The notes under the pieces were generated by a model that worked only from the letters and a program-made list of their open reading frames with translations, had not been told where the DNA came from and ran no database searches. A stretch of DNA of 37,783 nucleotides. Origin: an uncultured Bacteroidales bacterium (GTDB lineage Bacteria; Bacteroidota; Bacteroidia; Bacteroidales; Bacteroidaceae). This document shows, in pieces, positions 1-37,783 of this stretch. The translations under genes were made by a program, and so were the position numbers. Each line of letters begins with the position of its first letter. The first letter of the stretch is position 1. The stretch lies in contig CACXUA010000004.1 of the NCBI GenBank assembly GCA_902770725.1, positions 1-37,783 on the forward strand. Reading direction: 5' to 3'.

Positions 1-1
1 G

Positions 2-829
2 ATTAAAACTCGTGGCCTGAGCAGCAACATCTTTGCGGGCGAGTACCACTCTGCCTTCAAGGGGCGCGGCATGACTTTCTCCGAGGTGCGCGAGTACCAA
101 TATGGCGACGATATTCGCGACATCGAATGGAACGTGACGGCTCGCTTTGGAAAGCCTTACGTCAAGGTTTTCGAGGAGGAACGTGAGCTGACGGTCATGC
201 TGCTGGTTGACGTCAGCGGCAGTCTCGACTTCGGTTCCGTGAAGCAGTTCAAGCGCGACATGGTGACCGAGATTGCGGCTACGCTCGCCTTCTCTGCCAT
301 TCAGAACAACGACAAGATTGGTGTAATCTTCTTCTCCGACAAGATCGAGAAGTTCATCCCGCCCAAGAAAGGCCGCAAGCACATCCTCTACATCATCCGC
401 GAACTCCTCGACTACAAGCCCGAGAGTCAGCAGACAAACATCGCTTTCGCTCTGGAGTACATGACGAGAGCCATCAAGAGAAGGTGTATCGCCTTCGTGC
501 TGAGCGACTTCCTCGACCAACATTCCTTCCTGCAACCTCTCTCCATCGCAGCCCACAAGCACGACGTCGTTGCCATTCAGGTCTATGATAAACGTGTGGC
601 CGAGTTGCCCAACATCGGTCTGCTGAAGGTGCATGATGCAGAGACGGGACAGGAACAGGTGATTGATACAAGCAGTAAGGCTGTTCGTGATGCGCAGGCA
701 AAGTGGTGGAAGCAGCAGTCGATGCGACTCAAGGACACCTTTAGTCGCAGTCAGGTCGATGCTGTTAGCGTCCGAACCGACCAAGATTATGTGAGTGTGT
801 TAAGAGGGCTTTTTGCAAATCGAAAGTAG
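2..829 (+). CDS. DUF58 domain protein of the Bat operon, 5' end outside window
   Basis: The reading frame is open from base 2, so the gene begins left of the window. The residues before the first internal Met (base 71) read IKTRGLSSNIFAGEYHSAFKGRG, continuing into MTFSEVREYQYGDD and a D-IEWN motif, which is the conserved core of DUF58 proteins. A VWA-like part follows with a DVSGS motif (MIDAS-type DxSxS). No membrane segment is visible in the part present. In Bacteroidota this family sits between a MoxR AAA ATPase gene and batA and is thought to act with them in assembly or chaperoning of an envelope complex; the moxR gene would be expected just left of the window. The stop is 2 nt before the next start, so the genes are co-transcribed. 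The exact substrate is unknown. Family assignment is secure; the biological role is family knowledge only. Confidence 0.9.
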   Translation: MKTRGLSSNIFAGEYHSAFKGRGMTFSEVREYQYGDDIRDIEWNVTARFGKPYVKVFEEERELTVMLLVDVSGSLDFGSVKQFKRDMVTEIAATLAFSAIQNNDKIGVIFFSDKIEKFIPPKKGRKHILYIIRELLDYKPESQQTNIAFALEYMTRAIKRRCIAFVLSDFLDQHSFLQPLSIAAHKHDVVAIQVYDKRVAELPNIGLLKVHDAETGQEQVIDTSSKAVRDAQAKWWKQQSMRLKDTFSRSQVDAVSVRTDQDYVSVLRGLFANRK

Positions 830-831
830 TT

Positions 832-1911
832 ATGAGCGTGAAAAGGCAATTTTTAGTTATAGTATCATGTTTGTTGTTTATCGGCGTCAAGGCACAGGTG
901 CAGGTCGATGTGAAGCTTGATTCGCTCCAGCTCTTCATCGGTCAGCAGACAGGCCTCACGCTTTCTGTCACCCTTGACACGAAGCAGAAGTTACGGATGC
1001 CCGACATCAAGAAGGGACAGGAACTGATACCCGACGTCGAAGTCGTGGAGGTTGGCAAACTCGATACTGCTTTTCTCAACGACGGCAAACGTATGACGGT
1101 CAGCCAAGCCTACACTATCACGGCTTGGGACAGCGCGTTCTATTACCTGCCGCCAATGGAGGTGATGGTCGATACCACACGCTACGAGTCGAAGAGCCTC
1201 GCGCTGAAAGTCTATACAGTCGATGTCGATACGCTCCACCTCGACCAGTTTTTCCCGCCAAACGACATCATGGAGCTGCCCTTCCTGTGGGAAGAGTGGC
1301 GCATGGTAATGTTTGGAAGCCTCTTGTTCCTGCTGATGCTTGCCTGCATCGCATACCTTTGGTATCACGTCAAGCACGGTAAACCCATCGTTCGCTTCAT
1401 CCGCAGAAAGAAGAAACTACCGCCACATCAAGTCGCTATGACAGAGATAGAGCGCATCAAGAGCGAGAGGAAGTGGGCAGAGGAAGACAGTAAGGAATAC
1501 TACACCCTGCTGACCGATACCCTCAGGAACTACATCCGCGACCGCTATGGCTTCAACGCGATGGAGATGACGTCGAGCGAAATCATCGACCGACTCATTT
1601 CGGAGAACAACGAAGAGGCACTCGACGAACTGCGCGAGATATTCCGCACCGCCGACCTCGTCAAGTTTGCGAAGTGGAGCACCCTCATCAACGAGAACGA
1701 CGCGAACCTCGTGGCTGCCGTAGAATATGTCAATCAAACGAAGATAGAACCTGATCCGAATGCTAAGCCCGAACCTGAAATTATCAAGGAGACCGACCAG
1801 AAGCGCCTCACGCAAGTCAAGATAATGCGTGTGGCAATGATAGTTCTGGGTGTTCTCTCCGTGGCTTTGCTGGCTTGGATAATATGGCGTTCGGCAGACC
1901 TTTTAATGTAA
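832..1911 (+). CDS. Bat-operon membrane protein with signal peptide and two membrane segments
   Basis: The product is 359 aa. Residues 1-22 form a signal peptide ending at a KAQ site. Residues 23-150 are a beta-rich extracytoplasmic part resembling the BatD N-terminal region. A membrane segment lies at about 157-179, followed by a basic stretch (RRKKK) and a charged cytoplasmic helical region. A second membrane segment is near 334-352. This is the usual product between the DUF58 gene and batA in Bacteroidales aerotolerance operons, where it is annotated as hypothetical or BatD-like. It probably anchors or scaffolds the VWA proteins, which is inference from context. The start ATG is 2 nt after the preceding stop, and the next gene starts 13 nt after this stop. 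Confidence 0.8.
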   Translation: MSVKRQFLVIVSCLLFIGVKAQVQVDVKLDSLQLFIGQQTGLTLSVTLDTKQKLRMPDIKKGQELIPDVEVVEVGKLDTAFLNDGKRMTVSQAYTITAWDSAFYYLPPMEVMVDTTRYESKSLALKVYTVDVDTLHLDQFFPPNDIMELPFLWEEWRMVMFGSLLFLLMLACIAYLWYHVKHGKPIVRFIRRKKKLPPHQVAMTEIERIKSERKWAEEDSKEYYTLLTDTLRNYIRDRYGFNAMEMTSSEIIDRLISENNEEALDELREIFRTADLVKFAKWSTLINENDANLVAAVEYVNQTKIEPDPNAKPEPEIIKETDQKRLTQVKIMRVAMIVLGVLSVALLAWIIWRSADLLM

Positions 1912-1924
1912 GACATTGAGCATT

Positions 1925-2923
1925 ATGACATTTGAAAACCCACTATATCTGCTTCTGTTGCTTCTGACGATACCCTATATTATATGGTATTGGTTCAAGC
2001 ATAAGGCCTCGACGCCTTCCATCCGAGTCAGCAGCACAGAGGCTATGTTCAAAGCCCCCAAGAGTCTGAGGCAGAGATTGCTGCATTTGCCGCTTCTCTT
2101 GAGACTTGCCTGCTATGCACTTGCCGTGCTTGCTTTGGCTCGTCCACAAACCTCGAACAGTTGGAGCAGCAAGCATACCGAGGGCATTGACATCATGCTT
2201 TGTATGGACGTCAGCACCAGTATGTTGGCCGAAGACCTGAAGCCCAACCGCATCGAAGCAGCCAAGAATGTTGCCCTCGAGTTCATCAGCGGTCGTCCTG
2301 ACGACAACATCGGCCTCACGCTTTTTGCTGGCGAGGCTTACACACAATGCCCCATGACTGTTGACCACGCGGTTCTCCTGAACTTGCTGAATAGCACGAA
2401 GGTCGATATGGCACAGCGAGGTCTCATCGAAGACGGTACTGCGATAGGCATGGGCATGGCGAATGCTTTGTCGCGACTCAAGGACAGCAAGGCGAAGAGC
2501 AAAGTCATCATCTTGCTCACGGACGGTTCCAACAACTGCGGACAAATTAGTCCGAACACGGCAGCCGACATCGCAAAGAGCTTCGGCATACGCGTCTATA
2601 CCATCGGTGTCGGCACAAACGGCACGGCTCGCTATCCTTGGCCCGTTGGCGGACGCATAGAATACGTCAATGTACCCGTGGAGATTGACACGAAGACGCT
2701 CGCCACGATTGCCCGCAAGACAGACGGTGAGTTCTATCGCGCCACGAACAATCAGAAGTTGCACGAAGTCTATCAGGAAATCGACAAGTTGGAGAAGACC
2801 AAAATGAACGTCCGGCAGTACTCCAAGCGCTACGAAGCCTACGGCATGTTTCTGCTTGCCAGCGTGCTCTGCCTCTTGCTGGAGATACTGCTGAGGAACA
2901 CGATATTGAAACGCATACCATAA
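1925..2923 (+). CDS. batA: BatA, VWA-domain aerotolerance protein
   Basis: I chose the ATG at 1925 (332 aa); a TTG three codons upstream (1916) is also in frame but less likely. Two N-terminal membrane segments (about 4-22 and 53-73) precede a VWA domain, and one more membrane segment lies near the C terminus. The metal-binding DxSxS motif is seen as DVSTS (residues 95-99), followed by MLAEDLKPNR, which is diagnostic of BatA/BatB. The TDGSN segment supplies the later MIDAS Asp. BatA and BatB proteins are membrane-anchored VWA proteins linked to oxygen tolerance and envelope stability in Bacteroides and other bacteria. The adjacent paralogue batB-batC has the same motif. Length and order match the family. 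Confidence 0.93.
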   Translation: MTFENPLYLLLLLLTIPYIIWYWFKHKASTPSIRVSSTEAMFKAPKSLRQRLLHLPLLLRLACYALAVLALARPQTSNSWSSKHTEGIDIMLCMDVSTSMLAEDLKPNRIEAAKNVALEFISGRPDDNIGLTLFAGEAYTQCPMTVDHAVLLNLLNSTKVDMAQRGLIEDGTAIGMGMANALSRLKDSKAKSKVIILLTDGSNNCGQISPNTAADIAKSFGIRVYTIGVGTNGTARYPWPVGGRIEYVNVPVEIDTKTLATIARKTDGEFYRATNNQKLHEVYQEIDKLEKTKMNVRQYSKRYEAYGMFLLASVLCLLLEILLRNTILKRIP

Positions 2924-2938
2924 AAGCATACCCCCCGA

Positions 2939-2952
2939 CCCCCTTTAGGGGG
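2939..2952. repeat. CCCCC-TTTA-GGGGG hairpin between batA and batBC
   Basis: A perfect 5-bp GC stem with a TTTA loop lies 16 nt after the batA stop. The flanks (CCCCCCGA before and AGAAATAA after) resemble a small intergenic element common in Bacteroidota and similar to those at 20709-20730 and, in decayed form, 14169-14199. It could be a weak attenuator inside the operon. Just downstream, AT-rich near-repeats (AAATCGT twice, then AAATAGT and AAATTGT) fill the rest of the 75-bp gap. Confidence 0.5.
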
Positions 2953-2998
2953 AGAAATAAATCGTAAATCGTAAATAGTTAAATTGTAAATTACTTCG

Positions 2999-4702
2999 AT
3001 GTTTCGCTTTGAAAGTCCACAATATTTGTACTTGTTGTTAGTGCTCGTGGCACTGGCCGCTATACATTATTATATTATATATAGGAAGAAGCAACAGGTG
3101 AAACGCTTCGGCGACCCTGAGCTGACCAGGCAACTCTTCCTTGGTGTTTCGCGTTGGAGGCCTGAGGTGAAGTTCTGGATAACGATGCTTGCCCTCGCAT
3201 CCTTCATGGTCGCGTTGGCTCGTCCGCAGTTCGGAACTCGCCTCGACACACGTGAACGCACTGGCATTGAGGCAATTATCGCGCTCGATGTCAGCAATTC
3301 GATGCTTGCCGAAGACGTGAAGCCCAACCGTTTGGAGAAAGCGAAGATGATGGTCAGCAACATGGTGGACGGCATGAGGGACGACAAGATCGGCCTGATT
3401 GTCTTTGCCGGCCAGGCCTTCGTGCAGTTGCCCATTACCAGCGATTACGTGAGTGCCAAGATGTTCCTCGAGACCATCTCGCCTTCGATGATGAGTGTTC
3501 AGGGCACAGACATCGCGGAAGCCATCAACCTCTCGATGCGCAGCTTTACTCAGCAAGAAGACGTCTCAAGAGCCATCTTTGTGATAACCGATGGTGAGGA
3601 CAACGAGGCGAGAGGCGTCGAGGCTGCGAAACAGGCTGCTTCAAAAGGCGTCCGCGTTTATGTTTTGGGCATCGGCAATCCTGGCGGAGCACCCATTCCC
3701 ATCCCAGGCACCGGCCAGTACATCATCGACGACGAGGGCAACACGGTCGTTTCGAGGTTGAGCGAGGAGATGTGTCGCGAGATAGCGACGGCCGGAAACG
3801 GCTCCTACATCTACGTTGACAACAGCAGTTCGGCTCAGAAGAAGTTGTCGGAGCAGGTTGACCGACTGGCCAAAGCTAAGATGGAGAGCCAGATCTACAG
3901 CGAATATGACGAGCAGTTCCAGGGTTTCGTCCTCATCGGCATCCTGCTTTTGCTGCTCGACGTCTTCCTCCTCGAAAGGGAAAGCAAATCGACTTGGCTC
4001 AGCAACCTCTTCCACAGAGGACGTCCAGTTGCTGCACTCTTCCTGTTGATTTTCAGCATGACGGCAATGGCTCAGACCGACAGAGACTATATTCGCCGCG
4101 GCAATCGCCTGATGCGCGACAGCGTTTACGACAAGGCTCAGGTCGAATATCAGAAGGCAATCGAGAAGGACAACACGAATCCCATCTCGCACTTCAACCT
4201 CGGAAACGCTCTTCTCTATCAGAACAAAGCTGAAGACGCCATGAAGGAGTATGAAACGGCGGCTCGATTGGAGAAGGACAAGACGCGTCTGGCTCAGATT
4301 TATCACAATATGGGCGTCGTCCTGCAAAGTGCCAAGCAGTTCGATAAGGCAGTAGCATGTTACAGGAACTCCCTGCGAAACGACCCGACTAACGATGAGA
4401 CGCGCTATAACTACGCTTTGAGTCTCTTCCAACTTAAAAAGAATCAGGGAGGTCAGGACAATCAGGATCAGCAGAAGGACGACAAGGGTCAGGACGAGAA
4501 GAAAGAGCAAGAACAGCAGCAACAGAAACAAGAACAAGATAAGAAAGACGAGCAGCAGCAACAACCTCAGCCAGAGCAAATGAGTCGCGAAAACGCCGAA
4601 CAGATGCTGAATGCCGCGATGCAGGACGAGAAAGCTACTCAGGAAAAGATTCAAAAAGCACAACAAAAACGTCAGCAAAAACAGTTGCAAAAACAATGGT
4701 AA
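2999..4702 (+). CDS. batB: Fused BatB-BatC (VWA domain plus TPR domain)
   Basis: The product is 567 aa. Residues 1-330 are BatB: two N-terminal membrane segments (about 8-27 and 58-75), VWA motifs DVSNS at 97-101, T170 and TDGED at 197-201, and a membrane segment at 307-325. Residues 341-358 look like a former signal peptide (RPVAALFLLIFSMTAMAQ), after which TPR repeats run to about 477, as in BatC. A low-complexity Gln/Lys/Glu/Asp tail fills 480-530, with a basic helical end. BatB and BatC are usually described as separate genes; here the reading frame is continuous. The buried signal sequence would act as a fourth membrane segment and put the TPR domain back in the periplasm, on the same side as the VWA domain. 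No frameshift or internal stop is visible. Confidence 0.9.
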   Translation: MFRFESPQYLYLLLVLVALAAIHYYIIYRKKQQVKRFGDPELTRQLFLGVSRWRPEVKFWITMLALASFMVALARPQFGTRLDTRERTGIEAIIALDVSNSMLAEDVKPNRLEKAKMMVSNMVDGMRDDKIGLIVFAGQAFVQLPITSDYVSAKMFLETISPSMMSVQGTDIAEAINLSMRSFTQQEDVSRAIFVITDGEDNEARGVEAAKQAASKGVRVYVLGIGNPGGAPIPIPGTGQYIIDDEGNTVVSRLSEEMCREIATAGNGSYIYVDNSSSAQKKLSEQVDRLAKAKMESQIYSEYDEQFQGFVLIGILLLLLDVFLLERESKSTWLSNLFHRGRPVAALFLLIFSMTAMAQTDRDYIRRGNRLMRDSVYDKAQVEYQKAIEKDNTNPISHFNLGNALLYQNKAEDAMKEYETAARLEKDKTRLAQIYHNMGVVLQSAKQFDKAVACYRNSLRNDPTNDETRYNYALSLFQLKKNQGGQDNQDQQKDDKGQDEKKEQEQQQQKQEQDKKDEQQQQPQPEQMSRENAEQMLNAAMQDEKATQEKIQKAQQKRQQKQLQKQW

Positions 4703-4728
4703 AACGTGGCAGTTCAAAACTACTGCAG

Positions 4729-4828
4729 TGAAGTTGCCAAAGTTCACACGTGAAGTTGCCCAACTTCACACGTTAACTTTGCAAACTTCACACGTGAAGT
4801 TTACCAACTATCCACGTTAAGTTGAAAG
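4729..4828. repeat. 22-bp tandem array of alternating inverted arms (array 1)
   Basis: Four full units (4729-4750, 4751-4772, 4773-4794, 4795-4816) and a partial fifth (4817-4828) repeat with an exact 22-bp period. Each unit is TGAAGTT-like arm, 4-nt GCCC-like loop, AACTTC-like arm, then an ACACG-like spacer. The arms of one unit are complementary (GAAGTT with AACTTC), and each arm is also complementary to the arm across the spacer, so dyad centres recur about every 11 bp. The array fills most of the 138-bp gap between batBC and batD, starting 26 nt after the batBC stop. Three other arrays in the window share this layout. Confidence 0.85.
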
Positions 4829-4840
4829 AGACTCCATAAG

Positions 4841-6685
4841 ATGAAAAGACTTTACACGATACTCACTCTCCTAATTCTTGCGTTAAGTCCTGTCTTTCCG
4901 CAAGTTACACTTAAAGTTCAGGCTCCTTCCCAAGCCGAAGTAGGCCAAAGAATCCGCATCAGTTATGTGGCCAATACGCAGGACATCGAAGACTTCCAGG
5001 TCGGCAACTTCGAGGGCTTCAACGTCCTTTATGGTCCCAGCACCAGTCGATCGAGCAACATCTCGATTATGAACGGTCGCACAACCCAGAGTAGTACGGT
5101 AACCTTTACTTATACCGTTGTACCCACTTCTGAAGGGACTCTCAAGGTGCCTGCAGCAACCATCAAGGTCGATGGAAAGTCCGTCAAGAGCGGCACAGCC
5201 AGCATCGAAGTGTTGCCAGCAAGTCAGCAACATAGTCAGCAACCTCAGAACCAACAGCAAGGTGGCAATCCTCGCCAAGGGCGTCAGCAACAGAGCGCTG
5301 CCAGCTCAGGTCAGATAAGCGGAAGCGACCTCTACATGAGCGTTACAGCTAACCGTAAAAAGATTTATGAACAGGAGGCTGTGATGCTGACTTACAAACT
5401 CTACACGCTGGTGAACATCCAACAAATCTCTGGCGATATGCCTCAGATAGACGGTTGTCACGTTCAGGAACTCGAGCGTTCTGCACAAATGTCACTCAAG
5501 TACGAACGCGTCAACGGCAGGAATTACGGCACGGCCGTCTGGAAGCAATACGTCGTTTTCCCGCAGAAGACGGGCAAGATAAAGATTCCCAGCATCACAT
5601 TCGACACGCAAGTCGAGGTGCAGAACCACTCGATGGACCCCTTCGACATCTTCTTCGGCGGAGGAAGTCTCTCGCAAATGGTTCGCAAACAAATCGTCGC
5701 TCCGGCTGTTGAGATTGACGTAATGCCCCTCCCAACGCCGAAGCCCGACAACTTCTCAGGTGCCGTCGGTAAGTTCACGGTGTCTGCCACTTTGACGCCA
5801 GACCAGGTGAATGCCAACGATGCTGCAACCCTTCGACTCGTCGTCTCAGGTCAGGGCAACATGAAACTCATGAAGGCCCCGACTGTTCGATTCCCTCAGG
5901 ACTTCGAAGTCTATGACCCCAAGGAGAACAACAAGACGACAAATACATCGACAGGAGCAAAGGGAAACATCATTTACGACTATGTCGTAGTACCCCGTCA
6001 CGGCGGAAAATTCTCGATTCCACCGGTTGAATTCTGCTATTTCGACCCAGAACAGGAACGTTACAATACAGTTCGAACAGACTCTTTCCACCTTGCTGTT
6101 GCCAAAGCAAAAGGTCAACCTGTCGCCTACACCCGTGAGCAAGAAGATCTTAACGTGCTGAGTAATGACATTCGCTTTATCAAGTTGGGCGAATACACCA
6201 GCGAGGACGAGGATGACTTCTTTGGAACTTCCTCATATTGGGTCACTTATCTGCTCCTCTTCCTTGCCTTTATCGTTGCCTTCCTTTGGTTGAGACATCA
6301 GCAGAAACTCAATCCGAACTCATGGAGCGTGAAGGGAAAGAAGGCCGGCAAAGTGGCATCTCGCCGACTGAAACAGGCTTCGAAACTTATGCACGCCAAG
6401 GACGATGCCGCTTTCTACGACGAAGTGATGCGCGCGCTGCTCGGTTATGCCGGCGACAAGTTGTCCCTCCCGACCAATGAACTCAACAAGGAGAACGTCA
6501 TTTCTGGCCTCACATCGAGAGGAGTGGAACAGGAAGTTGTCGATTCCTTCATTGCAGTCTTGAGCGATTGCGAGTTCGCTCGATATGCTCCGACTGCCGA
6601 TGCGAACCTTGCAAAAGAGAAGATATATCAGCAGGCTTCAGATGTGATTACGCAGATGAACGCTTCGCTCAAGTCACATAAATAA
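4841..6685 (+). CDS. batD: BatD, oxygen-tolerance membrane protein
   Basis: The product is 614 aa. A signal peptide covers about residues 1-20 (cleavage near VFPQ). The next 440 residues are extracytoplasmic and beta-rich, starting with the [15 protein letters not shown] segment typical of BatD, with a Gln-rich linker ([13 protein letters not shown]) near residue 130 and tandem Ig-like parts after it. One membrane segment lies at about 463-485 ([18 protein letters not shown]), followed by a cytoplasmic helical domain of about 120 residues. BatD is thought to contact the BatA/BatB VWA proteins through its periplasmic part. It lies between batBC and batE, with only 13 nt to batE, which fits the family order. 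Length is in the normal range. Confidence 0.9.
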
Positions 6686-6698
6686 TCAAGAAATCACG

Positions 6699-7454
6699 AT
6701 GAAACCGTATATTTTTGTTCTTTTACTGGTCCTCTCCTCTCTTTCGACCTTAGCTGCGACTCCCATAGAAACGAAGACTCTGGCTGATAGCGCTTATGTA
6801 CAAGGTGATTATGAAAAGGCCGTAAAACTTTATGGCAAGTTGGCCAAGCAGAATCCCAATGCAGAGGTTTATTATAATCTTGGCTGTGCCTATTATCGTC
6901 TCGACGATCTTGCTCACAGCGTCCTTTGGTTCGAACGTGCCTTGAAACTCGACCCGAGCAATAAAGATGTGCTCTTTAACCTGGAGCTGGCTCGCACAAA
7001 GACAATCGACAAGATTATCCCGCAGCATGAGTTCATTCTTTTCACCTATTTCCGAAGTATGACGAACTGGTTCTCATTGCGTACGTGGACCATTGTTGGC
7101 TTGCTATCCTTCATCATTATGCTAGTCTGCTTCCTTCTCTTTTGGGGTTCCGACAGCCTGCTTGTACGAAAACTTGCCTTCTCATCGGCAGTTCTTCTCT
7201 TGCTCGTCTCAATACTTGCCAACGTTTGCGCCCTGCAACAAAGGAAGTTCAAACAAGTTCATACGAGTGGTATCATTACTGTTCCGGCTGTTACAGTCAA
7301 GAGTACCCCTGCCGATAATGGTAACGACCTTTTCGTCCTTCACGAAGGAAGTAAGGTAGAAATCCTAGATAGCAGCCTTAAGGAATGGTGCGAAGTGACC
7401 ATTGCCGACGGCAAACAAGGCTGGATTCCCAAGAAGTCGTTTGACCTCATTTAA
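6699..7454 (+). CDS. batE: BatE, TPR and SH3-like membrane protein
   Basis: The product is 251 aa. A signal peptide (1-20) is followed by two TPR-like repeats (about 24-100, with [12 protein letters not shown] and [13 protein letters not shown]). Two membrane segments are at about 128-150 and 157-177, and a bacterial SH3-like domain covers about 190-250 ([31 protein letters not shown]). This domain order defines BatE. It is the last classical bat gene. The gap to the next gene is 33 bp without a clear promoter, so the kinase gene downstream may be read from the same transcript. Confidence 0.9.
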
Positions 7455-7487
7455 GGTTAAATACACCATCCATTCAAGATATATCAG

Positions 7488-10400
7488 ATGAAAGCCCAAG
7501 CCACCCTTCTCCTCATTATTGCCCTTTTCATCGCCTGTTCTTCTGTCGATGATAGGAATGCAATGGTCGTTTCGGAGAATAACGACTTGGCTTATCGTCT
7601 GCGCTACACAGATATTTCGGCTTCTTTACAAGCTGCAAAGAAAGCTTATTCTAGTTCTTCTGAGAATCCAGACGGCAAAGCAGAAGCGCTTAACAATATG
7701 GCGTATGTTGCTTATCAGCAGATGCGTTATGATCAGGCCCTTCATCTCCTGCAACATGTTTACGGCTTCAGCCGGAACCAACTTGAACTACTTTGTGCCG
7801 ATGTGCTAACGATGAAGGTGATGCAACGTATTGGTCGAGGCAAATCGTTCTTCGATGCTCGCCTTCGTGCCCAGAAACGTCTCAGCCGTATCCTCTCTGA
7901 GGAAGACAATCTTACTGAGCGACAAAAACATCGTCTCCATTATGCTTTGACCGAACTTCACATCGTGGCTTCTACCTATTATTATTATCTCGGCCAAGAC
8001 AGCGCAGCTATCAGCGAGATTCAGGAAGCTGCTCAACATGTGAACCTTGAGACCGATACGACACAATGGCTTTATTATCATTATATGTTGGGTAGTGGCG
8101 GACTCATTGATGGCACTCCAGAGGAAGTGACCATCACGGAGTTCAACCACCTTTTCCGTGTCTATACACTTGCGAAAGCCAATCACTTCACGTATTTTGA
8201 AGCAAATGCTTTGCAGTCGCTTTCTGCAATAGTTGCTGACTCGGTTCGAGCAAATTGGGTAAAACAGCAGCGCATAGATGCCTATAGCTACCTCTTTGGA
8301 GAGCATCTGCGCTGGCAGTCCGACAGCACTCTTTCGTTGAGACACCAGTTTGCAGCAGCCCTGTCGCATCACTCGATTGCTCTCTTCAAGCAGTATCACG
8401 ACCTTTTCCAGACGGCGTGTGCAATGAGAACGTTGGGTGAGGTGTATTTTACAGCCGAACATTATGATGAGGCTCTCAAGAGTTTCCGCAAAGCTCTCCA
8501 TCTCGCTTCTGACTTCAGAAGGTCGCCTTATCAGGTAACTCCCTGGTTGGCAGGCATTCACGAGAACCTCAGCCTTACTTATAGCGCCTTGGGCGACAAG
8601 TTGAGTGCAGATAACCATCGTAATGTCTATCTCGATTTGCTTGATGAATCCAGACAGAACAAAGAACTTGACAGTCGAAAGGCTTTGCTGAAGCAAGAAG
8701 CAAAAGGCGAACGGATACAGTTCTTCTTGCTGTTGTCACTCGTCTTTTTAATCGTCGTTCTTTCTATATTATATTATAGGCAGCTAAAACGCCGTTCGCT
8801 CTCCTTTGAGAAACAAGTACGTGAGATTGCTTCCAGTGAAGACTGTAAACAGGCAGAACATCAGTTACAGAAGTTATTGCAGGATAGCGAAGAGCGTTTA
8901 GATGAGAGTAGGGAGGAGAGTGAAGTCGTGCAGCAACGCATCCTTAACGAGCAAAAGCGACACGTCCTTCAGCGCACAAAGTTGTCCGTAGTATATGCCA
9001 TCATACCATACTTGGACAGAGTCATTGCCGAAGTTAAAAAGCTCGATGAAATGGGAGAAAATGTTTCAGAGCGTCTTTCCTATATTCAGGAGTTGTGCTC
9101 TGGCATGATGACCATCAACGACCGACTTACTTCGTGGATTCAGATGCAACAGGGAAAGCTCAGTCTTCAAGTTTCGCGATTCCCCCTTAAAGACATTTTC
9201 GAGGTTATCTCGATGCAGCAATATGCGTTTGCCCAGCAACAACTCACGCTTGAGGTGCCTGAGACAGACCTTCTGGTCAAAGCCGACAAGGCACTTACTC
9301 TCTTTATGGTCAACACGCTTGTCGACAATGCTCGTAAGTTCACTCCTGCAGGAGGTAATGTAACGATTTTGGCCGATTCCATCGATGATTTTGTAGAGAT
9401 TAGTGTTTGTGACACAGGTGTGGGTCTCTCGCAAGAAGATGTACAAACTCTTAACGACAGCAAGGTTTATGACCCGAATCGTATTGGTATGAAGAACGCG
9501 AGCAAGGGCTTTGGCTTTGGTATCATGAATTGCAAGGGTATCATCAACAGTTACAAGAAACTTTCTTCGCTTTTCAATGTCTGTGACTTCGGCGTCGAGA
9601 GTCAAGAGGGACAGGGAAGCCGCTTCTGGTTCCGCTTGCCTAGGGTATTGCCTTTGCTCTTTTTCTTTGTGTTTAACTTCTTTGCTCATGCGACTCCACA
9701 GCGTTGTTATGAGCTGTTTGATTCTACTTATAATGCAAATGTGCAAGGCCGATATGTTGATGCTTGGCTTTATGCCGATAGTGCCATCAATATGGTCGAG
9801 GAGCCAGTCGACACTGTTTTGCTTGTATCTCTGTATAATGAGCAAGCTATTGCTGCTCAGGCTCTTGCCGAATGGGACGCATATCGTGAGAGCAATGCTG
9901 AGTGTGTTCGTTTGCATCGCTTTTTCAGTTCCGACCATTCGCTTGCTTCCGATTGTCAGCAACTTGAAAAGATGAACGATGATTCGCACGTTCTTTACGT
10001 TCTGATAGTTTTATCGCTTATTGCTTCTCTTGCCTTATTTTACAGGGTTGTTCTTCGCCATCGTCTTCGTCATCGCGCTTCGCTCGACGACCTTTATCAA
10101 CGGCTTACTTGCGTTCTCCGTTCTTTTCCTGAAAATGCAGAGACTTTAGTTGATGAATTAAAGAATATAAGTCACAATCTTGACCAACCTCAGCTTCGTC
10201 AGCCCGTGCTCGAACTTCGTAAAAAGTTTGCTTCATCTTTGGTGATGTTGCAAGAAACTAACGGTTTCATCGAAGATATAGATGAGAAAACGCAGAAGCA
10301 ACGCTTTGAGCTTGATCGCTTGTATGTGATGAATCAGATACTCGATAATTCGTTGAGCACCATCAAACATGAGACGATGTATTTCCCTTCACGCATCAAG

Positions 10401-10949
10401 CAATTGACTGATGATATGCAACAGAACGGAATCGATACATCGACTCATCAGACTCTCTTAGACCTTGTGACTTACTATCGTCATATTTACATGTTGCTTT
10501 ACGAGCAGGCTCAGCGACAAACAGACCAAAGCCTTTTGCGTTTGCAACCTCTTGCTGTGACTGACCTCTTGGCATATGCATCAACGACGTATGGTGTTGC
10601 AACTCAGCCGACTGAGGCTTGGGTAAAGGGAGATGAGATACTTCTGCATCTGCTTCTTGACCAGATGTTTGCTGTAGTGCCTAAGGATTCAGCTCTCATA
10701 GTTGAGGAGCACGATAGTATGACATATATAATATGTAGTGTGTCTGGAGAAACCCTTACTTCAGAGCAACTCTCCGACCTCTTTTCGCCACAGACTGAGC
10801 GAATGGAGTATCTTGTTATGCGTCAGATAGTTCGCGAGCACGATGCTGCTTGTGGTCATCCAGGACTTCGCCTCGCTGCAGAGAATACGGATGCAGGTTA
10901 CAAGATATCTTTCTCGCTGCCTGCAATACATAAATCTATGAACTCATAA
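7488..10949 (+). CDS. Double sensor-kinase-like lipoprotein (DUF5112/DUF5113 type)
   Basis: The product is 1153 aa. Residues 1-17 are a lipoprotein signal with the predicted lipidated Cys at 17 (FIACSS). TPR-like helical repeats cover about 30-400, and a membrane segment is at 411-430. A coiled coil leads to a GHKL ATPase domain (597-717) with an N box (VDNARKF, 612-618), a G1 box (DTGVGL, 642-647) and a glycine-rich G2 box (GFGFGI, 674-679). No His is present at the expected dimerisation helix (about 498-515). A second membrane segment (about 719-736) resembles a buried signal peptide. After it come a short periplasmic part, a third membrane segment (833-852) and a coiled coil with an H-box-like KHETMYFP (His961), then a C-terminal part that has lost the ATPase boxes. 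It resembles Bacteroides proteins annotated DUF5112/DUF5113. The response regulator gene starts 11 nt later and is the likely partner. Confidence 0.85.
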   Translation: MKAQATLLLIIALFIACSSVDDRNAMVVSENNDLAYRLRYTDISASLQAAKKAYSSSSENPDGKAEALNNMAYVAYQQMRYDQALHLLQHVYGFSRNQLELLCADVLTMKVMQRIGRGKSFFDARLRAQKRLSRILSEEDNLTERQKHRLHYALTELHIVASTYYYYLGQDSAAISEIQEAAQHVNLETDTTQWLYYHYMLGSGGLIDGTPEEVTITEFNHLFRVYTLAKANHFTYFEANALQSLSAIVADSVRANWVKQQRIDAYSYLFGEHLRWQSDSTLSLRHQFAAALSHHSIALFKQYHDLFQTACAMRTLGEVYFTAEHYDEALKSFRKALHLASDFRRSPYQVTPWLAGIHENLSLTYSALGDKLSADNHRNVYLDLLDESRQNKELDSRKALLKQEAKGERIQFFLLLSLVFLIVVLSILYYRQLKRRSLSFEKQVREIASSEDCKQAEHQLQKLLQDSEERLDESREESEVVQQRILNEQKRHVLQRTKLSVVYAIIPYLDRVIAEVKKLDEMGENVSERLSYIQELCSGMMTINDRLTSWIQMQQGKLSLQVSRFPLKDIFEVISMQQYAFAQQQLTLEVPETDLLVKADKALTLFMVNTLVDNARKFTPAGGNVTILADSIDDFVEISVCDTGVGLSQEDVQTLNDSKVYDPNRIGMKNASKGFGFGIMNCKGIINSYKKLSSLFNVCDFGVESQEGQGSRFWFRLPRVLPLLFFFVFNFFAHATPQRCYELFDSTYNANVQGRYVDAWLYADSAINMVEEPVDTVLLVSLYNEQAIAAQALAEWDAYRESNAECVRLHRFFSSDHSLASDCQQLEKMNDDSHVLYVLIVLSLIASLALFYRVVLRHRLRHRASLDDLYQRLTCVLRSFPENAETLVDELKNISHNLDQPQLRQPVLELRKKFASSLVMLQETNGFIEDIDEKTQKQRFELDRLYVMNQILDNSLSTIKHETMYFPSRIKQLTDDMQQNGIDTSTHQTLLDLVTYYRHIYMLLYEQAQRQTDQSLLRLQPLAVTDLLAYASTTYGVATQPTEAWVKGDEILLHLLLDQMFAVVPKDSALIVEEHDSMTYIICSVSGETLTSEQLSDLFSPQTERMEYLVMRQIVREHDAACGHPGLRLAAENTDAGYKISFSLPAIHKSMNS

Positions 10950-10960
10950 ACTTACACGAT

Positions 10961-11683
10961 ATGGATAAATTCAAAGTAATCATCGTCGAGGACGACAAGC
11001 TGGAACTCAAGGGAACACAGCAAATCCTGCAAACAGAAGTGCCTGAGGCAGAGATTATAGGCACAGCAACAGGCGAAACTGACTTCTGGAAATTGATGCG
11101 CGATAGTCAACCAGACCTTGTTCTGCTTGACCTGGGACTAGGAGGCAGTACAACCGTTGGCGTGGATATTTGCCGTCAACTCAGGACTCGCTATGCGGAT
11201 ATGAAAATCCTCGTATTCACCGGTGAAATCCTTAACGAGCGCCTTTGGGTGGAAGTGCTCAGTGCAGGAGCCGACGGTATCATTCTCAAGACGGGCAATC
11301 TCTTACAGAGAGACGATATCGTTCAGGTGATGCACGGTCGCCATTTGGTTTTCAACGAGCCGTTCCTCGAGAAAGTGATGGCACGATTCCGTAAGGTTGT
11401 TTGTAAAGAGCAAGCCTCGGTTGATGCGTTCGTAGAGTATGAGATAGACGAGTACGACGAGCGTTTCCTGCGTCATCTAGCTCTTGGTTACACAAAGGAT
11501 ATGATAGCTGGGCTGCGCCAGATGCCATTCAGCACGAAGAGCCTCGAGAAGCGTCAGGTGGACCTCACTAACAGACTCTTCTCAGAGCGTGAGAGAAGCG
11601 GCGTGAATGCTGTTCGATTGGTGGTTAGAGCCATTCAGTTGCACATCATTGACCCAGAAAATTTAGTTGCTGATGAACAATAA
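10961..11683 (+). CDS. Response regulator with divergent C-terminal DNA-binding-like domain
   Basis: The product is 240 aa. The receiver domain covers 1-125 with acidic D11 and D12, phospho-acceptor D57 (LVLLDLG), T87 (VFTGE) and K110 (ILKTG), so all key residues are present. Residues 150-235 are helical (DERFLRHLALGYTKDMIA, then STKSLEKRQVDLTNRLF). This matches the layout of a LuxR/FixJ-type helix-turn-helix but is divergent. Such regulators usually accompany DUF5112-type kinases in Bacteroidales. The start is 11 nt after the kinase stop. The end overlaps the next gene by 11 nt. Targets are unknown; the neighbouring bat operon is a natural candidate, but that is inference. Confidence 0.88.
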   Translation: MDKFKVIIVEDDKLELKGTQQILQTEVPEAEIIGTATGETDFWKLMRDSQPDLVLLDLGLGGSTTVGVDICRQLRTRYADMKILVFTGEILNERLWVEVLSAGADGIILKTGNLLQRDDIVQVMHGRHLVFNEPFLEKVMARFRKVVCKEQASVDAFVEYEIDEYDERFLRHLALGYTKDMIAGLRQMPFSTKSLEKRQVDLTNRLFSERERSGVNAVRLVVRAIQLHIIDPENLVADEQ

Positions 11684-12227
11684 CGAGCGCAACTTTGTTA
11701 TCCTGCTAGTGCTGGCATTTTTGCTGCCGATTCTCTCGTGGGCATTGTCGGCATTGGGAGTGCCTTGCAGAAGCATTCTCGACGATGAGGGCTTGCGTTG
11801 GCTTTTCCGTCACGTTAGCGATTGCCTTCACAGTAGGTTGGTGATGTTTGCGCTTTGTTGTCTGATGATGCAAGGGGTGATAAAGGAGAGTGGCATACTT
11901 CCACTCGGCCGAGCATTTCGCGACCTGAAATTCCTGCGATACCTCGCTGTCTATGCGGTTGTGTTCCTTACGATACTCTTTGCTGCAATTGCGCCTGATA
12001 GCCCTTTGTTGAGCGTAACAGGTGGTCTTGCCGGGAGTCCTTTGCTCGACGGCTTGCTCTTCCTCGGCTGGTTCTCTTTCATCGTGTTCTGCCTCTGCTA
12101 CGGTCACAATAAACGTGAGCCTTGGCCTCAGATGCTAACACACGGAATTCGGAAACATCCGCTCGCGATACCTTTCGCTATTGTTGTTTCTTTTTGTTGG
12201 CAGTGCATTCAATATATGATAGGATGA
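11673..12227 (+). CDS. Small membrane protein, possible AbgT-transporter remnant
   Basis: I chose the ATG at 11673 (184 aa) over an in-frame TTG at 11667. The start overlaps the end of the response regulator, and the TGA stop overlaps the ATG of the helicase gene (ATGA), suggesting coupled translation. Four or five membrane segments are visible. The segments LSWALSALGVPC, DDEGLRWLF and QGVIKESGIL recall the second and third membrane regions of AbgT-family p-aminobenzoyl-glutamate transporters, and LLSVTGGLAGSPL fits the same family, but the protein is much shorter than the roughly 500 residues of AbgT. It could be a shortened family member or an unrelated membrane protein. Certainty on family is low. 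Confidence 0.75.
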   Translation: MNNNERNFVILLVLAFLLPILSWALSALGVPCRSILDDEGLRWLFRHVSDCLHSRLVMFALCCLMMQGVIKESGILPLGRAFRDLKFLRYLAVYAVVFLTILFAAIAPDSPLLSVTGGLAGSPLLDGLLFLGWFSFIVFCLCYGHNKREPWPQMLTHGIRKHPLAIPFAIVVSFCWQCIQYMIG

Positions 12228-14503
12228 ACCTCGACGACCTCAATCCCAGTCAGCGTGAAGCGGTGCTTTGCATCGATGCTCCTTCTCTCGTGATAGCGGG
12301 AGCGGGTAGTGGTAAGACGCGTGTCCTGACCTACAAGATTGCGTATCTTTTGGAGCAAGGGATGCAGCCTTGGAACATCCTTGCGCTGACCTTTACCAAT
12401 AAGGCTGCACGTGAGATGCGCGAGCGCATTGCCTCACTTGTTTCGCCCGAGAAGGCTGCAGCACTTTGGATGGGCACGTTCCATAGTATTTTCGCCAAGA
12501 TACTTCGTGTTGAAGGCAATCGCTTGGGCTACGACCAGAACTATACTATCTACGATACCAACGATAGTCTGAGCCTCATTAAACTTGTTATTCGCGAGAT
12601 GAATCTCGACGATAAGGTCTATAAGCCAGGTGCTGTCCAGAATCGTATTTCTACAGCAAAGAATCGACTCGTTTTACCCGTGAATTATGCTTCTGTGCGA
12701 GAGTTCCGCGAAAGTGATGCTTACTATCATCGTACGCTGATGCACGAGGTCTATAATCGCTATGAGGAGCGTTTGAAGCAGTCAAACGCCATGGACTTCG
12801 ATGATTTGCTGCTCAACACTTGGCTCATATTCAAGCACAATCCTGAGGTTGCAGCGCACTGGCAAGAACGTTTCCATTTTGTGCTTGTCGATGAGTATCA
12901 GGATACAAACTTTGCTCAGCATCAGATAATTAAACTTCTCACAGACCAGCGGCAGCGTGTCTGTGTTGTTGGCGACGACGCGCAGAGTATTTATAGTTTC
13001 CGAGGGGCGGACATTGACAACATCCTGCATTTCCGCGAGGCTTATCCGGGAGCCCGACTCTTCAAACTCGAACGCAATTATCGCTCTACACAGACTATTG
13101 TGAATGCTGCTGGGAGCTTGATTCGCAACAATCGAGAGCAGATTTCGAAGAGTGTCTTCAGCGAGAAAGAGGTGGGAAATCCTATTGCTCTCTTCTCTGC
13201 TTATAGCGACACAGACGAAGCCAACATTATCCTCAGAGAAGTGCAGCGAGCTCATCGGGCAGGCATTCCATATAAAGGGATTGCTGTCCTTTACCGCACC
13301 AACGCCCAGAGCCGCAAGATAGAGGACAGTTTCCTGCAAGGGCGCATTCCCTATCACATCTATGCAGGCACGTCGTTCTATCAGCGCGAGGAAATCAAAG
13401 ATATGCTTTGCTACCTGCGACTCTCGGTCAATCCTTACGACGAAGAATCGTTGCGACGAATCATCAATAAGCCTGCTCGAGGCATTGGTGATACTACCGT
13501 CGGAAAACTTTTCCTCGAAGCAAGAACAGCTGGCCAACCTGTTTGGGATATCCTCAAGGCAGGAACCTGTCCAGGCCTCAATAGCAGTACGCAGGCTCGA
13601 CTGAAGACGTTCTACGAAATGATAGAAGCCTTCCGTCAAAGTGCTGCAACCGACGATGCCTATACGCTTGCTCTTCGTGTGGCGAAGGAGAGCGGACTGC
13701 AGGACCATTACTTCAGCGGACACGAGCCCGACGACATCTCGAAACAGGAAAATTTCCAGGAAATGCTCGATGGAATCGCGGTTTTTGTGCAAGATAACCG
13801 CGAGCAAGGACTTGGAGTTTCTATCAGCGATTACCTACAAATGGCGAGCCTCGCAACAGACTTCGACCGCAATAATGCGGAGAAAGATGCCGACCAAGTG
13901 AACATGATGACCATTCATTCTGCAAAGGGACTGGAGTTTCCCGTTGTGTTCATTACAGGCTTGGAGGAGGGATTGTTTCCCAGCGAAATGAGTGCCGAAG
14001 TGCCTCGCGAACTGGAGGAAGAGCGTCGTCTCTTCTATGTTGCCCTGACCCGAGCCGAACGTCAGGTTGTCCTCACCTATGCCAAGTCGCGTTTCCGCAA
14101 CGGCAGGATGGAGTTCTCTCGCCCCAGTAGGTTCGTAAGAGAGATTCCGCAAGAGTATTATAGGACTTCACCTCAAACCTCTTCTCAAGGGGAGAGACAT
14201 ACTGGATTTACCTCGCCACGCATAGAACAGCGGATGAGACCTGCTTTTCGTCCTGCCTCTCGCCCTGACTTGGCTCCAAGCAGACCATTTGTTGGTGGTC
14301 AGTCAGCCTCGCCAAGTTCAGGCACTGGGGGAACTATGATGCACGATTTGAAGGTTGGTACTGCTGTTCTTCACGAGCGCTTCGGCAGAGGCGTTGTACA
14401 GGCTCTCGAGGGCTCTGGCATTGATGCGAAGGCGACTGTCTGCTTCGAGAATGCCGGTACAAAAGTCCTGATGCTGCGTTTTGCCAAGCTCACTTTGCAA
14501 TAG
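12224..14503 (+). CDS. UvrD/PcrA-type superfamily 1 DNA helicase
   Basis: The ATG at 12224 gives 759 aa starting MNLDDLNPSQREAV, the standard PcrA/UvrD start (Q motif). A longer frame opening at 12122 lies inside the previous gene and is rejected. Visible motifs are Walker A GAGSGKT (26-32), TFTNKAAREM (Ia), the Walker B DEYQDTN (near 222), DDAQSIYSFRGA (III), LERNYRS (IV), MTIHSAKGLEFPVVF (V) and FYVALTRA (VI). A Pro/Ser-rich linker then leads to a C-terminal Tudor-like domain (HDLKVGTAVLHERFGRGVV), typical of PcrA. The enzyme is a 3'-5' ATP-dependent DNA translocase in repair and replication-transcription conflict. The start overlaps the stop of the upstream membrane-protein gene. Whether to call it uvrD or pcrA cannot be settled from sequence alone. 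Confidence 0.95.
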   Translation: MNLDDLNPSQREAVLCIDAPSLVIAGAGSGKTRVLTYKIAYLLEQGMQPWNILALTFTNKAAREMRERIASLVSPEKAAALWMGTFHSIFAKILRVEGNRLGYDQNYTIYDTNDSLSLIKLVIREMNLDDKVYKPGAVQNRISTAKNRLVLPVNYASVREFRESDAYYHRTLMHEVYNRYEERLKQSNAMDFDDLLLNTWLIFKHNPEVAAHWQERFHFVLVDEYQDTNFAQHQIIKLLTDQRQRVCVVGDDAQSIYSFRGADIDNILHFREAYPGARLFKLERNYRSTQTIVNAAGSLIRNNREQISKSVFSEKEVGNPIALFSAYSDTDEANIILREVQRAHRAGIPYKGIAVLYRTNAQSRKIEDSFLQGRIPYHIYAGTSFYQREEIKDMLCYLRLSVNPYDEESLRRIINKPARGIGDTTVGKLFLEARTAGQPVWDILKAGTCPGLNSSTQARLKTFYEMIEAFRQSAATDDAYTLALRVAKESGLQDHYFSGHEPDDISKQENFQEMLDGIAVFVQDNREQGLGVSISDYLQMASLATDFDRNNAEKDADQVNMMTIHSAKGLEFPVVFITGLEEGLFPSEMSAEVPRELEEERRLFYVALTRAERQVVLTYAKSRFRNGRMEFSRPSRFVREIPQEYYRTSPQTSSQGERHTGFTSPRIEQRMRPAFRPASRPDLAPSRPFVGGQSASPSSGTGGTMMHDLKVGTAVLHERFGRGVVQALEGSGIDAKATVCFENAGTKVLMLRFAKLTLQ
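14169..14199. repeat. Possible decayed CCTC/GAGG hairpin element inside the helicase linker
   Basis: Within the linker-coding part of the helicase gene, CACCTCAAACCTCTTCTC followed by AAGGGGAGAGAC looks like a degenerate copy of the element at 20709-20730 (CCCCTCTCC ... GGAGAGGGG with a CCTCACCCCC arm). It is in frame and encodes TSPQTSSQGERH in a region that varies freely in this family. This is a resemblance judged by eye. Confidence 0.3.
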
Positions 14504-14543
14504 GGGATTGGCTGTACAGAAGGTTTTTACTATATAAATTAGG

Positions 14544-14563
14544 TTTTTAGCGACCCCTAAAAA
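14544..14563. terminator. TTTTTAG/CTAAAAA stem between convergent genes
   Basis: Perfect 7-bp arms (14544-14550 and 14557-14563) with a CGACCC loop lie 40 nt after the helicase stop, in the gap between two converging genes. The A/T-rich arms supply a T-run on either strand. The stem is weak, so this may be only part of the termination signal. Confidence 0.4.
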
Positions 14564-14571
14564 TTGACGAG

Positions 14572-14637
14572 CCACGTCAACTTACCCAACGACCTACGTT
14601 TCAATGCCTCACGAAACATGTTTCATTGACCAACATA
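14572..14637. repeat. 22-bp array, degenerate copy (array 4)
   Basis: Three units of exactly 22 bp (14572-14593, 14594-14615, 14616-14637) share the template CCACGT, NNANTT, NCC, NAAC seen in array 1. Complementarity inside each unit is partly lost, but dyads persist across unit joins: TTGACG/CGTCAA around the first unit and GAAAC-AT-GTTTC between the second and third. The array sits between the 3' ends of the convergent helicase and lipoprotein genes. Confidence 0.6.
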
Positions 14638-14658
14638 GCACACCATTGTCTAGAGATA

Positions 14659-15225
14659 TTACACTCCATTGTTGATGACGAGCACATAGTTGAAGTAGCT
14701 GACGCGATAGCGGTAGAGGGGGCGGCCTTGGGGACCGTCGGAGATGTTACCGATGTCGTTGAGATTGTATGTGCGGTTGCATTCCTTGCAGAAGGCATAG
14801 CCGCCGGTCTGTAGAACTAAGGGTTTTGTGATATGAATGTTCTGATAGCAGTTGCTGCAAGCCCGGTCGTAACAAACAACTCGAGTGTTGCTCTCACCTA
14901 TCTCTGGGATGGTGAGGCGGCCGACGATGAATCCGCTCAAACCGAGATATGGTATGCCGTAAGCCTGTATGGCAGTTGCATTAATGGGAGAGGTGTGGTT
15001 CGAAGCGTCAGTAAAGAGATACCGCTGTCCGTCGCTTGTGATGGTGCAGAACTCGCCCATGCTTTCGCAGCAGGTAAAGAGGACTGGTGCTTGTTGAACG
15101 TTCTCAACACTCAGCCGTGCTGGCAGGTTGCAGTACTTGTTGTTCACCTCTCCTTCGGTGCAGGAGAAGCAGACAGCGGATAACAAACAACAGGCAAGGG
15201 CCTTTCGTATTCTGGGTTTATTCAT
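14659..15225 (-). CDS. Cys-rich putative lipoprotein, unknown function
   Basis: I chose the ATG at 15225 (188 aa), which overlaps the argH stop by 8 nt; a longer frame to 15384 runs inside argH and is rejected. A lipoprotein signal ends at about CFSC, with the lipidated Cys near residue 22. The mature part contains ACSNC and, about 25 residues later, FCKEC. These two CxxC pairs look like a small zinc-ribbon or other metal site. Similar lipoproteins are found as hypothetical proteins in Bacteroidales. No enzyme motif is recognised. Its position at the end of the pyrE-argH operon suggests co-transcription but not a shared pathway. Confidence 0.75.
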   Translation of the reverse strand: MNKPRIRKALACCLLSAVCFSCTEGEVNNKYCNLPARLSVENVQQAPVLFTCCESMGEFCTITSDGQRYLFTDASNHTSPINATAIQAYGIPYLGLSGFIVGRLTIPEIGESNTRVVCYDRACSNCYQNIHITKPLVLQTGGYAFCKECNRTYNLNDIGNISDGPQGRPLYRYRVSYFNYVLVINNGV

Positions 15226-16558
15226 CGTTCGCAAGTTTCTTTTCCGCTTCTTCTGCTTTCTCGAAGTGGAAGTTGTTCCAAGTCTGCTCGAAGAGTACGG
15301 CAATCTCCTTTGTGCAGAGGTTGCCGATGCTGCCTTCGTGGGTGTGATGGACTTCCTTCTTCGGCACGAACTTCCCAGCCTCAATGTCCAGTCCTACCTT
15401 CTTGTAGGCGTCGCGGAATGGCATCCTTTCGGCAGCCAAACGGTTGACTTCCTCAACGGAGAACATCAGGTCGTAGCGTGGGTCGTCGAGGATGTGCTCG
15501 TTCACCTCGAGCCGAGCGATGATGTAGGTGGCCATCTGCAGGCAGTCACGCAGTTCCTGGAAGGCGGGCAGGAAGACTTCCTTGATGATTTGCAGATCGC
15601 GGAAGTAACCGCTGGGCAGGTTGTTCATAATGAGCGTAACCTGCTGGGGCAGAGCTTGGAGCTTGTTGCATTTGGCGCGAGTCAGCTCGAAGACGTCGGG
15701 GTTCTTCTTGTGCGGCATGATGCTGGAACCGGTTGTGCACTCCTTCGGCAACTTGATGAAACCGAAGTTCTGGCTGTTGAAGAGGCAGGCATCGAAAGCA
15801 AGCTTGCTGACGGTTCCTGCTATTCCTGCCAAGGCGAAAGCTACGTTGCGCTCAGTCTTGCCGCGTCCCATCTGAGCATAAACGACGTTATAGTCAAGGG
15901 AGTCGAAGCCAAGAAGTTCTGTCGTCATCGTCCTGTTCAACGGGAACGACGAACCATAACCTGCGGCAGAACCGAGAGGATTGCGGTTGGTGATGCGATA
16001 AGCTGCCTGCAGGAACACGAGGTCATCCGCGAGGCTTTCGGCATAGGCACCCAGCCAGAGTCCGAAGCTGCTGGGCATCGCTACTTGCAGATGCGTGTAG
16101 CCAGGCATCAAGACGTCTTTGTATCGTTCGCTCTGCTGCTGTAGTTCGCTAAAGAGACTCCTGACATCCTCTGCCACGAGACGCAGCTGCTTGCGGATGA
16201 AGAGCTTAAGGTCAACCAGCACCTGGTCGTTGCGGCTACGGCCTGAGTGTATCTTCTTGCCGACATCACCCAATCGTCGAGTAAGCATCAACTCGACTTG
16301 CGAGTGTACGTCCTCTATGCCTTCCTCGATGACGAACTTCCCTGCTCGAATGTCTGCAAGGATGTTTCGCAGTTCCGCAAGCAGCGTCTGCAGTTCATCT
16401 TTCTCGAGAAGACCAATGCTCTCGAGCATCGTGATATGTGCCATCGAGCCAAGTACATCTGCTTCTGCCAGGTACATATCCATCTCGCGGTCGCGACCAA
16501 CAGTGAAGCGCTCTATCTCCGCCGTCGGCTCATATCCTTTGTCCCAAAGCTTTGCCAT
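15218..16558 (-). CDS. argH: Argininosuccinate lyase
   Basis: The product is 446 aa, normal for the family. It catalyses cleavage of argininosuccinate to arginine and fumarate, the last step of arginine synthesis, in the cytoplasm as a tetramer. Visible features are KIHSGRSRNDQV (102-113), GYTHLQVAMP with the active-site His156, and the fumarase/aspartase-superfamily signature TGSSIMPHKKNP (276-287), whose Ser is the catalytic residue of the mobile loop. The start is 10 nt after the stop of the SRPBCC gene. The 3' end overlaps the lipoprotein start. No other arginine gene lies nearby. Confidence 0.97.
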   Translation of the reverse strand: MAKLWDKGYEPTAEIERFTVGRDREMDMYLAEADVLGSMAHITMLESIGLLEKDELQTLLAELRNILADIRAGKFVIEEGIEDVHSQVELMLTRRLGDVGKKIHSGRSRNDQVLVDLKLFIRKQLRLVAEDVRSLFSELQQQSERYKDVLMPGYTHLQVAMPSSFGLWLGAYAESLADDLVFLQAAYRITNRNPLGSAAGYGSSFPLNRTMTTELLGFDSLDYNVVYAQMGRGKTERNVAFALAGIAGTVSKLAFDACLFNSQNFGFIKLPKECTTGSSIMPHKKNPDVFELTRAKCNKLQALPQQVTLIMNNLPSGYFRDLQIIKEVFLPAFQELRDCLQMATYIIARLEVNEHILDDPRYDLMFSVEEVNRLAAERMPFRDAYKKVGLDIEAGKFVPKKEVHHTHEGSIGNLCTKEIAVLFEQTWNNFHFEKAEEAEKKLANDE

Positions 16559-16568
16559 TGTGAGAGTA

Positions 16569-17048
16569 TTAATATGGTAAACTTGCTAACATTTGTGCGA
16601 GGCCATCAACGCCTTGCTCGAGCTTCTTGCCCACCATTTGGCGGATGAAGAAGTTCAGGTCGGCCTTGACGGTAAGACGCATTGCACACTCATTCTCGCT
16701 TTGCGGAAGCAGTTGAATCCACATGTTTGCTGCTACAGGTATCCCTTCGGCAGCAAACTTGATAGTCTTTTCCGGCTCGCGCTCAATGATACGCAATGTG
16801 GCTGTACCAACTGGGGTCTGACCCGAGACGGAATCTGTGTCGAACTGCAACGAGCGCAGCTTCTCGACAACTTGCTCCAGTTGCTCAGGCGAAACCTTAT
16901 CGCCTGCCTGCTGCTTAATGCGCTCCATCGCCTCAGGATTATCGAGCCCTTGCTGAATGACAGCCAGATTGTTGAGGTCTGCCAATCGTTCATAGACGCG
17001 TCCAATAGGAGCGTATATCTTCTTTACTTCGCTTTTGTATTCAGTCAT
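16569..17048 (-). CDS. SRPBCC (START-like) family protein
   Basis: The ATG at 17048 gives 159 aa starting MTEYKSEVKKIYAPIGRVYERLADLNNL, the usual opening of a small START-like, ligand-binding fold in Bacteroidales. An upstream in-frame Met at 17108 overlaps pyrE and is rejected. The pattern of beta strands (TATLRIIEREPEKTIKFAAE, NMWIQLLPQSENECAMRLTVKADL) and a C-terminal helix (VDGLAQMLASLPY) fits the helix-grip fold. No catalytic residues are evident. It lies between pyrE and argH with 10-nt gaps on both sides, so all are likely one transcript. Ligand unknown. Confidence 0.8.
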   Translation of the reverse strand: MTEYKSEVKKIYAPIGRVYERLADLNNLAVIQQGLDNPEAMERIKQQAGDKVSPEQLEQVVEKLRSLQFDTDSVSGQTPVGTATLRIIEREPEKTIKFAAEGIPVAANMWIQLLPQSENECAMRLTVKADLNFFIRQMVGKKLEQGVDGLAQMLASLPY

Positions 17049-17058
17049 CTTGTATTTA

Positions 17059-17694
17059 CTATTTGTTCCAGTTTGCTGGGTCTTTGCGCCATTCGTGGAG
17101 AGTTGCAACGTCTTCTTCCTTGATGTAACCCGTTTTGAGTGCTTCTGCTACGACGGCTTCGTAGTTTGTGAGGGTGAGGAGCTTGACGCCAGCTGCCTTG
17201 AAGGCTTCTTCTGCAACGGGGAAACCATAGGTATAGGACGCCACCATGCCCACTACCTCACAGCCTGCTTTCCTGAGCGCCTCGACAGCCTTGAGACTGC
17301 TGCCACCTGTGCTGATAAGGTCCTCGACCACCACAACCTTCATGCCTGGCTTGAGTTCGCCTTCGATGAGGTTCTCCATTCCGTGATCCTTTGGCTTGCT
17401 GCGAACGTATGCAAAGGGAAGAGAGAGCGCGTCGGCCACCAAAGCACCTTGTGCAATGGCTCCTGTGGCAACGCCTGCCACGCCTTCTGCCTCGGGGAAC
17501 TGTTCCATGACGAGTCGCGTCAGCTCCACCTTGACGAAACTGCGAAGGTCGGGAAAGGAGAGCGTCTTGCGGTTGTCGCAATAGAAGGGACTTTTCCAGC
17601 CACTTGCCCATGTAAAGGGGTTGCCTGGCTGAAGTTTGATGGCTTTCACTTCGAGCAGTTTGGCTGCAAAGATTGATTCAACGTTGTTCACCAT
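17059..17694 (-). CDS. pyrE: Orotate phosphoribosyltransferase
   Basis: The product is 211 aa and converts orotate plus PRPP to orotidine 5'-phosphate in pyrimidine synthesis. The PRPP-binding motif is VVVVEDLISTGGSS (120-133), and the mobile loop with catalytic Lys/Asp/His is YVRSKPKDHG (96-105). The N-terminal FTWASGWKSPFYCDNR region is also typical. It is the first gene of the operon; a Bacteroides-type -7 element lies about 72 nt upstream. Confidence 0.96.
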   Translation of the reverse strand: MVNNVESIFAAKLLEVKAIKLQPGNPFTWASGWKSPFYCDNRKTLSFPDLRSFVKVELTRLVMEQFPEAEGVAGVATGAIAQGALVADALSLPFAYVRSKPKDHGMENLIEGELKPGMKVVVVEDLISTGGSSLKAVEALRKAGCEVVGMVASYTYGFPVAEEAFKAAGVKLLTLTNYEAVVAEALKTGYIKEEDVATLHEWRKDPANWNK

Positions 17695-17765
17695 AGTTAT
17701 TTGTTATTTAGCGTAAGTTCGACGAAAATAATTGTCTTAATACATGGCGCTATAAACACCGAATA

Positions 17766-17773
17766 CAAAGTTA
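17766..17773 (-). promoter_or_regulatory. Probable -7 element TAACTTTG of the pyrE operon
   Basis: On the minus strand TAACTTTG fits the Bacteroidota TAnnTTTG -7 consensus. No convincing TTTG is found 19-21 nt upstream, so the promoter call rests on the -7 element and its position before pyrE. Confidence 0.5.
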
Positions 17774-17888
17774 CGGAAATTTTCTTTATGGCAGTCGAAT
17801 TTCACGAAGTTTTTTGCCGTATGTTAGGCAAATATACTCTTCATGCCCCGAAATGGCAGGAAAGAAGTCTTGCTGCGGGGTATGAAAA

Positions 17889-17932
17889 CTGCTTCCAGAC
17901 ATTCTCTGGGGCCAGAGTATGCCTGGAAGCAG
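17889..17932 (-). terminator. Long hairpin terminator after the metallophosphoesterase gene
   Basis: Arms CTGCTTCCAG (17889-17898) and CTGGAAGCAG (17923-17932) are perfect complements. Inside them CTCTGG and CCAGAG form a second perfect stem, giving one long near-perfect hairpin. On the minus strand it is followed by TTTTC. It lies 27 nt after the stop of the minus-strand gene at 17959, the position expected for a terminator. Confidence 0.8.
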
Positions 17933-17958
17933 TCATAGCAAGGTATTACGTAGGTGTG

Positions 17959-20379
17959 TCAGCTTCTGAACACCTTTTTGCCGTTCCTGATGTAGAGTCC
18001 TGGCTCGTTCATGCTGTCGGTACGGGTGCCGTTGAGGCGGTAGATGATGTTCTGCCGGCTGTTCTCCTTTATCTCGTTCAGGGCATCGTCGTCGCTTGTG
18101 ACGGTCAGGGTCAGGGACTTCGATATGGGTTCGCCTTCGATGCAGATGCAGTACTCATGCTGTCCGGCTGCAAGGCCGGTGAGTGTGATGTTGCCTTCTT
18201 CTGTCTCGAGAGACATTACATCCTGCCAAACGCCATCTTGCATGATGCAAAGTTTGGCAGCCAGCGAGGGATGGAGGTTGCTGTAATGCATGACGATTTC
18301 CTCTCCTGCTTGATACTCTGCCTTGTCTGCACGAAGGCGCGACGGCTTGCCGATGACGAAGTACTGACGCTCGAAAGGCTCTGAGTAGTCGTCGGCCATG
18401 AAGTAACCCACGAAGTAGATACCTTCTGGCAGGGGTGCTGTCCAGTTGTTCGTACCGCTTACGTTGAGTCGAAGCGTGCCGTTAACCTTTGTGTTGTAGA
18501 GCCATGTGGGGCACTTCACGTCCTTTGGCACGAGTCCGGCCTGATAGATGCCCACCCAATCTTTGCTGATGTTGGGAGCATTCGCGAGTGTTATGACGAT
18601 GGCATTTCCCACGTTGTATACGCGTTTGTCGGGCGTCATGGAGAACGACGCGGGGTCGAAAGCCCGATTGGTCACAAAGAGAGGGACGCGAGGCGAGCAC
18701 TCTGTGTAGCCGCCGTCCTGGAATAGCACGGCAAAGTACTCCCCGGCTGCCGAGAGACTGAGATTCAGCGTGCCTGCTGCCACTTCAGTATATGCGTAGG
18801 TTGCCGATGTGTCGCTCGTGCCAGGCTTCTTGCCTTTGGCGTAGATGCCGAGCCAGGCTTCTGTGCCGACAGGAACGCCGCTGAAGGTAGCCTGAATGGT
18901 CTCGTTCACCTTGTAGAACTGCTTGTCGAGCGCGAGGGTCGAGATGTATGAGGCAATGGTGCTGTCCACCCAGTCCGAATAGATGGGGTCTCCTTTGGCT
19001 CCGAAGCAGTTGCATGGACGCACGGCAAAGCGGTAAGCAAAGTCTTTTGGCAGTTCGCCCTCGCCAAAGACGCAGACGACTTCGCCCTCTTCCTTGTTCT
19101 CGCCGAGGTAGCACTTGGGCGAGAAGACGCGCTTCGTAGCGGTGACGTGGCGGACGTCGAGCCAGTCGTATTCCACCTGAACCTCGTAATCGAAGGCACG
19201 CACGCCGGCGTTCTTCTTCAGGACCGTCGGGAAGTGAACCGTCACCTGCTTCTGCGAAACGCCATAACGGTCGGCACCAGAGCCTCCGGTAACAGTAACC
19301 TTTGTGCCTGCAGGGAATTGCGGAATGGAAGCCGACTTGGCGCGATTCTCGAAGGAAAGTGGCTGGGTGACCGAGATGGGCCAGGGAAGATACCAAGCTT
19401 CACCGATGGGTTCGTCATAGACAAACTCGCGCTTCTCGAACGTGATAGCCGAATCATAGACGCGCATCACCATTCCCTGACGTCCGTCCTGCGGGTCCAT
19501 CTTCTGCATCTGCGAAGGCGGTTTGGCCGACCAATCGTCTTGATAGGTGTTTTCGCGTGCCGGCATCGGATAGAGATACTTGAGCGAGGAGGTTCCTATG
19601 CTGGTGAAAGCCCCTTGCCAAAGGTCGCGGTCGTCGTCGAGAGGCGAGTGTGAGTGGCCGGAGAACGCGACGGCATTGGGATAGTTGCTAAGCAACTTTG
19701 TGACCGTTCCGTCGTCTCTGCCCCAAGCCCACGCGCAGTTGCAGGTATCTTTGGGATGCGGATGTTGGATGTAGAAGAAGGGTTTTTCGTCAGCCGTCAG
19801 TTCGGCGTTGTGTTCCTGAAGGAAGTCGGCCAGTCCCGAGATGTGGCTCTGGTTCTCCCAATGCGCGCCAATGAAGTGGTAGCCCTTGATGGTCTTCATC
19901 CAGATGGGCTGATAGTCTTCCTTGAAACATTGTTTCCAAGCAGCCGCAGCCTGTCGTCCGATGCCTTGCGCTTGCGCCGTCTCAGCCCCGACACTGCTGA
20001 TGGTTCCGCCCCAGGTATAGCCCTCCATGTCGTGGTTGCCGTAGATGAAGAGCTGAACTGTCTCTTTGCCGTCGATGCCTTTATTGTTCGGAAAGACTTG
20101 GAACCAAGCATTCGCCACCACTTGCAGCTGCGGCAGGAGCCCCTGGTCGGCCATATCGCCGGCAATGATAACACCGTCCACCTTCAGACTACGGAAGTAT
20201 TCGAGGGTGTGGATGAACGTCTCGGCTGTATCTGCGCCACGCAGATGGATGTCGCTCACAATGCCGATTACGAGATTGGGGTCGCCCAGGGTGGCAATCG
20301 TCTCGGCAAGGGCTGGCGTGCCTAAATAGGCTGCTCCGGCAAGCATACCGGAGCGCTGAAGGAATTCTCGTCTGTTCAT
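17959..20379 (-). CDS. Exported calcineurin-like metallophosphoesterase with SKICH-like repeats
   Basis: The product is 806 aa. It begins MNRREFLQRSGMLAGAAYL, which fits a Tat-type or general signal peptide. The phosphoesterase domain (about 35-330) has the metal-binding set SDIHLRG (D43, H45), GDMAD (D75), GNHD (N115, H116), HPHP and GHSHS. Three beta-rich repeats follow: about 480-575 (EAWLGIY), 580-682 (KDWVGIY) and a degenerate copy at 682-760. They match the two domains of the secreted protein encoded upstream at 20746-22035. The last 35 residues (YRLNGTRTD ... GLYIRNGKKVFRS) form the C-terminal tag found in two other secreted proteins here. The substrate is unknown. The export signal, tag and surface-type repeats suggest a surface or periplasmic enzyme. 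Confidence 0.88.
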   Translation of the reverse strand: MNRREFLQRSGMLAGAAYLGTPALAETIATLGDPNLVIGIVSDIHLRGADTAETFIHTLEYFRSLKVDGVIIAGDMADQGLLPQLQVVANAWFQVFPNNKGIDGKETVQLFIYGNHDMEGYTWGGTISSVGAETAQAQGIGRQAAAAWKQCFKEDYQPIWMKTIKGYHFIGAHWENQSHISGLADFLQEHNAELTADEKPFFYIQHPHPKDTCNCAWAWGRDDGTVTKLLSNYPNAVAFSGHSHSPLDDDRDLWQGAFTSIGTSSLKYLYPMPARENTYQDDWSAKPPSQMQKMDPQDGRQGMVMRVYDSAITFEKREFVYDEPIGEAWYLPWPISVTQPLSFENRAKSASIPQFPAGTKVTVTGGSGADRYGVSQKQVTVHFPTVLKKNAGVRAFDYEVQVEYDWLDVRHVTATKRVFSPKCYLGENKEEGEVVCVFGEGELPKDFAYRFAVRPCNCFGAKGDPIYSDWVDSTIASYISTLALDKQFYKVNETIQATFSGVPVGTEAWLGIYAKGKKPGTSDTSATYAYTEVAAGTLNLSLSAAGEYFAVLFQDGGYTECSPRVPLFVTNRAFDPASFSMTPDKRVYNVGNAIVITLANAPNISKDWVGIYQAGLVPKDVKCPTWLYNTKVNGTLRLNVSGTNNWTAPLPEGIYFVGYFMADDYSEPFERQYFVIGKPSRLRADKAEYQAGEEIVMHYSNLHPSLAAKLCIMQDGVWQDVMSLETEEGNITLTGLAAGQHEYCICIEGEPISKSLTLTVTSDDDALNEIKENSRQNIIYRLNGTRTDSMNEPGLYIRNGKKVFRS

Positions 20380-20396
20380 GTTTCTTTTTAATGTGG

Positions 20397-20429
20397 CTGC
20401 CTCCCCTGGCGTTTGCGGAAGGGAGGCAG
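20397..20429 (-). promoter_or_regulatory. Hairpin in the leader of the metallophosphoesterase gene
   Basis: Perfect 9-bp arms CTGCCTCCC (20397-20405) and GGGAGGCAG (20421-20429) lie between the 60-aa peptide gene and the phosphoesterase start (18 nt away). No T-run follows on the minus strand, so a processing, stability or attenuation role is more likely than full termination. Confidence 0.55.
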
Positions 20430-20474
20430 TTGCTTTTGTCTTCTATTATATTATATAATGTATATATGCGAGTC

Positions 20475-20657
20475 TTACCATTCGATGTCCCACAGGTTGG
20501 ATGAGGCCTTGACATCGGCATTTTCAAGGTCATCGTCAGGATTGCCTATCTCGAGGTCGGAAGGACCATTCACGTTGGTGATGCTGGCAGCAATTATCTG
20601 ATCAACGACAACGTTCTCTTCTACTATTGTCTCGGGGTTGATATATGTCTTTTTCAT
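20475..20657 (-). CDS. Short peptide gene of the MKKxYxxP type
   Basis: The product is 60 aa, starting MKKTYINPETIVEE and ending SSNLWDIEW. The pattern is a short basic start with Tyr and Pro, a hydrophobic middle (VVVDQIIAAS), an acidic Gly/Asp/Asn-rich stretch (DLEIGNPDDDLENAD) and a tryptophan-containing end. Small peptides of this pattern are frequent in Prevotella-like genomes and are mostly unannotated. There is no clear lipobox or membrane helix. It lies between two genes for secreted proteins that share domains, all on the minus strand, with hairpins on both sides. A secreted peptide or modified-peptide precursor is possible but unproven; no modifying enzyme gene is adjacent. Confidence 0.65.
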   Translation of the reverse strand: MKKTYINPETIVEENVVVDQIIAASITNVNGPSDLEIGNPDDDLENADVKASSNLWDIEW

Positions 20658-20708
20658 CTTGGTATTTTACTATTTGACAATTACTATTTAGCCATATTGT
20701 AATTTTCT

Positions 20709-20730
20709 CCCCTCTCCTACGGGAGAGGGG
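20709..20730. terminator. CCCCTCTCC/GGAGAGGGG hairpin after the SKICH-like protein gene
   Basis: Perfect 9-bp arms (20709-20717, 20722-20730) with a TACG loop lie 16 nt after the minus-strand stop at 20746. On the minus strand the hairpin is preceded by GCCTCACCCCCAA and followed by GAGAAAATT. This is a dispersed intergenic element seen widely in Bacteroidota and other bacteria. It may act as a terminator, but lacks a good T-run. Confidence 0.55.
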
Positions 20731-20745
20731 TTGGGGGTGAGGCTT

Positions 20746-22035
20746 CTATCTCAGTACTTTCTTTCCGTTCACGATGTTGATGCCCTTTTGCATCTTGCTG
20801 ATGCGCTGACCTGCCACATTGTAGATAGCTTCGCCCTGGCCGAGGTTGGCGTTGAGCTCGTTGATAGAGGTCTCGAAGTCGCCGATGAACATCTTAACGG
20901 GAGCATCAGTCTTGGCCTGGATGTATGCGCGGAAGGCATTCATGTTGGTATTGCCCTTGCTCTTGTAGAGCTTGCCGCCACCGATGAAGTAGTCGCCTTC
21001 AGCCACGGTCATGGGAGCATAGGTGCCCACGAAGTCGAAGTTCTTGCCTTCCACCTTTGGGTCAGCAGTGGGGCCGATAATCCTCACGTTCTCGAACACC
21101 TGCGAATCGCTGGCTTTGGTAGCCTTCACAAGGACGGGGACATTGGCTGAGATGGTGCTGGTTTCGGTGAAGTTGATGGTGGCGTTGTTGGCATCGTCGC
21201 TATTCTCTGAGAAAGCATACACCTTTGTGCCATCACCAAAGGCGGCAGCTACCTGCTCGGCTGTGAGGTCGAAGGGCAGGCAGACGGTGTTGTAACCCTC
21301 CTTGATAGTGCGACTGATAGTGACATCGGCCAGTAGTTTTGCAGGAGCAAAAGTGTTTTCAAAAGTTTCATTGAAAGTCTTTGTGCCTTTTACTACTGTA
21401 TAGGATATGCGATCAAACACCTCGTAATATCCGTCCTTGAACAGGTAGGTGATATAGTATTCGCCAGGTTCGTCGAAACCGTCATGTTGGTCGAAGTTTG
21501 GTGTGCCCGGAACGTTGAGTGTCATAGAACCATTGGTATTGCCATCTACATATCTGTAGGAGGTGGATATTTGCTCATTTCCACCAGGGGTGTGGCCTTT
21601 ATGATATATGCCTATCCAGTCTTTATCGAAGGCAGGAGCATTCTCCCAAGTAATAGTAATGGGTTCGCCCACGGTATAAACTTCCTTGTCTAAAGACATT
21701 TTGAAATTCTTAGCTCTTCCGCATACAATGAAATACTTTCGGTCCAACTCTGTATAGCCATCGTTCTCGTAAATCCCTGCATAATAGAGATTCTCTTCAT
21801 TTAGAGAATTGAAAGTGAGGTCGCCACTGGCGTTTTGTGCATATATCCATTGGATTGACGGACTAGGTTTATCGTACTTATATATTCCTACCCAGTCTTT
21901 GGCGTAGTTAGAGCCTTCGTAGTGAATTGTGATGTCCTCTCCTGGGGCCCAGACGCGATTGATACTAATGGATGTCTGTGCCATGCAAAGGCAGGGCAAC
22001 AATAGCCCTAAGGCTAAAGTAGTAATTTTTTTCAT
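20746..22035 (-). CDS. Secreted protein with two SKICH-like domains and C-terminal tag
   Basis: The product is 429 aa. A signal peptide covers 1-19 (cut near CMAQ). Domain 1 (23-105) reads APGEDITIHYEG, KDWVGIYKY, then YYAGIYENDGYTE and YFIV. Domain 2 (112-215) reads YTVGEPITITWEN, KDWIGIYHKG, YYITYLFKDGYYEVFDR. These match the repeats of the phosphoesterase at 17959 and resemble SKICH domains. Residues 220-385 form a beta-rich segment (NTVCLPFDLTAEQ, YFIGGGKLYKSKG, MNAFRAYI) common in Prevotella surface proteins. The end (AIYNVAGQRISKMQKGINIVNGKKVLR) is the shared C-terminal tag. No enzyme motif is visible, so a binding or accessory role is the best guess. Confidence 0.8.
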   Translation of the reverse strand: MKKITTLALGLLLPCLCMAQTSISINRVWAPGEDITIHYEGSNYAKDWVGIYKYDKPSPSIQWIYAQNASGDLTFNSLNEENLYYAGIYENDGYTELDRKYFIVCGRAKNFKMSLDKEVYTVGEPITITWENAPAFDKDWIGIYHKGHTPGGNEQISTSYRYVDGNTNGSMTLNVPGTPNFDQHDGFDEPGEYYITYLFKDGYYEVFDRISYTVVKGTKTFNETFENTFAPAKLLADVTISRTIKEGYNTVCLPFDLTAEQVAAAFGDGTKVYAFSENSDDANNATINFTETSTISANVPVLVKATKASDSQVFENVRIIGPTADPKVEGKNFDFVGTYAPMTVAEGDYFIGGGKLYKSKGNTNMNAFRAYIQAKTDAPVKMFIGDFETSINELNANLGQGEAIYNVAGQRISKMQKGINIVNGKKVLR

Positions 22036-22060
22036 GCTTTTGATAATTAATGTTAATATT

Positions 22061-22084
22061 ATCGTGATTTTATCTTTTCACGAT
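22061..22084. promoter_or_regulatory. ATCGTGA/TCACGAT inverted repeat next to the -7 element
   Basis: Perfect 7-bp arms (22061-22067, 22078-22084) separated by 10 nt lie just downstream of the -7 element on the minus strand, at or near the transcription start. It could be an operator for a dimeric repressor or a 5' stem-loop in the mRNA. Confidence 0.5.
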
Positions 22085-22085
22085 G

Positions 22086-22116
22086 CAAATATAGGAAAAT
22101 ATGCAATACATCCAAG
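22086..22116 (-). promoter_or_regulatory. Promoter of the 20746-22035 gene
   Basis: On the minus strand TATATTTG (22086-22093) is a perfect TAnnTTTG -7 element. A weak -33 element CTTG (22113-22116) lies 19 nt upstream, the usual spacing. The start codon is about 50 nt downstream. Confidence 0.6.
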
Positions 22117-22395
22117 AAAAATCTATTTTTTTATATATATATTGCGAAAGGTCGAAAAAAGTTGGCGAGATGAGGGCGTAAAGCGACTGAAGAAACGTGC
22201 CGAGATGGTACTCTGATTGAGAATTTTGGTTCCGCGAATCATGATGAGTAAAAAGGTAAAAATGGTCCGATTCGACACTCCTTTTTTTTCGAAATTCTAA
22301 GTTGCTCAGGCAGAGATACTACGCGAAGGGATTTGCATCTACATGTATGTGCAAACAACCCGGCACGCCAGGTTGGGTAACGAGGCAAGAAAAAT
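22117..22395. other. Intergenic DNA without a recognised gene
   Basis: About 280 bp upstream of the promoter above. It starts AT-rich (ATATATATA near 22135) and then becomes GC-mixed. Two small inverted repeats are visible near 22335-22375 (TTTGCAT/TATGTGCAAA and AACC/GGTT around CGGCACGCCA). No convincing ORF, tRNA or promoter was found. Confidence 0.5.
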
Positions 22396-22473
22396 GGGGG
22401 CAAGGAGCAAGGAGAAAGAGGCAAGAGAATACAGTCGGCCCTTAGCGGCATCCAAGACAATCCTCTTGCCCCC
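22396..22473 (-). terminator. Long-stem structured 3' region of the ATP-grasp operon
   Basis: GGGGGCAAG (22396-22404) and CTTGCCCCC (22465-22473) are perfect complements enclosing about 60 nt. An internal GGCAAGAG can also pair with CTCTTGCC, so two alternative stems are possible. The right arm lies 18 nt after the stop at 22492 on the minus strand, so it is the likely 3' end of the operon. On the minus strand ATTTTTCTTG follows the stem, giving a short T-run. Confidence 0.5.
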
Positions 22474-22491
22474 AAACTTATAAAATATGAA

Positions 22492-23451
22492 TTAAGAAAA
22501 GGCTTCCACCTCGGCGGAGTAGTGCCCGTAGATGTATTCCACCACCATGCGGCCGTAGCGACCCTGTTCGGCCACGAGGCACGAGACGAGGCCCATCGTC
22601 CATCGCCAATTGACCTCTATGCAGGGACAAATACCTTCCTGGGCCAACATCATATCGATGCCGACTGGACCAGCGTAGTCAAAACGGCTCAGGCGCGCTG
22701 TCCACCAAGCCCGTATCTCTTGGAGGTATTGCAAAGGAATGTATTGAGCCAGCCAAGCGAGCTTCTGTTCTTCGGGTGCCACCCAATTCCCCAAGTACGC
22801 TCCTCGCTCGTTGGTGTAGAAGAGGGACAAGCCTCGATACTCAACTCCGCCCTTTCCATCGAGCCAGAACTCAAGGGCGAAGTCGGTCACTTTATGCATG
22901 AACTGCTCCACAACAATGCTTCCCTGTGCCTTCAGAATGCGGCTGGCCCAAGCCTTCCATTGTGGATTGTCCGTCTTCATCAACCCCCTTCCGCTACTGC
23001 TCCATGGCGATTTCAGCAAAGCCTCGCCAAACTCGTTTGCAGTTTCCTCTGCCTCCTCGATGCTCCGACACAGGACAGAATTGCCTGCGAAGTGTCCGTC
23101 GAGAGGCAATTCGCTTCGAAGTTCCTGCAAGAGAGATACGGCAGTTTGTCTGTGGGAAAGTTGTCTGATTTGCTCCAACTCCTTCCGGGAAGGTAAAAGC
23201 GACTCCTGAACGCCTGCTTGTTTGAGTTGATGACAAAGTGCTGGACTCCATCCCCAAGGCAGAATACGCGTGTCGTCCGACAGATTGAGCCGCTCCTCGC
23301 CGTTCCAAACGATGTCCTCCTCATCAGCCCACCACTGCGGAAGCCACCAAAGTTCACGCCGCATCTGCTGGATCTGGACAGGTGGCGTGTAGCCCGGATG
23401 CCCGTCGGCAAGGGCCATATCGTTCTCTGGATTGAAGACGTAGAGCGTCAT
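22492..23451 (-). CDS. ATP-grasp-like protein
   Basis: The product is 319 aa, starting MTLYVFNPENDMALADG. ATP-grasp-like features are the LLKSPWSSSGRGL segment (lysine plus Ser/Gly-rich loop, near 146-158), VVEQFMHKVTDFALEFW, and the metal-binding end GPVGIDMM ... CIEVNWRWTMG (E and N ligands). No signal peptide or membrane segment is seen. ATP-grasp enzymes join a carboxylate to an amine or thiol using ATP; the substrate here is not known. The start is only 3 nt after the stop of the large fusion gene, so the two form an operon and probably share a pathway. Confidence 0.75.
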   Translation of the reverse strand: MTLYVFNPENDMALADGHPGYTPPVQIQQMRRELWWLPQWWADEEDIVWNGEERLNLSDDTRILPWGWSPALCHQLKQAGVQESLLPSRKELEQIRQLSHRQTAVSLLQELRSELPLDGHFAGNSVLCRSIEEAEETANEFGEALLKSPWSSSGRGLMKTDNPQWKAWASRILKAQGSIVVEQFMHKVTDFALEFWLDGKGGVEYRGLSLFYTNERGAYLGNWVAPEEQKLAWLAQYIPLQYLQEIRAWWTARLSRFDYAGPVGIDMMLAQEGICPCIEVNWRWTMGLVSCLVAEQGRYGRMVVEYIYGHYSAEVEAFS

Positions 23452-23454
23452 AAT

Positions 23455-26400
23455 TCAGGACAGACGCTTGATTTGTACGTCTGTGTAGTAGTGCTTGAGG
23501 ATTTGCTTGTAGCTGAAGCCTCGCTCTCCCATCACTGCAGCACCGATTTGGCAAAGGCCTACGCCGTGTCCCCAACCGCGTCCGTGTAGTACGAATCGGC
23601 CAGGAATACCACCTCTGACGTTCTTCGTCTCGATGGTAAAGGCGCTGCTCTTCAGGTGAGACGTGCTGAGCAATCGGCGAATCTCAAGTTCCTTGCCGAT
23701 GATGAAAGCCTTGTCTTTGCCCACGATACGCAGCTTGCTGATGTGTCCGCCGGGTCCTTTCTCCACAATCTCTAAACCGAGAATCGGTCCCAGATCCATC
23801 TTCAAATGGCTCGTGATGCGTTCGTGGATCTCTTCCTGCGACAGCTCTTCCGTCCATTCATAGAAGTCGTGCGTCTCGAGGTCGTAGTCGTTGAGGACCT
23901 GTCGAAGTATCTTCTTATCACTTGTGTTGCAGTAGGGGTCTTTGACGGACCGCAGGTAAGGAACCTCGATGTTCTCCCAGCAGTACTGATACTCGTTGGT
24001 CTGTCCGCCACAACACTTGCCGAAGCGCGTGTCGCAAACCTTTCCGTCGTACATCAGGACCTGCCCTCGCGTGGCATTCACGGCTTCCGCAACCTGCGGA
24101 TTGCTTGCCCTCGTGATGCCTTGATAGCGCTGGCAGTGGTCGTCGGCACAGACGTCGAAGATGGTGTGATCCTCCCTATCGTACCAACGGATGCTTTCGC
24201 CTTCGCCCTTGACGAACGTGAAGAACGGCGCTGGCTGCCCGGCTCTTTCCTGACGACGCTGCATCTGGGCGTAGAGCCAACTGCGGCTGATGACGGCAGC
24301 AGCCTTCAGGAACTCGAGCGAACAACTGCTCTTCATCTCGCTGCTGATGACACTCGTCAGGTAATCCTCGACGGGCAGGATGTTGATTGCCACAATCTTG
24401 TCCTCGTCAACCACAAGCTTGAGGATGCCGCTGAAGGTCTGTGATTCTTGCCGCTCCCAATGGAACTTCTGTCCGATGGTGACGCCGTGAAGCGTGAACG
24501 AAGCCCCATCTTCCTGAGGACGGAACGTCAGCTCTTGATAGACATTGTCCTTCCACCGGATGCCACCCTCGGTGTATTCTGCTATTTGCTCGCCTGTCAC
24601 CTCTGTGCCTTTGGCTTGATAAGGACTGTTCATGCAGAAACGGATGGCTGTGTCCTTCATGATGCCGACTGATACAACCTGATTGATGGCTGGCATATCG
24701 TCCTTCTTTTCTTCTCCATCTGTAGCAGTCCCTTCAGCTTTGTCTGTAAGTTGAGTGATGATAGGCTTGAGTTCCTCTTCGCTTAGCGTCACTTCCTTGA
24801 GGATGCTTGCTGCTTTTTCTGCCGTCAGCGCCTTGAAGTCCTGTTCTCTTGGCGTGATGAAGAGGCCGCACATATCGAGTGCTCCAGGGCTTATCAGGAG
24901 TTGCTCTTTTCCTTCTGCATAATAGCAATCGGGACGATGCTTGCTGCGAGGGAAGATGAGCGTCACGATTTCGTCTGGCCTACTTGCTGTTCCTTTCTCA
25001 CGCCAGCAGACGATGTTCAAGCGAGGTTCTGTCTCGTCGCCTATCACGGGCAGAGCCTTATAGACGCGTTGGCAGAGCAGGCTGTCGCTTTCTGTCGGGA
25101 GGCTGCGAATGACGAAGACGGGGCAAGCGTAACCTTCCAAGAGATAAAGGCCCGGACGATTACCCACGTTGCCCGCTTCCTCCATAGAGGCCATTTGCTC
25201 GCCCGTTAAAGGATAGAGCTTCCTGAGTCCCTTCTCGTACATCGTCCAGTCGCGTTCAAGGGGAGCAATGCCGCGACTTCCTGCCTGCAAATGCATATGG
25301 TCAGGACACGACGCGCCACAGAGCGGGCCGTTGTAGAAGACGATGTGCTTCGGCATGTCCCATGCCATCTTACGAAGCGTGCCGAAGCTGCTGTAGATGC
25401 TCTGAGGCGTGTGTCGTCGCATCGGGATAGTAAAGTGCTGAGGCAGGATGGGGTAGGGGTTGACGAGAATCTGATAGTGCTTCTCTGTCATCAGTTTGTG
25501 CTGCTCCTTCGGTCGGTTGTTGTCACAGAGGAAGCAGGGGCGTTCGCTGATTGTCTTCTTGTCTATAGCGGCTCCAGTGGAGACGATTCGGGCGGGATTA
25601 AATTGAGCCGCCATCATCATCTCGCCAAGGGGCAGTTCCTTTGTCTGCACGCCTTCCTCCAGTGCCTTATATCGTTCGGCAGCTTCAGGCCAATCTTGCA
25701 GTTCCTTTTGGAAGAAAGCTTCAATCTCCTCCTCTGTCACTTTATGTTGCCAGAGCAGGTTGAGTTGCTGGCGAGCCTTGATCTCGAGGGTGCGCAGGTG
25801 GTCCTTGTAGGTGTTGTTCTTGTTGATCTTGTCTTGACTGAGAGCGGCATCGCTGTTGCCTTCCCAGCGACGGCAGAGATACACCTCGTCGTAGATGCGT
25901 CCGATGCGGTAGCGTCGGCTTATCATGAGGCCGAGTGCATAGTCCTCTCCATAGCTAGTGTTGGGAATCTGCAACGCTCTCAAGACGGGCGTGAAGAAGG
26001 CACGAGGAGCGCCCAAGCCGTTGATGCGCAGAGCATTGTTGCGTCCATTCTGGAGCGTCCACTCGCGATGGTCGATGAGGCCAGGCGGAAGGGTGTTCAG
26101 TTGGAAGTCGCACATACGGTACGAGCCTATCACCATCGCAGCACCTTCAGCATAGAAGGCATCCACCATTCGCTGCAATGTTTGTGGCGAGGAGTAGAGG
26201 TCGTCGCTGTCGAGCTGCACCACGAAGCGTCCCACCAAAGGATGATGTACAGCCGTATTCCAGCAGCCACCGATGCCCAAGTCGTTGCGCTCAGGGATAA
26301 TGTGAATGACGCGTTCGTCGGCAGAGAACTCGTCGATGGCTTCCGTTGTGCCGTCTGTCGAGCCGTTATCAACTACGATGAGGTTGAATGGGAAGGTCGT

Positions 26401-27171
26401 TTCCTGTTCCAAGACACTACGAATGGCGTCGCGAATGGTTCGCTCGCGGTTGCGAACGGGAATGACGACAGAAGCCTCGACTGCAAACTCGCCTTCCGAG
26501 AAGTTCACCTCGTCGTATTCGTCGCCATGCAAGTAAGCGTTCAAGGCGCGAAGATGCCGCGTGCAAGCCCGTTCCATTTCCACCTGACGGCTGCGATTGC
26601 GGGGGTCAACATAGTCGAACTGCTTCTCTCCGCTCAGCCTCGTGTCGTGCTCCACCTCAGTATAAAGGAACTCGTCGATGTGCAGAGGCAGTTGCTTGCG
26701 GCTGATGAAGAGCCTGAGGTCATAGAGGGCAGCGAACTGATAGTTATGCAAGTTTTCCTGAGCGACATACTCCTTCAGTACCTCCGTACGGAAGAGGAGA
26801 AGCGAACCCATTTGAAAGTCGTCGCGAACAGAACCGAGCTGATAGTCGATGAGAGGCATAGCGTGACGTTCTCCGTCGGGAGAGAGGCTGTAGTGGTCGC
26901 TATACATCATCAGCGCCTGGCTGTCCTCTGCAATTGTGAGCAGTCGTGTGAGGGCATGATAGCCGAGCTGCAGCGTGTCGTACTTACAATATAATAATGT
27001 ATAGGGAGCCGTTGCGGTCTCAGCGATGCGCTTGATGGTTCGGGTGTTTCCCGGGCCTTCTTCGCGCAGAAAATTGACGCTTTGCACTTGCGGCTCAGCC
27101 TTCAGGCTTTCCAGAGTCTCCCCCGCCTGCTCGTCGCTCTGCCAAGGGATGAAGCAATCGATGTGTAGCAT
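23455..27171 (-). CDS. Glycosyltransferase / DUF4922 (HIT-GalT-like) / SpoIID fusion protein
   Basis: I chose the ATG at 27171 (1238 aa, [10 protein letters not shown]); a longer frame starting at 27222 would overlap the promoter. Residues 1-230 look like a degenerate GT-A fold. Residues 232-445 are a GT2 glycosyltransferase ([22 protein letters not shown], DxD-like LDSDD near 321-324, GEDYALG). Residues 530-790 are DUF4922, related to HIT/GalT nucleotidyl transferases, with CxxC (546, 549) and HMHLQ (625-629). Residues about 928-1233 are a SpoIID/LytB domain ([52 protein letters not shown]). No signal peptide is visible, although SpoIID domains normally act on peptidoglycan outside the cytoplasm. 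It is followed at 3 nt by an ATP-grasp-like gene. Enzyme activities are family-based; the combined pathway is unknown. Confidence 0.88.
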
Positions 27172-27192
27172 AGTATTTGTTTCTTTTCCCTG

Positions 27193-27223
27193 CAAAGGTA
27201 CGAAAAAGTGAGGATAATACAAA
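27193..27223 (-). promoter_or_regulatory. Promoter of the fusion-protein operon
   Basis: On the minus strand TTTG (27220-27223), a 19-nt spacer and TACCTTTG (27193-27200) match the Bacteroidota TTTG / TAnnTTTG consensus. The chosen ATG at 27171 is 22 nt downstream. This supports the shorter start. Confidence 0.8.
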
Positions 27224-27374
27224 ATAATGTGCAGGAATGTTTGAGAGAAAAGAAGAATTGACCCGCTTCTTCTGGCAGAAACTCCTGGATCATGCTGCGG
27301 TTTCAGATATTGCTTTTATGCTCGAAACCTCTTCCAGTACGGGGGAAACCAGTCCTTTTAATGTTAACAAAATA

Positions 27375-27490
27375 GGAGGACTGCAGTCCTCCGAAAATTT
27401 TCCCATAGGAGGACTCGAGTCCCACCACGGTGGGACTGGAGTTTTTCCACGGTGGGACGAGCGTCCTCCCACGGTGGGACTGGTGTCGTA
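27375..27490. repeat. GC-rich 22-bp array of alternating inverted arms (array 3)
   Basis: An 18-bp perfect palindrome (GGAGGACTGCAGTCCTCC, 27375-27392) is followed by four 22-bp units at 27403-27424, 27425-27446, 27447-27468 and 27469-27490. Three units begin CCACGGTGGGAC; the first begins CCATAGGAGGAC. Arms pair both inside units (GGAC-GAGC-GTCC) and across unit joins (GTCCCACC-AC-GGTGGGAC). The period and dyad spacing equal those of arrays 1 and 2, with entirely different arm sequence. It lies 70 nt after the AGCS stop and upstream of the fusion-gene promoter. The rest of the 389-bp gap, apart from the promoter, holds no recognised gene. Confidence 0.8.
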
Positions 27491-27560
27491 ACAGCAGTCG
27501 TCAGGTCGTTCTTAGCGAAGGCCTTTTTCGAGAGGACTGCAGAAATCAGTCGGTTCCATG

Positions 27561-28979
27561 CTATCGCCAACCCTCAAGGTCAGCATCGGGGAAGAGGTTG
27601 GGGTCGAAAACGGGCTCTTTCCCCTTCTTTCGTTGCTCGCGGAAATCTTTCAGAAGTCGGAAGGCATAGCGACTCAAGAGGCAGACTGCAATGAGGTTGG
27701 TGATGGTCATCAAGGCCATAGCGAGGTCCACAATGCACCAAGCCTGCTGCAGCGACATGAAGCCGCCCATCAGCACTACTGCTCCGCTCATCCACCTGAA
27801 CAGCACCACTGCCCAAGATTTATTGCAGAGGAATCGGACATTCGTTTCGCCATAGAAATAGTTCGCGATGATGGTCGAGTAGGCAAACAGGAATATGGCA
27901 GCTAACAGGAACCAGCCTCCGAAGCGTCCAAGGTGGTGCTCCATCGCATGACCCGTTAGGATGATGCCGTCGCTACCCTCTGTATATAGGCCACTCAGCA
28001 AGATGATGAAGGCTGTGCAAGTGCAGATGATGAGGGTGTCGGTGAAGACTCCCAGACTCTGCAACAGGCCTTGATAGACGGGATGCGGTATTGTTGCAGT
28101 AGCAGCAGCGTTCGGAGCGCTTCCCTCACCTGCTTCGTTCGAGAACAGGCCACGCTTCACGCCTTGCATCACGGCTATTCCAACGGCTCCTCCAGCAGCC
28201 TGCTCCCATCCGAAAGCACTGCGTACGATGAGGCTCAGCATAGCGGGAATCTGCGTGAGGTTCGCGATGAGAATGTAAAGTGCCAGTATGATGTAACCAA
28301 AAGCCATGAAGGGAACAATCATAGCACAAAAGCGAGCTATGCGATGTATGCCGCCAAAGATGATGGCCAGCGTCAGCAAAGTCAGTCCGCCAGCCACATA
28401 TCTCATGGGAATTTGAAAGGCGTCCGAGATGGCGTCGCAAAGGGTGTTGCTCTGCACAATCTGGTTTGAAAGGCCAAAGCCGTAGATGATGAGCACAGCA
28501 AAGAGTGCGCCCATCCACGGACGCTTCAAGCCGTACTTCATATAGTAGGCTGGTCCGCCATAGAAGCTCTCCTTGCCCCTCCGCTTGAAGAGCTGGGCGA
28601 GTGTGGCTTCCATAAAGGCTGTGGAGGCTCCCAACAAAGCCATCACCCACATCCAGAACACGGCTCCAGGACCTCCCACGAAGATAGCGCTCGCCACACC
28701 AGCCAAGTTGCCCGTCCCCACTCTCGAGGAAAGACTGATGGCAAAGGCTTGGAAAGAGGAAATCTTACGCTTGCCGATGCTCTCGATAGGCTGGTCGCTT
28801 GGCTTGAAGAGGTTGCGCAACATCGTTGGCAACATAGTGAACTGCACGCCACGCAGGTTCCAAGTGAAGTAAAGCGCGCAGCCCACCAGCATCGAGATAA
28901 CGATGTAGGTCCACAGCCAATCACTTATCGAAGTGATGATGTCAAACCGTATAAATTCCAGATTAAAGATGTCTTCCAT
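27561..28979 (-). CDS. AGCS family sodium:alanine/glycine symporter
   Basis: The product is 472 aa with about ten to eleven membrane segments. Family features are the SSRVGTGNLAGVASAIFVGGPGAVFWMW region, the segment FMEATLAQLFKRRG followed by GGPAYYMKYG, the GVKRGLFSNEAGEGSAPNAAA signature and a final membrane region (LAMALMTITNLIAVCLL). AGCS carriers import alanine, glycine or related amino acids with Na+; the exact substrate cannot be told from sequence. The C terminus is short and charged. The gene stands alone: the next gene upstream on this strand ends 102 bp away, and no clear TAnnTTTG promoter was found in that gap. Confidence 0.93.
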   Translation of the reverse strand: MEDIFNLEFIRFDIITSISDWLWTYIVISMLVGCALYFTWNLRGVQFTMLPTMLRNLFKPSDQPIESIGKRKISSFQAFAISLSSRVGTGNLAGVASAIFVGGPGAVFWMWVMALLGASTAFMEATLAQLFKRRGKESFYGGPAYYMKYGLKRPWMGALFAVLIIYGFGLSNQIVQSNTLCDAISDAFQIPMRYVAGGLTLLTLAIIFGGIHRIARFCAMIVPFMAFGYIILALYILIANLTQIPAMLSLIVRSAFGWEQAAGGAVGIAVMQGVKRGLFSNEAGEGSAPNAAATATIPHPVYQGLLQSLGVFTDTLIICTCTAFIILLSGLYTEGSDGIILTGHAMEHHLGRFGGWFLLAAIFLFAYSTIIANYFYGETNVRFLCNKSWAVVLFRWMSGAVVLMGGFMSLQQAWCIVDLAMALMTITNLIAVCLLSRYAFRLLKDFREQRKKGKEPVFDPNLFPDADLEGWR

Positions 28980-29081
28980 GTCAACTCAATAACTATGAAC
29001 TATACACTAGCACTATAAACTATGAATTATGAATTGTGAAGCAAAGCTCGACGAATGTCAATTATGAATTATGAATGAAGG
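28980..29081. repeat. AT-rich AACTATGAATTATGAATT-type spacer
   Basis: The 102-bp gap holds loosely repeated ACTATGAA, ACTATAAA, AATTATGAATT and similar words, a simple-sequence spacer seen often in Bacteroidota. No gene or clear promoter is visible in it. Confidence 0.4.
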
Positions 29082-32030
29082 TTATGAACGCATCACCACT
29101 GCTTCCTTCTTGCAGCCATCGACCTTGATGGTCATGGGAGCAGGCAAGCGGACGTGGCGGACATGCTCCGTCTCTTGCACGGCAGGCAGCTGGTCAAGGA
29201 CTTCCTGCCTGTAGATGCCGTCGCCACGGAACGCATTAATCGTCAGATAGCAAACGCCAAGCGAGGTGAGGTTCTGGAAGAAATGAGTGCCTTGACTCGG
29301 GTCAACTTGGAAGCTATCGAGTCCTGCCTCTACAATAATCTGCGCAGCACTGATGTGACTCCACTTCACAGGAATGCCGAGCCACGGGTCGCTGCTCCCC
29401 CAACGACCAGGTCCGATGAGGAGGTAAGAACTAGAGCCAGACTCAACCGCCAGGAATCCTCTGTTTATCTTCTCAATCTCTTCGGCAATCGCAGGGTTGT
29501 TTGAGGGCGTATAACCATCGGTCTTGACGTAAATGATGTCTTGTATGTCGTTATAGATGCCGTGACCTATTGCACAATGTGACCGCAAGAGACAATCCTC
29601 GTCGGGAATCGTGGTGAGGTCTTCGTCGAGTTCCATTCGGTTGTCCACCATAGGTCTGATCTGCAAGAGGCAGAACTCGCCGGTACGGTCGGCATGGAGG
29701 TTGACGGCGAACTCTATTTCTACGGGGCGCTTCATCTCGTCCTGTCCATATTGAAGCACCTTTCGCATCAGTTCGGGCAAAGGGAAGACGTCGCTTTGCA
29801 AGACGCCCGCGAAGGAGATTATCTTGCGGTTGCGGCCTTCGTAGAAGCCTTCGTAGATGCACTGGTCAACAGGGTCGTAGGTCGAGCAAATCCATTGAAG
29901 CGTGCCATCTTTCTCAGCCTCGCGGACTGGCACCTTGATGAGGTTGAAGCCATCATTCACGCAGATATTGCCCGCTTCCTTAGAACTTTGAGCCCTCAAG
30001 GCGAGGAAGTATGTCTGTGTGTCGCGCAAGGCAATCTCCATCTCGCTCATCTGCAAGACCTGATGCGGGTGGGCTGGGCAGACACGAAGGCTGGTTCCAC
30101 CATCCACGATGTACTTTCCAAGTCCCATCGCAAGCGAGACAGTTCCCTCTTCGGCCTTCTCGTCGCCGATTGGATAATAGTTGATACTTCGCGCCACACC
30201 ACTAATGACAGGATAGAAGCGGCCGTTGTGCTCCTCTCCCACGACCTCCTGAAGGATGACGGCCATCTTCTCTTGGTCAATCACATTGCTTGTGGCCGTC
30301 ATGTAGTCCTTGCTGTTTTGGTAGAAGACGCTTGCATAGACGGCCTTGATGGCTTCCGAGAGCATCGAGAGGCGCTCGTAGCGGTCGTGAGCCGCAGGAA
30401 TCATATAAGTGCTATAGACGCCGGCAAAGGGTTGGTAATGCGAGTCTTCGAGCAGACTGGAGGAACGTATTGCGATAGGTCCGGCAACAACGTCGAGGAA
30501 GGCTTCCAAGTCGCCAACAAGCCGCATAGGAAGTCGTGCACGAAGGAAGTGCTGCAGGATTTCCTCGTCGGGAATGTCGCTGAGTGCCAACTGATAAAGG
30601 TCGTTGGTGTCCATGAACTCGTCGAAGATATCCGTACAGAGCACGACGGTCTTGGGGATGCAGACTGTCACGCCTTCCTTCTCGTTAAGGTCTGTGTGGC
30701 GACCAAGCAGGTGGTCGATGAAAGCGAGGCCGCGTCCTTTGCCTCCCAAACTGCCTTCACCAATGCGGGCAAAGTTGCTGTACTGGTCGAAACGCTCGCG
30801 TTGGAAGACTGCCACGACGCCCTGATTCTTCATCCTTCGGTAAGCAACAATGGCGTCGAGAATGATGGCACGATGTGCATCGACGTCCTGCAGGCTCTCC
30901 CATGTGATGCCTTTCAGGAACTCCGAGATGGGGAAGAGGGCACGAGAGGCGAGCCAGCGGCTCACGTTATTATGGGAGATGTGATAGAGGAGGCTTCGCG
31001 TAGGAAGCGTCATGATGTTGTTCTGCAAGTCCTTCAGGTTGTGAAGTCGTGCCACTTCCTCCATCGTGTCAGGGTCTCTGAAGATGAAATCGCCAAAGCC
31101 AAAGTAGTCGCGAAGGTGGTCGCGCAGGTCCACATCAATCTTCTTCGAGTTCTTGTCGATGAAACTTGCGTGGCATTCTTTGGCAAGTTTGGCATTCTCG
31201 GTTTCGCTCGAATCGAGGATGAGGGGCACATATGGGTCGCGAGCACGAATGGCGCTCAACAACTTGAAACCAGCCTTCTCGTCCTTCTTGCCTCCAGGGG
31301 TCAAGGGGAAACGGCAGTCGCTGATGACACCAAGTGTATTGTCGGCAAAGCGATTGTAGAGCAGCCACGCTTCTTCGTAGTTGCGAGCCAGCACAATCTT
31401 TGGTCGTCCACGCATTCGCAGCATCTCGAGGCTCGTGTTGAGGGCTTCGGTGGCGAACTCCAGACTTTGCTGCAGGACGAACTTGTAAAGCGTGGGCAGG
31501 ATGCTGGAATAGAAGCGGATACTGTCCTCAACGACCAATAGCATTTGCACGCCGGCCGATCGTATATCGTGCTCTAGGTTCATGCGGTCCTCCATAAGCT
31601 TGATGATGGAGAGCAGCAGTTCTGTGTTTCCCAGCCAGCAGAAGACGTACTCGAAGACGCTTAGGTCCTCGTTCTGCATGCGTTTCGTGATGCCGTGGCT
31701 GAAGGGCGTCAGCACCACGATGGGTGTCGTTGGGTAGTGAAGCTTGATTTCTCGAGCGATGTCAAACACCGAGTTGTCTTCCGCAGCAGGCATCACGATG
31801 ACGAGGTTAATGTGCCCCTCAGCCATTGTCTGCTCAGCCTCTTCCTTGCTATGCACTTGTAGGAAGCGAGGCGGAAAGCGAAGTCCTAATTTTGCGTATT
31901 CCGAGAAGATTTTCTCATCCACTCGTCCGTCGTCCTCCAGCATGAAGGCATCGTAGGGATTTGCGATGAGAAGCACGTTATACACGCGGTTGAGCATCAA
32001 GTCAACGAAGGAGGTATCTTTCAGCGTCAC
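29082..32030 (-). CDS. Receiver-like plus PEP/pyruvate-binding (PPDK N-type) protein
   Basis: The product is 982 aa. Residues about 15-150 are a receiver-like domain lacking the phospho-acceptor Asp (VIVMPAAED). Residues 162-300 are a second receiver with E168/D169, D238 (VISDCRFP), a Ser after the third strand (ILDSSE) and K293 (FIDKNS), so it could be phosphorylated. The C-terminal two thirds match the ATP-grasp-like nucleotide-binding domain of PEP synthase/PPDK (GEGSLGGKGRGLAF, AIRSSSLLEDSHYQPFAGVYST, LLQIRPM). The phosphohistidine swivel domain and the PEP/pyruvate TIM-barrel are absent. It is soluble. Similar orphan proteins occur in Bacteroidales, annotated as PEP/pyruvate-binding domain proteins. 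It might phosphorylate a partner or regulate another enzyme; the reaction is not known. Confidence 0.85.
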   Translation of the reverse strand: MTLKDTSFVDLMLNRVYNVLLIANPYDAFMLEDDGRVDEKIFSEYAKLGLRFPPRFLQVHSKEEAEQTMAEGHINLVIVMPAAEDNSVFDIAREIKLHYPTTPIVVLTPFSHGITKRMQNEDLSVFEYVFCWLGNTELLLSIIKLMEDRMNLEHDIRSAGVQMLLVVEDSIRFYSSILPTLYKFVLQQSLEFATEALNTSLEMLRMRGRPKIVLARNYEEAWLLYNRFADNTLGVISDCRFPLTPGGKKDEKAGFKLLSAIRARDPYVPLILDSSETENAKLAKECHASFIDKNSKKIDVDLRDHLRDYFGFGDFIFRDPDTMEEVARLHNLKDLQNNIMTLPTRSLLYHISHNNVSRWLASRALFPISEFLKGITWESLQDVDAHRAIILDAIVAYRRMKNQGVVAVFQRERFDQYSNFARIGEGSLGGKGRGLAFIDHLLGRHTDLNEKEGVTVCIPKTVVLCTDIFDEFMDTNDLYQLALSDIPDEEILQHFLRARLPMRLVGDLEAFLDVVAGPIAIRSSSLLEDSHYQPFAGVYSTYMIPAAHDRYERLSMLSEAIKAVYASVFYQNSKDYMTATSNVIDQEKMAVILQEVVGEEHNGRFYPVISGVARSINYYPIGDEKAEEGTVSLAMGLGKYIVDGGTSLRVCPAHPHQVLQMSEMEIALRDTQTYFLALRAQSSKEAGNICVNDGFNLIKVPVREAEKDGTLQWICSTYDPVDQCIYEGFYEGRNRKIISFAGVLQSDVFPLPELMRKVLQYGQDEMKRPVEIEFAVNLHADRTGEFCLLQIRPMVDNRMELDEDLTTIPDEDCLLRSHCAIGHGIYNDIQDIIYVKTDGYTPSNNPAIAEEIEKINRGFLAVESGSSSYLLIGPGRWGSSDPWLGIPVKWSHISAAQIIVEAGLDSFQVDPSQGTHFFQNLTSLGVCYLTINAFRGDGIYRQEVLDQLPAVQETEHVRHVRLPAPMTIKVDGCKKEAVVMRS

Positions 32031-32077
32031 AGCGGTTATTTATGATTTAAATATTTACAAATTACCATTTATCGCGC

Positions 32078-32109
32078 CAAAGTTACGCATTATTTCTGAG
32101 ACTGCCAAA
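32078..32109 (-). promoter_or_regulatory. Promoter of the receiver-PEP-binding gene
   Basis: On the minus strand TTTG (32106-32109), a 20-nt spacer and TAACTTTG (32078-32085) match the Bacteroidota consensus. The start codon is about 48 nt downstream. A 16-bp palindrome overlaps the -33 element. Confidence 0.8.
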
Positions 32110-32118
32110 CATTTGGCA
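32103..32118. promoter_or_regulatory. Palindrome TGCCAAA-CA-TTTGGCA, candidate operator
   Basis: Perfect 7-bp arms separated by 2 nt cover the -33 TTTG element of the minus-strand promoter. A dimeric regulator bound here would block or contact RNA polymerase. The regulator is not identified. Confidence 0.55.
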
Positions 32119-32142
32119 TGGAGAATGTTCAAACTAAGTGTG

Positions 32143-32242
32143 GTTAAATCGCAAACTTAACGTGTGAAGTTTGCAAAGTTAACGTGTTAAGTTGACGAAG
32201 TTAACACGTTAAGTTGGGCAAGTTAACGTGCCTAGTTTTGAG
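32143..32242. repeat. 22-bp tandem array of alternating inverted arms (array 2)
   Basis: Units at 32143-32164 (degenerate), 32165-32186, 32187-32208 and 32209-32230, plus a partial unit to 32242, have an exact 22-bp period. Each has TTAAGTT- or TGAAGTT-like and AAGTTAAC-like parts with an ACGTG or ACACG spacer. They align base for base in phase with array 1, from which they are separated by 27 kb. The array begins 16 nt after the plsC stop (minus strand) and ends upstream of the next promoter. Confidence 0.85.
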
Positions 32243-32258
32243 AGATGACGTGACGTCC

Positions 32259-33017
32259 CTATTGATCAGGGTTGGCGACGAAGCCCTGATACTGTGCTGG
32301 GAGGTCGTTCATAATGATTTCGTAGCTTTTCTCAAGGGTGTGCTGAATGTCTTCCGGACCTCTGCTTTCTGGTGAAAGAGGGGCATGAATGACGAGACGA
32401 AGCCTGTGCCAAGTAACAAAGTTGATGCCTTTCTGACGAGGAAGAACATCGAAACTGCCGTCAATCGTCACAGGAACAACAGGAAGTTGCAGTTCGTCAG
32501 CCAGTCCGAAAGCACCTCTGCGAAACTTTGCCATATGCCCGGTAAAGGTTCGCGAGCCCTCAGGAAAGACCACGAGTGAAACACCGTTCTGCAAGACTTT
32601 CCGTCCCTGTTCGTACGTTTTATGTATGGCTTTTGGACCACTCTTATCGACAAAGATGTGGCCTGCACTCTCGCAAGCTTTCCCCACAAGCGGAATGTTG
32701 CGAAGACTCTTCTTCATCATCCAGCGGAAACTGCGTCCCAAAAAGCCGTAGATGAGGAAGATGTCGTAGGGCCCTTGATGGTTGGCAACGAAGACGTAGG
32801 ACTGCTTCTTGTCCAGGAGTTCTCGTCCCTCGACTTTAACAGGCAAGAGCATCACCCAGCACATCAACCTGCTCCAAACCATAGCAGGATAATAACCCCA
32901 GGTTCTCGCCTTTCCCAATGTGCAACCGATGATGGTGACAATAGCCGTCGTAGCTGTTGTCAGGATGATGATAGGCAGGGCGATTAGGAGTTGGTAAAGT
33001 CTGTAAAGAAATTTCAT
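32259..33017 (-). CDS. plsC: 1-acyl-glycerol-3-phosphate acyltransferase (PlsC family)
   Basis: I chose the ATG at 33017 (252 aa, MKFLYRLYQLLIALPI), which places an N-terminal membrane segment first; the longer frame to 33080 overlaps the upstream gene and adds a Lys/Arg-rich stretch without support. The acyltransferase motifs are NHQGPYD (His80 and Asp85 of HX4D) and FPEGSRT (151-157). The enzyme adds an acyl chain to lysophosphatidic acid at the inner membrane in phospholipid synthesis. It starts 4 nt after the DUF4369 lipoprotein stop, so both are read from the promoter near 33750. Confidence 0.92.
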   Translation of the reverse strand: MKFLYRLYQLLIALPIIILTTATTAIVTIIGCTLGKARTWGYYPAMVWSRLMCWVMLLPVKVEGRELLDKKQSYVFVANHQGPYDIFLIYGFLGRSFRWMMKKSLRNIPLVGKACESAGHIFVDKSGPKAIHKTYEQGRKVLQNGVSLVVFPEGSRTFTGHMAKFRRGAFGLADELQLPVVPVTIDGSFDVLPRQKGINFVTWHRLRLVIHAPLSPESRGPEDIQHTLEKSYEIIMNDLPAQYQGFVANPDQ

Positions 33018-33021
33018 GGTA

Positions 33022-33720
33022 TCAGTACTCCTTCGCTTTTTCTTGGTATTCTTTCGCTTTCTTAATGTATTCCTTGACATAAGGATGTCCCAGGAAATAT
33101 GGAGGAGCGTTCGTAATGATTTCTTCGAGTTGTGGTGTGAGGACGGGGTAGGGCAGGCCGCTGGTCAGAATCATGAAGATGCCTGGCCCTAATACGTTAT
33201 TATAATTCGCGCGTATGAAGTGTGTGATGAGCTGGTCGTTTTCTTCAGCCAACTGCTTCGACTGTTTGCCCAGTTCGAACAACCTCTCGTCGTCGTCCGT
33301 TCCGTTCATGATCATCTGTGCCTCGAGGTGAGGTAACTCGGCCATTCTGGCATCGAGTTGTGTCTTGCGTTGAATGAAACCAGAAAGGGTATCGTTGAGG
33401 GGAGTGCCGGTTGCACTTTGTTGTGTCTCGCTGATGTTCAGGTTGACTTCTCCCTCTTCGAGTACGATAGGCATCACGCTCAAGTCCCCAAGAAAGACGT
33501 TTGCCAGCATTGTGGAATCCATGCTGCCACCAAAGTCGAAGCGTCCGTGCACCACTCTTGTCGAGTCTATGCTTTTCATCTCGCCATCTACATAGACCTT
33601 GAGCGTCAACACCTTGCCCTCCAGTTCGTCCACATTCGAGGAACCTCTCACCATATACTGGCTCTTGCAAGATATCAACGCCAGCAAAGACGTCAAAAGC
33701 AGATAGAGGGACTTGTTCAT
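33022..33720 (-). CDS. DUF4369-type lipoprotein
   Basis: The product is 232 aa. A lipoprotein signal ends LLALISCKS, with the lipidated Cys near residue 18. The beta-rich part (about 25-105: GSSNVDELEGKVLTLKVYVDGEMKSIDSTRV, then GRFDFGG and LEEGEVNLNI) is the DUF4369 domain usually found in front of a thioredoxin-like domain in Bacteroidales. Here a helical region (LDARMAELPHLEAQM) follows and the thioredoxin fold is missing. The C terminus has a tandem AKEYQEKAKEY. It is the first gene of a two-gene unit with plsC. The function is unknown. Confidence 0.82.
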   Translation of the reverse strand: MNKSLYLLLTSLLALISCKSQYMVRGSSNVDELEGKVLTLKVYVDGEMKSIDSTRVVHGRFDFGGSMDSTMLANVFLGDLSVMPIVLEEGEVNLNISETQQSATGTPLNDTLSGFIQRKTQLDARMAELPHLEAQMIMNGTDDDERLFELGKQSKQLAEENDQLITHFIRANYNNVLGPGIFMILTSGLPYPVLTPQLEEIITNAPPYFLGHPYVKEYIKKAKEYQEKAKEY

Positions 33721-33745
33721 TACCTATTTTACTTGTTTCGACTGA

Positions 33746-33776
33746 CAAAGATACACAATCTTGAGCAAACGGCAAA
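33746..33776 (-). promoter_or_regulatory. Promoter of the lipoprotein-plsC unit
   Basis: On the minus strand TTTG (33773-33776), a 19-nt spacer and TATCTTTG (33746-33753) fit the consensus. The start codon lies 26 nt downstream. Confidence 0.75.
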
Positions 33777-33817
33777 AACAATTAAGACTATTTAACAGCC
33801 AGAGTCCATGCAATATG

Positions 33818-33852
33818 AAAAACGCCCGCATAAACCAGAATTTATGCAGGCG
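33818..33852 (-). terminator. Intrinsic terminator of the subtilisin gene
   Basis: Arms CGCCTGCATAAA (33841-33852 on minus) and TTTATGCGGGCG (33823-33834) pair over 12 bp with one G-T and a 6-nt loop, followed by TTTTTCA on the minus strand. It lies 49 nt after the stop at 33901. This is the clearest intrinsic terminator in the window. Confidence 0.88.
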
Positions 33853-33900
33853 TAAAGGGAATGATAGAATTTGTATGATTAAATTCGTTTGCGATTGACG

Positions 33901-35970
33901 TTATTTGATGATGACTTTCTTTCCGTTGCTTATGTATATGCCTTTGGCGTTCGGCTTTCTGCAAGGACGGCCCTGCAGGTCGTACATCGTGCCGTTCTCG
34001 CTCTGCTGACCCTCGGAAATCTCCCTGATGCCGGTACCCGCATTGAGCACCAACTCGAGTCCGCGCTTGGCGTCAATCTTGCCGTGGCCGAACTGTGCGG
34101 GCTTGGCTTCGGTAAACGCGTCGGTGCGGGCGGAGCGGCACACGATGTCCTTCACCTCGGCAGGTGTCAGCTTCGGGTTGGCCTCCAGCCACAGGGCGAC
34201 GGTTCCGGCCACGGTGGGCGCTGCCATCGATGTGCCGCTTTCGGCGTTATAGGGGAAGCCCTGCCAAGTCATCTCGGGACGGTATGGCTTCGGATTGCCC
34301 TTTTTGTCTTTTTCCACGTTGAAGTGGCTCACGGCTGCCACTATATTAATGCCTGGAGCACAGATGGTGGGCACATGCACGCCATTAAGGCCGGTGCCGT
34401 AGCTGCTCAGCGGGGCAATATCGTTAAGTGGTTCGTCAACTGAGGGCATAGGTTCATCGTAGAGTGAACGCACCATAGTGTTGGTGGTATAAGCGCCTAC
34501 GGAAATGCAGGAGGGCGCTGTGGCCCAGTCGTTTTGCAACATGCCATCCACGCTGCTCAGGAAGCCTGCCCTGCCCCCGGACGTCAGCTCGGCATTGAAG
34601 ATGTCGAGGCCCACGCCCTGCTTGCTGCCAATGGTCAGTTCGAGGAAGTAGTCTTCTTGCAGCATACCCATACCGCAAATTTTCATGCGCACCTGGTCGG
34701 GCTCACGCGACACGCCTAAACGCAAAATGCCACTGAAGCCTTCATCCAGTGCAGGCACTCCCTCGCTGATGATGTCGGGCAGGATGCCCGTCTCGGGATT
34801 GAGCATCGGCGATTGCCATAGCGTCTTCCATTTGTTGCCGCCTTCTTTTTTGACCAGCGACAGGCGCATACAGAGGTCGGCATCCTTCGGCACAAAGCCT
34901 TCGATGTTCTCAAATTGATCCTTCATGGCAATCATTGAACGCAGCGTATCCGTGTCGCTTTCGAAATCCTTATGAAGATACAGCCGCCTGTTGCCCTCGT
35001 TGCCGGCAGAGATGACCAAAGGCACGCCCTCCTGGCAGATGGCTTCGACAGCCTCCGCTATCTCGCCCTTTCCGTTGTGAGAACCGGTGTTCGTGCCAAG
35101 GCTCATGCTCACTACCATTGGCTGCTCACGCTGTTTGGCATATTCTTTCAGGAACACGAGGTCGTAGAAAGTACTCTTCGAAGAGATTATCCGGTCGATT
35201 GTCATGTTTTCATCACTTGCATCGGGAGAATAGATGGTGCACAACACGATGTCGGCATCTGGAGCCATGCCGCCGAATCCCTGGGGGCTGCGCGTTCCGG
35301 CAGCAATGGAAGCGGTGTGGCTGCCATGGTCGCCAATGGGGAAGTCCGTCGTCAGCGCAGCAATCTGCTCGGGCGTGTCAAAGACGGAGCCGGGCAGTTC
35401 CATGCCGTCGGCCGTCACTTTCCTGCCGCTTTCATCGAAAGGCGAATAGACCGCCTTGATGCGGGAGCGTCCCTCGCTGTCCTTGAAGGCAGGATGCTGG
35501 TAATCAAAGCCGCCGTCGAGGAGAGCAACTGTGATGCCCTTTCCGCTGTAGGACTTGTCGCCCACCTTGCCACGGGTGCCGTCGATGTCCGACACACCAA
35601 TCTCGCCGCGCGATATGTCGGTCAGCATCTTGGGAGCAGGACCGCCTGTACCGATACGCAGTACGCCCTGCATATCCTCCACTTGCTGCAAGACGTCGAG
35701 AGGAATGGCAGCAGCCACTTGCTGCCCTAGGCGTCCTTGTAGCTTAACACCCATTGTCCGCAAGGCATCAAGTGTCTTGTCGGTCTGTATCTCGTCGAGT
35801 TTAATGATGGCGTTTAGCGTTTCAATAGATGTGGCAGCTGCTTTTGTTCGCGTTGTCGCTTGACGCCTTTCCACCTGCATCCTAGCGTCAAGTGTCATCT
35901 TGCTTGTCTGTGCCATTATAGAGGTAATGACACATGCGAGCAGTAAATTAATAAGTAGTAATCTTTTCAT
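33901..35970 (-). CDS. Secreted subtilisin-like serine protease (S8)
   Basis: The product is 689 aa. A signal peptide covers about 1-20 (IMAQ). Residues 25-115 are a likely propeptide. The catalytic triad is D152 (VALLDGGFD), H215 (GDHGSHTA) and S581 (ESGTSMAAPTVAG), with the oxyanion Asn at 324 (SAGNEG). The 250-residue gap between Asn324 and Ser581 holds an inserted beta-rich domain, as in many surface subtilases. The C-terminal end (GTMYDLQGRP ... KGIYISNGKKVIIK) is the tag shared with two other secreted proteins here. It likely degrades proteins or peptides outside the cell. It starts 22 nt after the metY stop on the same strand, so may be read through from metY, and ends at a strong terminator. 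Confidence 0.93.
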   Translation of the reverse strand: MKRLLLINLLLACVITSIMAQTSKMTLDARMQVERRQATTRTKAAATSIETLNAIIKLDEIQTDKTLDALRTMGVKLQGRLGQQVAAAIPLDVLQQVEDMQGVLRIGTGGPAPKMLTDISRGEIGVSDIDGTRGKVGDKSYSGKGITVALLDGGFDYQHPAFKDSEGRSRIKAVYSPFDESGRKVTADGMELPGSVFDTPEQIAALTTDFPIGDHGSHTASIAAGTRSPQGFGGMAPDADIVLCTIYSPDASDENMTIDRIISSKSTFYDLVFLKEYAKQREQPMVVSMSLGTNTGSHNGKGEIAEAVEAICQEGVPLVISAGNEGNRRLYLHKDFESDTDTLRSMIAMKDQFENIEGFVPKDADLCMRLSLVKKEGGNKWKTLWQSPMLNPETGILPDIISEGVPALDEGFSGILRLGVSREPDQVRMKICGMGMLQEDYFLELTIGSKQGVGLDIFNAELTSGGRAGFLSSVDGMLQNDWATAPSCISVGAYTTNTMVRSLYDEPMPSVDEPLNDIAPLSSYGTGLNGVHVPTICAPGINIVAAVSHFNVEKDKKGNPKPYRPEMTWQGFPYNAESGTSMAAPTVAGTVALWLEANPKLTPAEVKDIVCRSARTDAFTEAKPAQFGHGKIDAKRGLELVLNAGTGIREISEGQQSENGTMYDLQGRPCRKPNAKGIYISNGKKVIIK

Positions 35971-35992
35971 AATTATTGTGTGATGAGTTTAT

Positions 35993-37291
35993 TTACATCT
36001 TTGCCATGGCTTGCTCGAGGTCGGCTATAATATCCTCTACGTTTTCGATGCCTACGCTAAGGCGAACCAAGTCGGGAGCAATGCCAGCTTCTCTGAGTTG
36101 TTCGTCGCTGAGCTGCCTGTGGGTGTGGCTGGCGGGGTGCAGCACGCAGGTACGAGCATCTGCCACATGCGTCACAATGCTGATGAAATCGAGGTTGTCC
36201 ATGAAGCGGATGGCCTCTTCCTTCGTGCCTTTCAGACCGAAAGCAATCACGCCGCAAGTTCCCTTCGGCATGTACTTCTGTGCCAAAGCATAGTATTTGT
36301 TCGAGGGCAGACCAGCATAGTTCACCCATCCCACCTTGGGATTCTTCTCGAGCCACTCGGCAACCTTCTGCGCGTTCTCGCAATGACGGGGCATGCGGAG
36401 GTGGAGCGTTTCAAGTCCGAGGTTAAGGAGGAAGGAGTTCTGGGGAGCAGGAATGCTTCCTAAGTCGCGCATCAACTGGGCAACAAGTTTGGTGGTGTAA
36501 GCCATCTTGCCGAAAGCCTTCGTATAGGTCAATCCGTGATACGACTCGTCGGGTGTGCAAAGGCCGGGGAACTTCTCGGCGTACTTGTCCCAATCGAAGT
36601 TGCCGCTATCGACCACTACGCCACCAACCTGAGTTGCGTGGCCGTCCATGTATTTTGTGGTAGAGTGTGTGACGATGTCGCAACCCCATTCGAAAGGACG
36701 GCAGTTGATGGGTGTGGCAAAGGTGTTGTCCACGATGAGGGGCACACCGTGCTTGTGAGCCATCTTGGCAAAACGCTCGATGTCGAACACATTACAACCG
36801 GGATTCGAGATGGTTTCGCCGAAAAAGCACTTCGTGTTGGGACGGAAGCAAGCCTCGATGCGTTCGTCGTCCCAATCAGGGTCAATGAAAGTGCATTCGA
36901 TGCCAAGTTTCTTCAGCGTTACGCCAAAGAGGTTGAAGGTACCGCCGTAAATCGTGTTGGCTGTGATGAAATGGTCGCCAGCCTGACAGATGTTGAAGAT
37001 GGCGTAGAAGTTTGCGGCTTGTCCGCTACTTGTCAGCACGGCTCCGACTCCACCTTCCAGAGCGGCAATCTTCTTGGCGACTGCGTCGTTCGTGGGGTTG
37101 GCCAGGCGGGTATAGAAGTAACCGCTGTCCTTGAGGTCAAAGAGTCGCGCCATTTGGTCGCTTGTCTCGTAGCGGTATGTTGTACTCTGATAGATGGGAA
37201 GTTGTTGTGGTTCGCCTTTCCCAGGCTTCCATCCGCCGTGGATGCAGATGGTTTCGAGGTTGACTTTCGTCGAGCTTTGCTTCTTCTTCAT
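35993..37291 (-). CDS. metY: O-acetylhomoserine sulfhydrylase (MetY type)
   Basis: The product is 432 aa of the Cys/Met metabolism PLP enzyme family. Features are IHGGWKPGKGEPQQLPIYQSTTYRYE, LANPTND, SSGQAANFYAIFN, the PLP-stacking Tyr in ANTIYGGT, VDNTFATP, and the PLP Schiff-base Lys213 in HSTTKYMDGHATQVGG. Length and the insertion pattern favour O-acetylhomoserine aminocarboxypropyltransferase over cystathionine gamma-lyase or beta-lyase. It makes homocysteine or methionine precursors from O-acetylhomoserine and sulfide in the cytoplasm. A -7 element lies about 34 nt upstream; the subtilisin gene follows 22 nt downstream. Confidence 0.93.
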   Translation of the reverse strand: MKKKQSSTKVNLETICIHGGWKPGKGEPQQLPIYQSTTYRYETSDQMARLFDLKDSGYFYTRLANPTNDAVAKKIAALEGGVGAVLTSSGQAANFYAIFNICQAGDHFITANTIYGGTFNLFGVTLKKLGIECTFIDPDWDDERIEACFRPNTKCFFGETISNPGCNVFDIERFAKMAHKHGVPLIVDNTFATPINCRPFEWGCDIVTHSTTKYMDGHATQVGGVVVDSGNFDWDKYAEKFPGLCTPDESYHGLTYTKAFGKMAYTTKLVAQLMRDLGSIPAPQNSFLLNLGLETLHLRMPRHCENAQKVAEWLEKNPKVGWVNYAGLPSNKYYALAQKYMPKGTCGVIAFGLKGTKEEAIRFMDNLDFISIVTHVADARTCVLHPASHTHRQLSDEQLREAGIAPDLVRLSVGIENVEDIIADLEQAMAKM

Positions 37292-37324
37292 AGATGTATA
37301 AAGTTATTGTTGTTTTTTGCCGTG

Positions 37325-37332
37325 CAAAGGTA
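37325..37332 (-). promoter_or_regulatory. Probable -7 element TACCTTTG of metY
   Basis: TACCTTTG on the minus strand fits TAnnTTTG. The expected -33 TTTG is replaced by a GTGAAAA repeat region, so the -33 element is poor or absent. Confidence 0.6.
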
Positions 37333-37342
37333 CGAAGAATAA

Positions 37343-37370
37343 GTGAAAAGTGAAAAGTGAAAAGTGAAAA
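37343..37370. repeat. Four tandem copies of GTGAAAA
   Basis: A perfect 7-bp repeat, four copies, lies where the upstream part of the metY promoter should be. Changes in copy number would alter promoter spacing. Confidence 0.8.
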
Positions 37371-37556
37371 ATTGATGGATGAATGAAGAAAAAGGGAAAA
37401 ATGCCAGGAATTAAAACATACTTTGCTCGCCAGAGTGTGGCTCGGTACATGCCGATGTTGCCAAATACCAAAATAATAAATCCATGTAATCAAGGCAATC
37501 TGTTGTTAAGTAAATAGTTCCGTGCCTTTTGTGTCTTTCGATGTGAAACAAACCTT

Positions 37557-37582
37557 ATTCGTGTTAATTCGTGCAATTCGTG
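37557..37582. repeat. ATTCGTG triple repeat
   Basis: Three ATTCGTG words at 37557-37563, 37567-37573 and 37576-37582 form the AATTCGTG-type motif found between genes in many bacteria. The rest of the 415-bp divergent gap (37292-37706) holds the two promoters and the GTGAAAA repeat, with no supported gene. Confidence 0.6.
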
Positions 37583-37669
37583 GTTCTGTTTTACCCTTCA
37601 TGTAAGGTTTGTAGAATCCTCGTGAGACTTTTTTCTTCTTTTCTTCTTTTCTGATTCTCCACTTTTTCT

Positions 37670-37677
37670 TACCTTTG
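37670..37677 (+). promoter_or_regulatory. Probable -7 element TACCTTTG of the right-edge gene
   Basis: TACCTTTG on the plus strand fits TAnnTTTG. A TTTT (37647-37650) with a 19-nt spacer may stand in for the -33 TTTG. The start codon is 29 nt downstream. Confidence 0.6.
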
Positions 37678-37706
37678 CAGTTGAAACACGTTAATTCTTC
37701 TGCTCT

Positions 37707-37783
37707 ATGATTGTTCAGCATCCAATGCTTTGGTGTGCCGCCGCATTGATGGCAGGCATTGCCGTTGGGCTGAACTTTCCCTT
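37707..37783 (+). CDS. Start of a membrane protein gene, possibly comEC, cut by the right edge
   Basis: An ATG at 37707, 29 nt after a good -7 element, opens a frame to the window end: MIVQHPMLWCAAALMAGIAV and then GLNFP. The start (short polar stretch with HP, then a hydrophobic segment with AGI) resembles Bacteroidales ComEC/Rec2 DNA-uptake proteins. Only 25 residues are visible, so the family call is weak, but a gene start here is likely. Confidence 0.5.
   Translation, partial: MIVQHPMLWCAAALMAGIAVGLNFP

Follow-up and report, generated by a model that had tools for sequence, protein, structure and literature searches.

The window, the whole stretch of DNA analysed here (37,783 nt on contig CACXUA010000004.1 of assembly GCA_902770725.1), comes from a rumen bacterium of the uncultured Bacteroidales and contains five places occupied by 22-bp palindromic units. 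Array 1 (4716..4825) consists of five in-phase 22-bp quasi-palindromic units of the AAC type, the first with a CTGCAG core and the subsequent ones mostly with CACG. It takes up most of the gap between a batC-like gene (VWA + TPR; 2999..4702, plus strand) and batD (4841..6685, plus strand), within a run of bat genes, and ends 16 nt before the batD ATG. Array 2 (about 14573..14638) is a weak or decayed three-unit array that follows a gene for a uvrD-family helicase (12122..14503, plus strand). Array 3 (27350..27483) is a dispersed element bounded by CAGTCC...GGACTGG, its internal palindromes phased at 22 bp; the 3' end of a sodium:alanine symporter gene (27561..28979, minus strand) is directed toward it. 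Array 4 (32130..32239), again five AAC-type 22-bp units in phase, lies about 20 nt past the stop of a minus-strand acyltransferase gene (32259..33080). The fifth place (22333..22376), absent from the preliminary description of this DNA, holds one TTGCA-type palindrome and, after it in the same phase, a single AAC-type unit.

The first four had been grouped as one family because they share a period of 22 bp, and on that basis the grouping stands: arrays 1, 3 and 4 were recovered at our strict threshold for lag-22 self-similarity (at least 28 matches in 44), and array 2 only at a laxer one (26/44), at which lags 17, 19, 20, 23, 25 and 26 yielded no region within the window. Short tandem repeats with a period of 7 bp are also present, at 2958-2991, 28991-29076 and 37341-37370.

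Abundance of the 22-bp period and its position behind genes

In a sample of 824,541 bp, or 37% of the source genome (G000; completeness 80.6%), the strict threshold returned 103 regions at lag 22, together with smaller numbers at the multiples of three (12 at lag 18, 11 at lag 21 and 8 at lag 24) and none at lags 19, 20, 23, 25 or 26. At 26/44 there were 118 regions at lag 22, with 1, 0, 6, 5, 3 and 1 at lags 17, 19, 20, 23, 25 and 26, respectively. Tandem Repeats Finder (TRF) reported period 22 in 63 of its 143 rows over 424,541 bp and not a single row, of any period, on one first-order Markov random copy. The two findings named beforehand as fatal to the idea, that the genome holds only these four arrays or that random sequence is equally periodic, are thus clearly contradicted. 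The phenomenon is genuine and much larger in scale than the four arrays of the window: extrapolation to the whole genome gives roughly 280 lag-22 regions, so that 22-bp arrays probably occupy hundreds of intergenic places, often just past a gene end. Array length has a median of 96 bp (10th-90th percentile, 73-146). Separately, period 7 accounted for 31 TRF rows in the 424,541 bp, and lag 7 was raised in those co-directional and divergent gaps that hold no 22-bp array. At L013:12560-16970, several differing 22-bp-phased arrays, some with no clear dyads, are clustered in long gaps devoid of called genes.

The arrays were placed relative to genes with our own codon-based gene caller. Fifty-one of the 103 lie between co-directional genes, 25 between convergent and 15 between divergent ones; 9 lie at the edge of a stretch and 3 within called genes. 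Among gaps of 60-600 bp, arrays were found in 42 of 134 co-directional, 19 of 39 convergent and 6 of 52 divergent cases, corresponding to about.31 (co-directional) and.24 (convergent) arrays per gene 3' end. Distance to the upstream stop could be compared for the 33 co-directional arrays (of 51) that occupy gaps of 150-600 bp; 30 of the 33 are closer to the upstream stop, at a median of 17 nt as against 154 nt, which bears out the location behind stop codons first noticed in the window. With a simpler gene caller the stop bias was weaker (38/56 in G000, 18/34 in relatives of the same clade and 8/11 elsewhere); in the clade relatives, arrays between batC and batD often fill the entire gap. Gaps without arrays showed no clear excess at lag 22. 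The GC3 of 59 genes with an array behind them did not differ from that of 185 others (.651 vs.635, p.30), and there is therefore no sign of a link to expression.

Unit anatomy and element families

Each unit in G000 is a 22-bp quasi-palindrome, usually centred on CACG or CGTG. The CACG motif, initially described as a spacer, is where the better dyad is centred. A YRYR core, mostly CGTG/CACG or CATG, occupies the stronger dyad at 194 of at least 279 sites; for the weaker dyad the count is 99 of at least 239. The commonest half-unit is YMAAC-NN-RRCR. In the commonest (AAC) type, the outer AA/TT blocks are conserved and the middle positions variable. By our own extension rule, 49 of 53 AAC-type arrays have 4-7 units, and CACG/CGTG forms the core of 141 of 185 interior and 51 of 106 terminal units, the latter also using CTGC, CAGG and CTAG. 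A dyad statistic applied to the G000 arrays exceeded the 95th percentile of a column-permuted control in 48 of 103, and the best dyad fraction fell below.5 in 29 of 103.

Half-units were compared in 73 of the 103 arrays, the 29 below a dyad fraction of.5 and one with an even centre being left out. Within arrays, identity was.746 at a distance of one unit,.63 across the inner dyad,.616 across the outer dyad and.60-.63 across the next dyads; between arrays it averaged.42, so that a single conserved repeat sequence is not the pattern present. Neighbour-specific coupling at half-unit positions 5-8 was detected across the inner dyad (.569 vs.541; 0/500 permutations) and not across the outer (.527 vs.533; 375/500). 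Over all 11 positions the corresponding figures were 9/500 and 48/500, with position 1 alone standing out at the outer dyad, and the outer dyad is accordingly unsupported as a second functional centre. Dyads do recur about every 11 bp, as was originally reported, but they are not an independent feature: the intermediate dyad is largely a by-product of tandem repetition and arises mainly because a 22-bp palindrome is repeated without a spacer. The GC profile has components of.86 at 11 bp,.89 at 22 bp and 1.42 at 2.75 bp. Distances between dissimilar palindromes were given no weight as evidence: 18 of 22 pairs in G000 lie at multiples of 11 bp, 11 of those 18 at 33, 55 or 77 bp, values that the inner and outer dyads of one array already yield, and only 1 of 5 pairs in relatives lies at such a multiple.

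Several families can be told apart by their palindromes. Those of the TTAAAT type occur as three in-phase copies, with differing linkers, at all seven places found by pattern, all of them in G000. For the TTGCA type, whose units avoid perfect palindromes, 11 of 15 rows hold three copies; several of the rows are orthologues or contig overlaps and hence not independent. The remaining four comprise two that, judged by eye, have three copies with variant units (L095 and L112), one that lies at a contig end, and the lone unit of the window. By eye, elements of both types are mostly flanked by AAC-type units. Array 3 was aligned with the six next-best of about a dozen places in the genome. The flanks are unrelated and the number of internal units is equal; the ends resemble CAGTCC...GGACTGG, the left one being absent from one of the seven aligned copies (C6), and neither an empty site nor a target duplication was seen among the seven. 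The dispersed elements measure about 110-134 bp. A role as mobile palindromic elements, one of those suggested at the outset, is thus supported for several families by the dispersed copies of array 3 and of the TTAAAT and TTGCA types. A transposase of the RAYT type was rejected as the mobiliser: the Y1 domain PF01797, matched in 12 of 25 genomes searched, had no match in the sequence of G000 (80.6% complete) or of the close species G005 (89%), both genomes being incomplete.

These observations bear on a very unlikely reading, in which the arrays are pure slippage minisatellites (VNTRs) and the dyads are incidental products of template switching in quasi-palindromes. The excess of direct identity at 22 bp over inverted identity (.746 vs.63), the weakness of the inner-dyad coupling and the 22- or 44-bp differences between orthologues described below all speak for it. 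Slippage alone should generate many period lengths, yet lags 19, 20, 23, 25 and 26 are empty in G000; nor does it account for the constancy of three units in the TTAAAT family despite differing linkers, for the constant unit number in the seven aligned copies of array 3, or for the avoidance of perfect palindromes by TTGCA units.

Orthologous loci and spread across genomes

The gap between batC and batD was compared at 22 loci. Its length is 6 mod 22 in 15 of them (94-182 bp) with differing unit sequences: 138 bp in nine, 94 bp in two (94 bp at L063), 182 bp in two, and 116 and 160 bp in one each. The loci are related and so do not represent 15 independent events, and one of them (L082) is too degenerate to count as an array. 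Three loci carry arrays of 137, 159 and 162 bp, and four have no array (gaps of 5, 22, 38 and 136 bp). Units change in concert, and parts of both flanks are recognisable in many loci. The assertion that spacing is retained while arm sequence changes is therefore well founded at this locus. Array 1 itself has one 22-bp unit fewer in RUG606. On the 3' side of uvrD, 15 of 26 loci score 28/44 or better in the 230 nt past the stop, three score 26 (the window, L059 and L080) and eight of the loci compared have no period; the genes downstream of uvrD vary among relatives. The array after uvrD at L080:12319-12459 has a period of 23 bp rather than 22.

G000 and G005 were paired only where both 400-bp flanks of an array were present in the G005 sample, which left 13 places. 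Two arrays are of equal length, three (array 1 included) differ by exactly one unit and one differs by 44 bp with some scrambling. Two have been swapped for another family: at L025:14779 a GGCACGCC-type array is replaced by a CCCTATAGGG-type one and the flanks are similar right up to the array, and at L022:12145 the array is likewise exchanged and about 60 bp beside it differ too. The remaining five pairs are partial or ambiguous matches. Because the genomes are metagenome-assembled, assembly error is possible in these comparisons, though the arrays are short. Two further differences were noted in a close relative: AT-rich repeats resembling ATTCATAATT (about 107 bp; L059:14437-14545, against window 16558-16569) are missing from the window, as are about 737 bp between batE and a histidine-kinase gene (L059:4636-5372, against window 7461-7487).

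The period extends to other genomes. G005 has 49 lag-22 regions in 430,805 non-N bases, with 12 at lag 21, 11 at lag 18 and 2 each at lags 19, 23 and 24. Rumen relatives (L060-L084; 478,173 bp) have 54 at lag 22, 17 at lag 21 and 2 at lag 23. In other genera of the same family, represented by 13 stretches picked regardless of any match (L200-L212; 241,294 bp), nine lag-22 regions were found in four stretches, as compared with three at lag 21, one at lag 18 and none at lags 17, 19, 20 or 23-26. Their unit sequences are unlike those described here, and several, for instance in L202 and L206, look palindromic by eye. Four further unselected stretches of the same genus gave six lag-22 regions in three of them; three stretches chosen for a match to array 1 (L213, L214 and L219) were left out of the other-genera count. 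In a survey of 20 stretches, nine hold 14 lag-22 regions. Across 319,667 bp from sixteen genomes of other families there are three lag-22 regions, confined to two AT-rich stretches (L145 and L149), and the seven loci L087-L093 (124,598 bp) have one, array-like in look, in L090.

One reading of these patterns, possible yet on balance doubtful, is that the arrays are selfish satellite- or MITE-like elements without a host role, spreading by transposition and tolerated mainly behind genes, in which gain, loss and exchange all reuse the 22-bp register. It would accommodate the alignment of array 3 with six other loci of unrelated flanks, the dispersal of the TTAAAT and TTGCA elements, the gain, loss and exchange of units between close species, and the absence of arrays from some loci (4 of 22 at batC-batD and 8 of 26 at uvrD). 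Unless all derive from one ancestral satellite, it leaves unexplained why families with unrelated sequences keep exactly 22 bp, why the median distance to the upstream stop is 17 nt in long co-directional gaps, and why period 22 recurs in several genera.

A DNA constraint, its nearest known counterparts and a putative reader

A role as RNA 3' structures, with hairpin arrays terminating transcription or protecting mRNA ends, had also been put forward for the window; we regard it as unlikely. The arrays sit behind stops, and they fold better than dinucleotide shuffles (mean z of -3.05 in co-directional, -4.00 in convergent and -2.11 in divergent gaps). In addition, HMP2_4205, a 132-bp candidate described as lying near TPR genes (PMC8040213), can be likened by description to array 1, which follows a TPR gene. 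Selection for RNA pairing should leave more G.U than A.C mismatches in the sense direction. Sense-strand mismatches in arrays at most 150 nt from the upstream stop were 187 G.T against 222 A.C, although co-directional arrays beyond 150 nt gave 31 against 20. In 33 of the 51 co-directional arrays the antisense strand gives the more stable fold (p.012). Linkers are not complementary across the dyad, neither in the TTAAAT type (.444 vs a null of.450; 9 distinct units) nor in the TTGCA type (.190 vs.356; 21 distinct units). A T4 run lies 3' of 17 and an A4 run 5' of 16 of the 51 co-directional arrays; this symmetry means that there is no directional U-run, and an intrinsic terminator, that is, a hairpin with a sense U-run, was rejected on this count. 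The claim that neither ordinary tandem duplication nor a lone terminator accounts for the arrays holds. The position of array 1 inside the bat gene run, immediately ahead of batD, also speaks against RNA 3' structures, and the Rfam gathering search of the window gave no match. We favour a constraint on the DNA and not on the RNA, because there is no general G.U bias, the sense strand is the less stable, the linkers are non-complementary and the T-runs are symmetric. The letters change from place to place and from one species to another, yet the step of 22 letters is exact; this points to a rule of spacing at the level of the DNA.

Plasmid replication iterons are tandem sites about two helical turns apart (roughly 20-22 bp); unlike them, the present arrays occur at many chromosomal places, are intergenic and palindromic, and vary in sequence. 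Integron attC sites and CRISPR were considered and rejected, because the arrays neighbour housekeeping genes and lack spacers. The nearest known kinds are REP/BIME and BrickBuilt elements. Like the REP/BIME sequences of E. coli and others as portrayed in PMC3733652 and PMC6006769, the arrays are intergenic, palindromic and multicopy, biased toward gene 3' ends and often grouped, and they resemble BIMEs in position and form. They differ in that a single exact phase of 22 bp, with no spacers, is common to many unit sequences, and, in contrast to GTAG-type REPs, in the lack of a PF01797 transposase match in G000 and G005. CGTC-type REPs, according to the same sources, are found in Bacteroidetes too, apparently without a dedicated transposase (PMC3733652/PMC6006769). 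The BrickBuilt MITE of Porphyromonas gingivalis, in the account of PMC4596501, likewise belongs to Bacteroidales, is intergenic, contains a short tandem repeat in an element with inverted ends and varies in unit number between strains. That source describes one family at 19 places with a 23-nt unit, a leader and tail of up to 285 and 318 nt and 1 to 22.8 units (PMC4596501), whereas we see several families, a 22-bp palindromic unit, mostly 4-7 units and no long leader or tail; a BrickBuilt-like 23-nt unit was matched in G000 by no lag-23 region at 28/44 and by five at 26/44. Since each of the two kinds has at least one tested feature that the arrays lack, we do not file them as members of either. 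Palindromic RNA candidates from a survey of the human gut microbiome, most of them predicted terminators (PMC8040213), are also similar by description in being palindromic, about 80-132 bp long and, in several cases, mostly or entirely from Bacteroidetes; they are presented there as RNA, in a description that mentions no 22-bp period. That candidate list may already include some of the present arrays under an RNA reading. Among the matches listed from a search of open-licence PMC texts, no paper described 22-bp palindromic arrays in Bacteroidales, and we make no claim of their absence from print.

What can be stated plainly is that the arrays keep a strict 22-bp phase, are built of quasi-palindromic units with a YRYR core, lie a short way behind stop codons, gain and lose units in steps of 22 bp and can be exchanged whole, in place, for another family. 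The explanation to which we lean, with confidence a little short of an even chance, is that they are non-coding intergenic elements, dispersed throughout the genome and akin in kind to REP/BIME or MITE sequences, in which 22-bp palindromic modules follow one another in phase; they would be retained at gene 3' ends as putative sites for a dimeric, sequence-tolerant protein that binds or bends DNA. Each module would be a site for one protein dimer, which would set neighbouring dimers two helical turns apart on the same face; the proposal made from the window, that a dimeric protein binds a series of sites along one face of the DNA, fits the unit anatomy. The selected feature would be geometry (palindromic contact blocks, a fixed phase and a total of mostly 70-150 bp) rather than sequence, and an array at a gene 3' end might bend the DNA, act on its topology or form a roadblock, much as the gyrase-attracting BIME-2 elements may in E. 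coli. New sequence would enter by transposition or by recombination among arrays that share the phase.

A single strictly sequence-specific protein is unable to read all arrays, given how varied their sequences are; a sequence-tolerant dimeric bender or wrapper could. Gyrase may be one candidate reader in view of array position, length and indirect readout. As reported in PMC6379681, gyrase has a 130-bp motif of phased G/C content that is read indirectly, with enrichment in BIME-2 and behind operons of high transcription; the arrays are comparable in length scale, in their position downstream of genes and possibly in indirect readout. The G/C variation described there (PMC6379681) has a 10-bp period, as opposed to a strict 22 bp with palindromes in the present arrays, and their 11-bp GC component is modest (.86), so that a gyrase-like wrap is not specifically supported.

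More tentatively, the 22-bp ruler could be a family-wide chromosome feature set by geometry, in which palindromic blocks at intervals of two turns behind genes are required by a conserved dimeric protein that tolerates varied sequence, and the sequence itself is freely exchanged through recombination between numerous element families. A class of repeats with an exact phase and replaced sequence would imply that selection on intergenic bacterial DNA can act on spacing alone. Should the arrays have a protein reader, they would form part of a nucleoid or 3'-end system in bacteria that abound in gut and rumen; should they have none, they would offer a clear case of the concerted in-place replacement of bacterial satellites.
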